Assembly: GCF_002160985.1 (NCBI RefSeq)
Contig: NZ_NFLQ01000003.1
Span: 124,001-188,000, forward strand
Source of the DNA: Lachnoclostridium sp. An118
Lineage (GTDB): Bacteria > Bacillota > Clostridia > Lachnospirales > Lachnospiraceae
Direction of reading: 5' to 3'
DNA length: 64,000 nt
Shown: positions 1-64,000 of the stretch, piece by piece
How the letters are laid out: the number at the start of each line of letters is the position of its first letter
Position numbering within the stretch: the first letter of the stretch is position 1
The notes under the pieces: generated by a model
Database searches by the model: none
What the model was told of the DNA's origin: nothing
The model's input: only the letters and a program-made list of their open reading frames with translations
Translations under genes and position numbers: made by a program

Positions 1-76
1 AAACGATGTCGCCGCCAAAGTAGACGCCGAAGCAGATCAGGTCGAACACAATGAGAAATTGGATAAAATAATTCAT
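1..76 (-). CDS. Start of an unidentified membrane protein, cut by the window edge
   Basis: An ATG at 74-76 opens a frame that runs off the left edge. It encodes [20 protein letters not shown], a hydrophobic stretch that looks like an N-terminal membrane segment. Its start overlaps the stop of the 66-residue upstream gene as ATGA, so the two are probably translated together. It continues the ICE-A transfer operon. The family cannot be assigned from 25 residues. Confidence 0.6.
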   Translation of the reverse strand, partial: MNYFIQFLIVFDLICFGVYFGGDIV

Positions 77-273
77 TTTGCTTTTCTCCTTTCGCGCAGC
101 CACGCAGTCAGTTCTTTGTGGCAGAAGCCCACGCAGGGCTGGCCGGGGCGGTAGGTTCCGCAGCCATAGCAGGGGGGGCCGGGAGATAAAGAGGGAGGAC
201 GGGAAGCTGCCTTCCCGCCCTCCGGCCTGCGCGTCATCATGGGTTCATAAGGGCTGTCGGTGAACCGGGTCAT
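73..273 (-). CDS. Small Cys-containing ICE protein (66 aa)
   Basis: This 66-residue product has a Pro-rich N-terminal half and a [13 protein letters not shown]...C cluster of four cysteines near residues 35-51, which could bind a metal ion, followed by a basic tail. The start overlaps the stop of the DUF4366 gene (ATGA, 270-273) and the stop overlaps the next start (73-76). Both are signs of a coupled operon, and they are the main reason to regard so short an ORF as real. The function is unknown; the position in the transfer operon suggests an accessory role. Confidence 0.65.
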
Positions 274-1052
274 TTGGCCGGGTTCTCGCTTTCCTCATCG
301 CCGCCCCCGCCGGCGTCCTCCGGCTCGTCAGATTCCTCGGTCTCCCAAGGGTCCTCGTCCTCCTGTTCGGTATCGTCCTCGCCGTAGTCGTAATCATCCA
401 GGTTGTCGCTGCCCTTGGTCTTGGGCTTCTGCTTGATGAATTTGAAGTAGACCAGCGCACCGATGCCGCCCAGCACAGCCAGCACCACCAGCAGCATCGC
501 CGGGTTCAGCCCTGCCGGTTCCTGTTCCGGCTCCGGCTCTGTTTCCGGGTCAGGGGTGGGTTCCGGCTCCTGGCCCGTACACTCTGCCATATTCACGGCG
601 CACACCGGGCAGGCCGTATTCACCGCACCGGCGGCGCACTTTTCCGTGCAGTTGCAGACGGCGGGCGTTTCCTCCGCCGTCTCGCCGTCCTCCATCAGCG
701 CCTCCAGGTCGGCCTCGTCCACCTGGTTCAAGAAGTGGACGGCGGTCTCCTTGTCCTCGTTGGCGCGGTCAATGAGGATGTAAAAATAGTTACCCGCCTT
801 GGTGGTGACGGTGATGAGCTGCTTGTTGCCGCCAAAGTCATCCACCAGGGCGGCGTTGCCCTCCGGGGTCAGGGCGGGGCTGTCCTCGGTTTCCTCCACC
901 ACCACGTTGCTGTCGTTGGTGGCGTCCGCCGCCGGTGTGGCCGTGGGCGCAGGGTCAGTGCCCTGGGCAAAGGCGGTCACAGAGAAGCCGCCCATCAGCA
1001 TCAGGCAGGTGCAAAGGGCGGCAAAGGTTCTGAAAATCTTTTTATTCTTCAT
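270..1052 (-). CDS. DUF4366 / CD1107-family secreted membrane protein
   Basis: The 260-residue protein starts with a clear signal peptide (basic MKNKK, hydrophobic core, cut after AFA near residue 29). A Thr/Asp/Glu-rich external region follows, then a cluster of cysteines (CNCTEKC...CPVC, about residues 132-153) and a Pro/Glu linker. A single membrane helix lies near residues 185-207, before a very acidic cytoplasmic tail. This matches the DUF4366 proteins found beside VirB4 and the CHAP hydrolase in CTn-type elements. It is probably a cell-envelope component of the transfer channel, but its biochemical role is not known. A ribosome site GGAGG precedes the ATG. Confidence 0.85.
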
Positions 1053-1296
1053 GGGTCATTTCCTCCTGTTCGGGATTGGCAGAACCCACCGCCCGGCCGG
1101 GCACCATGCCGCCAGACAGCATGGCGGACAGCTGGGCCGGGGTCATACGCAGGGCGCGGACCATCTGGACGATCTCCAGGTTCTCCGCCTCGGTTTTCTG
1201 CGCTTCCAGGTCTTTCAGCTTTTCCTGCTGTTCCGCGATCTTCTCGCGGGTTTTGGCGATCTCCTGGTCGATGCGCTCGATTTTGTTTTTAGCCAT
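1042..1296 (-). CDS. DUF4315 family protein
   Basis: This 84-residue protein starts at ATG 1296 behind AGGAG; the frame is open further upstream but has no better start. Residues 1-40 ([20 protein letters not shown]) form a charged heptad-rich helix typical of a coiled coil. The rest resembles the DUF4315 signature ...[19 protein letters not shown]. It overlaps the DUF4366 start by 11 bases. DUF4315 genes always sit between the CHAP hydrolase and DUF4366 in this ICE family. No function has been shown. Confidence 0.85.
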
Positions 1297-1329
1297 AGTC
1301 AAATCACTCCTATTCTTCATAAAAATTTG

Positions 1330-3063
1330 TCACCAGTTCATCAAGCCGTAGCCCTTGATGCACTCGTAGGTCAGGGAATAACTCTTGATTTTGCAGGCGT
1401 CGCCGGAATTACCCTCTACGGTGTAAACCCGGCTGCCGTCGGTGCCCACTACGATGCCCACATGGTCGGCGCTGCCATCCAAGTCCCAATCGAAGAAGAT
1501 AGCGTCGCCTGGGGCGATGTTGGCGTAATCCCGCCCGCCCCATTGTCCGTGCGACTGGAACCAGGGGATGCCCTGGGACTGGCAGGCGGCAAAGCGCGGC
1601 TCGGAAAGGCCCATCTGGCCGTAACACCAGGACACGAAGCAAGCGCACCACTCCACGCGGGAATTAAAGCCGTACCAGCTCCAATAGGGCTGGCCGCCCA
1701 CGTTGCCCACCTGGCTTTTGGCGATGTCCACCACCGCCTGATTGCCGGGCCGGGTGCCGTTGACAAACTCCACACCGGCCAAACTCTCGGAATCGCTGGT
1801 GTCGGCGGACCCGCCGCCGAAGATCAGGGGCTTGTTGCCCAGCGTCTGCCGGTACACCTGGTACATTTCCAGCTGATCCGGCGTCAGCAGCTCCAACGCC
1901 ACGGAGGAGATGGGCTTGCTGGTGAGGGTCACATTTAAGATGTAGTAGTTGTAGGGCACTTCCACGTCATACTCGTTGCCCTCGCTGTCTGTCCGGGTCT
2001 CGGTGCGGTAGCGCACCTCCACTTCCTCGGTCAGCGTCAGCTGGTATTGGGCCGCGAAAATGCGTTCCAGCTCCGCCTGGGCGCTTGCCCGCGTGTAGCC
2101 TTGCAGCACAGCGGACAGGTAGGCCGCCAGCTCGTGGGGGTCGTGGCCGATCATATCCAGGTCATAGCGGTACTCGTCATAGCCGGGGTGGCTGCTCTCG
2201 ATGTTGTCGATCTCGGCTTGCAGCGCGGCCTCCTTGGCGGCGTAGTTGGCCTCCACCGCCACCAGCTCCGGGTCATCCGATGGGTAGGTGGTGCCGGAGA
2301 TCATCGAACCGATGCTCTGCGCCATCATGGAGCAGGAGGACATGGTGTTGAGCAGCAAGCAGACGATTAAAAATAGGCCCAGGGCGATGCCAAAGCCCTT
2401 TTTATGGCGCATCACATAGGCCCCGGCCTGCTGGGCTTTCTCCTTGACCGTCTTGGCCGCTTTGCCGGTCTTTTGGGCGGCACCGGCGGCGCTCCCGCCG
2501 GACTGTGCGGCCCGTTTGGCGGCGGCGTACTGCTTCTTGATCTGCTGTTTCTGCTGCCAGCGGGACAGCGGGTTGCTGGCTGCCGCAGGGTTTTCATAGA
2601 CAGACTTCTGGAACAGCGCCTCGATGTTGGCCTTTTCCAGCTTCCGCTCGGCCTGGGCGGCCTTGCGGTAAGGTTTCAGTTTGTGGCTGCGGTAGCCCTC
2701 CCTCGCCAGATGCACGCCGGTCTCTACGGCTTCCTCAGACTTGTGGGCGCTTTCCACGCCCACGTTACCGTCCTCGGTCTTGCGGATCTCCTGGTGGAGC
2801 TTGCCCGCCACTGCGTTGCCCGGCGCGTCCCGCACTGTATGGGACAGTTTGGAGGGCGGCCGGGGCTTATCCTCCAGCACCAGCTTGGTCGTGACCTTGC
2901 CGGTCTTGGGGTCCACCTCGGCCCGTTTGACCTGCTTTTTCGGGATTTTTGCCTGCGCCTTGTCCGCTTTGACGGCGGCCTTCTCCGCCTTGCGGATGGG
3001 CTTTTCCAGCGCCGGGTCCGCCCGTTCTTCCTCCGTGAAGCGCAGGCGCGGTTCCTTAATCAA
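1330..3063 (-). CDS. CHAP-domain peptidoglycan hydrolase of the conjugation machinery (CD1108 family)
   Basis: This protein of about 577 residues has a long basic N-terminal region and a single membrane helix (GFGIALGLFLIVCLLL, near residue 225). An extracellular stalk leads to a C-terminal CHAP domain (about residues 445-575) with the expected Cys in EWCACFVSWC and His in DHVGIVV. It should cut peptidoglycan locally so that the transfer channel can cross the wall. The start is taken as TTG 3063, preceded by GGGGGAA and overlapping the upstream stop; the ORF extends further 5' only by reading another gene's frame. Confidence 0.85.
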   Translation of the reverse strand: MIKEPRLRFTEEERADPALEKPIRKAEKAAVKADKAQAKIPKKQVKRAEVDPKTGKVTTKLVLEDKPRPPSKLSHTVRDAPGNAVAGKLHQEIRKTEDGNVGVESAHKSEEAVETGVHLAREGYRSHKLKPYRKAAQAERKLEKANIEALFQKSVYENPAAASNPLSRWQQKQQIKKQYAAAKRAAQSGGSAAGAAQKTGKAAKTVKEKAQQAGAYVMRHKKGFGIALGLFLIVCLLLNTMSSCSMMAQSIGSMISGTTYPSDDPELVAVEANYAAKEAALQAEIDNIESSHPGYDEYRYDLDMIGHDPHELAAYLSAVLQGYTRASAQAELERIFAAQYQLTLTEEVEVRYRTETRTDSEGNEYDVEVPYNYYILNVTLTSKPISSVALELLTPDQLEMYQVYRQTLGNKPLIFGGGSADTSDSESLAGVEFVNGTRPGNQAVVDIAKSQVGNVGGQPYWSWYGFNSRVEWCACFVSWCYGQMGLSEPRFAACQSQGIPWFQSHGQWGGRDYANIAPGDAIFFDWDLDGSADHVGIVVGTDGSRVYTVEGNSGDACKIKSYSLTYECIKGYGLMNW

Positions 3064-3436
3064 ACCATTCCCCCAGCATGAGGGAGGCCGCCATGCTGGA
3101 AAGCTCCGCATAGGCCGCCAGCCCCAGCGGACCCACGAAGCGGCACTCGGTCAGGCAGGCGTAGAGCTGGGCCACTACGTCGGCCAAAATCTGGACCTCG
3201 GTGCCCTCCAGCACAGTCTCACCGGCCTGCCCGCGCTGGACCTTGGCGGCGCACAGAATCTCCACCAGCCGCAGCAGGCCGGTCTCGCCGGTCTCGGTCA
3301 GTTCAGCGGCCTGATCCGCCGCCGTGCGGCACTCGGAAACGGCGTCCGCCATCGCCGTCAGGAGCGCGGTGCGCTGGGTTTCCAGCGCCCGGTCCAGAAA
3401 CATCATGTGGTCGTTATGCAGAATTTCGGGTTTCAT
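3056..3436 (-). CDS. Conserved ICE protein of unknown function (126 aa)
   Basis: A mostly helical, soluble 126-residue protein without signal peptide or membrane segment. It lies between VirB4 and the CHAP hydrolase. Its ATG overlaps the VirB4 stop (ATGA, 3433-3436) and its stop overlaps the TTG start of the hydrolase, so it is translated as part of the transfer operon. I do not recognise a domain. The conserved position suggests a cytoplasmic accessory of the secretion ATPase, which is inference. Confidence 0.75.
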   Translation of the reverse strand: MKPEILHNDHMMFLDRALETQRTALLTAMADAVSECRTAADQAAELTETGETGLLRLVEILCAAKVQRGQAGETVLEGTEVQILADVVAQLYACLTECRFVGPLGLAAYAELSSMAASLMLGEWFD

Positions 3437-5880
3437 CGTCCATCAGCCTCCTTCATTTCCTGGGGTTTGGTCGTCATAATGCGATACAGTTCGGTGTTTT
3501 TCGGGAAGTGATCCACAAAGGGCAGAATCGTGGAGCCGTAGAACAGCAGCCCCTCGCCCTCGCCGGAGTGGGTCACATAGGACAGCTGGTGCGGGGAAAT
3601 GCCCAGCTGCCGGGCCAAAATCTGCCGGTCGCCGCCCGCCTGGTTGAGCATATACACGAAGTCGGAGTTTTCAAAGATGTTCTCCACCTCGCGGGAAGAA
3701 AGCAGGTCCTTCACGTTCTGGGTGATCCCGGTCGGGATGCCGCCCCACTTTCTGAACCGCTTCCAAATCTCCACCGTATAGGCGGCGGTCTGTTCCTCTT
3801 TGAGCAGCAGGTGCATCTCGTCGATGTAGTAGCGGGTGGACTTACGGGCCGCCCGGTTGATGGTGACGCGGTTCCACACCTGGTCCTGCACCACCAGCAT
3901 CCCGATCTTTTTCAGCTGCTTGCCCAGCTCCTTGATGTCATAGCAAACAATGCGGTTGTTGATGTCCACGTTGCTGCGGTGGTTGAACACGTTGAGGGAG
4001 CCGGTGACGTAGATTTCCAGCGCCGTGGCGATGTACTGCGCCTCTTTCTCATCCTGCGCCCGCAGCAGGTCGTATAAATCCTCCAGAATGGGCATATTCT
4101 CCGGGCGCGGATCGTTGAGGTAGTCCTGATAGACCAGCCGCACACAGCGGTCAATGATGGTTTTCTGTACCGGCTGTAATCCGTCCTTTCCGCCCACGAT
4201 CAGCTCGCACAGCGACAAGATGAAGTCGCTCTTCAGCGACAGCGGGCTTTCATCGTCCGAATAGTCCAGGTTCAGGTCCATCGGGTTGATGTAGTTGGTG
4301 GAGGTGGGCGAGATTTTGATGACCTGCCCGTGCAGGCGCTCCACCAGCGGCGCGTACTCGGCCTCCGGGTCGCAGATAATGACATCATCCGAAGTCAGCA
4401 GGAAGCAGTTGGCGATCTCGCGCTTGGCCGAAAAGCTCTTGCCGGAACCGGGCGTACCCAGAATCAGGCCGTTGGGGTTTTTCAGCAGCTTGCGGTCCAC
4501 CATGATGAGGTTATTGGACAGGGCGTTGATGCCGTAGTACAGCGCCTCTTTTCCGTTCTGAAAAAGCTCTTGGGTGGTGAACGGCACGAAGATGGCGGTA
4601 GAGCTGGTAGTCAGCCCCCGCTGAATTTCCACCTGGTTCAGCCCCAGCGGCAGAGAGGACATCAAGCCTTCCTCCTGCTGGAAGTCCAGCCGGGTCAGCT
4701 GGCAGTTGTACTTCTGTGCGATGGAACTGGCCTGGAAGATGTTGTTGCCCAGCTGGCGGGGATTGTCGGCGGTGTTCAGCACCAGGAACGTCACCAGGAA
4801 CATCCGCTCGTTGCGGCTTTGCAGGTCCTGCAACAGCTTCTTGGCCTCGGCCCCGTAGGTGGCAAGGTCGGACGGGATGATGTCCATGTCATACCCGGCG
4901 CGGACGGCCTTTTTCTGTTCCTCGATCTTGCTGCGGTCCAGGTCGGTGATTTTCCGCTTTACCGTCTTGATGGCCTTCACCTGATCCACCGACTGGATGT
5001 GCAGATTCACAATGAGGGAACTTTCCATATCGAGAAAGTCCGCCAGCATACGGTCATTCAGCTCCGGGGCCAGAATCTGCACGAAGCTGACGGCCCCGTA
5101 CTTCTTTCCCATGCGGAACTGCTTGCCGGTACGGAACTCGAAGCCGGACGGCGCGATAAAGTCCTTGGTGGAAAGGCCGCTGGGAGCCAGCCAGTCCCAC
5201 TCGAACTGGAAGGGCGCCTGCTCGTCCATGTGGAAGATGGCGTGAAGCTGGGCCAGCCGGGCTTTGCCGTCCAGAACCTCGGCGGCCACGCCCAACCGCT
5301 TAAAGTTGTTCAGCACATCGGTCTCGATGCGCTCCAGACGGGGCTTGGCGGAGCGGATGCTGTCGGCCTCGATGGAAAAGGTCAGGTACTTGGTCTTGAT
5401 AAGGCCGTTGTTGCCCCGCGCCAGCTGGTTTTGCAGCATCTGCGTGTACTCCACCCGGATGGGGTCAAAGTCATCCCCCTGGGCCGGGATGGTAATGCTG
5501 TTGGCGAAGGTCTCCTGGGACGCCGCCAGGTTCAAAAAGGACAACTGGAAACGGATGGAGCTGTCGAAGTAGTTGAGGAAATCGCACCAGCCTTCAAAGA
5601 TGGCGGTCTTGTCCTCGTTCTGGCTGAGCTGGTAGTTGATGTCCTGGAACTGAATGGTCTTGGTGTAGCGGCCATCCGCCACCTTGCAGATGCCGTCCGG
5701 CCACATCCGCTCATAGGGGATGCTGTCCTGGGCGGACCGCTCCTTTTTGCCCGTGCGGTTGGCGCGGGCAATCGCTGCCTCGATTTGTTTGCGTTCGGCG
5801 CGGGTCAGCTTACGCCGGGGTTTGGTCTGCGGCTCTGCCGGTTCGGCCTGCCGCTTTGTCTTTGCCGCGAACAATGTCAT
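3433..5880 (-). CDS. VirB4-type conjugation ATPase (TraE family)
   Basis: This ATPase of about 815 residues powers the type IV secretion channel. Walker A is GTPGSGKS near residue 475 and a Walker B-like stretch YYIDEMHLLL lies near 690. The start is ATG 5880, preceded by AAGGAGGTG. A longer frame exists up to 6021, but that part only reads the PrgI gene out of frame. It overlaps the 3' end of prgI by about 70 bases, the normal arrangement in this family. The frame is intact, so this step of the machinery is not damaged by the nested elements. Confidence 0.95.
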   Translation of the reverse strand: MTLFAAKTKRQAEPAEPQTKPRRKLTRAERKQIEAAIARANRTGKKERSAQDSIPYERMWPDGICKVADGRYTKTIQFQDINYQLSQNEDKTAIFEGWCDFLNYFDSSIRFQLSFLNLAASQETFANSITIPAQGDDFDPIRVEYTQMLQNQLARGNNGLIKTKYLTFSIEADSIRSAKPRLERIETDVLNNFKRLGVAAEVLDGKARLAQLHAIFHMDEQAPFQFEWDWLAPSGLSTKDFIAPSGFEFRTGKQFRMGKKYGAVSFVQILAPELNDRMLADFLDMESSLIVNLHIQSVDQVKAIKTVKRKITDLDRSKIEEQKKAVRAGYDMDIIPSDLATYGAEAKKLLQDLQSRNERMFLVTFLVLNTADNPRQLGNNIFQASSIAQKYNCQLTRLDFQQEEGLMSSLPLGLNQVEIQRGLTTSSTAIFVPFTTQELFQNGKEALYYGINALSNNLIMVDRKLLKNPNGLILGTPGSGKSFSAKREIANCFLLTSDDVIICDPEAEYAPLVERLHGQVIKISPTSTNYINPMDLNLDYSDDESPLSLKSDFILSLCELIVGGKDGLQPVQKTIIDRCVRLVYQDYLNDPRPENMPILEDLYDLLRAQDEKEAQYIATALEIYVTGSLNVFNHRSNVDINNRIVCYDIKELGKQLKKIGMLVVQDQVWNRVTINRAARKSTRYYIDEMHLLLKEEQTAAYTVEIWKRFRKWGGIPTGITQNVKDLLSSREVENIFENSDFVYMLNQAGGDRQILARQLGISPHQLSYVTHSGEGEGLLFYGSTILPFVDHFPKNTELYRIMTTKPQEMKEADGR

Positions 5881-6226
5881 ACACCTCCTTGTCGAGATTT
5901 GCCTGCCGCTCCAACACGGCATAGAAGTTGTTGGTGCGGTAGGGGCGCTGCTTGGGCCGGATGACGGCCACCTTGAGGATGTTGCCGATGATCTTTTCCA
6001 GGGGCTGGCCGTGTTTTTCATACATCGCCAGCATGAAAAAGGGCAGCATGACGAGCATCATGCACATGGCCGCCACGCTGTTGCCAGCAGGCCCCCGGAG
6101 CAAAAAGAAAAGCGGCACGCCGATGAGCGCCCCGCAGCCGAAGCAGACAAGCTGCCTCTTGGTTAAGTTGAACGCGACCTTGGTTTTGACTTTCGTCAGG
6201 TCTTTGGGTACGGGTACATAAGCCAT
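5810..6226 (-). CDS. PrgI-family membrane protein (VirB3-like)
   Basis: The 138-residue protein has a conserved start (MAYVPVPKDLTKVKTKVAFN). Two adjacent membrane helices follow (about residues 27-45 and 50-70), then a basic cytoplasmic tail ending in LDKEVYDIVRGKDKAAGR. PrgI proteins sit beside VirB4 and fill the place of VirB3 in Gram-positive conjugation systems. The gene lies 22 bases downstream of virB6 and overlaps virB4. The assignment rests on sequence pattern and position and is firm. Confidence 0.92.
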   Translation of the reverse strand: MAYVPVPKDLTKVKTKVAFNLTKRQLVCFGCGALIGVPLFFLLRGPAGNSVAAMCMMLVMLPFFMLAMYEKHGQPLEKIIGNILKVAVIRPKQRPYRTNNFYAVLERQANLDKEVYDIVRGKDKAAGRTGRAADQTPA

Positions 6227-6248
6227 TGGTAAATTCCCTCCCTCCGGG

Positions 6249-7118
6249 TCAATGTGCGTTGAATACGGCTTTGGACAGGCTGCCGGTCTTGAACAGCGTA
6301 AAGCAAAGCAGCACGGTGTAGCCCACGCAGCTCCAGATTGCCATGATGATGTCCTCCTCGGTGGCGATGTTCTGCACCAGCACGGCGTAGATCGCCACGC
6401 AGACGATAATCAAAAACGCCTGGAAGCCCAGGGCCAGCAGGCTGCGCAGGTAGTTCTGGCCCATGCCGCCCCATTCCTTGCCCATCATGGTCGCCATCGG
6501 GATGGGGGCCACCGACGTGACAAGGTAAATTTCGATCGTACGGCCATAAATCACGATGAAAATGCAGATATACAGCGCCCACATGGTAATGCCGATAAAG
6601 AGCGACTGGAACCACAGGCCGAACAGCGGCCCCAGGTCCATATCCATCAGCCGGGACTCCATATCGGTCATAACAGCGGAGATGTCGATGGAAGCGTCCG
6701 AGCCGATGATGCCGGACGCCTGGGCCACCACGCTTTGGGCCATATCGAACACGGCCATGACGAGGTTCCAGGTGTTGGTGACGAGCAAAATCGCGGCGGC
6801 GGACTTGAACACCCATTTGAAGATCATCCAGGTGTCCACATCATGCAGGTTGTTGCGGTCGGTAATCATCTGGATCAGCTCCAGCGTCATCACGATGGCC
6901 AGGATCACGCCAGCAATCGGCACCATGATGGAGTTGGAAAGGTTCTGGATCATACTGAAAATGCTGCCGTTCCACCCCTGCGGGGTCTGGCCCACCTGCG
7001 TGGCGATGTCCGCGACCTGCTGGTTCACACTGTCGAACATCCCCGTTAAGTTTCCCATGATGCCGCCCACCAGCATCTCTTTCAGCCAGTTGGTCAGGGC
7101 ATCCAATAAGAAATCCAT
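6249..7118 (-). CDS. VirB6/TrbL-like channel protein (CD1112 family)
   Basis: The 289-residue polytopic protein has a short amphipathic N-terminus and at least five hydrophobic segments (for example IMVPIAGVILAIVMTLELI near residue 68 and ALYICIFIVIYG near 182). It should form the inner-membrane part of the transfer channel. The sequence SVAPIPMATMMGKEWGGMGQNY is typical of the CD1112-type family. It follows Maff2 across a strong hairpin at 7141-7165. The start is ATG 7118 with AAAGGAGG upstream. Confidence 0.93.
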   Translation of the reverse strand: MDFLLDALTNWLKEMLVGGIMGNLTGMFDSVNQQVADIATQVGQTPQGWNGSIFSMIQNLSNSIMVPIAGVILAIVMTLELIQMITDRNNLHDVDTWMIFKWVFKSAAAILLVTNTWNLVMAVFDMAQSVVAQASGIIGSDASIDISAVMTDMESRLMDMDLGPLFGLWFQSLFIGITMWALYICIFIVIYGRTIEIYLVTSVAPIPMATMMGKEWGGMGQNYLRSLLALGFQAFLIIVCVAIYAVLVQNIATEEDIIMAIWSCVGYTVLLCFTLFKTGSLSKAVFNAH

Positions 7119-7140
7119 ACGGTGTCAAACCTCCTTTCAG

Positions 7141-7165
7141 CCCCTCCCGCTGTGCGCGGGAGGGG
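7141..7165 (-). terminator. GC-rich hairpin between Maff2 and virB6
   Basis: Perfect 10-base arms (CCCCTCCCGC / GCGGGAGGGG) enclose a 5-base loop. No long T-run follows on the minus strand, so it may be a processing or stabilising hairpin rather than a true terminator. It sits in the 70-base gap between the Maff2 stop and the virB6 start. Confidence 0.55.
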
Positions 7166-7188
7166 ACGAGGATTTCAGCGGGGTACGA

Positions 7189-7284
7189 TCAGACGGTGAA
7201 CAGGCCGGACAGCAGCGGTACGAGGACCATGCCAACGATGGCGACGCCCGCGCCGGCCATCAGCTGTTTCATGCCCTGGCTTTT
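7189..7284 (-). pseudogene. Maff2 gene, 3' fragment (cut by element M1)
   Basis: The last 31 codons of a Maff2-family mobile-element protein, KSQGMKQLMAGAGVAIVGMV..., end at TGA 7189. There is no start codon on this piece. The missing first 41 codons are at 19717-19839 on the far side of M1. Joining both pieces through the shared AA gives an uninterrupted 72-codon frame. Maff2 proteins are small two-helix membrane proteins encoded directly before VirB6 in CTn-type elements. Confidence 0.92.
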
Positions 7285-7373
7285 TACTGATGTGCGATAA
7301 AGAAGTAATAGAAATGTAAAAAATTTTGCCGTTCCTATCCGGCACTTGGCCATTGTGTCGGATAGGTCGGGCG

Positions 7374-8993
7374 TTAGGCTTCGGGCAAGTCAATCTTGCC
7401 GACAAAGCTGTAATAAATCTCAATGTCCTGCCTGCGGGTGCCGTTCTCGTCATAGCTACACTCATGCACGACGATTTTTTCAATCATTTCCCGCAAGAGG
7501 GTGGGGGTCAATTCCTCAAAGGCAAGGTGCTTTCGGACGATACCCATAAACTTTTCCGCGTTGACGGTGGCGGCCTGCGACTTGTCCAGTTCGGCCTGCA
7601 AAGCGGCGGCGCGGTCTTTCAGTTCCCGCTGTTCCTGCTCATAGTCTGCTGACAGTTCCATGAAACGCTCGTCACTGATTTTGCCGTTCACATTGTCCTC
7701 ATACAGCCGCTTAATAATGCGGCTCACTTCGGCAATGCGCTCCTGCGCCTGTTCAAGCTGCCTGGTGGTTGCGGCGGTCTTTCTCTTGCCGCCGATCTCG
7801 TTCTGCTGGATAAGCAGCTTCACAAAGCGGCTCTCATGCTTGGCGGCATACTCCGTCACTTGCCGGAGATTGGAGAGGACACCGGCGGTCAACAGGTCGG
7901 TGCGGATAAAGTGCGCCGTACAGTCGCGGGTGCGCTTCTTGTAGCTGCCGCAGATGTAACAGTCCTGCTTGCGGTTCTTGTTCTGATACCGCTGCTGGTA
8001 CATCACATGGCCGCAGTCGGCGCAGAACAGCATACCGGAGAACAGCCCCACTTCATCATAGCGGTTCGGGCGTTTGCGCTGCTTGCGTAACTCCTGCACG
8101 CGCTCCCATGTTTCCCGGTCTATGATAGGCTCATGGTGGTTCTCAAAAATGGCCTGCTTCTCCACGGGGTTCTCTACACTGTGTTTGACCTTGTAAGAGG
8201 GCTTTTCCGTCTTGAAGTTTACCAGACAGCCGGTGTACTCCCGGTTTTCGAGGATATGAACGACGGTGTTTGTCGCCCATTTACACTCATAGCCGGGGTG
8301 GTAGCGGCGTGTGCTGCCTGTCCTGCGGTATTCCAGCGTCCCCGGCGTGGGGATTTGCTGCTCCGTAAGCATACGGGCAATCTTGGTCGGGCCATTCCCG
8401 GCAAGGCAAAGCTGGTATATCTGCTGGACAACCGGCGCGGTTTCCTCGTCAACGATATAGTTCTCGTCCTCGTCCATGAGGTAGCCATAGACCGGCTTGC
8501 TGGTAACAGGCTTGCCGCTCATGCCTTTTGCTCGTTTTACTGCCTTGATTTTCTTGCTCGTATCTCTCACCAGCCATTCGTTGAACAGATTTCGCAGAGG
8601 GGTAAAATCGTTGTCCATGCTGCCGTTTGCGCTGTCCACATTGTCGTTGACAGCGATAAAACGCACTCCCTTTTGAGGGAACAGCATTTCCGTGTAAAAC
8701 CCTACCTGCAAGTAGTTTCGCCCTAACCGGCTCATGTCCTTGACTATGACGGTTCCGACTTTCCCGGCTTCAATGTCTGCAAGCATGGCTTGAAAACCGG
8801 GTCTTTGAAAGTTCGCGCCGGAGAAGCCGTCGTCGGTGTACCAGCGCAGATTAGTAAAGCCGTTCTGCTTGGCGTAGGTTTCCAAAATCCTTTTCTGGTT
8901 CGATATGGAATTACTCTCGCCTTGCAACTCGTCCTCATGGGACAATCTCGGATAAAGGGCGGTAATGAGGTTTTGGGTGGCTTGTCTTAACAT
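7374..8993 (-). CDS. Large serine recombinase (TnpX-like) of M1
   Basis: The 539-residue protein has an N-terminal resolvase catalytic domain (ALYPRLSHEDELQGES, catalytic serine at residue 18), the arginine-containing helix [15 protein letters not shown], a recombinase domain, and a zinc ribbon (CADCGHVMYQQR...CYICGSY, about residues 335-360). A coiled coil is followed by a C-terminal DUF4368-type region (IEIYYSFVGKID). It should excise M1 as a circle and reinsert it. It begins at ATG 8993 after GGAGG and ends about 90 bases from the M1 junction, as expected for the element's own integrase. Confidence 0.93.
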   Translation of the reverse strand: MLRQATQNLITALYPRLSHEDELQGESNSISNQKRILETYAKQNGFTNLRWYTDDGFSGANFQRPGFQAMLADIEAGKVGTVIVKDMSRLGRNYLQVGFYTEMLFPQKGVRFIAVNDNVDSANGSMDNDFTPLRNLFNEWLVRDTSKKIKAVKRAKGMSGKPVTSKPVYGYLMDEDENYIVDEETAPVVQQIYQLCLAGNGPTKIARMLTEQQIPTPGTLEYRRTGSTRRYHPGYECKWATNTVVHILENREYTGCLVNFKTEKPSYKVKHSVENPVEKQAIFENHHEPIIDRETWERVQELRKQRKRPNRYDEVGLFSGMLFCADCGHVMYQQRYQNKNRKQDCYICGSYKKRTRDCTAHFIRTDLLTAGVLSNLRQVTEYAAKHESRFVKLLIQQNEIGGKRKTAATTRQLEQAQERIAEVSRIIKRLYEDNVNGKISDERFMELSADYEQEQRELKDRAAALQAELDKSQAATVNAEKFMGIVRKHLAFEELTPTLLREMIEKIVVHECSYDENGTRRQDIEIYYSFVGKIDLPEA

Positions 8994-9023
8994 AAAATCC
9001 TCCGTTTCCGACAGCCAGCCCCA

Positions 9024-9055
9024 CTATTCCGTGGTTTCATTGTACCACGGAATAG
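9024..9055. promoter_or_regulatory. Inverted repeat upstream of the M1 recombinase
   Basis: Perfect 12-base arms (CTATTCCGTGGT / ACCACGGAATAG) around an 8-base loop lie 30 bases before the recombinase start, and imperfect pairing extends outwards (CAGCC...GGCTG). No T-run follows, so an operator or mRNA structure limiting recombinase expression is more likely than a terminator. That is inference. Confidence 0.5.
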
Positions 9056-9104
9056 GGCGGGCTGTATAGCGGCAAAAGTGTAAAATCTGCTTCTTTATGA
9101 TTTG

Positions 9105-9293
9105 TCAAATTGCCGGTTTTTGTGTAGCAGCGGCTTCCGCTTCCAGTACCCGCGCCATTTTGTCGGCGGCGGTGGTGGTAGTGTCTTTCTTGAAATAGCC
9201 GGACACGACAAGGACGGAATTGCCCATGCGGATTTCCGTCACGCAGTCGGGGCGGCGGGTGGTGCGGGTGTCGGGCTGCTTGTTATCTGCCAT
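9105..9293 (-). CDS. tnpW: TnpW-family transposon protein of M1
   Basis: This 62-residue protein (ATG 9293, AGGAG upstream) contains VTEIRMGNSVLVVSGYFKKD followed by TTTTAADKMARVLE. That pattern belongs to TnpW-like proteins, which recur in Tn4451-type elements. It follows the DnaC-like gene by 14 bases. The role is not established. A shorter relative is encoded by M2 at 21411-21602 in the same relative position. Confidence 0.75.
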   Translation of the reverse strand: MADNKQPDTRTTRRPDCVTEIRMGNSVLVVSGYFKKDTTTTAADKMARVLEAEAAATQKPAI

Positions 9294-9307
9294 AGGCAAT
9301 ACTCCTT

Positions 9308-10150
9308 TCAGTCGGTAATCAGTTTCTTCATGCTCTCCATTTTCCGCTGCGCGGCTTCCTGCCGGAAGTTGTCGCCGGTAAAGCGTACCGGGACGCACAT
9401 GGAAAGCAGGCGGTCATAAATCCGGGAATGGGCGGTGTCCTCCGGGTTCCGCAGGTCGTCCAGCGTGAGGTTGGTCGTGACGATCAGCGGCTTGCTGCTG
9501 CGGTAACGGCTGTCAATCACATTGAAAACCTGTTCCAGCCCGTATTCCGTCCCGCGCTCCATGCCGAAGTCGTCAATGATAAGCAGCGGATAGCGGCAAA
9601 GGCGGGAAATGTACTCGTTGCGGTTCTCAAAGCTGGCGGCAAGGTCGTTGAGGATAAGGGCAAAGTTCGTCATGTGGACGGGGATTTCTTTCTCCATGAG
9701 GGCGTTTGCGATACAGCCCGCAAGATAGCTTTTCCCGGTTCCCACGCCGCCCCAGAACAGGCAGCCGATATTGTCGGCTCGCATATCCGCCCAATGCTCC
9801 ACATACCGGCGGGCAATCCCGGCCTGCGGGTTCCTGCCGTTGTCGTTCTCAAAAGTCCAGTCCCGCATGGTGGGGTCGGTAAAGCCCCGGCGTTTCAGTT
9901 CTTCCACGGTGTCAAGGTGCCTGCGCCGCTTCTCGGCGGCCTCCCGTTCCTCGCGGGCGGTTCTCTGGCAGTCGCACTCTGCCGGGTGACGGTCACGGCC
10001 AAAGATAGCGGCCTTATCCGGCGCAAAATAGGCTTCTTTCGGCTTGCGGCACTTGCCGCAGTACAGTAAACCGTCCTCGCCGGTGTAGTCCTCCGGCTCC
10101 GGGGCGGTGGTCGTCATATTCTCCAAAACAGCGTTGATTTCGTTCTTCAT
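9308..10150 (-). CDS. DnaC/IstB-like ATPase (helicase loader type) of M1
   Basis: The 280-residue product starts at ATG 10150, overlapping the Rep stop as ATGA. An N-terminal zinc-finger-like part (CGKCRKPKEA...CDCQ) is followed by a charged helix and an AAA+ domain with Walker A GGVGTGKS (about residue 120) and Walker B LLIIDDFG. DnaC-like proteins load replicative helicase. Coupling to a Rep-like gene makes a role in replication of the excised circle likely. It is homologous along its length to the M2 protein at 21646-22509. Confidence 0.88.
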   Translation of the reverse strand: MKNEINAVLENMTTTAPEPEDYTGEDGLLYCGKCRKPKEAYFAPDKAAIFGRDRHPAECDCQRTAREEREAAEKRRRHLDTVEELKRRGFTDPTMRDWTFENDNGRNPQAGIARRYVEHWADMRADNIGCLFWGGVGTGKSYLAGCIANALMEKEIPVHMTNFALILNDLAASFENRNEYISRLCRYPLLIIDDFGMERGTEYGLEQVFNVIDSRYRSSKPLIVTTNLTLDDLRNPEDTAHSRIYDRLLSMCVPVRFTGDNFRQEAAQRKMESMKKLITD

Positions 10151-10878
10151 AAACTCTCGCCCTCCTTGCATGAGTAGTCTGGTATGCCCTTTTTCGGGGC
10201 TTTCTTTTTGTCGTTCCCCGCCCATATCCGCAGGGCGGCGGCATAGTTCTGGTAGCTTTTCCCGTTGGCGGCAAGGTAGCGGCTCATTTCCTCGATGAAC
10301 CGTTCCAGCCTGTCGGGGTACTCTGCCTGCAACTCGTCGTATTCGGTCTGCGACAGAAAAATATTCTGGTATCGGCCATAGGGCGCGGGCGGCTCCCCAC
10401 TCACTCCCTTTGTTTGGCTCTCTGTAAGGTTGTTTATAGTAGTTTGGTTAGGGGACGGTTTTCCGACCATCATAAGGTCGGTTTTCTGACCATCAGTAGG
10501 ACGGTTTTCCGGCTCTATGAGGGTCGGATTTCCGGCCATCAGTTGGTCGGAAAACTGTACCTGTGGCACTCGCGGCACTTTGACATAAAGCCGGTTCGGT
10601 GCGGAGAAGCCGCCCCGTTCCCGTTCCAGCAGCCCCGCCATGTCCAGTTCATTAAGCGCCCCCTTTATGGTGGTGCTGCCCTTATCCAGTATTTCGGCTA
10701 TCTCCGCGATTGGATAGATAATATATATCCTGCCCTCGTCGTCCTGCCACTTGTTCTTCTGGGAGAGTGTGGAACGGTCTAACAGCAGCGAATACAGCAG
10801 CTTGGCGGTCTGGGAAATCTCCATTTTCAGCAGGAAACGGGGGTAGGGCAGATAGATAGGCAGCGGCGTGTCTGCCAT
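10147..10878 (-). CDS. Replication initiator-like protein (RepA_N type) of M1
   Basis: A protein of about 243 residues beginning MADTPLPIYLPYPRFLL. Residues 1-85 form a winged-helix domain like that of RepA_N plasmid initiators (AKLLYSLLLDRSTLS...IYPIAEIAEIL). A variable linker encoded by the five DNA iterons leads to a C-terminal domain (YGRYQNIFLSQTEYDELQAEYP...) shared with the M2 Rep protein. The ribosome site GGAGG lies unusually far from ATG 10878, so translation may start slightly upstream at a non-ATG codon. It probably starts replication of the excised element. Confidence 0.82.
   Translation of the reverse strand: MADTPLPIYLPYPRFLLKMEISQTAKLLYSLLLDRSTLSQKNKWQDDEGRIYIIYPIAEIAEILDKGSTTIKGALNELDMAGLLERERGGFSAPNRLYVKVPRVPQVQFSDQLMAGNPTLIEPENRPTDGQKTDLMMVGKPSPNQTTINNLTESQTKGVSGEPPAPYGRYQNIFLSQTEYDELQAEYPDRLERFIEEMSRYLAANGKSYQNYAAALRIWAGNDKKKAPKKGIPDYSCKEGESL
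10453..10550. repeat. Five iterons, 23-bp period, inside the M1 rep gene
   Basis: GGWCGG begins at 10453, 10476, 10499, 10522 and 10545, exactly 23 bases apart. The unit reads GGWCGGTTTTCCGRCCATCA with a short variable tail. Because 23 is not a multiple of three, the repeats cannot be a protein repeat and must be conserved as DNA. RepA_N plasmids keep their origin iterons inside rep, so this is a probable origin for the excised form. Confidence 0.85.
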
Positions 10879-11013
10879 GATATAATCAGCGATAGTATCA
10901 CCTCCCTGTGTTCGGGTTGATTGTGGTGTTTTGTCACGCCTTAGAACGGCGTTTCCGGGGGAAAAGGATAAATGTATCGCGTACCCTTTGACACTCACGA
11001 AAAAAACCTTGAT

Positions 11014-11400
11014 TCATGCGGGTTTGAAAGGCTCTAAAGCGTGACATTTCTGCCTTTGTTTCCGCTTTCTCTCGGCGGCTTTGAGTTTCTTCATGCGTCC
11101 GGCGCAGTCGGGGCAGTATTTTCCCCGGTTGGATTTGGGGACAAATGCCGCCCCGCAGACCTCACACCGTTTCCGGCTCCCCCGGTACAAGAGGGCTGCG
11201 GCCAGTTCCCCGTCAAGGGGCAGGACAGCCACACGGAACCAGCGGCACATGAGGGAAAGGGAAATGCTTTGGACGCACACGCAAGGCTCCCCGTCGTCTA
11301 ACAGCAGGCAGTTTCCCTCGTCGTAGTTACAGCACTCATGTACCAGCCGCCGCGCCCGCCGGTGCTGGCGGTAGTCCATGCGGGGCAGGTTATCGCTCAT
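11014..11400 (-). CDS. Cysteine-rich VLP-family protein of M1
   Basis: The 128-residue protein (ATG 11400 after AAAGGAG) contains YRQHRRARRLVHECCNYDEG, a C-V-C pair, and a C-terminal zinc-ribbon pattern CEVCGAAF...KYCPDCAGR with a very basic tail (KAAERKRKQRQKC). It overlaps the relaxase stop by 11 bases. The family is common beside relaxases in these elements. The basic tail and zinc site suggest nucleic-acid binding, perhaps in mobilisation. A close relative is at 23371-23769 in M2. Confidence 0.8.
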   Translation of the reverse strand: MSDNLPRMDYRQHRRARRLVHECCNYDEGNCLLLDDGEPCVCVQSISLSLMCRWFRVAVLPLDGELAAALLYRGSRKRCEVCGAAFVPKSNRGKYCPDCAGRMKKLKAAERKRKQRQKCHALEPFKPA

Positions 11401-13009
11401 GGCTCTGCTCCTTTCTGCGGTGGGGTTCCTCCCGGCGCAAAATCTGGTCGATGTTCCGCTTGACGGTCTGCAACTCCTTGAACCGCTGTTTCTGTTCGTG
11501 GTAGGTGTTATACAGGCCGTCTTTCTCGGAGATAAGCTGCTCGATCTCGGCCTGCAACGCTTTCCGGGCGGGCAGCTTGGTGATGCCATGCGCCTTGAAA
11601 TACCGGGCGGCGGCTTCGGCTATGATAAAATCGCTCTCGTTTGCCTGCCGGTAGGCGGCGCGGGCTTTCTCGGATTTCTGCGCTTTCAGCCCGTCGCGGG
11701 TGGGCTTGGTCTTGGCATAGGCAAGTACCTGTTGCTGCAACTCCTTTTTCCCTTGTAGCTTCGTTTCCAGTGCTTTCAGTTCGCCGCTGGTCTGGCGCAT
11801 TTCCTGATAGGCGGTATCAACGGCGGCTTCTAACTGCTCCGGGGAAGTAAAGCCGTATTCCTGATACACATTCAGCGTCGCGGCCATTTGTTTGAGGTTG
11901 TGCATGGTCGCCCAGCGTTCATAGCCCCGGCCTTTGCCCTCGGCCATTTTCTGCTCAATGTCCACAAGCCGCTGCACACCGTCCTGCTTCGGGGCGGTTT
12001 GTGGGGCTTTTGTGTTCCCATGCCGGGGGTATTCGAGTATGGCTGCGGCCTTTTCTGTGGCTCTGGCGGCGTTCTGCTCCAAAACGGAAAGGACAGCGGT
12101 GCGGTCAAAGTCGTCGCCCAGCTTCCGGGCGGTAATGGGCTTTGTCCTGTCCGGCGTGAGATAGGACAGCCGCCCCCGGCTCTCCTTGACGGTCACGCCC
12201 TCCCGCAGCAGCAGAGAGGAAAATTCGTCAAAGCTGGCGGCGGTGGCAAGGGCTTTCCGTATGGTCTGCCGCAGCTTCTCCTTGTTCGTTTCAAACTTGG
12301 TCTGCCGGGGCGTGATACCGCCTGCAATCATGGGGGCGTTCTGCTTGTCCAGCGCAGCCTGTCCCTTTTTCTGCGCCCAATACTCCCGGTCGGTCACGCG
12401 GTTCTTGCTGCCGTTCAAGAGGTCGATTTGGTAAAGCCCCTCCCGGTGGCACATCTCCATGACTTCGGATTTGAAGTAGCGCAAGGCAGCGTCGGTACAG
12501 CGGTGCTTGCAGCCGGCTTTCGTGTCGGCTGGCCTGTCCATGTAGGGCAGGAACGGTACTTCCTCTATCCGCAGGCTGTTAATGACGATATGCACATGGA
12601 TATTGCCGCTGTGGTTGTGGCCGTCCGGGTGGGTGCATACAAGGGCTTGGTGGCCGGGGAAATGCTCGGCGCAAAACTTCTCGCCCAATGCCTGCGCCCG
12701 GTCTACGGTCAAGCCGTTGTCCGGCCCGTCCCGTGGGTCAAAGCTGATGATATAGTGGTGGCTTTTCACATCTTCCCGCCGCTGGTTCTTCCCATAGCGG
12801 AGATTTGCCCGCATACAGGCAACGGCAAAATCCTCCCCGCCGCAGTTCAGCGTTGACAGCCGGTAGTCCTCGCGGGGGATAAGCCTGCCGGTTTCATCAA
12901 GGACGGGCTTCATGGTAAACTCGTCATGCTCAAAGAGAAGATATTGTTCGGCGGCTCCGTAGTCGGCGTTTTTAGAGTTGATATGCTTGAGTGTTGCCAA
13001 CTGCGTCAC
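11390..13009 (-). CDS. Relaxase, MOBP-type (Relaxase/mobilisation nuclease family) of M1
   Basis: The 539-residue protein has an N-terminal nuclease domain with the metal-binding HxH of the relaxase family (GNIHVHIVINS, about residue 140), preceded by HYIISFDPRD. A long helical C-terminal half follows. It should nick the M1 oriT and pilot the strand through a conjugation channel supplied by another element. Translation starts at GTG 13009 (or the TTG three codons later) inside the 3' end of mobC, so the two are coupled. Confidence 0.88.
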   Translation of the reverse strand: MTQLATLKHINSKNADYGAAEQYLLFEHDEFTMKPVLDETGRLIPREDYRLSTLNCGGEDFAVACMRANLRYGKNQRREDVKSHHYIISFDPRDGPDNGLTVDRAQALGEKFCAEHFPGHQALVCTHPDGHNHSGNIHVHIVINSLRIEEVPFLPYMDRPADTKAGCKHRCTDAALRYFKSEVMEMCHREGLYQIDLLNGSKNRVTDREYWAQKKGQAALDKQNAPMIAGGITPRQTKFETNKEKLRQTIRKALATAASFDEFSSLLLREGVTVKESRGRLSYLTPDRTKPITARKLGDDFDRTAVLSVLEQNAARATEKAAAILEYPRHGNTKAPQTAPKQDGVQRLVDIEQKMAEGKGRGYERWATMHNLKQMAATLNVYQEYGFTSPEQLEAAVDTAYQEMRQTSGELKALETKLQGKKELQQQVLAYAKTKPTRDGLKAQKSEKARAAYRQANESDFIIAEAAARYFKAHGITKLPARKALQAEIEQLISEKDGLYNTYHEQKQRFKELQTVKRNIDQILRREEPHRRKEQSHER

Positions 13010-13370
13010 CTACTTTCTTGAGGACTTCATACTTGAGGGCGGCAAGGTCGGCTATGGCGGCGCGTACCTCGCCGGACAGCGCATTGTAGGGTGAGCCGTA
13101 CTCGTTCAGATACCGGGCAATCTGATTGAGGTTGCCGCCGATCCTGCCGTACTCGGCGGCCAGCTTCCCGACAGCGGAGAGCAGTTCATCATTGACCGCC
13201 GATACATGGACAACGGGGCGTATGGTCGTGCGCCGTATCGCCTGCCGGAGAAATTCCGACTGGCTGATACCATAGGGCGCAAGCCGCGCTGTGAAGTCGG
13301 CGTATTCATCTTCGGACAGCCGGGTTTTCACAACGCGGCTGCGGTGGGGCGTGTTGTATTTCTTTCGCAT
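12972..13370 (-). CDS. mobC: MobC-like relaxosome accessory protein of M1
   Basis: The 132-residue protein (ATG 13370 with GGAGG) has a basic ribbon-helix-helix-like N-terminus (VVKTRLSEDEYADFTARLAPYG) and the MobC signature GGNLNQIARYLNEYG. MobC proteins bind oriT beside the relaxase and open the nic region. The overlap of 38 bases with the relaxase gene and the position directly after the candidate oriT fit this role. Confidence 0.88.
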   Translation of the reverse strand: MRKKYNTPHRSRVVKTRLSEDEYADFTARLAPYGISQSEFLRQAIRRTTIRPVVHVSAVNDELLSAVGKLAAEYGRIGGNLNQIARYLNEYGSPYNALSGEVRAAIADLAALKYEVLKKVGDAVGNTQAYQL

Positions 13371-13570
13371 AGGCTGAAAACCTCCTCTCACTATTCTTAT
13401 TGCTGACTTTTTTCGGATTTTGGGCGGAGAAAATTTCCTCTCACTCCTCCCATTGCTTAACTTTTCGGGAAATTACAAAAACTTTTTTTTGCATTTCGGC
13501 AGAAAAATCCCTCTATACCTCCCATTGGGCAACTTTTTGGAAAATAACAAAAACTGTTTTCAGCTTTTTC

Positions 13571-13660
13571 GCCCGTAAGGGCGTATAGCAGGGTTTGGGG
13601 AAGGCACTCCCCAACAAGTTTCCCGCGAGGGGCAAAACCGCAGAATTGCGGATTTTGGCA
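13571..13660. other. Candidate oriT of M1, in the 13371-14083 non-coding region
   Basis: The 713 bases between mobC and the HTH gene hold no convincing gene. They contain three stem-loops in a row: GCCCGTAAGGGC (13571-13582), GGGGA/TCCCC (13597-13612) and CCGCAGAATTGCGG (13638-13651). Two similar purine-rich blocks also occur (CTCCCATT... at about 13453 and 13520). The motif GGGTTTGGGG next to a GGGGA/TCCCC hairpin also occurs in front of the M2 relaxase. Placement just upstream of mobC-relaxase is the usual oriT position. The nic base cannot be assigned. Confidence 0.6.
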
Positions 13661-14083
13661 CCGTGGTAGAAACTTGCTCTTAGTAAGCCGCAGACTGCCC
13701 CTGTCCGGGCTTTTCCGTACATAGAGCGAACGGGGCGGGGCTTTCAGCCCGCTGTGCGCGGTCTTTTTTTTCTTTCGCCAAAGATACATTCAAAAGGCCG
13801 CCAGCTACCCGCTGTCCGGGGATTTTTCAAATTTTCTTTTGCCTTAGTAATCCGGGAAACAGGATTTTGGCAACCTACGGGGCAGAGAATTTTTCCTTTC
13901 ACTCCCTACAACACTGCGTTTTGAAATTTGCCAAACGGAGCAGGCAGCTTTTTCTGGCTTCACCTACCTACTACGGGTGACTTTGCGATTTTGCCAAATG
14001 GACAACAAAAAAAGCAGCAAATCTTTTTCAGACTTACTGCTTTCACTGGCCGCTGGTGGGCGGCTGGTATTCAGTTTTGGGGC

Positions 14084-14281
14084 TTATCGGTCAAAGCGAA
14101 ACTTGAATAGTGCGGAGATTAGCTGCTGCTTCACATATTCCTCAACCTCGGCGTTAACCTGACCGTGTACTTTGGAAAAGTAGCGGATATATCCGGCATA
14201 GTGGGAAAGGACGGTGTCGATTGCGTCCGGGTCGCCCTCATGGGCTTTGACGATTGTTTCATAGGGGAGAAGTTTACTCAT
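14084..14281 (-). CDS. Small HTH-type ICE regulator (65 aa)
   Basis: The 65-residue protein MSKLLPYETIVKAHEGDPDA... resembles the helix-turn-helix proteins encoded after sigma factors in Tn916-like and Tn4451-like elements (DAIDTVLSHYAGYIRYFSK). The ATG overlaps the last codons of the upstream sigma gene by 8 bases, so expression is coupled. It may be a sigma-region-2-like partner of the preceding protein; that is inference from the fixed pairing. Confidence 0.75.
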   Translation of the reverse strand: MSKLLPYETIVKAHEGDPDAIDTVLSHYAGYIRYFSKVHGQVNAEVEEYVKQQLISALFKFRFDR

Positions 14282-14696
14282 GGTCTTTTCCCTCCATGAG
14301 CCGCCGTAGCCGCTGCAAGGCAAGCTGGATATGCCGCCCCGCTGTGCTGCGTGTCCGGCCAATATGTACGCCGATCACTCGCTGCGGCTGGCGCAGGAAA
14401 TAGTAACGGAAAATCTCTTCCTGTGTCTGCTCCGGCAAGAGGGCAAGGGCGGCGGCAAGTTCCGCATGGTACAGAACGGCGGTCTGGCCGCAGGCGGTAA
14501 AAAGATATTCTTCAAGCTGCTCCGGTTCGGCAAGCTGGACAAACTTCTCATTCATCAGATAGTCAAGAGAAACTTCCCGTTCCCACCTCCGGCGCAGCTT
14601 TAAGATTATATCTATGGCTGCGTGACGAATGACAATCTTGCAAAAGGCATTGAATGTGTACTGGATATGCACTTTGTAGGCTTCATCTTCGGTCAT
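14274..14696 (-). CDS. Sigma-70-like regulator (ECF type) of M1
   Basis: The 140-residue protein (ATG 14696, GAGGGGG upstream) carries EVSLDYLMNEKFVQL in the middle. Its C-terminal sigma-region-4-like HTH (ALLPEQTQEEIFRYYFLRQPQRVIGVHIGRTRSTAGRHIQLALQRL) ends near the stop. Such short sigma factors control element genes or cargo. It is the intact counterpart of the damaged copy at 15764-16143, and each copy has the same 149-base repeat directly upstream. Confidence 0.82.
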   Translation of the reverse strand: MTEDEAYKVHIQYTFNAFCKIVIRHAAIDIILKLRRRWEREVSLDYLMNEKFVQLAEPEQLEEYLFTACGQTAVLYHAELAAALALLPEQTQEEIFRYYFLRQPQRVIGVHIGRTRSTAGRHIQLALQRLRRLMEGKDHE

Positions 14697-14727
14697 GGAA
14701 ATTCCCCCTCTCTGAATAATAGTGCGG

Positions 14728-14876
14728 GGCGGCAGCACTCCTTGCTGTCGCCCCTTGATTGCCTATCTGCAAAGGCGGGCGGGGCTGTCAACGGCGGCGC
14801 ATATGCGCCGTTCATCTTGACTGTTGACTGGCTCGGCTGGCTTTGCCATTTGAGTGTAATTGCTTATTCTTTTTTT
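14728..14876. repeat. 149-bp direct repeat, copy 1
   Basis: It matches 16211-16359 over its full 149 bases with about 11 differences and no gaps, by eye. It contains a palindrome GGCGCATATGCGCC and ends in a T-tract. It lies directly upstream of the intact sigma gene, so it probably includes that gene's promoter and leader. The two copies bracket the methyltransferase and the broken sigma gene. Confidence 0.9.
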
Positions 14877-14948
14877 ATTTGCAGACTTTTGAGGTAGAAC
14901 GCCTGCTCCTCCCTTTTCTCTGGCTCACTCTCAAAAGGGTTATGCTGT

Positions 14949-15767
14949 CTAATTCATTCGTTGTCTTACTATTTCATACATCATTATAGATGCAGCACAA
15001 CTGACATTGAAAGAACTGGCATAGGAATCTTCAGCCATAGGAATCGTACATAAAACATCACAATATTCCTTAAATGCCTTATTTAATCCCATGGTTTCAT
15101 TTCCCATCATTAACATAACCGGGGTTTTCAAGTCCTCATGATAGATAGGCTTTTCGTGGTGGGCTGTTGTGCCTATGATCTTAAAGCCAGGGTATTTTAT
15201 TCTAAGGCTTTCAACGAATTTATATAAATCCTCATTGTGAATGATTCGAATCACCGGAAGATTGAAAAAAGAACCCATCGCCGAAACAATTACATCAGGC
15301 TCATACAAATCAACCGCATGTCCAGTAATTATCAACATATCTACTCCCAACGCATCACATGAACGTATCATCGTACCTAAATTTCCTTTATTAGAGGGCC
15401 TGTCAAATAACACAATAAATGGATTGGAAGATAACGCAACATTTTCTAACCTGTCTTCCCTCATTTCAATAATAGCCAATAATTCAGAAGTTTCTTCTTT
15501 TCCACTTAATTCCTTTAGCAACTGTGCCGTAAGAGTATAATTGACTTCTGTTTTTACTGTTTCTATCATATGTTTTGCCCAGCCTGACAGATTATTCTTG
15601 TCATAAATAAAAGAAATAATCTTCCAGTTATTTTTAACCGCTTCATTTAAACTTCTTACGCCTTCAACAATAAATTGATTATATTTATATCTTTTATTTC
15701 GATTATGCTTCAATACTTCAAATCTCTGGTAATCATTATTTTTATTTAATATAGAAACAACTTTCAT
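14949..15767 (-). CDS. SpoU (SPOUT) family rRNA 2'-O-methyltransferase, possible antibiotic-resistance cargo
   Basis: The 272-residue protein has all three SpoU motifs: NKGNLGTMIRS (residues 126-136), GNETMGL (222-228) and PMAEDSYASSFNVSCAASI (from 243). It should use S-adenosylmethionine to methylate a ribose in RNA. The length and the NKGNLGT motif fit the thiostrepton/avilamycin-resistance branch (TsnR, AviRb), but house-keeping TrmH relatives look alike, so the substrate is not proven. The gene is visibly AT-rich against its GC-rich neighbours. Its ATG overlaps the stop of a broken sigma gene, so it may be translated by coupling. Recent acquisition as cargo is likely. Confidence 0.85.
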   Translation of the reverse strand: MKVVSILNKNNDYQRFEVLKHNRNKRYKYNQFIVEGVRSLNEAVKNNWKIISFIYDKNNLSGWAKHMIETVKTEVNYTLTAQLLKELSGKEETSELLAIIEMREDRLENVALSSNPFIVLFDRPSNKGNLGTMIRSCDALGVDMLIITGHAVDLYEPDVIVSAMGSFFNLPVIRIIHNEDLYKFVESLRIKYPGFKIIGTTAHHEKPIYHEDLKTPVMLMMGNETMGLNKAFKEYCDVLCTIPMAEDSYASSFNVSCAASIMMYEIVRQRMN

Positions 15768-16143
15768 TTCAATACCTGCCTCATCATACTTTGGTTTTCG
15801 AATTTTTCACCCATTGTAAGCCCATTTTTGAAAAAATAAGGGAAAATGATTTCCCGGTTTTTCTGTGGCAGGGATAACAGGACGGCGGCAAGTTTTCCAT
15901 TGGTGAGGATAACTGCCTGACCGCATATCGTTATAGGGTGTTCTTCATGGGGTGCTTCAAAATATTCGTCTGTTGTGCCTAAAGGGTAAAACTTTTCTTC
16001 TGTGAGGTATTCAAGGGATATTTCTTTTTGCCGCCGTCTGCTCCTGTCACGCCATGCGTTGATAGCCGCATAGTGTATGACGGTCTTGCAAAGCCATTGA
16101 ACGTGTACATGATGTGTTCTTTGTATGCTTCTGTGCAAGGCAT
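15764..16143 (-). pseudogene. Broken sigma-70-like gene (duplicate of 14274-14696)
   Basis: It starts MPCTEAYKEHIMYTFNGF, matching the intact sigma protein. A one-base deletion near 16090 then shifts the frame, and the homology resumes with CKTVIHYAAINAWRDRS...EISLEYLTEEKF. It ends before the region-4 HTH is complete (LTMGEKFENQSMMRQVLK), where the sequence runs into the methyltransferase gene. The copy therefore lacks both a continuous frame and a DNA-recognition helix. It may survive only as a leader for the methyltransferase. Confidence 0.85.
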
Positions 16144-16210
16144 AGATGATTCCCCCTTTCTCCCACATAGGGCGTTGTATGGTTGACGGGTTTCATTTAT
16201 AATATCAGAG

Positions 16211-16359
16211 GGCGGCAGCACCCCTTGCTGTCGCCCCTTGATTGCCTACCAGCAAAGGCGGGCGGGGCTGTCAACAGCGGCGCATATGCGCCGTTTATCT
16301 TGACTGCCCGCTGGCTCGGCTGGCTTTCCTATTTGAGTGTAATTGCTTATTCTTTTTTT
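16211..16359. repeat. 149-bp direct repeat, copy 2
   Basis: Partner of 14728-14876, same length, roughly 93% identical by eye. It precedes the broken sigma gene and overlaps the last 13 bases of the AraC-type regulator gene. The divergence shows that this is an old duplication and not an assembly artefact. Confidence 0.9.
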
Positions 16360-17213
16360 GTTACTGGAATCCAAATTTCACTGTATGCGTAGTTGGGCTT
16401 TTTGTCGTCCATTTTTGTAAAAGAGAAAGAAAACGGCTCTGCCAGTTCATAATCTGCCGTCATAAACCATTCGGAGTAGATTCTTGCCATTGTATCCTGC
16501 AAAGTAAACGGGAAGATTCCTTCATTTGGAAAAACTGCCCACGTATGAGCTTTAACAGGAAATGTGTCCAGATTACTGCTAATGTCATTTTTAGTTGTTA
16601 AAACTCCAATTAAATGCGTTAATTCACCAGCTTCTTCAAGAAAGTTCGTATCTGATTCATAGGAAACATTTACAGTTTCATATGGCTCAATGTTTTGCAA
16701 CCGGTGCATTTCTTCTTTCTGTTCCTGTGTTATGCTTTGTGCCAGTTCCAAAATAGCGTTGTTTACTCCCTCATATTGTAACGGCACTCGTTTACTTACA
16801 CCTGCAAACGTAAAAGCAGGTTTTTCAACAATTTTATATTCCATTAAAGTTCCTCCCTTCATAGTTACAACAAATTGTAACTTTTGGCATGATTTACATT
16901 GTTTCAACTTTGCGACTTGTGACGGTAAGATACCGCTCCATTTTTTAAAGGCACGTGTAAATCCGTCTACGGATTGATACCCATATTGATAAGCGACATC
17001 TGTTACCTGCGCCCCCTGCAACAATTCTTTGTTAGCTTCTGAAAGTCGTCTGTTTTTTACATACTCATTCAGCGTCATATTGGTAAGCGCAAAAAATATT
17101 TTTCTAAAATGATAATCTGAAACATTTATATGCTCAGAAATCTTCTCAAGTAAAAACTCGTCCTCCAGGTGCGCTTCAATATAGTCCATCGCGTCATTCA
17201 ATTTCTTTAACAC
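16347..17213 (-). CDS. AraC-family regulator with GyrI-like effector-binding domain
   Basis: The protein of about 288 residues starts at GTG 17213, well placed behind GGAGGGG; the open frame further upstream lacks a ribosome site. Residues 1-105 hold two AraC HTH motifs (LLEKISEHINVSDYHFRKIF; VTDVAYQYGYQSVDGFTRAF). After a CKSC pair, the C-terminal part from about residue 120 (YKIVEKPAFTFAGVSKRVP...) is a GyrI/BmrR-type ligand-binding domain. It probably senses a small hydrophobic molecule. It lies downstream of the tet gene on the same strand. Confidence 0.9.
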   Translation of the reverse strand: MLKKLNDAMDYIEAHLEDEFLLEKISEHINVSDYHFRKIFFALTNMTLNEYVKNRRLSEANKELLQGAQVTDVAYQYGYQSVDGFTRAFKKWSGILPSQVAKLKQCKSCQKLQFVVTMKGGTLMEYKIVEKPAFTFAGVSKRVPLQYEGVNNAILELAQSITQEQKEEMHRLQNIEPYETVNVSYESDTNFLEEAGELTHLIGVLTTKNDISSNLDTFPVKAHTWAVFPNEGIFPFTLQDTMARIYSEWFMTADYELAEPFSFSFTKMDDKKPNYAYSEIWIPVTKKE

Positions 17214-17403
17214 ATTGCCCCTCCTTCCGAATAAGAATATCACAATTTAGAAAGATATGCTCGACATTAGCATACAAAATTAGTCGGGTTATAAATAAAG
17301 GCCGTTTGCTCAATATAAGTTTACACAAAACCGACTTGAAAACAAAACTAACATAGACTCTCCTTATATTCAAAGATTTTTATCCGTGATAACGCACAAA
17401 ATA

Positions 17404-19323
17404 TTACGTTATTTTCTGAAACATATGCCGAACCTTATCTAAACGGCTGTTAGGACGGCGTGGCTGCAATACAGGCTCCCCGGAAATTTCTTGGTACCCT
17501 TTTAATTCGGTAAGGCAGACGCTTCTCCCATTTGTATAAAAATTTAAATCATTCCTATATTCGCCGATGCAGCGGGCGGGGATTTCTCCCGTAAAAATAA
17601 CTTCATCATTTTTAAGCAAGGTTGATTCAATCACTGCACAATACTTCGGTGCGTCATTATAAGCCCGTGAAATATATTCCTGCGGTGCAAAAAGGGTAAA
17701 GGAAAGGTATGGTTCCAATAATTGTGTTCCTGCTCTTTTCAATGCCTGTTCTAACACGATAGGAGCAAGGGAACGAAAATCTGCGGGGGTACTAACTGGA
17801 CTGTAATAAACTCCATAGTCAAAACAAATTTCACAATCTGTCACTTCCCAACCGTATAAGCCTTGCTCCATTCCATAACGCACCCCTTCCATAACGGCAT
17901 TTTGAAAACTTTGGTTTAAATAGCCGAGAGATACTTTGCTTTTAAACCGGGTTCCACTTCCGGCAGGAAGTGGCGTTACAGTTAAGCCAATGGATGCCCA
18001 AAACGGATTCGGCGGCACTTCAATATGAATCGTGTAACTGGCTGTTTTTAATGGCCTTTCCAGATAAATGACCGTAGGTTCTTTCACATTTATGTTCACA
18101 TGGTATCGCTCTACTAACAGAGAGCATACAACCTCTAACTGGACTTTTCCTAAAAAAGAAATGATGATTTCATGCGTTATCGTATCCACATAGTAATGCA
18201 ACAGCGGATCTGTATCTGCAATTTCCGTCAGGGCATTCAGCAGGAGGTCTCTTTGTTCCTGATTTTGCGGCTCCACCGTCGTCCGAAGCAAAGGAATCGG
18301 ATTTTTTTCCCATGCCTTGCGCGGCAAAAGTTCTACATTTCCGAGAGTATCATTCAGCTTCAGAGTGTCATTGGTCAAAATAACAATTTCTCCGCAACAG
18401 GCTGTGTCCGCCGGTATAATCTCTCCGTTTGACGGAATCCTCATTTCTGTGATTTTTAGTTTTTGATTTTGGGGCAGGAGAATCGTATCCCGTAAATGAA
18501 GTGTCCCGCTGTATAACCGCAAATAAACGAGCCGCTTTTTCTGGTCTGTGTACTCGATTTTAAAAACGCTTCCGCATAGCTCGGATTGATCGTTGTCCGC
18601 ACCAGAAGTAAATGTTTCTGCAATCACTTCAATCAGCTTTTCAGTTCCGATATTGTTCTTTGCACTCCCATGATAAATAGGAAACAGGGAACCGTTTTGC
18701 ATTCTTCTGCATTTCTCCCTCTGTAAATCTTGTATTTTCAAAGGTTCCCCCGCAATATATTTTTCCAAAAGTTCATCATTTCCAGCAATAATAGAATCCC
18801 ATTTTTCTATATCCTCAATGTCTGTCAGAGACACTTCCGGAGTGAGCGAAACATCTTGCATAACCATGACATCATCAGAAAGTTTTTCTCTGATATTTTG
18901 ATAAACGCTCTGTAAGTCAATGCCCTCCTGGTCTATCTTATTTACAAAAATAATCGTTGGGATTTTCATTTTCTGGAGCGCATGGAACAGTACCCGTGTT
19001 TGTGCCTGCACGCCGTCCTTTGCGGAAACTACTAAAATTGCTCCGTCAAGAACAGCAAGTGAGCGATATACTTCCGCCAAAAAGTCCATATGGCCGGGGG
19101 TATCGACAATATTGATCTTATAATTCTTCCAGCCGAAAGAAGTGACGGCCGTTTGAATGGTAATCCCACGCTGGCGTTCCAACAGCATGGTGTCTGTCCG
19201 CGTTGTTCCCTTATCTACACTCCCTAATTCCGGAACGGCTCCGCTGGTATAGAGCAGGCTTTCTGTCAAAGTCGTTTTTCCTGCGTCTACATGAGCAAGA
19301 ATGCCGATATTGATTATTTTCAT
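17404..19323 (-). CDS. tet: Tetracycline-resistance ribosomal protection protein, Tet(O)/Tet(W)/Tet(32) group
   Basis: The 639-residue GTPase related to EF-G removes tetracycline from the ribosome. The G1 motif AHVDAGKTT lies at residues 10-18, with DTPGHMDF (G3) and NKID (G4). The C-terminus [19 protein letters not shown] is the conserved end of the family. Start ATG 19323 follows GGAGG; the in-frame ATG five codons earlier is within the leader. It is recognisably close to Tet(W) and Tet(O) but differs from my recollection of both at many positions. The exact class needs a database comparison. Expression is controlled by the upstream attenuator. Confidence 0.95.
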
Positions 19324-19362
19324 GTGTTTGTCCTCCATTCAGCCCCCAAAGGGCATAAAAAT

Positions 19363-19393
19363 CCCCAGCAGCAAAATACTTTTACCGCTGGGG
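19363..19393 (-). terminator. Attenuator hairpin in the tet leader
   Basis: CCCCAGC / GCTGGGG arms are followed on the minus strand by ATTTTTA, an intrinsic terminator about 40 bases before the tet start. Its upstream arm overlaps the last codons of a 12-residue leader peptide. Ribosome behaviour on the leader can therefore decide between termination and read-through, as described for tet(M). Confidence 0.85.
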
Positions 19394-19420
19394 ATATAGC
19401 GAATAGACATACACATACAT
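19382..19420 (-). CDS. Leader peptide of the tet attenuator (12 aa)
   Basis: The frame ATG 19420 to TAA 19382 encodes MYVYVYSLYPQR. The stop lies inside the first arm of the terminator hairpin. Translation of this peptide should couple ribosome speed to tet transcription. No other short frame fits the hairpin so precisely. Confidence 0.75.
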   Translation of the reverse strand: MYVYVYSLYPQR

Positions 19421-19440
19421 ACAACGCACTGCAAGCAGCG

Positions 19441-19698
19441 GTCGCTCTTTTGATATGTCAAATATATAAGGCAAAAGTATTCTTAAAAAGGGTACAAAAA
19501 ACTAAGCCCCTTGCAAGGGACGGTTACAATTCTTTGTTCCCACTATTTGATTATAGTTAATTAAGAATACCTTGCCGCATATTTTTAACTCCTTACTTGG
19601 AATAGAAATATTATAGCATATCGGCATTGAAAAAGAAAGTCCTGAAACAAAATTTACGGAATAGTAGGCTGCTGTCTATCAATCTCTTGTGTGTTTCT
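19441..19698. promoter_or_regulatory. Upstream region of tet and right end of M1
   Basis: This 258-base stretch holds no gene. It is AT-rich, with TTTAAGAATACTTTTGCC and TATATATTTGACATATC on the minus strand, a plausible promoter area for the tet leader, and an inverted repeat CCCTTGCAAGGG near 19507. The last 16 bases before 19715 form the M1 terminus. Confidence 0.55.
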
Positions 19699-19716
19699 TT
19701 ATGACACATGAGCATT

Positions 19717-19839
19717 CGCACCGGGGTTGTCGTTGCCGTAACCTTCCAGCAGGTTGATGACACCCCAGATGCCGAGACCAGCGCCCAGAGCGATAACGAG
19801 GGTCTGAAGAACGGTGATAGCCTGATTGAAAAATGCCAT
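19717..19839 (-). pseudogene. Maff2 gene, 5' fragment (cut by element M1)
   Basis: ATG 19839 opens MAFFNQAITVLQTLVIALGA..., the typical Maff2 N-terminus. After residue 41 (NPGA) the frame enters M1 DNA and stops five codons later at 19699, so a 46-residue truncated product with a foreign tail (NAHVS) is possible. The second membrane segment is missing. The 3' part is at 7189-7284. Confidence 0.92.
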
Positions 19840-20054
19840 AAATTATAGTTAGCCGGAATCATTTGAAAAGTTTGATTTAGTCATTCATAGGCATACAAAA
19901 GCCGGAACAATCGGCACCCGGTTTCCGGGGCCTGATTCCGGCTGTCCTCCTTTTTTCATTATTTTTTGGTGATTGTCCGCTTTGTACGCCGATGGCCCCA
20001 TCCGGGGCGGTTGAGGCGGGTAGATAAGATCACTCCTTTCACAGCGGAACAGAT
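19840..20054. other. Intergenic region between virD4 and Maff2, with hairpin
   Basis: AGCCGGAA (19900-19907) pairs with TTCCGGCT (19936-19943), giving a stem with an inner CCCGG/CCGGG stem, just upstream of Maff2. A 24-codon frame from GTG 20030 behind AAAGGAG (ILSTRLNRPGWGHRRTKR) is possible but not supported further. Otherwise nothing is seen. Confidence 0.5.
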
Positions 20055-20869
20055 TTACACGCCCTCTGCGTCTACTTCATACACATCGTAGACCTCGTTG
20101 GGCTTGAGCTTGAGCCGGGTGGACAGGAACGCCTCGATGTCAAAGGCGTTCTTGGGGTCCGCGTCGGCGGTGTACGGGTAATTGGGGTGCTTGGTGATGT
20201 CGTACTTGTCCGAGAGGAAAGGCCGCACACCGCGCAGCTGGAGGATACACTTGCCGCCGTCCATGACGGCCAGTTCATCCTGGCTCATAAGCTCTTTGCC
20301 GAGCTTTTGGTAGTTAAGAGAATGGGATGTCTCGCGGCCCCGGCTCTCGCCGGTGTTGTAGGTGTCGATGGTCTCCTTGCCCAGCACGGCGGCCAGCTCC
20401 TTGAGGGTTGTCGGCTCTTTGCCGCCCAGGAAGATGGAGGTATCCATGTTGCCGATGATGGTATCGGCGTTGTCCTTGTAGATAGCTTTGAGCTGGGACT
20501 GTGCTTGCAGCACCAGGCAGGCGGAAATCTCACGGCTTCGGATGGTGGCAACCAGCTTTTCCAGCCGAGGGATCTGTCCAATATTGGCGGCCTCGTCAAT
20601 GAGGCACCGCACATGGACCGGCAGCCGCCCGCCGTACACATCGTCCGCTTTTTCGCAGAGCAGATTGAACAGCTGGGTGTAGCACATGGAGATCAGGAAG
20701 TTAAAGCTATCGTCCGTGTCGCTCATAATCAAGAACAAGGCGGTTTTCCGGTCTCCCAGGGTATCCAGCTCCAGCTCGTCGTAGGCCGTGACCTCCCGCA
20801 GCTCCGCGATGTCGAACACGGCAAGGCGCGCACCGCAGGAAATCAGGATGGATTTTGCGGTTTTGCCCG
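20055..20869 (-). pseudogene. virD4 coupling-protein gene, 3' part (cut by element M2)
   Basis: The frame GKTAKSILISCGARLAVFDIAEL... continues to the stop at 20055. It includes Walker B CLIDEAANIGQIPRLEKL and the conserved IRSREISACLVLQAQSQLKA region of VirD4/TraG ATPases. It has no start of its own that would give a useful protein. The 5' part is at 36026-37050. Joined through the shared CGGG, the two give 612 codons without a break. Confidence 0.95.
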
Positions 20870-20966
20870 AAACGAGTTGTCAAGGACTTTTTAATCAAAT
20901 TCACAAAAAAGCCACAAAAAAAGTGCCAGAAGCACTTCCATGCTCCTGACACTCAGGTGGGTGAGG

Positions 20967-21332
20967 TTACTTGCGTCTGCTTAACAGTTCATCGCAAAGA
21001 TACGCATATTCCGGCAACTGGTCGATATAGGGTTTCCAGCGCCGCTTAATCTCGGCCAGTTCCAGCGGGTCGGCTTCTTCTATCGCGTGGTCGTTGCCTG
21101 TCATATACAGAACATCCATCGCAACATCATCCAGGCACTCGTGACAGAGATCGGCGGCAGACTCTATCCTCCTTCCGGTATCAACATAAAGCGGGTTTAG
21201 GCCAATCGCCAGCCAGACAAAGCCCACTTTATCAGACCATAGCAGTTCAAAATTAGTGCTTTGTTGAAGATGCTCGGCGAACACCTTTCGTACCCGTTCA
21301 ATCTCAGTTTTCTCTTTTTCTGTGTACAGCAT
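20967..21332 (-). CDS. Unidentified acidic protein of M2 (121 aa)
   Basis: The 121-residue protein MLYTEKEKTEIERVRKVFAE... is rich in Asp, Glu and Leu. It has no membrane segment and has a short CHECLDD motif near the middle. ATG 21332 fits AAGGAGG better than the ATG two codons earlier. It is the last M2 gene before the junction with virD4, downstream of TnpW. I do not recognise a family. Confidence 0.65.
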   Translation of the reverse strand: MLYTEKEKTEIERVRKVFAEHLQQSTNFELLWSDKVGFVWLAIGLNPLYVDTGRRIESAADLCHECLDDVAMDVLYMTGNDHAIEEADPLELAEIKRRWKPYIDQLPEYAYLCDELLSRRK

Positions 21333-21410
21333 TTTCATGTCCTCCTTGGCTAAAAGTTTTGGTGTGTACCATCATCAGTTTAACACAAGGCGGCTGGCTT
21401 TATCAGCCGG

Positions 21411-21602
21411 TCACATCTGCTGTATCTCGTTTTTGAGCATACGCTTGATTTTGTCGCTCATGGTTTCAGTGCTGGTATCGCTGAAATGGACGCGCACCTT
21501 GTAGGTGGTCTTGCCGATTTTCTTTACCAGCGCAGGGGCGTCCTCCGGCGCTCTGGCCGGAGCGGTGTCTGCGGTCTGCATGGTACGGGTTTCTTCGCTC
21601 AT
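21411..21602 (-). CDS. tnpW: TnpW-family transposon protein of M2
   Basis: The 63-residue protein (ATG 21602 after AAAGGAG) ends with the family core KKIGKTTYKVRVHFSDTSTE followed by TMSDKIKRMLKNEI. It sits after the DnaC-like gene, the same place as in M1. The role is unknown but the linkage to serine-recombinase elements is consistent. Confidence 0.8.
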   Translation of the reverse strand: MSEETRTMQTADTAPARAPEDAPALVKKIGKTTYKVRVHFSDTSTETMSDKIKRMLKNEIQQM

Positions 21603-21645
21603 GGCGCTCCTTTCTCCGGGCGGGGCTGCGCCGTCCGGCAAAAAA

Positions 21646-22509
21646 TTACTCATGCTTACGGTTTACAATGTCTTTTGCCGCCTGCTTGGTGGCCCCGGCG
21701 TTTTCCTCCCGGAAGTTCTTCCCGGCAAAGAGGATCGGGGCGCACCGTTCCAGGATACGGTCATAGATGCGGGCGTGGGCCAGGTCAGGCGGGTTCTTGA
21801 GTTCGGCCAGCTTCAGGTTGGTGGTGATAATCATGGGCCTGCGGCTGCGATAGCGGCTGTCAATGACGAAAAACATCTGCTCCATCGCATACTCGGTACT
21901 GCGTTCCACACCCAAATCGTCAATGATGAGCAGGTCGTACTCGCCAAAGCTGGCGATAAAGTCGGCCCTGTCCTCAGAGAACATCCCCGTCAGGCGGTTC
22001 AGGATGGTGGGAAAGTTCGTCATCAGCACCGGCACATCCCGGTCAAGCAGGGCATTGGCGATACAACCGGCGAAAAAGGACTTGCCGGTTCCCACATCCC
22101 CAAACAGCAGCAGGCCGGTGTTGTTTCGGTATGCCTCCTTCCAGTTCTCCACATAGGCGCGGGCCTTGTCCATCAGGGGATTTTGGCCGTTATCGTTGGC
22201 AAAGGTGTAGTCGTACAGATAGCGGTCTTGCAGGCCCTGGGCCTTCCGGCGCTTGATACGCTCCATGCGGCGCTGCCGTTCCTCGGCGGCCTTGCGCTGT
22301 TCCTCGGCCTCCCGCTGGCACTGGCAGATACAGCGGGGCATGAAGTAGCCCGGTTTCCCAAAGCATGGCACAACGGTCTGCCTCTGGCCGCCGCACTTCT
22401 TACAGTGAATGAGTCCGTCTGCCGGGTCTATGTACTCGTCCCCGGCCAGTTCCATACCGGCGGCTGCCTTGTCGATCAGCGCCCGGATTTCTGCGGTAAT
22501 CTCAATCAT
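21646..22509 (-). CDS. DnaC/IstB-like ATPase (helicase loader type) of M2
   Basis: The 287-residue protein has a Cys motif CKKCGGQRQ...CICQCQ in the N-terminal part, a charged coiled segment, then Walker A GDVGTGKS (about residue 138) and Walker B LLIIDDLG. Its start overlaps the Rep stop (ATGA, 22506-22509). It resembles the M1 protein at 9308-10150 throughout, so this replication pair has moved as a unit. Confidence 0.88.
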   Translation of the reverse strand: MIEITAEIRALIDKAAAGMELAGDEYIDPADGLIHCKKCGGQRQTVVPCFGKPGYFMPRCICQCQREAEEQRKAAEERQRRMERIKRRKAQGLQDRYLYDYTFANDNGQNPLMDKARAYVENWKEAYRNNTGLLLFGDVGTGKSFFAGCIANALLDRDVPVLMTNFPTILNRLTGMFSEDRADFIASFGEYDLLIIDDLGVERSTEYAMEQMFFVIDSRYRSRRPMIITTNLKLAELKNPPDLAHARIYDRILERCAPILFAGKNFREENAGATKQAAKDIVNRKHE

Positions 22510-23258
22510 ACGGTTTCATCCTCCTTTACGCTGTAATCCCGGTTGCGGGTGGACGGGGCCGCTTTCCTGGCGTCCTCGCTGGCCCAGCGCCGGATGGTGG
22601 CGGCATGGCTCTGATACCGCTTGCCGGTAGAAGCCATGTACTCGGACAGCTTTTCGATGTACTGGCCCCATACGGTGGGAAAGCTGGCCTGCAAGTCTGC
22701 CAGTTCCTCGTCCGTCAGGAAAACATTCTGGTAACGGCCATAGGCGCGGGCGTTCTCACTCTCTCTATTCTCTATACTCTTATCTCTAATATCTAATCTC
22801 TTATCTCTAATCTCTGGTGGACAAATGTCCCCCCGGCTATATGGTGGACAAATGTCCGCCCCGCCGGATGGGAGCAGCTTTTGACGCTTCAATCGCATAC
22901 GCTCTTTCTTTTTCCGTTCCCCCTCGGTAGAGGACTGGCCGATCAGCAGTTGGATGTCGGCCATGTAGTAGGCCCCATCGGTCAAAATCTCCACAAGGCC
23001 AAATTCAAGGAACACCTTCAAGGCCCGTTCCACCGTCCCCACCTGATGGCGGGTAAAGGTGGCGATGGTCTGGGGCGTGTGGGGCAGATGGTCGTTGAGC
23101 ATGAGAATGCCGCCGCTTTTGAGTGACATGAGGTACATTTTCAGCAGCAGATTGGAGTACAGCAGGCCATCCTGCATACTCTCCAAAATAACCATCGTTT
23201 CGCTGTTGTAGAAGTTTTCTTTCAGCTTGAGATAGTAATATTTTCGATTGTCTGACAT
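22506..23258 (-). CDS. Replication initiator-like protein of M2 (replisome-organiser N-terminal domain)
   Basis: The 250-residue protein starts at ATG 23258 behind AAGGAGG. Residues 1-110 form a winged-helix domain (KYYYLKLKENFYNSE...TIATFTRHQVGTVERALKVF) of the kind found in phage replisome organisers and RepA_N initiators. The linker (about residues 125-170) is encoded by DNA repeats, and the C-terminal AYGRYQNVFLTDEELADLQ region is shared with the M1 Rep. It probably directs replication of the M2 circle. Confidence 0.82.
   Translation of the reverse strand: MSDNRKYYYLKLKENFYNSETMVILESMQDGLLYSNLLLKMYLMSLKSGGILMLNDHLPHTPQTIATFTRHQVGTVERALKVFLEFGLVEILTDGAYYMADIQLLIGQSSTEGERKKKERMRLKRQKLLPSGGADICPPYSRGDICPPEIRDKRLDIRDKSIENRESENARAYGRYQNVFLTDEELADLQASFPTVWGQYIEKLSEYMASTGKRYQSHAATIRRWASEDARKAAPSTRNRDYSVKEDETV
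22777..22857. repeat. Iteron-like and AT-rich repeats inside the M2 rep gene
   Basis: Two copies of TGGTGGACAAATGTCC (22815-22830 and 22842-22857, 27 bases apart) each contain GGACA/TGTCC arms. Beside them CTCTTATCTCTAAT occurs twice (22777-22790, 22798-22811) within a run of related AT-rich hexamers. Iterons next to an easily melted tract are the usual make-up of a replication origin. Confidence 0.75.
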
Positions 23259-23370
23259 GGGTTCCTCCTTGGGTTCGTTTTGGGCTTCTGTGCGCATTTA
23301 GAGGGCCGTTTTGGGGGCCAGAGGATAAATCTATCAGGCCCCCGCCGACACCCTCGAAAAAGTCCTTGAT

Positions 23371-23769
23371 TTACAAGGGGTTTTCGGCCCCTAAAGCGTG
23401 ACATTTAGCCCTTTGTTTGCGCTTGCGCTGGGCGGCTTTGATACGCTTCATGCGTCCGGCACATTCCGGGCAGTATTTGGCCCGGTTGGAGCCGGGGGTG
23501 AACAGCGCCCCGCAGACGGCGCACCGTTTGGCGTCCAGGCGGTGGAACAGGGCCGTTTCCAGTTCCCTGTCCAGCGGCAGCACCGCCGCCCGGAACCACC
23601 GGCACAACAGGGAGTAGGAAATGGACTGGACGCAGACACATTCCTCCCCATCGTCCAGCGCGATACAGTTGCCGCCGTCATAGTTGCAGCACTCATGTAC
23701 CAGCCGCCGCGCTCTGCGGTACTGGCGGTAGTCCATGACGAGGATGGGTTCAGGCTTGCTTTTCTTCAT
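23371..23769 (-). CDS. Cysteine-rich VLP-family protein of M2
   Basis: The 132-residue protein contains MDYRQYRRARRLVHECCNYD, a C-V-C pair and the zinc-ribbon CAVCGALF...KYCPECAGR followed by KAAQRKRKQRAKC. It is nearly the same as the M1 protein at 11014-11400. The start ATG 23769 overlaps the next upstream gene by 20 bases. Its link to relaxase and rep modules in both elements points to a mobilisation or DNA-processing role. Confidence 0.8.
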   Translation of the reverse strand: MKKSKPEPILVMDYRQYRRARRLVHECCNYDGGNCIALDDGEECVCVQSISYSLLCRWFRAAVLPLDRELETALFHRLDAKRCAVCGALFTPGSNRAKYCPECAGRMKRIKAAQRKRKQRAKCHALGAENPL

Positions 23770-23926
23770 GCTGGCACTTCCCACACCCGCCGCAGTTGCC
23801 GCAGCCCTGGCAGGCATGGGCCTCCGGCTCCGGGCCGGTAGGCGCGTCTGCCGGTTCCGGCTGCAAGAGGGCAAGGGGCAGGCGGATATTCAGGTGGACA
23901 GTGACGGGTAAAATAATCTGCTTCAT
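23750..23926 (-). CDS. Small metal-binding-like Cys/Gly protein (58 aa)
   Basis: ATG 23926 follows AAGGAG. The protein starts MKQIILPVTVHLNIRLPLAL and ends with CQGCGNCGGCGKCQHEE, five cysteines in a Gly-rich tail that could bind zinc or iron. It overlaps the VLP gene start, so it is probably coexpressed. No family is recognised; M1 lacks an obvious counterpart. Confidence 0.65.
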   Translation of the reverse strand: MKQIILPVTVHLNIRLPLALLQPEPADAPTGPEPEAHACQGCGNCGGCGKCQHEEKQA

Positions 23927-24024
23927 AGGGCAATCTCCTTCCGTGAGTGAATGTTGACAGTTCTGTGCAAAGGGGTGTCGTGAAACGCGACGCACCTAAG
24001 GGGGGCGGCAAAACGCCGTACCCT

Positions 24025-25470
24025 TTACCGTTCCGGCCCCCGGTCATGGGACTTGTCCTGTCCCTGGCGGGCCAGTTGGTCGGCGGCCTTGCGGAGCCGT
24101 TCAACGGCTTTCAGTTCCTCCCGCATGGCCTTCATGTCGATGGTGTCCACCTGCTTCTGGGCGGTCAGCAGGTCAATCTCGCGCTGCCATGCCTTGGGGG
24201 TGATTTCCTCGCCGCTGTCCTTCAGTTCCTTCAGATACCGGGCCGCCGCGTCATAGAGGATCAGTTCCCGGCTGTGGCGCTGCTCAAACAGTTCCCGCTT
24301 CTCCGGCTTTACCTTGGCAAGCTGCTTATGGACAGCCTTGTACTTGTTGTACTGCGCCCACATCTCCCCGCGCTCAGTGAGGACAGCGATCCGGCGTTCG
24401 GCCTTGACAATCCCTCGCCGCAGGTCATAGTAACGGGTGTTCATACCGGCAATTTTTTCATGGAGCTGCTGCATGGACTGGATGCCGTTTGCCTGCATAA
24501 AGCTGAACAGGGCGGCGCTCTCCTGCAACGCCCGGATTTTGCCGGTGCGGGTGTCAGGCCGCTTGAGCTGCTGCTGGGCCTCCCACAACTCAATCATGCT
24601 GGGCTGCTGGCCCTCCGGCTTTTCCGCCTCGGCCTTAGACCAGTTGTAGAGGCGGGTAATGCGGGCCTTGATTTCCTTGAGCAACCTGTTGTCGGCGGCG
24701 ATCTGCCGGTTGACTTCTCCCTTGTCGGTGCGGATACCGCGCTTCTCCATCTGGCTGGCCGCTGGCCCCAGGTGGACAGAGGGGATTTTATCAATGCCTT
24801 GTCGCTTGTAGCTGCGGTGGTCTACCAGGGCAGGCTGACCGGCGGCCTCCAACGCCCGGTTGGTATAAGCCGCCCATGCCGCCCGCCAAATCTCCACATT
24901 CCCTTTGTCGTTCCAGTCGGTGGTGTCCTCCCGGTGGTTCTTCCAGCCGCCTTTCCCATCCGGGATACGCTGGCCGTTTTCGTCCAGGTCGTATGCCTTG
25001 CGGCACTTCGCGCCCCATGCGCCATTTTCTTTCAGGGGCCGGACGGTCAGCATGATATGAACATGGGGGTTGCCGGTTCCCTTGTCATGGATGGCAAAAT
25101 CAGCGCACATCCCCTTGTCCACAAAGTTATCCTTCACATAGGCCCGGACAAGGGCAAGCTGCTGTTCCCTGGACAGTTCGCGGGGCAGGGCCGCCTCGAT
25201 CTCGCGGGCAAGCTGGCTGTCCCTGGCTTTCTCGATCTGCTCCACACTGTTCCAGAGGGTAGAGCGGTCTGCAAACTCTGGCGGGGCGTGGGCGGGCAGC
25301 ATGATTTCCGCATGGACAACGCCGCCCTTCCGGGTGTAATCATGGGTCAGGCCGTCCCATTCATTCGTCAGTTTGGTTCCGCTTCGGTAGGCGGCTGCGG
25401 CAACAGCGGAACGGCCCTCGCTGCGCTTGATGATACTGACGGGGATATGACAAAAATCTATGGGTGGCAC
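24025..25470 (-). CDS. Relaxase, MobA/MobL family (MOBQ) of M2
   Basis: The protein of about 481 residues begins ...IDFCHIPVSIIKRSEGRSAVAAAAYRSG, the MobA/MobL signature. The metal-binding HxH lies in GNPHVHIMLTVRP (about residue 128), followed by a long helical tail. The open frame extends far upstream, but that part covers the oriT. A clean start is missing: GTG 25470 overlaps the AAGGAGG site, and an ATA codon at 25461 has better spacing. It should nick at the TAAGTGCGCCCT site at 25632 and is unrelated to the MOBP relaxase of M1. Confidence 0.9.
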   Translation of the reverse strand: MPPIDFCHIPVSIIKRSEGRSAVAAAAYRSGTKLTNEWDGLTHDYTRKGGVVHAEIMLPAHAPPEFADRSTLWNSVEQIEKARDSQLAREIEAALPRELSREQQLALVRAYVKDNFVDKGMCADFAIHDKGTGNPHVHIMLTVRPLKENGAWGAKCRKAYDLDENGQRIPDGKGGWKNHREDTTDWNDKGNVEIWRAAWAAYTNRALEAAGQPALVDHRSYKRQGIDKIPSVHLGPAASQMEKRGIRTDKGEVNRQIAADNRLLKEIKARITRLYNWSKAEAEKPEGQQPSMIELWEAQQQLKRPDTRTGKIRALQESAALFSFMQANGIQSMQQLHEKIAGMNTRYYDLRRGIVKAERRIAVLTERGEMWAQYNKYKAVHKQLAKVKPEKRELFEQRHSRELILYDAAARYLKELKDSGEEITPKAWQREIDLLTAQKQVDTIDMKAMREELKAVERLRKAADQLARQGQDKSHDRGPER

Positions 25471-25551
25471 CTCCTTCCGGCGGGGATACTTCAGGCTCCG
25501 TGGAGCCGAACAGACGCGAAGCGGGTGTTTGGCTGCGCGGGGCGCACAAGG

Positions 25552-25655
25552 GGTTTGGGGAGTGTAGCTCCCCATCGCGCTCAGAGAGCGCAACAGCCCC
25601 CGGCAGGGCGCACGGCACCGGCAACGGTGTATAAGTGCGCCCTTGTAAACAAGGG
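25552..25655. other. oriT of M2 with RSF1010-like nic sequence
   Basis: TAAGTGCGCCCT (25632-25643) is the nic-region core known from RSF1010/R1162 and related MOBQ systems. A stem-loop CACCG-GCAA-CGGTG (25616-25629) lies directly beside it, as in those origins. A second perfect repeat CCCTTGT/ACAAGGG (25640-25655) overlaps it, and a GGGGAG/CTCCCC hairpin follows GGGTTTGGGG at 25551-25573. It is placed directly upstream of the cognate MOBQ relaxase gene, which strengthens the call. Confidence 0.88.
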
Positions 25656-25657
25656 AC

Positions 25658-25954
25658 TTACGGCTTGTCCCCGGATTTCGCCAGTTTTGCGGCCAGTTCC
25701 GCCGCCCCCGGAAGATGGGACAGGGCAATCAGGAACGCCTTGACCTCTACGCCGGGAAGGTCGGGGGCCAGAGGAAAAATGCCCTCCAAAATGGCCCCGC
25801 GTTCAATCAGGCGGCAGGTGCGGGCCTTGCGTTCCTCGTTGCGCTGCTTGTTCTCCAAAATCTTCTGGCGGTTCTCAAGCTGCCGGATTTCCTTCAGGAC
25901 TTCTTCGCGCTCGTCTTTTTTCTGTTTCGCTTGGGTGGTGATTTCTTTGTGCAT
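25658..25954 (-). CDS. DUF3847 family protein
   Basis: The 98-residue protein starts with a long charged helix (EEVLKEIRQLENRQKILENK), probably a coiled coil, then CRLIERGAILEG and a short amphipathic C-terminus. DUF3847 proteins are regularly found directly upstream of MobA/MobL relaxases, and here the gene ends at the edge of the oriT. It may be a relaxosome accessory, which is inference. Confidence 0.82.
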   Translation of the reverse strand: MHKEITTQAKQKKDEREEVLKEIRQLENRQKILENKQRNEERKARTCRLIERGAILEGIFPLAPDLPGVEVKAFLIALSHLPGAAELAAKLAKSGDKP

Positions 25955-25980
25955 ATCGCGTCCTCCTTCAGCGGCTCCAT

Positions 25981-26436
25981 TCAGCCGCGCTTGATAAAAT
26001 ATTTCCGCAGTTTCAAAATGGCGTCCCGGACGGTATTGGTAACAAGGCTCACACTGGCAATCCCCTCGTCCTCTGCAATCTCCCGGTACTTCTTGCCCTC
26101 CACAAAACGGGCGTGCAGGCGGCGGGCCTGCGTGGGCGTTAAGGTGGCAAGGGCCTCCCGGAGCCGCTGCAACATCAATTCATGGGCTTCTTCTTGTTCC
26201 CGGCGTGTTTCTTCTTCCAGCAGAGTGTCCTCAGCGGAGAGGGCGTGATAGAGCAGGTGATATTCCAGGCCGGGGGAATAGTCCATCGAGTAAGTATGGC
26301 TCCATAGCCGCTGCTCGGAGTTATGGTCGGTGCGCCATTCCTCCACGATGGCGTCGGCAATCTCGTCCGGCAGTTCGATGAAGGTGTCTGTTTCGTAGAG
26401 GGGGTAATAATACTTTTTCAGGTTGATGGTTTTCAT
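25981..26436 (-). CDS. Sigma-70-like protein, copy a (151 aa)
   Basis: The protein begins MKTINLKKYYYPLYETDTFI, the same opening as the two following paralogues. It ends with a sigma-region-4 HTH (LTPTQARRLHARFVEGKKYREIAEDEG...RDAILKLRKYF). ATG 26436 overlaps the stop of copy b as ATGA. It may act as an ECF-type sigma factor or as a region-4-only regulator; a region-2 match is weak. Confidence 0.8.
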   Translation of the reverse strand: MKTINLKKYYYPLYETDTFIELPDEIADAIVEEWRTDHNSEQRLWSHTYSMDYSPGLEYHLLYHALSAEDTLLEEETRREQEEAHELMLQRLREALATLTPTQARRLHARFVEGKKYREIAEDEGIASVSLVTNTVRDAILKLRKYFIKRG

Positions 26437-26894
26437 AGGCCGCTTGTCCATTTCCGGCGCTCAAAGTACCGACGCAGCCGCCGGAGCGCCGCATGGATGG
26501 ACTTCCCCGCCTGGGATGGGGTGATACCCTCCATCGCGGCAATGTCCTTCACTTTCATCCCCAGCATATACCGGGCATGGACGCGCCGGGCCTGCGCTGG
26601 GGTCAGAGAGGAAATCGCCTCATAGAGCCGCCGGAGCAGTTCGGCATATTCGGCCTGCGCCTCCTTTTCCATCAGGCAATCCTCCGGCGATGGCTGCGCC
26701 CAGCCGATGGCGGCGTTCTCAATCCCATCATTGCAGTCAAGGGAGTAAAACGCCTTGTAGCGGTACATCTTGCGCTCCCTGGCGGCCTCGGCCCGCTTGT
26801 CCAGCAGGAACGCTTCAACGATTTCATCCGACACCTCCACAAAGGTGTCCTCGGTGCAGAACGGGTAATATTGCTTGAGGTTGATCGTCTGCAT
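26433..26894 (-). CDS. Sigma-70-like protein, copy b (153 aa)
   Basis: It starts at ATG 26894 (MQTINLKQYYPFCTEDTFVEV); the frame upstream only reads copy c out of phase. The middle part (ARERKMYRYKAFYSLDCNDG) and the HTH (LTPAQARRVHARYMLGMKVKDIAAMEG) align with copies a and c. It overlaps copy a by four bases, and copy c ends ten bases upstream, so all three are one operon. Confidence 0.8.
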   Translation of the reverse strand: MQTINLKQYYPFCTEDTFVEVSDEIVEAFLLDKRAEAARERKMYRYKAFYSLDCNDGIENAAIGWAQPSPEDCLMEKEAQAEYAELLRRLYEAISSLTPAQARRVHARYMLGMKVKDIAAMEGITPSQAGKSIHAALRRLRRYFERRKWTSGL

Positions 26895-26904
26895 AGGCCC
26901 GCCC

Positions 26905-27357
26905 TCACTCTGCCGGAAAAAGGCAGTCATAGCAGCGGCGCATATTCCGCAGGCCCCGCCGGATGGCAACGCTGACCTTGCTGCTGTGTACGCCCTCCCT
27001 CCGGGAGATTTCCGGCTGGCTGATACCGGCGATGTAGTAGGCCCGGACGCGGCGGGCCTGTGTGGGGGTGGCATGGGCCAGGGCCTCCGGCAAAGCAGCC
27101 AACAGCCGCAGATGGGCGGCCCGTTCCTCGCGCTCCAAAAGAATTTCCTCCGGCGATCTGCCGTGTTCCAGCGCGTAGTTCTCCGTCCAGCTATATGCGT
27201 CCAGGGAGTAGTAGGCGCGGTGGTAGACCTTCCGGCGCTCATAGTTGTTCATCTCGCGCTGGGCCTGCCGCATGACCTCCCAAACCTCATCGCTGACCTC
27301 CACAAACTCGTCATGCCGGTAGTGGGGATAAATCCACCGCAGATTGATTGTTTTCAT
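26905..27357 (-). CDS. Sigma-70-like protein, copy c (150 aa)
   Basis: It starts at ATG 27357 behind AGGAGG with MKTINLRWIYPHYRHDEFVEV. The body and HTH (ATPTQARRVRAYYIAGISQPEISRREGVHSSKVS) match copies a and b, but the recognition-helix residues differ. Different target promoters are therefore likely. Confidence 0.8.
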   Translation of the reverse strand: MKTINLRWIYPHYRHDEFVEVSDEVWEVMRQAQREMNNYERRKVYHRAYYSLDAYSWTENYALEHGRSPEEILLEREERAAHLRLLAALPEALAHATPTQARRVRAYYIAGISQPEISRREGVHSSKVSVAIRRGLRNMRRCYDCLFPAE

Positions 27358-27460
27358 AGGCTTACCTCCTGAAAATGGGAGAGGCGGGCAGCTTGTCCGC
27401 TGTCCGCCTCCCGCTGGGATAAGGGAAACAATCCCTTTCACTTGGTAGCCCGAAAACAGG

Positions 27461-27874
27461 TCATTCGTTAAGCCTGTTTTCAAAGAAATTTATAAATTTT
27501 TTTCTGACTGCCTCCACACTCTGATACACGGCCACTTTGGAGCAGCCGCACACTGTCCCGATCTCTGCAAGGGTCAGCCCGTCCAGGGCATAGAGCAGGA
27601 ACCGGCGGCGCTGGGCCTCGGTGCAGGTGTCCAGGACGGCCATCAGCTCACCCAGCGTTTCCATGCGGCAAAGATATTCCTCTGGCGTTTCGCCGTAGAT
27701 ACCCACGCCCTCGGTGGCAACTATGTATTCGTCAAACTCCCGGCCATCCCAATGCCGCCGCTGCTCATGGGACAGGTTCTCGGCTTTGTGGTCGGCCCGG
27801 TCAAGAAATTCATAGACTTCCAGCGTAACCTCCACGGCCACAGCTTGTCCGTTGTAATTGATGGTGACTTCCAT
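27461..27874 (-). CDS. Sigma-70-like protein, copy d (137 aa, more distant)
   Basis: It begins MEVTINYNGQAVAVEVTLEVY and carries FDEYIVATEGVGIYGETPEEY and a region-4 HTH (LDGLTLAEIGTVCGCSKVAVYQSVEAVRKKF). It shares the overall plan of copies a-c (short N-terminal motif, acidic middle, HTH) but little direct sequence. It is the first gene of the sigma cluster; about 100 bases separate it from copy c. Confidence 0.78.
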   Translation of the reverse strand: MEVTINYNGQAVAVEVTLEVYEFLDRADHKAENLSHEQRRHWDGREFDEYIVATEGVGIYGETPEEYLCRMETLGELMAVLDTCTEAQRRRFLLYALDGLTLAEIGTVCGCSKVAVYQSVEAVRKKFINFFENRLNE

Positions 27875-28111
27875 CTGCCTTTCCTCCGTTCAGATTTTTG
27901 CGGGAAAATCTGAACGGGGCGGCGGGGAACGACACCGGGGGCAAGGTTCGGGCCATGTTGGCCCGATGTTCCGGCCCCACAGGTATGAAAAAGCGCCCGG
28001 ACAGCATGAAGCTATTCGAGCGCAAAAAACACGGTATTCAGTTACATTGTGACAATTTTCGCACTGGCTGCCAGACGGGGCAGGTTCGGTGGCTGGGCTT
28101 TTTTTAACAAA

Positions 28112-28237
28112 TTAGGCGGATGAACGATGCAAAGAAACACGGCGATACCTCCATGATACCGCCGTTCCAGACATTATGGGCGTGTTAAGCAGCCTGCCCT
28201 TCGGCGGTTTTTTCTTTTCTGCCGCCGGGCAGTACAT
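28112..28237 (-). CDS. Possible 41-residue basic peptide
   Basis: ATG 28237 has GAGGAAAG upstream. The frame gives MYCPAAEKKKPPKGRLLNTP, then a basic, Ser/Arg-rich end, and stops at 28112. It lies just downstream of the promoter-like region at 28257-28289. Length and composition alone cannot prove it is a gene. The rest of 27875-28434 holds no other candidate. Confidence 0.35.
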   Translation of the reverse strand: MYCPAAEKKKPPKGRLLNTPIMSGTAVSWRYRRVSLHRSSA

Positions 28238-28256
28238 TCTTTCCTCAATTTCTTAT

Positions 28257-28289
28257 ATCTTAGCCTATAATCCTCACAAAATCCTCACA
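28257..28289 (-). promoter_or_regulatory. Candidate response-regulator box C in front of the sigma cluster
   Basis: On the minus strand TGTGAGGATTT and TGTGAGGATTA stand in tandem with an 11-base period (28289-28268), then TAAGAT five bases further on as a possible -10. The same layout occurs before the ABC genes and the two-component genes. The repeat takes the place of the -35 box, the geometry of OmpR-type activated promoters. Confidence 0.6.
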
Positions 28290-28343
28290 GCATAACAGCG
28301 TTTCGACATAATAACACGCTGAAATCTCGCAAGTTTGTGACAA

Positions 28344-28380
28344 TTAGAAAACCGAAGGCAGAATGCCCCCGGTTTTCTAA
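28344..28380 (-). terminator. Terminator after the ABC permease gene
   Basis: Perfect 11-base arms TTAGAAAACCG / CGGTTTTCTAA enclose a 15-base loop, 55 bases beyond the stop of the permease gene. On the minus strand the hairpin ends in TTTTCTAATTG. It closes the ABC transcript before the sigma cluster promoter. Confidence 0.8.
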
Positions 28381-28434
28381 TGGATTCAGTCGCTTATTTA
28401 GATGTCCTTATTCAGCTACCTATGCCGGACAAAC

Positions 28435-31008
28435 TCAATTTTGATGAAGCCTTTCAATAATGCTGCTTTTGGCAAATTGTCGGTAAAGAATTGTGGGAAT
28501 AATTACTGTCAAGCAGATAAGAAACGGATAAACAATCAACATCGGCCAAATTACAAAGTGATAAGTGAAGAACCAGAAACTACTTGCTATCGCCTGCACA
28601 ATGATTAGAGAGAACAGCACCCCAACGATCAACGAGGCTATAATTGTTCCCACAGCATAATACAAGCCCTCATAGGACAACATCCGTTTGAGCTGTCTGC
28701 CTGTCATGCCAATACTTTGGAGCATAGCAAATTCTTTTTGCCGCGTAATAATGCTTGTCAATACCGAATTGATGAAATTTACTATGCCGATCAGACCGAT
28801 AATAACGCTTAAAGCACCGCCGATTGTAATAATAAGGGATGTCATGCTATGAAAGGACTGAACGTAAGTTTCTTTCGATTCATAGTCCATGCTCGGCTCA
28901 ATGTTTTCCACATAGTTGCTTAGAAAGCTGCTCATGTCGCTGTCCATTCCGTCCTTAACATTGAACGGAAAACTTACCAAAAGGAGATTGAGGCAGAGCG
29001 GCTTGAACTGTTCTGTGGGCAAATAAAAACGTGCCGCGCCCGTGTTTCGTTCTGTATCGGTATTTTCATTGATAAGAACTTTTGCCATAACGGTAAGGTC
29101 AAAGCTGTTATCCAGTGTACCGGCTAACCCGTTCATCTTCCAGTGATGAAAGGTGATCGTATCTCCGACATGGATAGATGGATTGTCAATTATATTCCCA
29201 TTGTCATCCATTGTAAGCGCGTACAGCGTGTATTTTCCCGTTTTAAGAGCATCCCAATCAATTTCGCCCTCGACTACATCCATCGAGCTTAGAAGAAAAT
29301 CGTCTGCCCCATACAGAGCAATAAGAGGATTTCCATATTCGTCCTTGTTGTAATTTGTTACGGCGTCTGTTTCAGCGGAAAATCTTTCTTCTGTCACCTT
29401 GCTGGAATATAGTCTGCCGCCATCCTCGTAGGCGTCCTGTTGTTGGACAGCATTGATAAAGGTTTCGGACAAGTATGTTTCGCTGCGGGCGAAGTTATAG
29501 TTGAAATAGTCTGCGGAAGAAATGATAAAATCCTTGTTTAAGAACTTCTCAACATACTTATCAATATCAAAACCACTGGATAGAGTAAATACGGTGTTAA
29601 ACAGTACCAGGCTCAATGTCATAGACACGATTACAAGGATCGTTCGTTTTCGATTTCTCCCCAAATTTGCCAAGGCCATCCGATGAATTTTTGCGCCGCT
29701 GGTTGATTTTTTTACAGCCAGACGGTTCTTTGTTTGAAATGCGCCTGCGTCATTTTCTGTGTAGCGGATAGCTTCAATCGGTGAGATTGCACCTGCGATC
29801 TTAGCCGGTTTTCGCACACTGATAGAAACAGTAACAAAAGCAAAGATAGCCGAGCCAATGAATATCAGCGGATTTACTGTCACCACAACGCCAGCGTCGG
29901 AAGTATAAGTTGTGCCGTTCATCAGAGCCGGAACTAAAGCGCGGCCAATAAAAAAGCCGATAATCAGGCCAATGGGGATACCTACCGCAGACAGAAGCAG
30001 GGCCTGTTTGTTGATAATCTTTTTGATCTGCCGCCTTGTGGTTCCCAATGTTTTAAGCTGCCCGTAGGACTGAATATCTTGAATAACAGAGATTTGAAAA
30101 ATATTGTAGATAATCAAATAGCCTGTTGCCATAATCGCGAGTATTCCCACAATACCGGCAATAAACAGGGCGGAATTTTCACTGATAGGGCTGCTTTGAT
30201 AAGCGGGACTGACACGGGCGACAATATAGTTTTCGTCTGTGGGCTGTCCTCCAAGCGTGTCACAGGTGTAGCCGGTTTCTGTAAGGAGCTGCTGCAATTT
30301 TTCTTCTACGGAGCCGCTGCCACGGAACATGATATACGCCGTCACAATGCCAGAATAATCATTGTCCACAGGATAGGTATAGGTGAGTAAGTCGGCATGG
30401 CTATCTATAAAGGCTTTCGATACGATAATACGCCCGATATTACTTAGGCTGTCTGTTTCCCAAAAGCCGCACAGTGTAAAATCAGTTGTGTACTCCTTGC
30501 CCTTGATTTCATAATCAAGGGTGACTGTCGCGCCGATTTCAGCCGGAACCCCCAATGCCTCTAATGTCTTTGTGTCGGCTATGATCTCATTTTCAGCTTC
30601 GGGGCGGTGTCCTGTTGTCGGCTCGTATCTGGCAAATTCCAACGCGGTATCATCCATATACCACATATCAGAACGCCATTTCGCAAGCCCCGGATTGTTA
30701 AGATGGTAAGAAACCGCCTTTGTATAGGCAATTCGGTCAATCAATTCGTTGCCCTTTACATCATCAAAAACTTCGTCACTAATGTAGTTGAGAACAGCTT
30801 GACCGTCCCCGCCCATCTTTCGGATATTTTGGTCTTGTACCGTATCAATTAAACCGGAACCCAGTGTGAAGATCGTTGTGAACAAGACGGTTGTAAGAAT
30901 AATGGCAACAATAGCAATGATATTCCTGCTTTTGCTGGCCTTAAAGTACCGCCTGGACAATTTCTTAATAATGGGTCTGTTATTATTGCCAAATAAAATA
31001 TCGTTCAT
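28435..31008 (-). CDS. FtsX-type ABC transporter permease
   Basis: The 857-residue protein starts at ATG 31008. Two FtsX domains, each with an N-terminal helix, an extracytoplasmic domain and three C-terminal helices, can be seen (NIIAIVAIILTTVLFTTIF near residue 30; RTILVIVSMTLSLVLFNTVF near 455; final helices near 735-845). This class exports or senses peptides and other envelope-active compounds with its partner ATPase. It ends the operon started by the ATPase gene 14 bases upstream. Confidence 0.92.
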   Translation of the reverse strand: MNDILFGNNNRPIIKKLSRRYFKASKSRNIIAIVAIILTTVLFTTIFTLGSGLIDTVQDQNIRKMGGDGQAVLNYISDEVFDDVKGNELIDRIAYTKAVSYHLNNPGLAKWRSDMWYMDDTALEFARYEPTTGHRPEAENEIIADTKTLEALGVPAEIGATVTLDYEIKGKEYTTDFTLCGFWETDSLSNIGRIIVSKAFIDSHADLLTYTYPVDNDYSGIVTAYIMFRGSGSVEEKLQQLLTETGYTCDTLGGQPTDENYIVARVSPAYQSSPISENSALFIAGIVGILAIMATGYLIIYNIFQISVIQDIQSYGQLKTLGTTRRQIKKIINKQALLLSAVGIPIGLIIGFFIGRALVPALMNGTTYTSDAGVVVTVNPLIFIGSAIFAFVTVSISVRKPAKIAGAISPIEAIRYTENDAGAFQTKNRLAVKKSTSGAKIHRMALANLGRNRKRTILVIVSMTLSLVLFNTVFTLSSGFDIDKYVEKFLNKDFIISSADYFNYNFARSETYLSETFINAVQQQDAYEDGGRLYSSKVTEERFSAETDAVTNYNKDEYGNPLIALYGADDFLLSSMDVVEGEIDWDALKTGKYTLYALTMDDNGNIIDNPSIHVGDTITFHHWKMNGLAGTLDNSFDLTVMAKVLINENTDTERNTGAARFYLPTEQFKPLCLNLLLVSFPFNVKDGMDSDMSSFLSNYVENIEPSMDYESKETYVQSFHSMTSLIITIGGALSVIIGLIGIVNFINSVLTSIITRQKEFAMLQSIGMTGRQLKRMLSYEGLYYAVGTIIASLIVGVLFSLIIVQAIASSFWFFTYHFVIWPMLIVYPFLICLTVIIPTILYRQFAKSSIIERLHQN

Positions 31009-31021
31009 TTTCAACACCCCC

Positions 31022-31687
31022 TCATTCAGAAATTTTCCCATCCTCAATACGGACGATCCGATCCGCGAGCTGGGCGATCTCGTTGTTATGGGTAATCATT
31101 ACAAGGGTCTGGTGAAATTTCTGGCTGCTTACTTTCAGCAGGCCAAGAACATCACTGCTTGTCCGGCTGTCAAGGTTGCCCGTCGGCTCGTCCGCCAGCA
31201 CAATCGCCGGTTTCGATACCAGAGCGCGTGCAATCGCCACGCGCTGCTGCTGGCCGCCGGAGAGATTATTCGGCATATTGTTCAGCCTATCTTCCAGGCC
31301 CAACATCCGAACAACTTCCTGCATATAGTTTTTGTCCACCTGATCGCCGTCCAATTCCACCGGCAGAACAATGTTTTCATAGACATTGAGGACAGGGACA
31401 AGATTGTAGTTCTGAAAGATAAAGCCGATTTTCCGTCTGCGGAAAATAGTAAGCTGCTCGTCTTTCAGGGTGGACAGGTCTTTTCCATCCACAATGACCT
31501 TGCCGGAAGTAGGGACATCCAAACCGCCGATCATGTTCAGCAGCGTGGATTTACCGCTGCCGGATGTGCCGACAATGGCGACAAATTCCCCATGTTCCAC
31601 TGAAAGGGAAACGCCGTCCAGCGCCTTTGTAATGTTCGGTTTTTCACCATAGTATTTTTTTAAATCTGTTGTCTGTAAAATAGGCAT
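31022..31687 (-). CDS. ABC transporter ATPase (MacB/LolD type)
   Basis: The 221-residue ATPase has Walker [10 protein letters not shown] (40-48), the signature LSGGQQQR and Walker [13 protein letters not shown], and ends after the H-loop ITHNNE. ATG 31687 follows AAAGGTGG. It is placed before the FtsX permease and after the sensor kinase, the standard arrangement of peptide-antibiotic detoxification modules. Confidence 0.93.
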
Positions 31688-31718
31688 AAGTTCTACCACC
31701 TTTCTTTTTGATGGTTCC

Positions 31719-31751
31719 ATTGTAAAACGCAATCCTCACAGAAATGTCACG
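31719..31751 (-). promoter_or_regulatory. Candidate response-regulator box B and promoter of the ABC operon
   Basis: On the minus strand CGTGACATTTC and TGTGAGGATTG form an 11-base tandem repeat (31751-31730), followed after five bases by TACAAT (31724-31719) as -10. There is no good -35 box; the repeat occupies that place. This suggests activation by the neighbouring OmpR-type regulator. Confidence 0.65.
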
Positions 31752-31779
31752 GCGGTTCTTGAATTTCCCCTTAAAACGC

Positions 31780-31811
31780 CTTGAAATGTCACAATCCTGT
31801 GACATTTCAAG
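31780..31811. promoter_or_regulatory. Perfect inverted repeat at the end of the kinase gene
   Basis: Arms CTTGAAATGTCACA / TGTGACATTTCAAG with an ATCC loop overlap the kinase stop. The arms contain the same TGTGACATTT element seen in boxes A and B. It may be a further regulator site or, as no T-run follows, a weak terminator between the kinase and the ABC promoter. Confidence 0.6.
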
Positions 31812-32838
31812 AGTGAGGCAGGAACACAGAGAAAGTGGAGCCGGTGCCGAGTTCCGAAGATACGCGGATAAAGCCGCCTTGCCGGGTGATAATTTCACGG
31901 GCCAGATACAAACCAATCCCAATACCGGGGGCGTCATGTACGCTGCTTTCACGATAAAAACGCTTGAAAATCGTTCCTTGATGTTGTTCTGGAATACCAA
32001 TGCCGGTATCAGAAATATCAATCTTCACATACATTTCCCAACACACAACAGCCACATGGACTTTCCCGCCCTCTGGTGTGTACTTCACCGCATTATCCAG
32101 AATGTTGAACAGGGCTTCGGTTGTCCATTTTCGGTCATGGGCCGCAATTACCGTTTCCGGGCAATCTACCGTGACCGCAATCTTTTTCTGTTCTGCGTTC
32201 AGCAGAATACCGCCCAGCGCCGCAGCGAGAGTATCATAGATGGCCTGCGGCTTCGGTTCCAAAGCAATTACCCCGGCTTCCAGCCGCGACGTTTTAATCA
32301 TCGCCTGCATGAGAAAATCCAGCTTGTCTAACTGGCTGTCCATCGCCAAAAGAAATTCTCTCTGCTTTTCCGGCGATACATTTTGCTCCAACAAAGTGGC
32401 ATCCAGCATTTTCAGATTTGCAATCGGTGTTTTGACTTGATGGGAGATGTCCGAAATCAATTCCTGCAAGTCGGCCCGTTCCTTTGCAATACTGCTCTTG
32501 CTTTCCCGCAGCACTTCATAGAGCCGGGAAAGCCGGTGCTGGATTTTATAGAACAGGTTTTCTTCCTCTGTGTACTGCGGCGGGGTCTGATCTGCTGACA
32601 TCATATCGTCCAGCAGCTTGCACAGAGCGTCCGAAAACAGCGTCAATTTCCGGCGCACAAAGACAAGAAAAGCAGCCATGCCCCCGGCGACGAAAACTGC
32701 ATAGAGCAATCCGCAGCATAGCGCCAATATGTTCCGCGTCAAAAAGTATATGATACATGACATGGCGATCGAAAGCAGGAAAAGGGCTGCATACAGGACT
32801 ATACACACTTTATTGACCGAGAGTTTTTCCGTCCTCAT
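31807..32838 (-). CDS. Sensor histidine kinase
   Basis: The 343-residue kinase has two N-terminal membrane helices (about residues 12-33 and 36-60) with almost no external loop, as in intramembrane-sensing kinases of peptide-antibiotic modules. The phosphorylation motif ISDISHQVKTPI has His 133, and the ATPase domain shows N-box and DTGIGIPEQHQ motifs. With so little external sequence it probably senses through the FtsX permease. Its ATG overlaps the regulator stop. Confidence 0.93.
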   Translation of the reverse strand: MRTEKLSVNKVCIVLYAALFLLSIAMSCIIYFLTRNILALCCGLLYAVFVAGGMAAFLVFVRRKLTLFSDALCKLLDDMMSADQTPPQYTEEENLFYKIQHRLSRLYEVLRESKSSIAKERADLQELISDISHQVKTPIANLKMLDATLLEQNVSPEKQREFLLAMDSQLDKLDFLMQAMIKTSRLEAGVIALEPKPQAIYDTLAAALGGILLNAEQKKIAVTVDCPETVIAAHDRKWTTEALFNILDNAVKYTPEGGKVHVAVVCWEMYVKIDISDTGIGIPEQHQGTIFKRFYRESSVHDAPGIGIGLYLAREIITRQGGFIRVSSELGTGSTFSVFLPHS

Positions 32839-33518
32839 TTGTTACCGCCCCCAATCCACATATAGCCCATGCCGTAGACAGTTTTGATATAGGCATGATC
32901 TGGATTTTCAATTTTGTTTCGTACCCGGCTGATTGTGGAAGTCAGCGCGTGTTCATCCACAAAATTCCCGTCAATATCCCATAGCTTTTCCAATAGCACC
33001 TGCCGGGTCAAAACGATCTGCGGATTTTTCGTCAGCACTTTCAAAAGCCGGTATTCCATCGGGGTAAAAGAAATGCTTTCCCCGCCCCGCGTTGCGGTCA
33101 TTTCCGTAAAGTTGATAAACAGGTTGCCGTCGTTGTAAAAGTCGCCGCCAGATTGCTTCCTGATCCGGGCCAGCAATGCAGACACTTTTTTCTGAAATAC
33201 GCTCATGGGGAAAGGCTTTGTCACATAATCATCGGCCCCCAGCTCGTAGCCTTTGAGCATATCGCTTTCCATATCGTTAGCCGTCAGGAAGATTACAGCG
33301 GTGGCCGGGCGGCTTTCCTTAATGTCCCGGCAAAAATCAAACCCATTGCCGTCCGGCAGGTTGATGTCAAGGACAATCAAATCGTATTCCTGCTTTCTGC
33401 AAAACCGTTCGGCAACGCTTTTCGTCAAGGCAGCGTCTACTTCATAGCCTGCGGCAGACAGGTTATAGCAAAGGGTATTATTCAAAAGGCGGTCATCCTC
33501 AACCACTAAAATTCTCAT
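32835..33518 (-). CDS. OmpR-family response regulator
   Basis: The 227-residue regulator has a receiver domain with the phospho-acceptor Asp 51 (LIVLDINLPDGNGF), Lys in DDYVTKPF, and a C-terminal winged helix (SISFTPMEYRLLKVL...TVYGMGYMWIG). It is the first gene of the two-component pair and overlaps the kinase by four bases. The tandem boxes upstream of it and of the ABC operon are its likely targets. Confidence 0.94.
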   Translation of the reverse strand: MRILVVEDDRLLNNTLCYNLSAAGYEVDAALTKSVAERFCRKQEYDLIVLDINLPDGNGFDFCRDIKESRPATAVIFLTANDMESDMLKGYELGADDYVTKPFPMSVFQKKVSALLARIRKQSGGDFYNDGNLFINFTEMTATRGGESISFTPMEYRLLKVLTKNPQIVLTRQVLLEKLWDIDGNFVDEHALTSTISRVRNKIENPDHAYIKTVYGMGYMWIGGGNK

Positions 33519-33535
33519 TTGCTCACATCCTTTTC

Positions 33536-33573
33536 TTTATAGAGTATCAACCAAATGTCACAGAAACCTCACA
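33536..33573 (-). promoter_or_regulatory. Candidate response-regulator box A and promoter of the two-component genes
   Basis: On the minus strand TGTGAGGTTTC and TGTGACATTTG stand in tandem (33573-33552), with TATAAA at 33541-33536 as a possible -10. This points to autoregulation. The remaining bases up to the TnpV terminator hold nothing else. Confidence 0.6.
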
Positions 33574-33637
33574 GGAAAGCAAGTTCCTTAAAATTATTTT
33601 ATCTCATATCAGAGATTGCAACAAGCAATACGATTTA

Positions 33638-33673
33638 ATTAAGGGTGCGGAGAGTATTCCCCGCACCCTTAAT
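33638..33673 (-). terminator. Terminator after TnpV
   Basis: Perfect 13-base arms ATTAAGGGTGCGG / CCGCACCCTTAAT enclose a 10-base loop. The TnpV stop codon lies at the start of the stem. On the minus strand it ends in TTAATTAAATCG, so it should separate the recombinase-TnpV transcript from the two-component genes. Confidence 0.75.
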
Positions 33674-34026
33674 CACTCCATGATAATTTCTGTAATGACT
33701 GTTTCCTCCGCCTGTGCTTTCAGTGTGTTCATCAGCCCCACCCAGCGCATGGGGTCACGGGCTTTCAGTTCCTCGGTCACGCCCGCCGCCTCCATCATGC
33801 GGGGCAGCATGGCGTCCATCCGTTCACGCGCTGCCCGGTCAACCTCTAACAGGTGCGGGTACAGCTTTTCGCTCAAAATCAAGCTGCTGTAAAGGCTGGG
33901 CCGGTGTTCCTTCAGGTAGCGTTGCCGCATACGGCCATACTTGCCGATGGGAGCCTCCGGCTGCTCGGAAAGTTTCAGGTCGGGGATGTAGTAATCCCCG
34001 CAGCGGGTGTAAGTCAATTCGCTCAT
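33673..34026 (-). CDS. tnpV: TnpV family transposon protein
   Basis: The 117-residue protein MSELTYTRCGDYYIPDLKLSE... has the conserved TnpV opening and PIGKYGRMRQRYLKEHRPSLY. ATG 34026 is seven bases from AAAGGAG. TnpV proteins accompany TnpX-like recombinases in Tn4451-type elements; their function is not settled. It follows the recombinase gene by 26 bases. Confidence 0.85.
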   Translation of the reverse strand: MSELTYTRCGDYYIPDLKLSEQPEAPIGKYGRMRQRYLKEHRPSLYSSLILSEKLYPHLLEVDRAARERMDAMLPRMMEAAGVTEELKARDPMRWVGLMNTLKAQAEETVITEIIME

Positions 34027-34052
34027 GTTCATTCTCCTTTGCACTGTGATGG

Positions 34053-36019
<1,967 letters not shown>

Positions 36020-36025
36020 ACATCT

Positions 36026-37050
36026 CCCGCAGCCAGCTTGTACTTTTTGTACTGACGGACGGCGAAGTGGTTGGGCTTCTCTGCCTCCAGCGCGTCAAAC
36101 ATCAGGTCCACGGGGTTCTTGAACTCCTCGTCATCCTCCCGGACCTCCATCGCGTTGATGAACTCGATGAGGGTGGAGAAATTCTGTTCCTCCACCGGGG
36201 CCTCGTAGTGGATATACCCAATGAGGGCGCAGTACAAAAGCGTCTCGGCCTTAACCCAAAAATCGTCCCCGGCCTTGCCCTCGCCCTTGGTGTTGGCGAT
36301 CAGCGTCGTGACCAGTTTCAAGATGTCCTTTTCGGAGTGGATGTAGGCAAAGGGATTATAGTGCATGGACTTCTTGAAGTTGATGGTATTGAGGACTTTG
36401 ATCCGATAAGGCTCATAGATGTCCTTGCCGTGCTTATCCTTCATGGGCTTGCCGTCCTTGCCCAGCTTGGGTGTGCCGCGCTGAAGCATTTTGCCGCACT
36501 CCACCAGGATGGTGCCTTTTGGGTCTGTCACCACATAGGAGCTGTGCATCTGCATCAGGTTCGGTTTCAGCCAGAAGCGGGTCTTGCCGGAACCGGAGCC
36601 ACCGATCACCAGCACATTTTTGTTTCTGGCGGTCTTGGGGTCCTTGGGGCGGCTGTTCATGGTCAGGCTCTCGGTTTTAGTCAGAATCACATTGTTCTGG
36701 AACACCGGGTCGATGTAGGGTGCGATGTCCTCATGGGTGCCCCAGCGGGCGCTGCCATACTCCATACCGTGCCGGTACTTCTTGGCGTTCTTGCTTTTGA
36801 GATACACGGCCAATCGCAGGCCAGCGCCGCAGCACAGCCCCACCAGCAGGTCCAAAGGGTGCAGGCTGGGCCACCAGCTGGCCAGCGCCACCGGCAGCGT
36901 GGAGAAGAACGAAAGCATTTTTGCCGAAGCGTCCGCACCCACGGCCATCCGCCATCCTTCACCGAAGTTGGTTGCGAACAGCCCCATCAGGATATAGGGC
37001 ATATTCAGCAAAAGGAGCTTTTTGATGTCAAGTTGCTTTTTCATCTTCAT
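36026..37050 (-). pseudogene. virD4 coupling-protein gene, 5' part (cut by element M2)
   Basis: The frame from ATG 37050 gives two N-terminal membrane segments, then Walker A GGSGSGKT near residue 151 and DPKGTILVECG. It runs to YKLAAG before entering M2 DNA and stopping after DVCSK at 36007. The Walker B half is 15 kb away at 20055-20869. VirD4 hands the relaxase-DNA complex to the channel, so self-transfer of ICE-A should fail until M2 is excised. The start overlaps the pcfB stop. Confidence 0.95.
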
Positions 37051-37547
37051 CGTTCCAGCTCCTTCCGCTTGTTCCGGTCCACAACGGCGTGTTTCACCAG
37101 CTCTTTGAACTGGCTCAGCTTTGCCAGCACGGACGGACGCTCTGTTTTCTGCGCCTTTCTGACCTTCTTGCCGGTGTACTCGGTAAAGGCAGCGGTCAGG
37201 GCATCCGCATCGCGGCCTTTGAAAAAGATCAGGTACTTGGGCGGGGAGCTGCTGCGGTCCTTCTTCACCGCATAGTCAACGCCGTATTTCCGGGCGATCT
37301 TTTCAAACTCCTTGATGGAGGGGTCGGTGATCTCGATGTTGGAAACGCCCTGATTCTGGCCGATCAGCTGCTTCACCGTCTGTTTGCCGTGGGGAATCAC
37401 GGGGGTATCCCGGCTTTTCTGCTTTTGCAGCTTCTTTTCCTTGCGGTGGGCAAGGTACTTGGTGATGGCGGCCTTAAACAGCCGCCCGGTAAACTTTGTT
37501 CCGCTGACTACCAGCGTCAAAGTCCTGTTTTCCACTTCCTCCTGCAT
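37047..37547 (-). CDS. PcfB family conjugation protein (DUF3801)
   Basis: The 166-residue, very basic protein is similar to PcfB-like proteins that bring relaxase and coupling protein together (SGTKFTGRLFKAAITKYLAH...GVSNIEITDPSIKEFEKIARKYGVDYAVKKD). It overlaps the start of virD4 by four bases, its normal place. ATG 37547 follows AAAGGAGGCG. The frame is intact. Confidence 0.88.
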   Translation of the reverse strand: MQEEVENRTLTLVVSGTKFTGRLFKAAITKYLAHRKEKKLQKQKSRDTPVIPHGKQTVKQLIGQNQGVSNIEITDPSIKEFEKIARKYGVDYAVKKDRSSSPPKYLIFFKGRDADALTAAFTEYTGKKVRKAQKTERPSVLAKLSQFKELVKHAVVDRNKRKELER

Positions 37548-37648
37548 AGGTCATCGCCTCCTTTCCACGGATTTTGCAGGGGTGGCGCTTGATACTAAGG
37601 CGGGACCACCAGCCGCCGCAGCAGGTATTTCATCATGGCAGGCTCCTT

Positions 37649-37960
37649 TCAACGCAGCTGATCGGAGCGGTCATAGTACAGATGTCCCTGGCGCACCTTG
37701 GCATGGCTGAGAATCTTGATGTGGCCCTTTTCCTGGTTCTCCAGGCTTTTCTGGTATCCGGCCTCCGTCAGAAACAGGCGGGTCCGTTCGCCTTTCCAGC
37801 CCACCGGCGAATCGTGGGTCAGCACATCGAAGATAATCATGTGCCGGGTGTCCTCGGCAAACCGCTCCAAATCCATGTACTCATGGCCGTGGTAGTTCTG
37901 CGCCCCGGCCTTGAGCCGCATTTCCTCCATCAGCTGGCCCACGGTCTTACGCTCAGGCAT
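37649..37960 (-). CDS. Small conserved ICE protein, paralogue 1 (103 aa)
   Basis: ATG 37960 follows AAAGGAGGTG. The C-terminal half RLFLTEAGYQKSLENQEKGH...SHAKVRQGHLYYD clearly matches the protein at 39546-39821 (RLFLTEDGYQAALVSQKRRE...RYARVIEGHVLDF). Both have a Glu/His-rich N-terminal part. The function is unknown. It overlaps the following gene by eight bases. Confidence 0.7.
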   Translation of the reverse strand: MPERKTVGQLMEEMRLKAGAQNYHGHEYMDLERFAEDTRHMIIFDVLTHDSPVGWKGERTRLFLTEAGYQKSLENQEKGHIKILSHAKVRQGHLYYDRSDQLR

Positions 37961-38315
37961 GGCGCGCACCTCCTTTCCCGCGTCCCTGGCCTTTCACAGT
38001 CAGGATACCGTCCAGGGTGGTAGCGGTGATCCGCAGGCGCTCAGCGGTGGCGATGTCATTCTTCACGGTCTCGTCGATGCCGTGGCCGCAGACCACCAGC
38101 ACATGGGACCGGCGCAGATAGTCTCGCGCCATATCCAGCCCGTCCTTGTGTTCCTGGGGAATCTCGTCCTTGAGGAAGGTGGACAAGAACAGAACCGGGC
38201 AGATGGGCGAATACCCGGCGTCGTACACCTGGCGGCAGTAGGTGGCAGCGTTCTCGGCGTTCTCATACTGGTTGTTGCTCCAGGGAGCCGTAATGTAGGC
38301 AAGAGGTCGTTTCAT
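37953..38315 (-). CDS. DUF7768-like protein with nucleoside deoxyribosyltransferase-like fold
   Basis: The 120-residue protein MKRPLAYITAPWSNNQYENA... has the pattern of the DUF4406/DUF7768 group: an N-terminal YITAPWS strand, YDAGYSPICPVLF, and SHVLVVCGHGIDE near the end. This fold resembles nucleoside 2-deoxyribosyltransferases. Small proteins of this kind are frequent in ICEs and phages, perhaps acting on nucleotides; activity is not shown. ATG 38315 follows AAAGGA. Confidence 0.7.
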   Translation of the reverse strand: MKRPLAYITAPWSNNQYENAENAATYCRQVYDAGYSPICPVLFLSTFLKDEIPQEHKDGLDMARDYLRRSHVLVVCGHGIDETVKNDIATAERLRITATTLDGILTVKGQGRGKGGARHA

Positions 38316-38363
38316 GGCAAAATCCTTTCTCCCGGTATTGCCGGGCAACAGAAAAGCGGCTGT

Positions 38364-39257
38364 TTACCAGCCGCCTGTGTTCATATCGTGATTGACTTGT
38401 ACGGTGTAGTGATTGCTGATCGTGGTGGGCGCGTTGAACAGCACTGCAAGCAAATACTGTTTCATATTGCGGACCTCCGTGGTGTTTTTCTGCATACCGT
38501 CCATGACAAATCGGATATGCTCGCTATCCAGCTTCAAGAACCGGGAGCGCACGACTTCATGGGGAAAGTCGCTGCCAGCGATCCGAGTGGTTTTACGTTT
38601 GGCACAAACGGTCTCCACCATCAGCTCCACAATCTCGTCCAGGTCCTCACGGTAGGTCGAAAACTCTCTGCACAGATAGTCATACTCGATGTTCTCCAGA
38701 ATCAATTCCCGATAATTTTCTATCTCTGAGACAGACATCGCATCCCTTCCTTTCCGTTCCGGCAGCTGTGCTGCCGCTGTTTCCCGGAAGGGAATGGAAT
38801 CGGTACTTGCTCCATGAGTATTTTGTTTTTGAGTATTTGGTTTCTCTATATTTAATTCTGCGGGCTTTTCCGTATCCGGTTTATCCAGATACGGGTTTTC
38901 CGTATCTGGTGAAGCCGTATCTGGTACAGCCGTATCCGGCCTTGGCGTTTCTGGCTGCCTGGGCTGGGGTTTCTCATAAATCACATACTCGGTGTCGCTG
39001 ATCCGGCCTTGTTGGTCCCGCAGCTGGTTCCGCACGATGTAACCGGCGGTTTCCAACTCCCGCAGCGCACTGCCGATGGCATCAACGCCCTCCTTGCAGA
39101 TTTTCGCAAGTCCACGGGTAGTATAGTTCCAGTCATCAGGCAGGGATAACATCATGGAAAGAAGCCCCTTTGCCTTGAGGGATAGTTCGTGGTTCCGCAG
39201 GTGATGATTGCTCATCACGGTATAATCTTTGGTCCGTTCAATGCGAAAAACGGCCAT
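38364..39257 (-). CDS. Replication initiator-like winged-helix protein of ICE-A
   Basis: The 297-residue protein starts MAVFRIERTKDYTVMSNHHLRN. The winged helix (KAKGLLSMMLSLPDDWNYTTRGLAKICKEGVD) is typical of replication-initiator and DUF6017-type ICE proteins. A linker of pentapeptide repeats (PDTAV PDTAS PDTEN) coded by the iterons leads to a C-terminal domain (MSVSEIENYRELILENIEYDY...). It may start replication of the excised ICE. ATG 39257 follows AAAGGAG. Confidence 0.8.
   Translation of the reverse strand: MAVFRIERTKDYTVMSNHHLRNHELSLKAKGLLSMMLSLPDDWNYTTRGLAKICKEGVDAIGSALRELETAGYIVRNQLRDQQGRISDTEYVIYEKPQPRQPETPRPDTAVPDTASPDTENPYLDKPDTEKPAELNIEKPNTQKQNTHGASTDSIPFRETAAAQLPERKGRDAMSVSEIENYRELILENIEYDYLCREFSTYREDLDEIVELMVETVCAKRKTTRIAGSDFPHEVVRSRFLKLDSEHIRFVMDGMQKNTTEVRNMKQYLLAVLFNAPTTISNHYTVQVNHDMNTGGW
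38870..38939. repeat. Five iterons, 15-bp period, inside the ICE-A initiator gene
   Basis: CCGTATCYGG begins at 38870, 38900, 38915 and 38930, and its reverse complement lies at 38885, so five decamers stand exactly 15 bases apart with the second one inverted. The spacing also gives a five-residue protein repeat. The inverted copy shows that the DNA site itself matters. Confidence 0.8.
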
Positions 39258-39326
39258 TGACTTCACTCCTTTCTAATTTTAGGGCATGAAAAAAGCCACA
39301 ATCCTTCGTGAAAAAGACTGTGGCTT

Positions 39327-39512
39327 TCAGCTGTTTTTGTTGTTCTGCCAGGGCCGGTAAGGACGCTTGTACTTCGGCGGATGACTGAACATCGGCTCAT
39401 GCTCCGAAAACGGGAGGGTCTGCAAAACCCGGTCAATGTCGGTGGATTCCATATCATACTGGGACTGGCAACTTTCCCGGATGGCATCTTTGATGCTCTG
39501 GACAGTACACAT
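39327..39512 (-). CDS. Small conserved ICE protein (61 aa)
   Basis: The 61-residue protein MCTVQSIKDAIRESCQSQYD... ends with a Pro/Tyr-rich SHPPKYKRPYRPW tail. ATG 39512 lies seven bases from AAAGG. No domain is recognised. It sits between the paralogue at 39546 and the initiator-like gene, on the same strand with short gaps. Confidence 0.6.
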   Translation of the reverse strand: MCTVQSIKDAIRESCQSQYDMESTDIDRVLQTLPFSEHEPMFSHPPKYKRPYRPWQNNKNS

Positions 39513-39545
39513 ATTCATTCCTTTCCTTTCGTAGTGATAATGAGT

Positions 39546-39821
39546 TTACGGGTGGCGGCGGCGCTTGTCCGGTTTGAAGTCGAGCACATGGCCCTCGATC
39601 ACACGGGCATACCGCTTGATTTTGATTTCCCGACGCTTCTGGCTTACGAGGGCGGCCTGATACCCGTCCTCCGTAAGAAACAGCCGCATATCATCGCCGG
39701 GGCAGCCGTAGGAACAAGGGCGCTGAACGGAAAACTCGATCATCCAGCGGGTGCTGTCCTGAAAACGCTCTACGGCCAAGATATTGTGTCCTTTCAGCTC
39801 ACGGGCTGAAATATCCCTCAT
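39546..39821 (-). CDS. Small conserved ICE protein, paralogue 2 (91 aa)
   Basis: The protein starts MRDISARELKGHNILAVERF and its C-terminal half is homologous to the protein at 37649-37960. A CSYGCPGDD segment replaces the central part. ATG 39821 follows AAAGGAG, and the parB stop is 12 bases upstream. The two copies in one operon suggest paralogous DNA- or protein-binding partners; no function can be given. Confidence 0.7.
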   Translation of the reverse strand: MRDISARELKGHNILAVERFQDSTRWMIEFSVQRPCSYGCPGDDMRLFLTEDGYQAALVSQKRREIKIKRYARVIEGHVLDFKPDKRRRHP

Positions 39822-39833
39822 AGGCGGCTCCTT

Positions 39834-40760
39834 TCATCGTTCCTGGTCTCTCTGGCGCTTCTTCTGCCACGCCTCCAGCAGTTTGATAATGGTTTCCTGC
39901 ATCCGCTGGGGCGTATAGCTTTTGGGGAAATACTTCCGCAGGGTGTCGGAGGTGAAAGTCACTTTGTCGAGATCACTTTTCTTTTCCTCACCCATGATGA
40001 CGCGCATCATATCGAGGGTCAGATGTCCCTCCTGGCTGTATTTCTTGAGTCGCTGAGCCTGGGAGAGAGAGGGGGTAGCCTGTTCGCTGTCCATCGCGTC
40101 CAGCAAATCCCGCTGTTCTTCTTTTTTGAGAAAGGACAGCTCATAAGCCGGATTGAGGGCGATTTTCTTTTCATCGACCATATCCAGCAGTTCGGGAATC
40201 AGCTCCGTCAGGCGGATATAGCGCTGCACCTGGTTCCTACTCGAACCAGCCTGCTGCGCCAACAATTCATCTGCACGCAACTTCGTCCCAAGTTGGGACG
40301 AAGTTAAGTCCCCCCGTGCGCCTTGGTGTTTCATAGCCTCCAGCTTCATCTTGTAAGCAAAGGCCCTTTCGCTGGGGAGCAGGCTTTCACGTTGTAAGTT
40401 GCTGTCCACCATGATGATAGTGGCAGCATCATCGTCCAGGTCTCGGACAATGACAGGCATGGTTTCTTTCTCGGCCAGCTCACTGGCCCGGTGCCGCCTG
40501 TGACCGGCAACCAGCTCATAGCCGCCCTCCGGGTCCGGGCGGGCGATCGCCGGAACCAGAACACCATACTGCCGAACGCTGTCGGCGGTCTCCATCATGG
40601 CCTCGTCATCCTTGACTTTGAAGGGATGCCCCTTAAATGGGTGCAGCTCAGACAGCGGAATTTCCTGTATCTTCTCCAGCTTGGCATCCTGGCGGCTTTC
40701 CTCGGTGGAAAACAAATCATCGTATGGAGCCAGCTCTACTTTTTTCGCGCTGCTTTTCAA
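39834..40760 (-). CDS. parB: ParB/Spo0J-like partition protein
   Basis: The 308-residue protein has the ParB nuclease-like domain with the box GYELVAGHRRHRASELA (about residues 83-100), SNLQRESLLPSERAFAYKMK, and an HTH region (ELLAQQAGSSRNQVQRYIRL). With the overlapping ParA it should keep the excised or replicating ICE in both daughter cells. It starts at TTG 40760 behind GGAGGTGA, inside the 3' end of parA. Confidence 0.92.
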   Translation of the reverse strand: MKSSAKKVELAPYDDLFSTEESRQDAKLEKIQEIPLSELHPFKGHPFKVKDDEAMMETADSVRQYGVLVPAIARPDPEGGYELVAGHRRHRASELAEKETMPVIVRDLDDDAATIIMVDSNLQRESLLPSERAFAYKMKLEAMKHQGARGDLTSSQLGTKLRADELLAQQAGSSRNQVQRYIRLTELIPELLDMVDEKKIALNPAYELSFLKKEEQRDLLDAMDSEQATPSLSQAQRLKKYSQEGHLTLDMMRVIMGEEKKSDLDKVTFTSDTLRKYFPKSYTPQRMQETIIKLLEAWQKKRQRDQER

Positions 40761-41538
40761 GTTTTATCACCTCCTTGGTCAGATTCTTATAGCCCTCGGC
40801 CACCTTGCCATTAGGGTCATGGGCAAAAATGCTTTTGCCCTCGGCGCTGATCTCCTTTGCCCGGACAGAATGGGGAATCTCGGTGCCGAACACCTTGATT
40901 TTGCTGCCATAGGTCTCCCGCAGCAGGGCGGCAATCTCCTTGGCGAAGTTGGTGCGGTTGTCCACCATCGTCAGCAATATGCCGTCAATCTGGAGCTTGG
41001 GGTTGATCTGCCGCTTCACCTTGTTTACGGTCTGGAGCAGCTGTTCCAGGCCCTTGGCGGGCAGGTACTCCGCCTGAACGGGGATTATGACCCTGTTGGC
41101 GGCGGCCAGGGCGTTGACCGTGAGCATACCCAGGGATGGCTGGCAGTCAATCAGGATATGGGAATACTGTCCCTTGAGCGTGTCCAGATACTGCCGCAGG
41201 ATGGTCTCTCGGCTCATGGCGTTCACCAGGGAGACCTCCATGCCGGAGAGCTGGATGTCTGCGGGCATCAGGTCAACGCCCTCCGGGTGGTGCAGGATAC
41301 CCTCGCCGGGGCGCAGCGGCTCGTCCATCAGGATACGGCCCATCGCGTCGGACAGGGTAAAGGGCAGCTTGTCCGGCTGGGGGTGGCCCAGGCTGATGGT
41401 CAGGCTGCCTTGCGGGTCCCCGTCGATCAGCAGCACTTTCTTTCCGGCCTGCGCCAGCCCAATCCCCAGGTTCGCGCAGGTGGTTGTCTTGCCAACGCCG
41501 CCTTTCTGGTTGGCGATGGCGATGATTTGCGTGTTCAA
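40717..41538 (-). CDS. parA: ParA-like partition ATPase
   Basis: The 273-residue ATPase begins NTQIIAIANQKGGVGKTTTC with the deviant Walker A at residues 10-19, then LLIDGDPQGSLT and ILIDCQPSLGMLTVNAL. The start is TTG 41538 (GAGGTG six bases upstream), which gives the usual ParA beginning. It is the last gene before the right end of ICE-A and first in its operon. Confidence 0.94.
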   Translation of the reverse strand: MNTQIIAIANQKGGVGKTTTCANLGIGLAQAGKKVLLIDGDPQGSLTISLGHPQPDKLPFTLSDAMGRILMDEPLRPGEGILHHPEGVDLMPADIQLSGMEVSLVNAMSRETILRQYLDTLKGQYSHILIDCQPSLGMLTVNALAAANRVIIPVQAEYLPAKGLEQLLQTVNKVKRQINPKLQIDGILLTMVDNRTNFAKEIAALLRETYGSKIKVFGTEIPHSVRAKEISAEGKSIFAHDPNGKVAEGYKNLTKEVIKLEKQREKSRAGSIR

Positions 41539-41581
41539 TGACTTCACCTCATTTCTGAATTGTTCTATGGCTTCTGGAAAT

Positions 41582-41697
41582 AGAAAAAGCCGCCACTTCA
41601 AAAATTGAAAGTGACGGCCTTTTCTTATCCCGGAATGAAATTCCCCGGAAACGCAAAAAGCGCCCAGTAGAAAATACTGAGCGCTTGGCGATTAGAT
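41582..41697 (-). terminator. Two terminator-like hairpins upstream of parA
   Basis: Hairpin 1 (41582-41622) pairs GCCGCCACTT with AAGTGACGGC, and hairpin 2 (41663-41687) pairs AGCGCCCAGTA with TACTGAGCGCT. Both are followed by TTTTT on the minus strand, the direction of parA transcription. They may insulate the ICE from chromosomal read-through or attenuate the parAB operon. Confidence 0.7.
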
Positions 41698-41928
41698 TTA
41701 TTCTCTTTTGTTCAAATTAGGTCAAATTCAGACAAACCGTTTTCACGAAAAAGGTCTCTTGGAGATGTATAAATAAACATCCCCTTGGCATCCCAAAATC
41801 GCGTCTCGGTTGTCCTATTTTTTAACCCATAAGCCCTCTTTTTGGGGTGGTTGTCCACCATTTAACCCATAGAAAACGGGTTAAAAGAGGCTTCGTTCTG
41901 TCAAATTGCGTCAAACCATTTGAAAAGG
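41698..41928. other. Terminal region of ICE-A with repeated arms
   Basis: This non-coding stretch holds TTTAACCCATA twice (41821-41831, 41861-41871) and inverted GGGTTAAA at 41878. It also has an imperfect 22-base direct repeat beginning GTCAAATT (41721-41742 and 41900-41921). Such arms are typical of integrase/excisionase binding at element ends. No attachment core could be matched because the other end is outside the window. Confidence 0.55.
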
Positions 41929-41963
41929 AAAAACCCCGGAAACCGCGTAGTTCCGGGGTTTTT
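41929..41963 (-). terminator. rplM-rpsI terminator
   Basis: Perfect 13-base arms AAAAACCCCGGAA / TTCCGGGGTTTTT enclose a 9-base loop, 19 bases after the rpsI stop. The A- and T-tracts make it work in both directions. Confidence 0.92.
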
Positions 41964-41981
41964 GACCACTTTTGATAAAGT

Positions 41982-42374
41982 TTAGCGCTTGCTGAACTGC
42001 GGAGCGCGACGGGCAGCCTTGAGGCCGTACTTCTTACGCTCTTTCATTCTCGGGTCACGTGTCAGATATCCGGATTTCTTCAGGACCGGTCTGTAGTCAG
42101 CGTCTACCTGAAGGAGAGCTCTTGCGATACCATGACGGATAGCGCCTGCCTGTCCTGTGTATCCGCCTCCCTTTACGTTGACCAGCACGTCAAACTTGCC
42201 GTCTGTCTCTGTTGCAACGAGGGGCTGGCGAACGATGACCTTCAGTGTCTCCAGTCCGAGATACTCGTCGATATCTCTCTTATTTATTGTGATCTTACCT
42301 GTTCCAGGTACTAAATATACTCTTGCGATAGATTTTTTTCTTCTTCCTGTTCCATAATATTTTGATGTAGCCAT
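41982..42374 (-). CDS. rpsI: Ribosomal protein S9 (bS9/uS9)
   Basis: The 130-residue protein has the full family pattern: [19 protein letters not shown] near the start, [19 protein letters not shown] in the middle, and the conserved C-terminus ending QFSKR, which reaches the ribosomal P-site. It is the second gene of the rplM-rpsI operon, 28 bases after rplM. The gene is complete, so ICE-A did not truncate it. Confidence 0.98.
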
Positions 42375-42402
42375 TTCTTAATATCCTCCTTTCGACCTCT
42401 GA

Positions 42403-42831
42403 TCAAAACTTCAGCTCTTCCGGCTTCTGAGCCTGATGCGCATGCTCTGCCCCAGCGTATACGTGAAGCTTCTTGATCATGCTTCTTCCTAAAGGTCCCT
42501 TCGGAAGCATTCCCTTAACAGCCAGCTCGATCACCTTCTCCGGCTTCTTGTTCATCATCTCTGCCAGAGTAGTCTCTTTCATCCCGCCTACATACTCGGA
42601 ATGATTGTAGTAAATCTTCTGATTTAACTTCTTGCCTGTTACTTTTACATCCTTTGCGTTGATCACGATCACGTAATCACCAGTATCGATATGCGGTGTG
42701 AATTCCGGTTTGTTCTTTCCTCTTAAAACCTTAGCTACTTCTGATGCTAAACGTCCTAATGTATAATCTGCAGCGTCAACTACATACCATTTTCTCTCAA
42801 TCTTGTCTGGACTAGCCATATAAGTTTTCAT
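42403..42831 (-). CDS. rplM: Ribosomal protein L13 (uL13)
   Basis: The 142-residue protein [20 protein letters not shown]..., with [38 protein letters not shown] and [12 protein letters not shown], is a typical L13, an early-assembly protein of the large subunit. ATG 42831 follows AGGAGG; the nine extra codons upstream are leader. First gene of the operon. Confidence 0.98.
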
Positions 42832-42978
42832 TGGTTTACCTCCTGTGAATTGGTTCACTTACTATAGAAACAATATGAAATGTTATATTGAAAGCAGCCA
42901 GGTTCCGGGGCTTTGGTGCCTGCTGTTTCTCCTTTTGTCATACTGCATTATTATATTATACGCATCCACGTGTGTCAA
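42832..42978 (-). promoter_or_regulatory. Promoter and leader of rplM-rpsI
   Basis: TTGACA (42978-42973), 17 bases, TATAAT (42955-42950) on the minus strand form a consensus vegetative promoter. The leader contains a hairpin with AGCAG/CTGCT arms around CACCAAAGCCCCGGAAC (about 42890-42925), which could be an L13 autoregulatory leader. That second point is inference. Confidence 0.88.
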
Positions 42979-43100
42979 CCGTTTTTTGAGGACTTTTTTA
43001 TTTTGTCCGGGACTGCCGCCCCGGCCCCACGCAGGAAGGAATCATTGAATATACAGGCAGCCTCTCCCTGTTTCCACATCGCATTTATAATATGAAAGCT

Positions 43101-43751
43101 TTAGAAGATCAGGAGCAGATTGAGTACCCACAGGATAATGCCAAGGCAGATCCCTACAATCCCCAGGATACGCCCTGCTTTGGCCTTGCCGGGCTGGCTG
43201 GACCCCATGCCCATGCGGGCCCGTGACACAGCCAGAACGCCCAGTATGATAGCAGCGATCGGAATGATGCACAGGACCACGCTGAGCACACCAAATATGA
43301 GAGAGCCCGTGGCCGCCTTTGTGTTGTCCGTTGTCTGCACGTAAATCGGCTGGGACTGCTGCCCCTGATCCTGCACCCCTGTCGGCCGGGGCTGCTGCTC
43401 TTCCTGTCTGTGCTGTCCCTGGGGCGGCACCTGCAGCTCCTGCTGGAGGACCGTAAAAAGCTGCTCCAGACTTTCTCTGTAAGGCTTTTTCATGAGCACG
43501 CCCACAACACCGTCCAACCCCATCTCTCCGCCTGTCGTTCCCTTCAGCCATGCCTCCAGATGGAACATACCGTTGAAGTAGGACCATTTCAGATATTTAA
43601 ATCCTTCCACCACGCCGTCGCCTGCCCGCCAGGCCGGTTCTCCCTTCCACTCGGACATGACAAACTGATTTTTCCGGAGATAATCCTGCATGATGAAATT
43701 CACGAAATCTTCCGGTTTATTTAACACGATATCCTTTACATATCTGGCCAT
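43101..43751 (-). CDS. DUF4190-containing membrane protein
   Basis: The 216-residue protein starts with a conserved soluble domain (ARYVKDIVLNKPEDFVNFIMQDY...), passes a Gln/Pro-rich linker (about residues 108-140), and ends with two membrane helices around GSLIFGVLSVVLCIIPIAAI and GRILGIVGICLGIILWVL, typical of DUF4190. Similar proteins in Clostridia are membrane-associated and of unknown role. The gene stands alone between rplM and the MATE gene. Confidence 0.8.
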   Translation of the reverse strand: MARYVKDIVLNKPEDFVNFIMQDYLRKNQFVMSEWKGEPAWRAGDGVVEGFKYLKWSYFNGMFHLEAWLKGTTGGEMGLDGVVGVLMKKPYRESLEQLFTVLQQELQVPPQGQHRQEEQQPRPTGVQDQGQQSQPIYVQTTDNTKAATGSLIFGVLSVVLCIIPIAAIILGVLAVSRARMGMGSSQPGKAKAGRILGIVGICLGIILWVLNLLLIF

Positions 43752-43932
43752 ACGCCCGCCTCCTCATCCTGACATTTTTCTATGCTGCTACTTTAGCATA
43801 TATTCATTTTATCACAGGAAAGCGGATTTTTAAATCCTTGTATCCCCGGGCCGGATACTTTATAATATTTTCTGCCGGCGCCAGGGACCGCGCCGGGACT
43901 TCTTTATCATTACTACTGCGGAGGAACCGATC

Positions 43933-45321
43933 ATGGCTAAAAATGTAGATCTTGTAAGCGGCCCGGTGCTGCCTTCCCTCACAAAGCTGGCTCTGCCTAT
44001 CATGGCGACCTCCCTCATCCAGATGGCCTACAATCTGACGGACATGCTGTGGATCGGGCGGATGGGGAGCAGCGCCGTGGCTTCCGTGGGCGCAGCGGGT
44101 ATGTATATGTGGCTCTCCAACGGGCTGGCCGCCCTACCGAAAATGGGCGGCCAGGTAAATACAGGACACGCCCTGGGCGCCGGAAGACATGTGGAAGCGG
44201 CTTCCTTTTCGGCGGCCGCCCTGTGGCTTGGCGCCGCTCTGGGGCTTCTGTTCGGGGCCTGCTCTGTTCTGTTTGCAGACCCACTGATCGGGTTTTTTAA
44301 TCTGAACAGCCCTCAGGTCATCTCCGATGCAAAGATTTATCTGCAGATCACCTGTGGATGTGTTGTATTTTCTTTTTTAAACCAGACATTTACCGGCCTC
44401 TTCACAGCAGCGGGCAACAGCCGCTGCTCCTTTGCCGCGACCCTGACAGGACTAGTCATCAACATGGTGCTGGACCCGGTACTCATCTTCGGGATCGGTC
44501 CGTTTCCCGTGATGGGTGTCACAGGCGCCGCCATTGCCACCATATTGGCACAGTTCGTCGTCACCCTTGTATTTGTGGTCTTCGCCCTGCGGGATGATTT
44601 TCTGTTCCGACATATCCGGCTTCTTCAAAATCCAGGAAAGGACCGCTTTCTCTCTATCCTGCGCATTGGCTTCCCTACCTGTGTACAGAATATGATATTT
44701 ACCGGCATCTCCATGATCATCGCCAGGCTGGTGGCAGGCTACGGGGACGCAGCCGTGGCGGTCCAGAAGGTAGGCTCTCAGATCGAGTCCATCTCCTGGA
44801 TGACAGCGGACGGATTTGCCGCTGCTGTCAACTCCTTCCTGGCACAGAACTATGGGGCCGGGAAACCGGAGCGCATCAGAAAAGGGTATCGGAGCGCCAT
44901 GGGTGTCGTACTCATATGGGGCGTTTTCTGCACCGTCCTTCTGATCGTTTTTCCGGAGCCTGTGTTCCGCCTCTTTATCACCGAGCAGGATGTTATCCCC
45001 ATGGGCGTGGACTACCTGGTGATCCTTGGAGTCTCCCAGCTGCTCATGAGTGTGGAGATCACCACCGCCGGTGCCTTTGCCGGTCTTGGAAGGACTATGC
45101 CGCCCTCTGTGTGCAGCATCGTACTGACCGGTGCCAGGATCCCCCTTGCCTGGCTCCTTATACGGACTCCTCTGGGTCTCAACGGTATCTGGTGGAGCAT
45201 CACCATATCCAGCATTTTCAAAGGCATTGTCCTGTTTCTGTGGTTCCGCTCCTTTCTGGGGAAGGAGCTGGGAAAAATGGCGGGTTTTTCCATCAGCCCC
45301 CAAAGACAAAGTGCATCCTGA
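43933..45321 (+). CDS. MATE family efflux transporter
   Basis: The 462-residue protein has about 12 membrane helices and the MATE features PSLTKLALPIMATSLIQMAY at the start and a repeat in the second half (ILRIGFPTCVQNMIFTGISM). It exports drugs or metabolites using a Na+ or H+ gradient. GGAGG lies upstream of ATG 43933. The substrate cannot be told. It is monocistronic. Confidence 0.93.
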   Translation: MAKNVDLVSGPVLPSLTKLALPIMATSLIQMAYNLTDMLWIGRMGSSAVASVGAAGMYMWLSNGLAALPKMGGQVNTGHALGAGRHVEAASFSAAALWLGAALGLLFGACSVLFADPLIGFFNLNSPQVISDAKIYLQITCGCVVFSFLNQTFTGLFTAAGNSRCSFAATLTGLVINMVLDPVLIFGIGPFPVMGVTGAAIATILAQFVVTLVFVVFALRDDFLFRHIRLLQNPGKDRFLSILRIGFPTCVQNMIFTGISMIIARLVAGYGDAAVAVQKVGSQIESISWMTADGFAAAVNSFLAQNYGAGKPERIRKGYRSAMGVVLIWGVFCTVLLIVFPEPVFRLFITEQDVIPMGVDYLVILGVSQLLMSVEITTAGAFAGLGRTMPPSVCSIVLTGARIPLAWLLIRTPLGLNGIWWSITISSIFKGIVLFLWFRSFLGKELGKMAGFSISPQRQSAS

Positions 45322-45476
45322 CCTGACAAAATATGCCGGGTGCAGACAAGATCCATGCATTTCTCTCTGCTGTCCTGCATATTTATATGAATAATACATA
45401 AAATCATCTATACTTTTCACCGGTTTTATAGTAAAATAGACGAAGCGCAAACAAACAAGAAAGTGAGGCAGATAAT

Positions 45477-46784
45477 ATGTGGGCTTATAACAGTATTTTC
45501 TATCAGATCTATCCGATCGGATTTTGCGGCGCTCCGGTGCACAATGACGGGGAATGTGTGCCCCGTATCCGGAAGCTTATGGACTGGAGCGGATATCTGG
45601 AGGACCTGGGCGTGGACTCCATCCTCTTAAATCCTGTCTTCGAGTCTGACAACCACGGCTACGACACAAGAGATTTCCGGAAGCTTGACTGCCGTCTCGG
45701 GACAAACGAGGATTTCGCCGATGTCTGCAGGAATCTCCACGAGCACAATGTGAAGATTGTCCTGGACGGCGTATTTAACCATGTGGGACGAGGCTTCTGG
45801 GCCTTTCAGGATGTGCAGGAGAAAAAGTGGGACTCCCCCTACAAGGACTGGTTTATCATCAATTTTGACGGAAACAGCGGCTACAACGACGGCTTCTGGT
45901 ACGAGGGCTGGGAGGGGCATTTTGAGCTGGTCAAGCTGAACCTGAAAAACCCGGCTGTTGTGGACTATCTCCTGGAGTGTGTGAAATTCTGGGTGGATAC
46001 CTTTGACATTGACGGGCTGCGGCTGGACGTGGCCTACAGCCTGGAGCCGGATTTTATGCGGCGTCTGCGGTCCTTCACGGGCGGACTGAAGGAGGATTTC
46101 GCCCTCATAGGCGAGGTGCTCTTCGGGGACTACAACCGGATCGTGAACGACGAGATGCTCCACAGCTGCACCAACTATGAGTGCTACAAGGGCATTTACT
46201 CCAGCTTCAACTCCATGAACATGTTTGAGATCGCCCACTCCCTGCAGCGGCAGTACGGCTCCGAGCAGTGGTGCCTGTACCGGGGCAAGCATCTCATGAC
46301 CTTTGTGGACAACCATGATGTGACCCGGATCGCCAGCATCCTCACGAACAAAGATCATCTCCCCCTGACCTACGGGCTTCTCATGGGCATGCCCGGCATC
46401 CCCTGCATCTACTACGGAAGCGAGTGGGGGGAGCCGGGAGAGAAATCCCCCCACAACGATTATGCCCTGCGGCCCTGCTTCGAGGAGCCAAAGCCAAACG
46501 AGCTGACGGAGCTGATAAAGAAGCTCATCCGCCTCCGCCAGAAGAGCGATGCCCTGTGTAACGGCTCCTACCGCAACGTGGTCCTCACCAACCACCAGCT
46601 CGTCTTTGAGCGGGCCACAGAAAAGGAGCGCGTCATGGTGGCCATTAATGCGTCTGACAGTCCCTTCACCGCCTCCTGCGGCGAACTGAACGGCACCGTC
46701 ACAGAGCTGCTGTCCAACACAGAAATGAGCCTTGCGAGGAAGCTCGAAATGCCGGCGTACAGCATACAATATCTTGTGTTTTAA
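45477..46784 (+). CDS. GH13 alpha-amylase family glycoside hydrolase
   Basis: The 435-residue cytoplasmic enzyme has the four GH13 regions: DGVFNHV (97-103), GLRLDVA with nucleophile Asp 184, IGEVLFG with acid/base Glu 213, and FVDNHD with Asp 281. No signal peptide is present. It probably acts on imported malto-oligosaccharides or a related sugar such as a cyclomaltodextrin; the subfamily is uncertain. GTGAGG lies upstream of the start. It is followed by a sugar kinase on the same strand. Confidence 0.92.
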   Translation: MWAYNSIFYQIYPIGFCGAPVHNDGECVPRIRKLMDWSGYLEDLGVDSILLNPVFESDNHGYDTRDFRKLDCRLGTNEDFADVCRNLHEHNVKIVLDGVFNHVGRGFWAFQDVQEKKWDSPYKDWFIINFDGNSGYNDGFWYEGWEGHFELVKLNLKNPAVVDYLLECVKFWVDTFDIDGLRLDVAYSLEPDFMRRLRSFTGGLKEDFALIGEVLFGDYNRIVNDEMLHSCTNYECYKGIYSSFNSMNMFEIAHSLQRQYGSEQWCLYRGKHLMTFVDNHDVTRIASILTNKDHLPLTYGLLMGMPGIPCIYYGSEWGEPGEKSPHNDYALRPCFEEPKPNELTELIKKLIRLRQKSDALCNGSYRNVVLTNHQLVFERATEKERVMVAINASDSPFTASCGELNGTVTELLSNTEMSLARKLEMPAYSIQYLVF

Positions 46785-46828
46785 GCACTTTTACACAGGT
46801 CATTTTTTACTTAGGGACACCAGTTAAT

Positions 46829-46875
46829 GCAGGTCCGGACGTAATACTTTTAAAAAGTATTACGTCCGGACCTGC
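46829..46875. repeat. 47-bp perfect palindrome before the PfkB gene
   Basis: Two 23-base arms (beginning GCAGGTCCGGACGTAATACT) are exact reverse complements around a single A. The second arm ends one base before the AAGGAGG ribosome site of the kinase gene. It is far longer than a normal terminator stem and has no trailing T-run, so it may be a mobile palindrome, an operator, or a translation-controlling hairpin. Confidence 0.9.
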
Positions 46876-46887
46876 AAGGAGGTACAT

Positions 46888-47826
46888 ATGAACCAGCGAA
46901 AATTTATCATTATCGGCGCAGCCATCATGGATATCCTGGCCCGGCCGGTGGATGCCTCGGTCTTTACAAGCGGCTCTCTCCCGGCCGGGGCCATCGCCAT
47001 GCACACCGGCGGGGACGCCATGAACGAGGCCAGGGTGCTGGCGGACCTGGGTGCGGACGTGCGCCTTGTGAGCAAGGTGGGAATGGACCCGGCGGGAAAT
47101 CTGGTGCTCTCAGCCTGCAGGGACCTTCACATCGACACCCGCTATATCCGCAGGGATCCGGAAATCCCCACAGGCGTCAACATTGTCCTGGTAGACCACC
47201 AGGGGGAGCGCAGCTTCATCACCTGCCCGGACAGCACGCTGCGGAAATTCTACCCGGAAGATGTGCCGGAAGACGCACTGGAGGGCGGTGACATCCTCTG
47301 CTTTGCCAGCATCTTCGTCTCCCCCCACTTCGGAAACCGGGAGCTGGCCGGCCTTTTCTCCCGGGTCAGGGCCGCGGGGCTCACGGTCTGCGCGGACATG
47401 ACAAAGAGAAAGAAGGGGGAGACCATCCGGGATATGAGGGAAAGCCTCTCCTTCCTTGACTATGTATTTCCCAACTACGAGGAGGCGGCACTCCTGACCG
47501 GGGAGAAGGACCCGGAACGGATCGGGGACGCCTTTCTCTCCTGCGGCGTGAAGCACGTGGTCATCAAGTCCGGGGCAAAGGGCTGCTACGTGTGCACGGA
47601 GGGAAAACGCTTCTGGTCCCCCGCCTGCGGCCATGCCTGGTGCCTTGACACCACCGGTGCCGGGGATACCTTTACCGGATGTTTTCTTTATGCCCTGGGA
47701 CAGGGCTTTTCCCTCCCAGACTGCGCCCGCTTTGCCAACGCAGGCGCCTCCCTCTGCATCGAGAAGACAGGCGCCGCCGGAGCCGGAAAGGATTTACAGA
47801 AGATCATAAAAAGAGCAGGCCTCTGA
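46888..47826 (+). CDS. PfkB family carbohydrate kinase
   Basis: The 312-residue kinase starts RKFIIIGAAIMDILARPVD, has the N-terminal GGDAMNEARVLADLGADV motif and the C-terminal catalytic DTTGAGDTFTGCFLY (Asp about residue 257). It phosphorylates a sugar or nucleoside; adenosine, ribose, fructose or KDG kinases share this pattern and cannot be separated here. ATG 46888 follows AAGGAGG. The GH13 gene is upstream. Confidence 0.92.
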   Translation: MNQRKFIIIGAAIMDILARPVDASVFTSGSLPAGAIAMHTGGDAMNEARVLADLGADVRLVSKVGMDPAGNLVLSACRDLHIDTRYIRRDPEIPTGVNIVLVDHQGERSFITCPDSTLRKFYPEDVPEDALEGGDILCFASIFVSPHFGNRELAGLFSRVRAAGLTVCADMTKRKKGETIRDMRESLSFLDYVFPNYEEAALLTGEKDPERIGDAFLSCGVKHVVIKSGAKGCYVCTEGKRFWSPACGHAWCLDTTGAGDTFTGCFLYALGQGFSLPDCARFANAGASLCIEKTGAAGAGKDLQKIIKRAGL

Positions 47827-47861
47827 AACAGGTCTGCTCCTTCTTTTCCTATTATTTTTTC

Positions 47862-48386
47862 CTATGCTCTCACCAGCACCTTCTCGATCTCTCCGATGTA
47901 CATGGTGTGGTAATCATTCTGAGGATACCATTTTGTATCGCACTCCGTGTCCACGAAGCACTCCGGATACATCTCCTGGGCGTACAGCTTGCGGCACACG
48001 AAGATCATCTCCGCCTCCTCCACTGCCGTGGTCTCCTCCAGCGTCTTCTCGTGTACATAGTATGGGTGAAGTCCCGCCTTCTCCCACTTGTCCTCCACAT
48101 CCCTGCCGGACACGGAGCCGCAGATGTTCAGCGCCTCCCTCTTGTCCCCGGGAAGGAATGAAATGGTAAACCGGTCGATGCCGTCCACAAACTCTTTCGT
48201 GTATCTCTGAGGCCTGATATAGGCCGTCACAACGGGCTTGCCCCACATAATGCCCACGCCGCCCCAGCTTGCTGTCATGGTATTTGATCTCATCCGGTCC
48301 CCCGCTGTCACAAGCATCCACTGCTTGCTGATCTTATCAAATGGATTGAACTGCAGCTCGTGGATATCCAACTCTTTAAATGCCAT
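47862..48386 (-). CDS. Flavin reductase-like FMN-binding protein
   Basis: The 174-residue protein has the split-barrel flavin reductase pattern: FDKISKQWMLVTAGDRMRSN, MTASWGGVGIMWGKPVVTAYIRP, RFTISFLP. It should bind FMN and reduce flavin or transfer electrons. A physiological partner is not visible. AGGAGGAAGA precedes ATG 48386; it is convergent with the kinase gene. Confidence 0.9.
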   Translation of the reverse strand: MAFKELDIHELQFNPFDKISKQWMLVTAGDRMRSNTMTASWGGVGIMWGKPVVTAYIRPQRYTKEFVDGIDRFTISFLPGDKREALNICGSVSGRDVEDKWEKAGLHPYYVHEKTLEETTAVEEAEMIFVCRKLYAQEMYPECFVDTECDTKWYPQNDYHTMYIGEIEKVLVRA

Positions 48387-48557
48387 CTTCTCTTCCTCCT
48401 ATCCGTATGCCCTGACTTATCGGCACACTCTGATCTCTATTATACACCCAAAGCACCTTGCATGGACATCTTCTGAAATTTTTATACAGCCGGCCAACAT
48501 CCTGCTTTTTCTCCCGAACAGCTCCTGAGGTCGTCTATTCCTTGTCCTCTCTTCTTT

Positions 48558-49778
48558 TTACTCCATCACGATCTTCCGGAAATTCTTCTTTCCCTTCTTC
48601 AGCACAACGCCTGCCTTAAAGGCATCCTCGGTAAACACCTCGTGGATGTTCGTGATCTTCTCGCCGTCCACAGAGACACCGCCCTGCTGCACGGCGCGTC
48701 TCGCCTCGGACTTGGAGGGAACAAGCTCCGCCTTCACAAGCATGGTCAGGATATCCATACAGCCGTCCTCCAGGTCCTCCTCTGTGAGTGTTGTGGTAGG
48801 CATGTTGGCTGCGTCTCCCTGGCTGAAGAGAGCTCTGGCAGACTCCTGGGCCTTCTTCGCCTCATCCTCGCCGTGTACCAGCTTGGTCAGCTCGTATGCC
48901 AGGATCTCCTTGGCCGTGTTGAGCTGCGCGCCCTCCCAGGAATCCATCTTGTCAATCTCCTCCAGGGGAAGGAAGGTGAGCATGCGGATACACTTGAGGA
49001 CGTCCGCGTCAGCCACGTTTCTCCAGTACTGGTAGAACTCAAAGGGTGAGGTCTTGTCCGGGTCAAGCCACACAGCGCCGCTCTGGGTCTTGCCCATCTT
49101 CTTGCCCTCGGAGTTGAGGAGCAGAGTGATGGTCATGGCGCAGGCGTTCTTGCCCAGCTTGCGGCGGATCAGCTCTGTGCCGCCCAGCATGTTGCTCCAC
49201 TGGTCATCCCCGCCGAACTGCATGTTACAGCCGTACTTCTGGTACAGCACGTAGAAGTCGTAGCTCTGCATGATCATGTAGTTGAATTCCAGGAAGCTCA
49301 GTCCCTTCTCCATCCTCTGCTTGTAGCACTCTGCTGTCAGCATGCGGTTGACGCTGAAGTGGGGGCCGACTTCCCGGAGCAGATCAATGTAATTGAGGTC
49401 CAGCAGCCAGTCCGCATTGTTCACCATCAGGGCCTTGCCCTCGGAAAAATCGATGAAGCGGCTCATCTGCTTTTTGAAGCAGTCGCAGTTATGCTGGATC
49501 TGCTCCGGCGTCATCATAGAGCGCATGTCCGTCCTGCCGGAGGGGTCTCCGATGTACCCGGTCCCTCCGCCAATGAGGGCGATGGGGCGGTTACCCGCCT
49601 CCTGAAGTCTCTTCATGAGACAGAGGGCCATAAAATGTCCCACATGAAGGCTGTCCGCCGTGGGATCAAACCCGATGTAAAAGGTTGCCTTTCCATTGTT
49701 GATGAGCTCTCTTATCTCCTCCTCATCTGTCACCTGGGCGATCAGCCCTCTTGCCTGCAGTTCTTCGTAAATTCCCAT
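48558..49778 (-). CDS. tyrS: Tyrosyl-tRNA synthetase
   Basis: The 406-residue enzyme has the HIGH-type motif HVGHF (about residue 46), [12 protein letters not shown] for tyrosine and tRNA handling, and KMGKT (KMSKS type, about residue 235). The C-terminal S4 RNA-binding domain reads [20 protein letters not shown]. It charges tRNA-Tyr. The gene is controlled by a T-box leader directly upstream. ATG 49778 follows AGGAGAAG. Confidence 0.98.
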
Positions 49779-49862
49779 TTTTCTTCTCCTATCCTTTTAT
49801 TTGTATCTGCTTTCTGTACCACAGCTTCTCACTCTGTGGAGCGGACAAATACCCCGGAATAC

Positions 49863-50200
49863 AAAAAAGCCCTTACTGCTTTCACAGTAAGGGCGAACAA
49901 ACTAATCTCTCCGCGGTACCACCTTGCTTTACCGGCGCCTTGCGGCGCAGGCCTCATCCGGCTGCTCCCCTGCGAAATCCCATACATGGCCTTTCGGATC
50001 ACAGCCTGGCACTTTAACGCGCGCCAACCCGTCACAGCCTATCTCCGCCTTGCGGCCTTCGGTGTGCAGCTCCAAGATGTATTCGCATGCGGTTCCTTCG
50101 CGCGCCTCTCATCAACCGGCTGCTTTCTGTGGGGGTGTCCCGGATGCTACTTCTTCTTTTCCAAGCCTTTTTGCATATTGCTCTGTCTGACTGCAATCCT
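49863..50200 (-). promoter_or_regulatory. T-box riboswitch (tyrosine) for tyrS
   Basis: The minus-strand leader carries the T-box AAGGTGGTACCGCGG (49925-49911), followed by a terminator GCCCTTACTG / CAGTAAGGGC (49869-49894) with TTTTTT. Uncharged tRNA-Tyr would pair with the T-box and prevent termination. The upstream limit (stem I, specifier) was not mapped base by base, so the left-hand coordinate is secure and the right-hand one approximate. Confidence 0.92.
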
Positions 50201-50308
50201 ATCCTATCCGGCATCATTTGTCAAGCCCTTCCGGGCAGATTGCTTTTTCCCATGTTCCATTGTATAATTTTTAAATCATCACCTATGAGCGAAAGGACAG
50301 AGAATGCT

Positions 50309-51316
50309 ATGAACATTTATGACATTTCCAAAAAGGCAGGGGTCTCTATTGCCACCGTATCCCGGGTGCTGAACGACAGCGCCAAGGTGAGCGCAGCCAC
50401 ACGGCAGAGGGTTCTGGACGTAATAAAGGAGACAAACTATATGCCAAACGCCTTTGCCCGAAGCCTGGGCCTGAATTCCATGTACACGGTAGGCCTTCTC
50501 TGTTCCGATCCTTCTGATGTCTACCAGGCCCAGGCCGTCTGCTATCTGGAGCGGGAGCTGCGAAATCATTCTTACACCTCCATGCTGTGCTGTACAGGCG
50601 GCCGCCTTGAAGAAAAGCAGAATTATCTGCACCTCCTCCTGTCCCGGAGCGTAGACGCCCTTGTCTTCATCGGCTCCCATTTTATAGAGCAGTCCGATGC
50701 CCAAAACAGCTACATACGGGAAGCTGCGAAGAAGGTACCTGTCTTTATACTGAACGGATCGCTAGAGGCTCCCAATGTATATTCCGTTCTTTGCGATGAC
50801 CGCAAAGCCTCCTTCTCCATAACAGAGCTTGTCCTCAGCCGAGGAGCCCGGTCCCCGGTCTTCCTGTATCGGGCCCTCAGCTACAGCGGCAGAAGAAAGC
50901 TCTGTGGATTTCAGGATGCCTGCCAAGAGCATGGGATCTTCGTAGACGAGCGGCATCTCATCCCTGCTCCGGGAGACATCCCCGGAACTTGTCTCGCACT
51001 GGAAAACCTGCGGGATACCGGGATCATCTTCGATGCAGTTGTCGCGGCAGACGATGAGCTGGCCGTGGGCGCTGTCAAGTACGCACAGAAGAAAAACCTG
51101 TCCATACCGGAGCAGCTTCAGATCACGGGCTACAACCATTCCGTGCTCTCCCTCTGCAGCACACCGGAGCTCACCACCGTGGACAACCGGATCGAGTACA
51201 TGTGTACAGCCGCCGTTTCTCTACTGATGCAGGTGTTTGAAGGAAAGGAGCTCCCATCCATGACCATGTACTCCGGCTTCATTGTGGAGGGCGGGACCAG
51301 CCGTCCCGGGAAATGA
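50309..51316 (+). CDS. LacI-family transcriptional regulator
   Basis: The 335-residue regulator begins MNIYDISKKAGVSIATVSRVLND, the LacI DNA-binding HTH and hinge, followed by a periplasmic-binding-like sugar domain. ATG 50309 is preceded by AAAGGA; the frame is open upstream to 50087, but that region belongs to the T-box leader on the other strand. It converges on uxaC, and the palindrome before uxaC is the natural target. It probably represses hexuronate use. Confidence 0.92.
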   Translation: MNIYDISKKAGVSIATVSRVLNDSAKVSAATRQRVLDVIKETNYMPNAFARSLGLNSMYTVGLLCSDPSDVYQAQAVCYLERELRNHSYTSMLCCTGGRLEEKQNYLHLLLSRSVDALVFIGSHFIEQSDAQNSYIREAAKKVPVFILNGSLEAPNVYSVLCDDRKASFSITELVLSRGARSPVFLYRALSYSGRRKLCGFQDACQEHGIFVDERHLIPAPGDIPGTCLALENLRDTGIIFDAVVAADDELAVGAVKYAQKKNLSIPEQLQITGYNHSVLSLCSTPELTTVDNRIEYMCTAAVSLLMQVFEGKELPSMTMYSGFIVEGGTSRPGK

Positions 51317-51321
51317 TCCCT

Positions 51322-52737
51322 CTATCTTTCTTCTAGGTCAAATCCAAAATACCGCACGGCATTGTTATAGGAAATCCCTTTGATCAGCCTCTCCAGCCTC
51401 TTCTCATCACAGGGGTATTCCCCGTTTTCCACCCATCCGCCGATGAGTTCACACAGGATCCGCCGGAAATATTCATGGCGGGGGTAGGACAGAAAGCTCC
51501 GGGAGTCTGTCAGCATACCGATAAAATTGCCCAGCAGGCCCAGATTTGCCAGAGATGTCATCTGTTTCACCATTCCCTGTTTGTGGTCATTAAACCACCA
51601 GGCTGCACCCTGCTGCAGCTTTCCCACTGCGCTCCCATCCTGAAAGCATCCTATAAGAGAGCCAATCAGCTCATCGTCTCCCGGATCCAGGCTATAGATG
51701 ATCGTTCTGGGCAGCCTTCCCTCCTCCTGAAGTCCGTTCAGGAAATCCGCCATCTGCCCGGCAGGGCTATAGTTGGAAATACAGTCATAACCAGTATCCG
51801 GTCCCAGTCTGTTAAACATCCTCCTGTTGTTATCACGTCTGCATCCGCAGTGAAGCTGCATAGCCCATCCCCGTTCCACATATTCCCCGGCCACAAAGCT
51901 CATAAAGGCTGTCTTGAATTTCATCTCCTCCTCCTTTGACACAGTACCTTCCGCCAGCCGGGATGAAAAAATTTTCTCCAGGTTTTCCTCCGTCTCCGGA
52001 ACATACATAATGTATTCCAGTGCGTGGTCACTCACCCGGCACCCCATACTGTCAAAGAAATCCATCCGGCGGCACAGCGCCTCCTTCAGATCTCTGAAGC
52101 TCTCTATCTTCATGTCCGCCGCTTCTTCCAGCCTTTTCAGATAATCTACATAGTCCGGCTTTTCTATATTCATAGCTTTGTCCGGCCTCCAGGCAGGCAG
52201 TACCTGCACCGTGAACTCCGGATCTTCTTTCAGGATCCTGTGCCACCGCAGATCGTCAGCCGGATCATCTGTCGTGCACAGCAGAGTGACCCCGCTGTGC
52301 CGGATCAGATTTCTGGCGCTCATAGATGGCTCCTGAAGCTTCCGGCTGCAGATCTTCCAGACCTCAGGAGCCGTATCTGTATCCAGCACACCGTAATACC
52401 CAAAATACCGCTGCAGCTCCAGATGGCTCCAGTGGAACAGGGGATTTCCCACTGCCTTTTCCAGTGTTTCTGCCCACTTCAGAAACTTTTCATAGTCCGG
52501 GGCATCTCCTGTTATATAGTACTCATCTATGCCGTTTGATCGCATCTGCCTCCATTTGTAGTGATCTCCTCCCAGCCAGACCTGTGTCATATTTTCAAAC
52601 CTCCGGTCCTTTGCGATCTCCTCCGGGCTGATATGACAGTGATAATCCAGTATCGGCATTTTTTCAGCAATATCGTGAAATAAATGCTGCGCCGTTGGGG
52701 TCGTCAACAAAAAATCCCTGTCCATAAATGGTTTCAT
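51322..52737 (-). CDS. uxaC: Uronate isomerase (glucuronate/galacturonate isomerase)
   Basis: The 471-residue enzyme has the family start MKPFMDRDFLLTTPTAQHLF and the metal-binding HCH of LDYHCHISPEEIA, plus WAMQLHCGCRRDNNRRMF and the C-terminal YPRHEYFRRILCELIGGW. It converts D-glucuronate to fructuronate or galacturonate to tagaturonate, the first step of hexuronate breakdown. Other pathway genes are not in the window; ICE-B is inserted upstream of its promoter. Confidence 0.97.
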   Translation of the reverse strand: MKPFMDRDFLLTTPTAQHLFHDIAEKMPILDYHCHISPEEIAKDRRFENMTQVWLGGDHYKWRQMRSNGIDEYYITGDAPDYEKFLKWAETLEKAVGNPLFHWSHLELQRYFGYYGVLDTDTAPEVWKICSRKLQEPSMSARNLIRHSGVTLLCTTDDPADDLRWHRILKEDPEFTVQVLPAWRPDKAMNIEKPDYVDYLKRLEEAADMKIESFRDLKEALCRRMDFFDSMGCRVSDHALEYIMYVPETEENLEKIFSSRLAEGTVSKEEEMKFKTAFMSFVAGEYVERGWAMQLHCGCRRDNNRRMFNRLGPDTGYDCISNYSPAGQMADFLNGLQEEGRLPRTIIYSLDPGDDELIGSLIGCFQDGSAVGKLQQGAAWWFNDHKQGMVKQMTSLANLGLLGNFIGMLTDSRSFLSYPRHEYFRRILCELIGGWVENGEYPCDEKRLERLIKGISYNNAVRYFGFDLEER

Positions 52738-52768
52738 ATTCCTTCCTCCCTATACCTTTTGTCTTTTT

Positions 52769-52814
52769 TGTAAGCGCTTACACCTATTATAATTTTTTTG
52801 ACGATAAAAAACAA
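52769..52814 (-). promoter_or_regulatory. uxaC promoter with perfect LacI/CcpA-type operator
   Basis: TTGTTT (52814-52809), 17 bases, TATAAT (52791-52786) form the promoter on the minus strand. Three bases after the -10 lies TGTAAGCGCTTACA (52782-52769), a perfect 14-base palindrome that fits the cre/LacI consensus. A protein there would block transcription start. Either the neighbouring LacI regulator or CcpA could bind. Confidence 0.88.
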
Positions 52815-53001
52815 CTAAAAATCTGATTGTCCGCTAAAACACTGTATCTATCAGCATTTTCAAGGGTTTAAATACTTCAAATTACTACGATTTTACTACC
52901 ATTGAATGAGCCTTGATACGTTAGAAATCCCAGATTTGCAAAGATATGGTACAGCACATCAGTATTGATAAACTAAAAATTGAATATCGCAAGTAGATTA
53001 T

Positions 53002-53061
53002 GGAACGCCGATATTGACGTTCCTTTTCTATTTTCAGCCGTTCAGAAATGGACGGCTTTTT
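53002..53061 (+). terminator. Two hairpins before the adhesin gene
   Basis: GGAACG/CGTTCC (53002-53023) and AGCCGTTC/GGACGGCT followed by TTTTCTAT (53036-53061). The second resembles the other module-border hairpins of ICE-B. Confidence 0.65.
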
Positions 53062-53094
53062 CTATATCCAAACGAAAGGAGAATTTTAAAAGCT

Positions 53095-56000
53095 ATGAAA
53101 AAGATATTGAAGCGATTAGCCACAGGCTTCCTTGCCTTTGCGACTATCGTTACCGCTTTGCCGACAACGGCAGTCCACGCTTCTGAAACGCAATACTGGA
53201 CAGAAAGAGCGGAGCGAGCAGGCTATATCGAAAAGGTTATGAATGACGGTTCTATCGGTTCGACCTTTAATGAGGGCATTATGAAAGTTGAGGGTGAAAC
53301 TGCCTACTGCGTGGACATCAACACCAACTTCAAGAACGGCTACAAGACCAGAGCCGACGCAAGCACACGCATGAGTGCCGACCAGATTTCCGACGTTGCC
53401 CTCTCTCTGGAATATGTCAAGCAGTACGCACAGAGCCACAGCGAGCTGAACTATAAACAGGTTTATCTTCTTGAACAGTGCGTCGTATGGCAGAGATTGA
53501 GCGTTCATCTTGGCTGGCAATGCGATAACGTCAGAGCTTCCTATGATGAAATCTCAAAAGCCGTACAGGACGAGGTTTACGCTGGGGCGAAAGCCTTTGC
53601 CAGCGAGAACAAGGGGCGCTATGAATGTGGCGGTTATATCTACTCTGGCGAGGGACAGGACATTGGACAGTTCTGGGCGAAACTTGCCGTAGGAAATGCC
53701 ACCCTTAAAAAGACTTCCAGTAATGCCAGCATTACCGACGGAAACGGGCTTTACTCTATCGCTGGTGCGACATATGGTGTCTATTCTGATAAGGACTGTA
53801 CGAAACAGCTTGCCACCCTTACGACTGATAACAGCGGAAATACTGATGTTGTGGAAGTAAAGGCTGGCACAGTCTACATCAAAGAGCTTTCTGCTCCTGC
53901 TGGCTATAAGGTGGACAGCACTGTCTATTCTTTAAATGTGGAAGCTGGCAAGACAGCGACACTCAATGTATCAGATACGCCAAAGGTCACAGACACCTTG
54001 ATTGAGCTTTTCAAGATTGACATGGAAACACAGAAAGACGCTCCACAGGGCGACGCTTCCCTAGATGGTGCGGAGTTCACATGGAAATTCTATGCGGGAC
54101 ACTATACCGCCGACAATCTTCCTAGCGAGCCGACAAAGACATGGGTGACAAAGACAATCGCTGAAAAGGATAGCGACGGCACTATCCATTACGTTTCCCG
54201 CCTTTCTGATGAATATAAGGTATCTGGGGACAGCTTCTATACACAGGACGGAAAGAACGTGCTTCCTTTAGGAACGCTGACCGTTGAGGAAACAAAAGCT
54301 CCTAATGGCTATCTTCTTGACGGTGCATATATGCAGGCAAACGGTAGCGAGGAACAGATTAAGGGAATGTACCTTACACAGATTACCGAGGACGGCGACA
54401 TTGCCGTACTGTCTGGAAGCAATCAGTACCATGTATCAGATAAGGTTATCCGTGGCGGTGTGAAAATCCAGAAACGAGATTTGGAAACCAGCGATACCAA
54501 AGGTCAAGGAAGTGCGACCTTGAAAGACGCTGAATTTGAAATCATTTCCTTAAATGACAATGTCGTACTTGTCGATGGGAAACTTTACAACAAGAATGAA
54601 GTGGTAAAGACAATCCTTACCGATATTGAGGGCGTGGCTTCTACTTCTGCTGACCTTTTACCTTATGGAAAATACCGTATCGAGGAAAGCAAAGCACCAG
54701 AGGGCTATTTGACGGACGGTGCAGAACCGATTGAATTTGAAATCACAGAGGACGGAAAAATCGTTGACCTTACAGGTACGGACACGTCAATCTACAATCA
54801 AGTGAAGCGTGGCGATTTAGAGGGTGTCAAGATTGGTGCTGGCACACACCAGCGTCTTGCGGGAGTTCCGTTTAGGATCACCAGCAAGACCACAGGTGAG
54901 AGCCATGTTATCGTAACTGATGATAACGGGCAGTTCTCCACTTCTTCTGACTGGGCTTCCCACAAGCACAACACCAACGCAGGAAAGACCAGCGAGGACG
55001 GTATCTGGTTTGGAACAAGTGAGCCAGACGACAGCAAGGGTGCATTGCTTTACGATACCTATATCATTGAGGAATTACGCTGTGAGGGCAACAAAGGCTT
55101 TGAGCTTATCCCACCGTTTGAAATCGTGGTGTCCAGAAACAACGTGACCGTTGACTTAGGGACACTCACTGATGAATACGAGAAAGAAATCTCTATCCAT
55201 ACCACAGCCACAGGCAAGGACGGCGAGAAGTCTATCGTCGCTGGCAAAGAGGTAACAATCGTTGACACGGTTACACTTGACGGGCTGGAAAAAGGCACAA
55301 AGTATCAGTTGAAAGGCTGGCAGATGTTGAAAGAGGAAAATGCCGAGCTTCTTATTGACGGACAGCGTGTAGAGAACAGCTATACCTTTACCGCTGATGA
55401 TGAAGAAATGAAAGTGGAAATTTCCTATACATTCAATGCGTCTGATTTAGGTGGAAAGAACCTTGTAACCTTTGAGGAACTTTACGACCTTTCCAACGAG
55501 GACGAGCCTGTAAAGGTGGCTGAACATAAGGACATTAGCGACGAGGGACAGACGGTGCTTATCACGGAGCGTATCATCTCTATCCATACCACAGCGACCA
55601 GCGAGGACGGAAAGAAAGAGATTGAAGCAGGAAAAGACGTGACAATCATTGATACCGTTACTCTTGACGGCTTGGAAATCGGCACTAAGTATCAGCTCAA
55701 AGGCTGGCAGATGATTAAGGACGAAAACGCTGAGCTTATTATCAATGGTGAACGTGTTGAAAATGACTATACCTTTACTGCTGACAGTGAAAGCATGGAA
55801 GTACAGATTGCTTTTACATTCGACGCTTCCGAGCTGGGCGGAAAAGAGCTTGTGACCTTTGAGGAATTATACGATTTGAGCAATCCAGACGAACCGACTA
55901 AGGTTACAGAGCATAAGGACATTGAGGACGACGGGCAGACTGTGACAATCACAGAAGTACCAGAAACACCAGAAGAACCTACACCAGAACAGCCGACCAC

Positions 56001-56139
56001 ACCAGATACACCGACAAAAACAAGCGACGCTCCAAAGACAGGTGATAATACAAACATTGCCTTATTCTTAGGGCTTCTTGTTCTCTCTGGTGCAGGCGTG
56101 GCAGGAACATACTTCATCAAGCGTCGTAAACGCTCATAG
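53095..56139 (+). CDS. Sortase-anchored surface adhesin with thioester, CnaB and VaFE domains
   Basis: The 1014-residue protein starts at ATG 53095 (AAAGGAG upstream) with a signal peptide cut after AVHA. Residues 40-190 look like a thioester domain (AYCVDIN Cys; EQCVVWQ Gln) that can bind host tissue covalently. Several CnaB/SpaA domains follow (KAPNGYLLDG, KAPEGYLTDG, SAPAGYKVD). Two near-identical VaFE repeats (EISIHTTATGKDGEKSIVAG and IISIHTTATSEDGKKEIEAG) come next, then a Pro/Thr stalk, a PKTGD sorting signal, a helix and a KRRKRS tail. It lies where Tn916 has orf24, so it is carried as the first gene of ICE-B. Confidence 0.92.
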   Translation: MKKILKRLATGFLAFATIVTALPTTAVHASETQYWTERAERAGYIEKVMNDGSIGSTFNEGIMKVEGETAYCVDINTNFKNGYKTRADASTRMSADQISDVALSLEYVKQYAQSHSELNYKQVYLLEQCVVWQRLSVHLGWQCDNVRASYDEISKAVQDEVYAGAKAFASENKGRYECGGYIYSGEGQDIGQFWAKLAVGNATLKKTSSNASITDGNGLYSIAGATYGVYSDKDCTKQLATLTTDNSGNTDVVEVKAGTVYIKELSAPAGYKVDSTVYSLNVEAGKTATLNVSDTPKVTDTLIELFKIDMETQKDAPQGDASLDGAEFTWKFYAGHYTADNLPSEPTKTWVTKTIAEKDSDGTIHYVSRLSDEYKVSGDSFYTQDGKNVLPLGTLTVEETKAPNGYLLDGAYMQANGSEEQIKGMYLTQITEDGDIAVLSGSNQYHVSDKVIRGGVKIQKRDLETSDTKGQGSATLKDAEFEIISLNDNVVLVDGKLYNKNEVVKTILTDIEGVASTSADLLPYGKYRIEESKAPEGYLTDGAEPIEFEITEDGKIVDLTGTDTSIYNQVKRGDLEGVKIGAGTHQRLAGVPFRITSKTTGESHVIVTDDNGQFSTSSDWASHKHNTNAGKTSEDGIWFGTSEPDDSKGALLYDTYIIEELRCEGNKGFELIPPFEIVVSRNNVTVDLGTLTDEYEKEISIHTTATGKDGEKSIVAGKEVTIVDTVTLDGLEKGTKYQLKGWQMLKEENAELLIDGQRVENSYTFTADDEEMKVEISYTFNASDLGGKNLVTFEELYDLSNEDEPVKVAEHKDISDEGQTVLITERIISIHTTATSEDGKKEIEAGKDVTIIDTVTLDGLEIGTKYQLKGWQMIKDENAELIINGERVENDYTFTADSESMEVQIAFTFDASELGGKELVTFEELYDLSNPDEPTKVTEHKDIEDDGQTVTITEVPETPEEPTPEQPTTPDTPTKTSDAPKTGDNTNIALFLGLLVLSGAGVAGTYFIKRRKRS

Positions 56140-56206
56140 GATAATCTGCTTATGATGATGAAGAAATCACGTTCCCCGCCGATACATGGAAACGGCGGAG
56201 CTTCCC

Positions 56207-56327
56207 TTTATTCTGGCTTGTCCGCCACCCACCTGTAAGCACACGGACAGTCAAGGGTGCTTTTAAGCATTTACCTGCCCTTGACGGTCTGGGGGCTTAC
56301 GGGTATCACACCGCCAGCCAGAATAAA
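56207..56327 (+). promoter_or_regulatory. Large nested inverted-repeat structure between adhesin and orf23
   Basis: Three nested pairs share one centre: TTTATTCTGGCT/AGCCAGAATAAA (56207-56218, 56316-56327), GTAAGC/GCTTAC (56235-56240, 56295-56300) and GACAGTCAAGGG/CCCTTGACGGTC (56246-56257, 56278-56289). A 121-base hairpin could form in RNA or single-stranded DNA. It may act as a single-strand origin, a terminator or a leader; none is proven. The rest of 56140-56371 is empty. Confidence 0.75.
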
Positions 56328-56371
56328 AGCATGAACAATCAACAGATTTTATAGAAATGAGGTATGAATAC

Positions 56372-56698
56372 ATGAAATTGAAATATATCGTGCCTAACAT
56401 GGCACAGACTTTTGGTAACTTAGAGTTTGCAGGAGAAAACGAGGTAGAGCAACAGCGTGTCAATGGTCGCTTTGTTCCCGTGACAAGAAGCTATAACCTG
56501 TATTCCGACATTCAGAGAGCCGACGACATTATCGTGGTGCTTCCCGCAAAGGCTGGTGAAAAGCGTTTCAAGTATGAGCAAAAAGTAAAGCTCGTCAATC
56601 CAAAGATTACCGCCGAGGGAAAGAACGTGCGAGGTCGTGGCTACACAAACTATATCTTAACGGCTGATGATATGCTTCCAGCCGAGGAAAGCAAGTAA
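56372..56698 (+). CDS. YdcP/DUF961 family protein (Tn916 Orf23)
   Basis: The 108-residue protein MKLKYIVPNMAQTFGNLEFA... is a DUF961 member, the Orf23-like first protein of the Tn916 transfer operon. ATG 56372 follows GAGGT. It pairs with the orf22 product 15 bases downstream. Relatives of these proteins help processing of the excised element by the relaxase. Confidence 0.88.
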   Translation: MKLKYIVPNMAQTFGNLEFAGENEVEQQRVNGRFVPVTRSYNLYSDIQRADDIIVVLPAKAGEKRFKYEQKVKLVNPKITAEGKNVRGRGYTNYILTADDMLPAEESK

Positions 56699-56713
56699 AG
56701 GGGGTATCAGACT

Positions 56714-57100
56714 ATGAGATTAGCGAATGGAATTGTATTAGATAAGGAAAAGACTTTCGGTGTTTTGAAATTCTCTGCCCTTAGACATGAGGTGCGTGTG
56801 GAGAATGAGGACGGGACGACCACCGAGGAAATCAAGCGTAGAACCTATGATTTGAAGTGCAGTCAGCAGGAACGCACAATACAGGTATCTATCCCAGCGG
56901 AAATCCCTGTCAAAGACTATCCGTACAATGCCGAGGTGGAGCTTATCAATCCTGTTGCCGATACCGTGGCAAACGCCAACTATCGAGGGGCAGACGTGGA
57001 ATGGTACATCAAGGCAGACGACATTGTATTGAAGAATAAAGGCGGTCAGCCCGCAGGCAATCCACAGAACCACGCTCCGCAGGGACAGCAGAAAAAATAA
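56714..57100 (+). CDS. YdcP/DUF961 family protein (Tn916 Orf22)
   Basis: The 128-residue protein MRLANGIVLDKEKTFGVLKF... has the same fold pattern as the preceding gene product (ADVEWYIKADDIVL at the end), plus a Gln/Pro tail. GGGGTATC precedes ATG 56714. In Tn916 and ICEBs1 such proteins act as helicase processivity factors (HelP type); this is family knowledge, not seen here. Confidence 0.88.
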   Translation: MRLANGIVLDKEKTFGVLKFSALRHEVRVENEDGTTTEEIKRRTYDLKCSQQERTIQVSIPAEIPVKDYPYNAEVELINPVADTVANANYRGADVEWYIKADDIVLKNKGGQPAGNPQNHAPQGQQKK

Positions 57101-57182
57101 TCGTTGAACCATGTTTTCATTGTAGGTTGTAATAGATAGATATATAATTGTTGTACAATAAAACAATGTGAGGTGTTTTGAA

Positions 57183-57794
57183 TTGGGTAAACGTCCAGAA
57201 TTTCGTGAAATCAAATCCTATGATGATTTTTTAAGGTATTATTGGTATCGTGAAGAATTATCTGAAATATGCAAAAATCTTGGAATAGATTATACAGGAA
57301 CAAAGCAAGAATTAAACCACAATATTGAGGAATATTTTAAGGGAAATCTAATTAAGAAAAAACATGTATATCATTCTAAAAAGGTATGTAAAGAAATATC
57401 CTTAGACTGTCCATTGCTTGATTGTGGATTTTCCTTTAATTCCAAATTCAGAAGTTATTTTTCAAAATTGACAGGCATTGATAATTTTAAGTTTACAGCA
57501 GATATGGCAACAGCATGGAGAAAAGTAAAAAAAGACCATGATATAACTTTCACCATTCAAGATATGCTTGATGTGTATAATCAAAACTCGGATTATGCAA
57601 AATATGATAATTCAACTTGTGAGTGGAATAAATTCTTGAAAGATTTTTGTGCTGATGAAAAAAATAGTATGTTTCAAAACAAGCTAAAAGTAGCTTCAAT
57701 CCTATGGAAAAAAGTTAGAAATTCTGCACGTCCAAAAGTATATACTCAGCATTTAGTAGATGAAAACATGGACTTATTAAGTGAATACTTATAA
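57183..57794 (+). CDS. SAP-domain protein, AT-rich cargo gene
   Basis: The protein of about 203 residues starts at TTG 57183 (GAGGTG seven bases before) or GTG 57168. The N-terminal region (SYDDFLRYYWYREELSEICKNLGIDYTGTKQELNHNIEEYF) is a SAP-like DNA-binding helix pair. The remainder is Lys-rich with two Cys near residues 67-76 and has no recognised catalytic site. The gene is strikingly AT-rich and separates orf22 from orf21, which normally are neighbours. It is therefore probably an acquired cargo gene. Confidence 0.7.
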   Translation: MGKRPEFREIKSYDDFLRYYWYREELSEICKNLGIDYTGTKQELNHNIEEYFKGNLIKKKHVYHSKKVCKEISLDCPLLDCGFSFNSKFRSYFSKLTGIDNFKFTADMATAWRKVKKDHDITFTIQDMLDVYNQNSDYAKYDNSTCEWNKFLKDFCADEKNSMFQNKLKVASILWKKVRNSARPKVYTQHLVDENMDLLSEYL

Positions 57795-57814
57795 CAGTGT
57801 TTATAAGGTGTACG

Positions 57815-57845
57815 GCGGTTAATTTTTACGATTGACCGCTTTTTC
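57815..57845 (+). terminator. Hairpin with T-run after the SAP gene
   Basis: GCGGTTAAT (57815-57823) pairs with ATTGACCGC (57831-57839) with one G-T pair, followed by TTTTTC. It stands just before the FtsK-like gene. Confidence 0.75.
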
Positions 57846-57865
57846 ATATCCAGAAAGGGGTGTTT

Positions 57866-59245
57866 ATGAACATTTTGAAATATAAGGGAAAGCGTATCAG
57901 AGCCAGCGACAAGAACCTTGTGTACCGCTTCTGCGCGGGTACGCTCCTGCTCCTGTTCGTAGCGGTTCTTTTGCTACTGAACATAGGACAGCTCATGCGT
58001 ACCGATTGGGAGCATTTCAGCCTGCTTGATAATGGTGTGACGCTTTCCACATACAACTTCATAACCATAGGGATAGCGACTGGTGTTTGTGCATTGGTCG
58101 CTTTTCTTTATTACCGCTTCTTCCATGACAGCTTCAAGAAGCTATTACACCGCCAAAAGCTCTCCCGCATGATACTGGATAATAAGTGGTATGAAGCCCA
58201 GACCGTACAGGATAGCGGTTTTTTCACTGACCTGCAGAGCAGATCAAGGGAAAAAATCGTCTGGTTTCCTAAAATCTATTATCAAATGGACACGGGCTTG
58301 CTCCATATCCGCTGTGAAATCTCTTTGGGAAAGTATCAAGACCAGCTCCTTAGACTGGAAGACAAGCTGGAAAGCGGGCTTTACTGTGAGCTGACCGACA
58401 AGACACTCCATGACGGCTATATCGAATACACCCTGCTCTATGACATGATAGCGAACCGTATCACGATTGACGAGGTAAAGGCTGAAAACGGGGGCTTGCG
58501 TCTGATGAAGAACCTCACATGGGAATACGACGCACTCCCTCACGCCCTTATCTGTGGCGGGACTGGCGGTGGAAAGACCTATTTCCTGTTGACAATCATT
58601 GAAGCCCTCTTGCAGACCAACGCCCATCTTTACATCTTAGACCCTAAGAACGCTGACCTTGCGGACTTGGGTACAGTCATGGATAACGTGTACCACACCA
58701 AAGAAGATATGATTGAATGTGTCAATGCGTTCTATGAGGGCATGGTACAGCGAAGCGAGGAAATGAAGCACCACCCAGACTACAAGACGGGCGAGAACTA
58801 TGCCTATCTGGGGTTACCGCCCTGCTTCCTTATCTTTGACGAGTATGTGGCGTTCTTGGAAATGCTGGGGACAAAGGAAAGCATGAGCCTTTTGAGCCAG
58901 CTAAAGAAAATCGTCATGCTTGGCAGACAGGCGGGCTATTTTCTCATTGTTGCCTGCCAGCGACCCGACGCAAAGTATTTCAGCGACGGTATCAGAGATA
59001 ACTTCAACTTCCGTGTGGGCTTGGGACGTATCAGCGAGCTTGGCTACGGTATGCTCTTTGGAAGCGACGTAAAGAAACAGTTCTTCCAGAAGCGTATCAA
59101 AGGACGTGGCTATTGTGACGTGGGTACGAGCGTTATATCAGAGTTTTACACTCCCCTTGTTCCAAAGGGGCATGATTTTTTACAGACTATCGGCTCTCTT
59201 GCACTGGCAAGGCAAGCCGTATCAGATGAACGAAAGGAGAATTGA
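57866..59245 (+). CDS. tcpA: FtsK/SpoIIIE-type coupling ATPase (Tn916 Orf21, TcpA)
   Basis: The 459-residue protein has two N-terminal membrane helices (about residues 25-42 and 62-84), then an FtsK-like ATPase with Walker A GGTGGGKT (about 231) and Walker B CFLIFDEY, and the motif QRPDAKYFSDGIRDNF. It is the coupling protein that drives DNA to the channel. ATG 57866 follows AAAGGGGTG. Confidence 0.95.
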   Translation: MNILKYKGKRIRASDKNLVYRFCAGTLLLLFVAVLLLLNIGQLMRTDWEHFSLLDNGVTLSTYNFITIGIATGVCALVAFLYYRFFHDSFKKLLHRQKLSRMILDNKWYEAQTVQDSGFFTDLQSRSREKIVWFPKIYYQMDTGLLHIRCEISLGKYQDQLLRLEDKLESGLYCELTDKTLHDGYIEYTLLYDMIANRITIDEVKAENGGLRLMKNLTWEYDALPHALICGGTGGGKTYFLLTIIEALLQTNAHLYILDPKNADLADLGTVMDNVYHTKEDMIECVNAFYEGMVQRSEEMKHHPDYKTGENYAYLGLPPCFLIFDEYVAFLEMLGTKESMSLLSQLKKIVMLGRQAGYFLIVACQRPDAKYFSDGIRDNFNFRVGLGRISELGYGMLFGSDVKKQFFQKRIKGRGYCDVGTSVISEFYTPLVPKGHDFLQTIGSLALARQAVSDERKEN

Positions 59246-59252
59246 AAAATAT

Positions 59253-59657
59253 ATGGGACTTTTAGAAATGGGTTACAGCGACCCTACCGCAGATTTGCAC
59301 GTCGAGGGTGTCTGCGTAGACTTTGACCGCTTTCTTGCGGATTTGGAAAGTGTCGCTGGCACGACTGACGATAAATGTGAGGAATTTCCGACAGAAGCCT
59401 ATCATGCACGCATGGAAGATATTCTGACAGAAGCGGGACTTGGGAGATTGAAACTTCCGTTGCTTTTTTCCGTCGTGCTGGACGAATGGCTTTCCATTCA
59501 TGGGTTCAACTACCGCTTTACGTTCCTTGTGGTGGATAAGGATTTTTTCAGACAGATATACCATGAATATAAGATTGACAAAGAGATTGTCAGAAAATGC
59601 CTTTCTGCCGATACCGACGTTATCGTAGTTTATACGGGCGTAACAAGTGTTGACTGA
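59253..59657 (+). CDS. Conserved ICE protein of unknown function (134 aa)
   Basis: The protein MGLLEMGYSDPTADLHVEGV... starts at ATG 59253, 12 bases after AAAGGAG; ATG 59226 is also in frame. It has an acidic soluble pattern, with no membrane segment and no recognised motif. It lies between the coupling ATPase and oriT. The frame is well separated from the neighbours, so it is likely a real gene. Confidence 0.65.
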   Translation: MGLLEMGYSDPTADLHVEGVCVDFDRFLADLESVAGTTDDKCEEFPTEAYHARMEDILTEAGLGRLKLPLLFSVVLDEWLSIHGFNYRFTFLVVDKDFFRQIYHEYKIDKEIVRKCLSADTDVIVVYTGVTSVD

Positions 59658-59881
59658 ACCACTGACGGCTGGAACGGTCAGCGGAGCGACCCAGACCGTG
59701 TAAGCCGTCCTGTGGAGCAGGGCTTGCCCTGCTCCACGAAGAAGCCCCTCGGTATCTAACAGAGGGGCACAATTCCGCTGGAAACTACGGTCAAAAAGTC
59801 TGGAAATCCCGCTTGGCATAAGGGTTTTCTGAAACTACTGACCGACTGTGACAATCGGCGGAAAATATCACACTTTCACGA
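59658..59881 (+). other. oriT region of ICE-B
   Basis: In Tn916 the transfer origin lies between orf21 and orf20, exactly here. The region carries a perfect hairpin with arms GTGGAGCAGGGC / GCCCTGCTCCAC (59712-59737), and GCCCCTC/GAGGGGC (59744-59768). No gene was found. The nic position is not assigned. Confidence 0.75.
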
Positions 59882-61087
59882 TTGGGGGTATGCAGGCTGA
59901 ATGAAAGCACCTTTATCACCGCCTTGAAAGAGAAACGCCTATCTTACGGCGTGTCCCAGACAAGGCTTGCAATCATGGCTAATGTTAGCCGTGAACACTT
60001 GAACCGTATCGAAGCGGGAAAGGTCAAGCTCACGGACGATATGCAGGAAAAGCTCATGGAAGCGGTCGAGAAATTCAATCCCGACGCTCCCATGTTCCTG
60101 CTGTTCGACTATGTGCGTATCCGTTTCCCCACGCTGAATATACAGCACGTTATCAAAGATATATTGAAGCTCAACATTGACTATATGCTCCATGAGGACT
60201 ACGGACACTACAAGTACACAGAACATTACTATCTGGGTGATGTGTTCGTCTATACTTCACAAGATGAGGAAAAAGGCACGCTTCTGGAACTGAAAGGAAA
60301 AGGCTGTCGCCAGTTTGAAAGCTATCTGCTGGCACAGGAGCGTAGCTGGTATGACTTCCTCATGGACGCACTCATTGAGGGCGGTGTGATGAAACGCCTT
60401 GACCTTGCGATTAACGACAGGGCGGGCATACTGGATATTCCAGATCTGACCGCCAAATGCAACCGTGAGGAATGTGTTTCCCTGTTCCGTTCTTTCAAGT
60501 CCTATGCTTCGGGTGAGCTGGTGAAGCACAACGAGCAGGACAAGGCAGGCATGGGACACACGCTGTATATCGGCTCTCTGAAATCGGAAGTCTACTTCTG
60601 CTGTTACGAGAAGAACTACGAGCAGTACGCAAAGCTGGGAATACCGATTGAGGAAGCACCCATAAAGAACCGCTTTGAGATACGATTGAAAGATGAAAGA
60701 GCCTATTATGCCGTCCGTGAACTGCTGACCCATTATGACGCAGAACAGACGGCATTTTCTATCATCAATCACTATATCCGCTTCGTGGACAGAGAGCCAG
60801 AGAAGCGAAAGACAGACTGGAAGCTCAATGACCGCTGGGCGTGGTTTATCGGGAAAGACCGCCCGCCTGTCAAGCTGACGACAGACCCAGAACCTTACAC
60901 GCTGGAAAGGACGCTTGGCTGGATAAGCCGACAGGTCGCACCTACGCTTAAAATGCTGAAAAAGATAGACGCTGGCAACAGTACAACCTATCTGAAAGAG
61001 ATTGAGGACAACGCAAAGCTGACGGAAAAGCACTTGCAGATAATCAGACAGCAGACAGTGGACACAGAGGAGCTTATCACAGAGTAA
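59882..61087 (+). CDS. mobT: MobT relaxase (Tn916 Orf20, Rep_trans type)
   Basis: The 401-residue protein starts at or near TTG 59882 and has an HTH (VSQTRLAIMANVSREHLNRIEAG), then the Rep_trans nuclease domain (RLDLAINDRAGILDI, KNRFEIRLKDERAYYAVRELL with the conserved Glu and Arg). MobT nicks oriT and starts both transfer and rolling-circle replication. No typical start is clear: GGGGG lies directly in front of the TTG. Confidence 0.93.
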   Translation: MGVCRLNESTFITALKEKRLSYGVSQTRLAIMANVSREHLNRIEAGKVKLTDDMQEKLMEAVEKFNPDAPMFLLFDYVRIRFPTLNIQHVIKDILKLNIDYMLHEDYGHYKYTEHYYLGDVFVYTSQDEEKGTLLELKGKGCRQFESYLLAQERSWYDFLMDALIEGGVMKRLDLAINDRAGILDIPDLTAKCNREECVSLFRSFKSYASGELVKHNEQDKAGMGHTLYIGSLKSEVYFCCYEKNYEQYAKLGIPIEEAPIKNRFEIRLKDERAYYAVRELLTHYDAEQTAFSIINHYIRFVDREPEKRKTDWKLNDRWAWFIGKDRPPVKLTTDPEPYTLERTLGWISRQVAPTLKMLKKIDAGNSTTYLKEIEDNAKLTEKHLQIIRQQTVDTEELITE

Positions 61088-61102
61088 AGGAGAATTGAGA
61101 TT

Positions 61103-61243
61103 ATGGCAGAACTTGTCAAGGATTTGGTGCTGGTATCGCTGGGAATGGGTATCGGTGTCGTACTTATGAGTATCGCACAGGTCAGCAAAATGGCTGACGA
61201 ACAAATGGAAGAAATCAAGAAAGAAAGGATTGATAAAGAATGA
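61103..61243 (+). CDS. DUF3789 family small membrane protein (Tn916 Orf19)
   Basis: The 46-residue peptide MAELVKDLVLVSLGMGIGVV... has one membrane helix with small residues (about 6-27) and a charged tail, the pattern of DUF3789. ATG 61103 follows AAAGGAG and its stop overlaps the next start (ATGA). The gene is too short for usual ORF cut-offs. It lies at the orf19 position; the function is unknown. Confidence 0.8.
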   Translation: MAELVKDLVLVSLGMGIGVVLMSIAQVSKMADEQMEEIKKERIDKE

Positions 61244-61461
61244 ATTTCGGACAGAACTTATACAACTGGTTTTTAAGCAACGCCCAGAGCTTGGTGCTTA
61301 TGGCAATCGTGGTAATCGGTATCTACTTAGGATTTAAGAGAGAGTTTTCTAAGTTAATCGGCTTCCTTGTGATTGCCTTAATCGCCGTCGGGCTGGTATT
61401 CAATGCAGGCGGTGTCAAGGACGTGCTGTTAGAGCTGTTCAACCGTATCATTGGAGCGTAG
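61240..61461 (+). CDS. Small two-helix membrane protein of ICE-B (73 aa)
   Basis: The 73-residue protein NFGQNLYNWFLSNAQSLVLM... has two hydrophobic helices (about 16-32 and 40-56) with a short basic loop (FKREFSK). It overlaps DUF3789 by four bases. Small proteins of this size appear in related ICEs near the channel genes, so a minor channel role is possible. No family name is given with confidence. Confidence 0.7.
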   Translation: MNFGQNLYNWFLSNAQSLVLMAIVVIGIYLGFKREFSKLIGFLVIALIAVGLVFNAGGVKDVLLELFNRIIGA

Positions 61462-61472
61462 CCTATCGTTAA

Positions 61473-61508
61473 AAGCGGTTACTCCTTTGGAGATCAACCG
61501 CTTTTTCT
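61473..61508 (+). terminator. Hairpin with T-run
   Basis: AAGCGGTT (61473-61480) pairs with AACCGCTT (61496-61503), with an inner CTCC/GGAG stem, followed by TTTTC. It separates the relaxase module from the ArdA module. Confidence 0.8.
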
Positions 61509-61537
61509 ATACTCAAATTTCAGATTGGAGTGGTTGA

Positions 61538-61774
61538 TTGAAAGATATTTTTACGGATATGCAGGCAAAAATCGGGTGTCCGTATCTCTCCGACCTGCCC
61601 TACTACAAGCGTGCGGTCTGGTTTGAGATGAAACGCCTTTGCCTGTCCGACTACCCTAAGAAACAGTTGGAAGATTTTTCACGCTATGTATTCGGTGTGC
61701 CTTACACCGTCATACAGGAAGCGTTACAAAGAAAGGACGTGATGAAACATGGAAGAAATGCGTGTGCAGATTGA
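61538..61774 (+). CDS. Small protein upstream of ArdA (78 aa)
   Basis: TTG 61538 stands behind TTGGAG and gives MKDIFTDMQAKIGCPYLSDL... . It is helical and soluble and overlaps the first ardA gene by 26 bases. I do not recognise a family. The overlap with ardA suggests a shared transcript, and it may be an accessory of the antirestriction protein. Confidence 0.6.
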   Translation: MKDIFTDMQAKIGCPYLSDLPYYKRAVWFEMKRLCLSDYPKKQLEDFSRYVFGVPYTVIQEALQRKDVMKHGRNACAD

Positions 61775-62246
61775 AGCCAGAGAGCCGACAGACGGCGAGA
61801 TACGAGCCTTTTGGTTCACCCTGCCTATCGACACGGAACAGGTGGAAGAACTGCTGGGGATTGATGTAGATACAGACTATTATTACATCACGGGCAAGGA
61901 GTTTCCCTTTGCTGATGAAGTGCAGGAAGATACCACCATTGAAAAACTCGACGACCTGTACCATACCTATGAAAGCCTGCCCTCTGACTTGAAAGAGGAC
62001 TACGGGGAGCTGATGTGCTATTTCACTGACCTAGACGAACTGCACCGATACAGAAACAACATCATTCATTATTCATGGTGCAGGAACATGACGGACGTTG
62101 CCCGCCATATACTATACAACGACCCAGACTTTACTTCCCTTAGTGAGAGTGTCACTCGCTATTTCGATTTTGAAGCCTACGGGCAGTATCTTGACGACAA
62201 CGGACGCTTTGTGGAAACCGACCACGGTATCTATGAACTTCCGTAG
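61749..62246 (+). CDS. ardA: ArdA antirestriction protein, copy 1 (Tn916 Orf18)
   Basis: The 165-residue acidic protein mimics B-form DNA and blocks type I restriction enzymes. The three-part ArdA pattern is visible: IEAREPTDGEIRAFWFTLPI at the start, a middle DLDELHRYRNNIIHYSWC, and DFEAYGQYLDDNGRFVETDH at the end. GAAAC precedes ATG 61749; the ribosome site is weak. It should protect the element on entry into a new host. Confidence 0.93.
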   Translation: MEEMRVQIEAREPTDGEIRAFWFTLPIDTEQVEELLGIDVDTDYYYITGKEFPFADEVQEDTTIEKLDDLYHTYESLPSDLKEDYGELMCYFTDLDELHRYRNNIIHYSWCRNMTDVARHILYNDPDFTSLSESVTRYFDFEAYGQYLDDNGRFVETDHGIYELP

Positions 62247-62263
62247 AAAAGAGGTGTGTGCCT

Positions 62264-62767
62264 GTGGTTGACGACATGAGGGTGTATATCGCTAATCTTG
62301 GCAAGTACAATGAGGGTGAACTTGTCGGGGACTGGTTCTCTTTCCCTATCGACGAGGAAGATGTTGCGGAGCGTATCGGGCTGAACAGCTATTATGAGGA
62401 ATACGCTGTCCATGATACCGACAACTTTCCCATTGAAATCGGGGAGTATATCTCCATTCAAGAACTCAACGAGATGTACGACATGATTTGTGAGCTTCCC
62501 GACTATATCACGGACGCTCTGGACGAGTTTGTTTCCTACTATGGAAGTCTGGAAGAAGTCTACGAGCATAAGGACGAGATTTATTATTATCCTAATTGCG
62601 AGGATATGACCGACGTTGCCTATTACTTCATTGATGAGTTACAGGTATTGGGACAGATACCGCTACCGTTACAGAACTATATCGACTATGAAGCATACGG
62701 CAGGGACTTGTCCATAGAGGGGACATTCATTGAAACAAGCCGTGGGATATGCGAGATACCATATTAG
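62264..62767 (+). CDS. ardA: ArdA antirestriction protein, copy 2
   Basis: The protein of about 167 residues is a second ArdA (VYIANLGKYNEGELVGDWFS...DYEAYGRDLSIEGTFIETSRG), clearly diverged from copy 1 but with the same three domains and many Asp and Glu. GTG 62264 fits GAGGTG better than the GTG two codons earlier. Two different ArdA proteins in tandem may widen the range of blocked restriction enzymes. Confidence 0.92.
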   Translation: MVDDMRVYIANLGKYNEGELVGDWFSFPIDEEDVAERIGLNSYYEEYAVHDTDNFPIEIGEYISIQELNEMYDMICELPDYITDALDEFVSYYGSLEEVYEHKDEIYYYPNCEDMTDVAYYFIDELQVLGQIPLPLQNYIDYEAYGRDLSIEGTFIETSRGICEIPY

Positions 62768-62843
62768 AGCTGGCAGATCAGCGACAGGCAAGGTCGCTAC
62801 TGTCAGCTTTTTCTATCAAGGACAGTCTGAAAATGGCTGTCCT
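62768..62843 (+). terminator. Two hairpins with T-runs before tcpE
   Basis: AGCTGGCAG/CTGTCAGCT with inner AGCGAC/GTCGCT, then TTTTTC (62768-62813). A second hairpin GGACAG/CTGTCC ends in TTTT (62820-62847). They stand between ArdA and the channel genes. Confidence 0.75.
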
Positions 62844-62926
62844 TTTCCATTACAACGAAATCCCGCAAGGGGATACCTCTATGCCGTGAGGAACACGGCA
62901 AAAACAATGAAAGGAGCTGAAACGAA

Positions 62927-63316
62927 TTGAAGAAGATTAAGAGCTACACAGGTATCTGGAACGTGGAGAAGGTCTTGTATGCAATCAATGACTTTACTCT
63001 CCCGTTTCCTGTTACCTTTACCCAGATAACGTGGTTTGTCATCACGGAGTTTGCCGTCATTATCTTAGGGGACTTACCGCCGTTATCGTTTATCGAGGGG
63101 GCATTTCTGAAATACTTCGGTATTCCTGTTGCCCTCACATGGTTTATGAGCCAAAAGACCTTTGACGGCAAGAAGCCTTACAGCTTCTTGAAATCGCAGA
63201 TTACGTTTGTCCTGCGACCAAAAGTGACCTATGCAGGAAAAGCCGTGAAGCTGGAAAAGGAAGTGTTCAGCGAACCCGTCACGGCAGTTAGGAGTGTGAT
63301 GTATGTTCCCGATTAA
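62927..63316 (+). CDS. tcpE: TcpE family conjugal transfer protein (Tn916 Orf17)
   Basis: The 129-residue protein KKIKSYTGIWNVEKVLYAIN... has two membrane helices (about 34-50 and 60-76) and the TcpE pattern SFIEGAFLKYFGIPVALTWFM. It is an inner-membrane channel component. TTG 62927 lies behind AAAGGAG, and the gene overlaps orf16 by 14 bases. Confidence 0.9.
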   Translation: MKKIKSYTGIWNVEKVLYAINDFTLPFPVTFTQITWFVITEFAVIILGDLPPLSFIEGAFLKYFGIPVALTWFMSQKTFDGKKPYSFLKSQITFVLRPKVTYAGKAVKLEKEVFSEPVTAVRSVMYVPD

Positions 63317-64000
63317 ATATATCGACAACAACCTTGTCTGGAACAAGGACAATGAGGTATTCGCCTACTATGAGCTGATACCGTATAACTATTCTTTTCT
63401 GTCAGCGGAGCAGAAGTTTATCGTCCATGACAGCTTCCGTCAGCTTATCGCACAGTCCCGTGAGGGAAAGATACACGCCTTGCAGATAGCGACGGAAAGC
63501 TCCATAAGAAGCATACAGGAGCAGTCAAAAAAGCTGGTGACGGGACGACTTCGTGATGTGGCGATACAGAAGATAGACGAACAGACAGAAGCGTTAGTAA
63601 GCATGATTGGGGACAATCAAGTGGACTACCGCTTTTTTATTGGCTTCAAGCTCATTGTGACAGAGGAAAAGGTCAGCCTTGACAGCATGAAGAAATCGGC
63701 GTTTATGACATTCAAAGAGTTTTTGAACGAGGTCAACCATACACTGATAAATGACTTTATCTCCATGCCAGATGATGAAATCAACCGCTACATGAAAATG
63801 GAAAAACTGCTGGAAAATAAAATCTCCCGCCGTTTCAAGTTCCGACGCTTGGACAAGAACGACTTCGGGTATCTTATCGAGCATATCTACGGCAGGGACG
63901 GCGTGGCGTATGAGGACTACGAGTATTCGCTTCCAAAGAAGAAGCTGAAAAAGGCAACGCTTATCAAGCAGTACGACCTTATCCGTCCGACCCGCTGTCT
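63303..64000 (+). CDS. tcpF: TcpF/VirB4-like conjugation ATPase (Tn916 Orf16), 5' part, cut by window edge
   Basis: The frame from ATG 63303 is open to the window end (232 codons): MFPIKYIDNNLVWNKDNEVF... and later RRFKFRRLDKNDFGYLIEHI. This matches the N-terminal domain of Orf16-like VirB4 ATPases. The Walker motifs lie beyond the edge. The overlap with tcpE indicates coupling. Confidence 0.9.
   Translation, partial: MFPIKYIDNNLVWNKDNEVFAYYELIPYNYSFLSAEQKFIVHDSFRQLIAQSREGKIHALQIATESSIRSIQEQSKKLVTGRLRDVAIQKIDEQTEALVSMIGDNQVDYRFFIGFKLIVTEEKVSLDSMKKSAFMTFKEFLNEVNHTLINDFISMPDDEINRYMKMEKLLENKISRRFKFRRLDKNDFGYLIEHIYGRDGVAYEDYEYSLPKKKLKKATLIKQYDLIRPTRC

Follow-up and report, generated by a model that had tools for sequence, protein, structure and literature searches.

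The nick site of RSF1010 is given as TAAGTGCG/CCCTCCC in the available part of the account of that origin (PMC4814116). A review, as excerpted, places pGO1, pSK41, pMRC01, and pIP501 in the IncQ-type relaxase family and mentions two inverted repeats, IR-1 and IR-2, at the pIP501 origin (PMC4981023). For pMV158, the portion of the report at hand describes a hairpin (IR1) nested in a longer repeat (IR3) whose right arm has the nick just at its 3′ end, and a shift from IR3 to IR1, brought about by MobM, that exposes the nick (PMC5863519). Among integrative mobilizable elements, Class_IME_5 comprises those in which a PF03389 relaxase is found with a serine integrase and without a coupling protein (PMC5357655).

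Here, we describe a locus within a 64-kb window (the whole stretch of DNA that was analyzed) that is very probably a MOBQ origin of transfer, the cut site of a mobile antibiotic-resistance element of gut bacteria. The features of the origin, at 25552 to 25655 and just around it, and of the element are the following.

25599 to 25608, plus strand: U, a mini-hairpin of 3 bp (CCC-GGCA-GGG) that ends directly 5′ of CGCAC
25605 to 25613, plus strand: left outer arm, AGGGCGCAC, 9 nucleotides, a perfect complement of GTGCGCCCT
25616 to 25629, plus strand: central hairpin, CACCG-GCAA-CGGTG, two bases (TA) before the core
25632 to 25639, plus strand: nic core, TAAGTGCG, with the predicted nick at 25639/25640
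25640 to 25655, plus strand: D, a hairpin (CCCTTGT-AA-ACAAGGG) that begins at the first base past the predicted nick
24025 to 25470, minus strand: MobQ-family relaxase gene, whose start codon is uncertain (the GTG at 25470 is one option)
25658 to 25954, minus strand: gene for a DUF3847 protein, which ends 2 bases past the D hairpin
33673 to 34044, minus strand: TnpV-family protein
34053 to 35933, minus strand: large serine recombinase (Resolvase, Recombinase, Zn ribbon, and DUF4368)
21646 to 23297, minus strand: replisome organizer and helicase-loader-like pair of the element (22506 to 23297 and 21646 to 22509)
17404 to 19338, minus strand: cargo, a tetracycline resistance ribosomal protection protein of the TetM/W/O/S family

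The original prediction had named an RSF1010/pSC101-type core, a hairpin before it, and a MOBQ relaxase beside it, and we found all three; the repeats that it listed (CACCG-GCAA-CGGTG and CCCTTGT/ACAAGGG) are likewise present where it had placed them, while the U hairpin and the left outer arm had escaped it. The relaxase scored 276.5 bits against the NCBIfam model for MobQ (NF041496; cut-off, 200), carries the Pfam domain MobA_MobL (PF03389), and had only two PDB matches, 4ht4 ("Nicking enzyme") and 2ns6 ("Mobilization protein A"). Its gene adjoins a core of the form TAAGTGCG^CCCT with an inverted repeat just 5′ of it, which is the composition of a MOBQ origin. Because the core is identical to that of RSF1010, the nick is expected at 25639/25640.

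The surroundings may be those of an integrative mobilizable element of the Class_IME_5 kind: a PF03389 relaxase and a serine recombinase are both present, and the recombinase is likely the integrase of the element. The element had also been predicted to be a mobile element of Firmicutes, and the serine recombinase, the TnpV-family protein, and the relatives of the relaxase bear this out: in the named records listed, these relatives are from Bacillota, with a few titles that say only "Bacterium." DUF3847 may be a possible relaxosome accessory protein, which we offer as a lead only; its match to IncQ1 MobC was weak (BLASTP E value of 0.13; hhalign E value of 0.014, probability of 3%), and against pSC101 TraD there was no BLASTP match and an hhalign E value of 0.0066 (probability of 6%). 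Four adjoining short genes with sigma-70 region 4 domains lie before DUF3847 (25981 to 27874). To the left of the MOBQ element (7374 to 8993 and 11390 to 13391) there are a second serine recombinase, a MOBP-type relaxase, and a NikA/MobC-like gene, which are perhaps part of a larger conjugative element. At 41982 to 42858, beside ParB and DUF6017 genes, we recognized rpsI- and rplM-like ribosomal protein genes by eye from their translations; these mark the chromosome, and an insertion next to rpsI is possible.

The longer core, TAAGTGCGCCCT (plus strand, 25632 to 25643), has a single exact copy in the window, and the five sites there with up to two mismatches are the number expected by chance. 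Elsewhere in the genome there is one further exact copy; as about 0.4 copies of a 12-mer are expected by chance per 3.47 Mb, TAAGTGCGCCCT alone is not significant. What makes the core significant is its recurrence beside relaxases: 97 of 110 loci fetched by relaxase hold it with at most one mismatch (the copy in the window counted), these loci being 80 kept of the 126 found in a first relaxase search plus 30 from a second. GTGCGCCCT, the right-hand partner of AGGGCGCAC, occupies 25635 to 25643, and a 9-nucleotide match of this kind has a chance of 0.00055 per 60 nucleotides; a perfect stem of at least 6 bp that starts exactly at the nick has a chance of 0.0026, given the local base composition. 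The part of the left outer arm that is kept among relatives is CGCAC (25609 to 25613), which is separated by GG from the central hairpin, and its partner GTGCG (25635 to 25639) lies inside the nic core, so that the core doubles as the right outer arm. Read on the opposite strand, CGCAC and the U hairpin beside it become GTGCG followed by CCC-TGCC-GGG.

Comparison with relatives revealed that this layout is conserved: a U hairpin, CGCAC, a central hairpin, TATAAGTGCG, the nick, and a D hairpin, in that order. Among 49 distinct origins (an earlier set without L005, plus further origins), D begins exactly at the nick in 42 and U lies at the mirror position, directly before CGCAC, in 41; the shuffle means were 5.3 and 5.7, respectively, and the largest value reached in 500 shuffles was 13 of 49. 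Origins were also counted by cluster. The finder returned no candidate in 7 of 135 loci, 12 of the 128 candidates were set aside before counting, and the remaining 116, together with the window, were grouped into 37 clusters at 85%. A D stem of at least 4 bp was found at the nick in 24 of the 37 clusters versus 2 at each of the three preceding positions (shuffle mean, 1.1), and a U stem of at least 3 bp in 31 (shuffle mean, 4.6).

What is kept in D and U is the layout and not the sequence, and both vary by paired changes. The first base past the nick is C in all 49 origins and the remaining bases of the D arm vary, with 19 distinct kinds of arm for D and 12 for U; several D stems and all but six U stems are just 3 bp long. 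Loops of D have 3 bases in 20 of the 42 cases, 4 bases in 18, and other lengths in 4. The central hairpin is replaced in relatives by unrelated stems. A close pair illustrates the pattern: L017 and L004 are 89 to 95% alike in their flanks, but CCATTC..GAATGG in the former replaces CCCTTG..CAAGGG in the latter. An alignment made with MAFFT (A1) was left out of the pair counts, loop lengths shifting the arms in it, and the cross-pairing of unlike arms, being empty by construction, was left out of the evidence.

One Lachnospiraceae group is without D. In all, D is missing in 7 of the 49 origins (L055, L056, L067, L068, L098, L132, and L135); L067 and L068 represent 12 loci of one group that has CCGTTGGATTTTT. 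U is missing in 8 of the 49 by the test used; for two of these, L146 and L203, the reason is that the test picked another arm. A tyrosine-recombinase element lies inside a MOBQ origin in Lachnoclostridium sp. An14 (L005:1-2840 and L232); both of its junctions are at GGGCGCA of the core, and such an insertion would split the origin. L005 had been considered as a case of a fully replaced D hairpin, and this was rejected: the far side carries phage-integrase-family genes (two tested and a third by eye), and L232, from the same genome, joins DUF3847 to the other end, which identifies the intervening DNA as an insertion.

The earlier finder required exactly complementary arms, and the arms were therefore counted solely in a set chosen by core alone. 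Of 392 genomes of the order, 65 have a site that matches the pattern GTATAAKTGCGCC; 91 sites were listed, versus about 32 (hand count) for a backward control. We read 90 of the 91 (omitting that of the window), of which 81 were unique, 36 with a relaxase nearby and 45 without. Where a relaxase is nearby, a GTGCG core goes with a CGCAC arm at 23 of 24 sites, and a TTGCG core goes with CGCAA at 12 of 12 and with CGCAC at none; CGCAA also occurs somewhere in the searched stretch for 8 of the 24 GTGCG sites. A D stem of at least 4 bp was found at 32 of the 36 sites with a relaxase nearby versus 4 of 44 without, and three of those four (L188, L196, and L198) look like real origins. For U, the figures were 31 of 35 with a relaxase nearby versus 7 of the 10 arm-bearing sites without. 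The 45 sites without a relaxase nearby are mostly chance, and some may be real origins. Six loci, L003 (G000:C24:12959), L214, L219, L220, L222, and L226, carry origin-like palindromes with a CGCAC arm or a near match to it, a stem, and GTGCG, with no MOBQ relaxase match within the fetched stretch; L003 has the exact core, and its stretch occurs only once in the genome that carries it.

To count events, we used a relaxase tree of 72 rows, built by a quick method, which assumes that origin and relaxase are inherited together; pair states were counted for rows with a perfect hairpin only. The minimum number of state changes was 5 for D pair 2, 10 for D pair 6, 11 for U pair 1, and 10 for U pair 2, all of them between Watson-Crick states, while presence changed at least 6 times for D and at least 8 times for U. 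Core letter and arm letter changed twice each, with one independent pair on supported branches. The covariation of the outer arms (CGCAC/GTGCG) is thus striking, yet it rests on very few events. The genome of the window contains a second MOBQ relaxase, 41% identical to the first (G000:C10:68449-69867, L125), whose origin has the core TAGTTGCG and the arm CGCAA, so that two origins with different core letters occur in one cell.

The comparisons show the layout, where it sits relative to the core, and its maintenance through paired changes; the nick, folding of the DNA in vivo, and a switch between two forms are what we infer. The central hairpin, by analogy the classical relaxase-binding repeat, would be bound by the relaxase together with single-stranded TATAAGTGCG of the plus strand, which would be cut at 25639/25640. 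In the core-only set, every site with a relaxase nearby (36 of 36) has the core on the strand opposite the relaxase gene, which would therefore be the last part to be transferred; transfer would start with D at the head of the strand, by analogy with RSF1010. In a closed form, CGCAC would pair with GTGCG around the central hairpin, with U and D bracketing this outer stem; the nick would fall exactly where the outer stem adjoins D and would hence be masked, not being single-stranded. In an open form, only the central hairpin (and D) would be formed, leaving the nick single-stranded within the relaxase. The change from closed to open would be driven by the relaxase, perhaps together with DUF3847. 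D and U would make the outer stem end at the nick and would stop neighboring bases from forming other pairs, and they could act in initiation or in strand re-closure in the recipient. A DNA folding program applied to the window preferred the outer and central stems and lost D, because D and the outer stem both use CCCT. In the available part of the RSF1010 work, MobA cuts oligonucleotides with just 7 nucleotides past the nick (PMC4814116), so D would be dispensable for cutting there. Taken as a whole, the locus is in our judgment best explained, with reasonable but not high probability, as the oriT of a MOBQ integrative mobilizable element with such a closed/open fold.

Other readings of the repeats account for some of the same observations. 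The palindromes could be double-stranded sites for a dimeric protein (the relaxase, DUF3847, or a regulator) instead of hairpins; CCCTTGTAAACAAGGG is a near-perfect palindrome and looks like an operator, and at pIP501, according to the excerpted review, the relaxase binds oriT repeats that overlap a promoter (PMC4981023). We consider such duplex sites unlikely, as the arms diverge widely among relatives yet remain complementary, spacers of 3, 4, or more bases would turn the half-sites around the helix, and 3-bp stems with 3-nucleotide loops make poor operators. It is also conceivable, though we doubt it, that the outer arms do not pair and that CGCAC serves the relaxase as a second half-site, on the opposite strand, which would make the origin a pair of inverted GTGCG-plus-hairpin modules for two relaxase molecules. 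GTGCG is followed immediately by a hairpin on both strands, and the swap from GTGCG/CGCAC to TTGCG/CGCAA suits one protein at both sites as well as it suits pairing; however, the TATAA spacer between the stem and GTGCG is absent on the other strand, where there are 0 to 3 bases in the window's group.

A structured leader of the relaxase mRNA, transcribed from the minus strand, would likewise give paired changes, and the U and D stems alone are strand-neutral; in the window, the stretch indeed sits between DUF3847 and the relaxase. That the fold works in RNA is nevertheless very unlikely, given that two genes separate origin and relaxase in L131, that the origin precedes DUF3847 in L128, that core and relaxase match are 149 to 1422 bases apart across 36 sites, and that 25400 to 25800 has no Rfam match. 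Inner wobbles of the central stem also favor the transferred strand, where 5 cases are G-T, versus 0 on the other strand (few, and partly related). For U, the ratio was 5 to 1 in favor of the transferred strand, three of the five being in one related variant, and for D there was no signal (2 cells, one in L005, which has the insertion), so that wobbles are weak evidence of strand. Two further RNA roles for the second repeat were considered and rejected: as a terminator of DUF3847 (no run of T follows, and the sole terminator-like site in 25300 to 26100 is elsewhere) and as a known RNA (no Rfam match in the interval above). Finally, D would head the transferred strand and might serve as a priming or single-strand promoter site that is first into the recipient; most stems, however, are 3 to 8 bp and unrelated in sequence, which is short for a primase or polymerase, and we regard this role as highly improbable.

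A wider form of the folding-origin reading, which we put forward tentatively and would not yet favor, is that an undescribed self-folding design is common to MOBQ origins, from those of gut Clostridia to that of pSC101, or, more boldly, that their two GTGCG-hairpin modules are inverted half-sites for two relaxase molecules. In the shared design, two hairpins of free sequence would bracket an outer stem built from the nic core, with the nick phosphate at a helix junction; selection would keep the fold and not the hairpin sequence, and the fold would gate both cutting and re-closure. It seems to be new that MOBQ origins keep, by paired changes, a hairpin beginning at the nick together with a mirror counterpart directly ahead of CGCAC. 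In the literature searched, as far as its text was available, we found no account of a nick-starting hairpin kept in this way at MOBQ origins; older work on R1162, pSC101, pGO1, and pIP501 was outside the scope of the search, and an earlier description is possible.

If the reading is correct, the fold defines requirements of a MOBQ origin beyond core and hairpin, and it becomes testable what DNA folding contributes to nicking and re-closure. It also yields a search rule, a hairpin of any sequence at the nick mirrored by one beside CGCAC, which would locate unannotated origins adjoining MobQ relaxases in gut Clostridia. The element bears a tetracycline resistance gene, and its near relatives (relaxase at least 87% alike) are spread over many genera. 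Plasmids of Campylobacter coli (L128 and H8) carry a related MOBQ relaxase, DUF3847, and the same origin layout, which is transfer beyond Firmicutes.

Among described plasmids, pSC101 (MOBQ, L235) has, like the origin in the window, TAAGTGCG^CCCT, the identical arm AGGGCGCAC, a U of 3 bp, and its own 9-bp D repeat, CCCTGATAA/TTATCAGGG, which starts exactly at the nick. It differs in the sequences of its stems and loops and in its accessory gene, which is annotated TraD and not DUF3847. The IncQ1 plasmid TY474p3 (L171) shares the core, the nick position, a GCGCAC arm, and a U hairpin (CTC-TCC-GAG), but its D hairpin (CCCTAC-AAA-GTAGGG, 6 bp) starts 5 nucleotides past the nick, and 48 nucleotides, which include a second small stem, separate its arm from the core. 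The window is not an RSF1010/IncQ1 origin proper, as it has DUF3847 beside the origin where such an origin would have a MobC gene along with the IncQ1 repeat sequence. In the Firmicutes plasmid pSK41, the exact core is preceded by a hairpin and CCC-TTAC-GGG (3 bp) stands at the nick, but the arm is just 4 nucleotides (GCAC) and U was not found. The RSF1010-type core that the original prediction reported in Firmicutes is thus real but not unusual, being already known from pSK41. The claim that the classical origin lacks the second repeat was wrong: of four classical plasmids compared, pSC101 has such a repeat of 9 bp, the IncQ1 plasmid one of 6 bp, and pSK41 one of 3 bp, and the fourth, pMRC01, has neither D nor arm. 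In smaller comparisons, pO111_4 has the arm, U, and a D of 3 bp, and pCSTC2 has the arm and U and no D.

Outside MOBQ, the pWBG749/MOBMG origins have a MOBP-type relaxase, the core CTTATGCTCTT, and repeats that adjoin the core, and no nick-starting hairpin is described in the available part of their report (PMC4652767); as in the window, however, structure is kept while the repeat sequence changes, and a branched hairpin is described (PMC4652767, in the same part). pMV158 (MOBV1) has another relaxase family and another core, so that the window, with its MOBQ relaxase, is not a member; the third repeat of pMV158 spans the nick rather than starting there, and the excerpted account describes no U hairpin. 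In layout alone, the two origins are alike, both having nested repeats whose outer right arm has the nick at its 3′ end, and by this analogy the origin in the window may work like the switch origin of pMV158.
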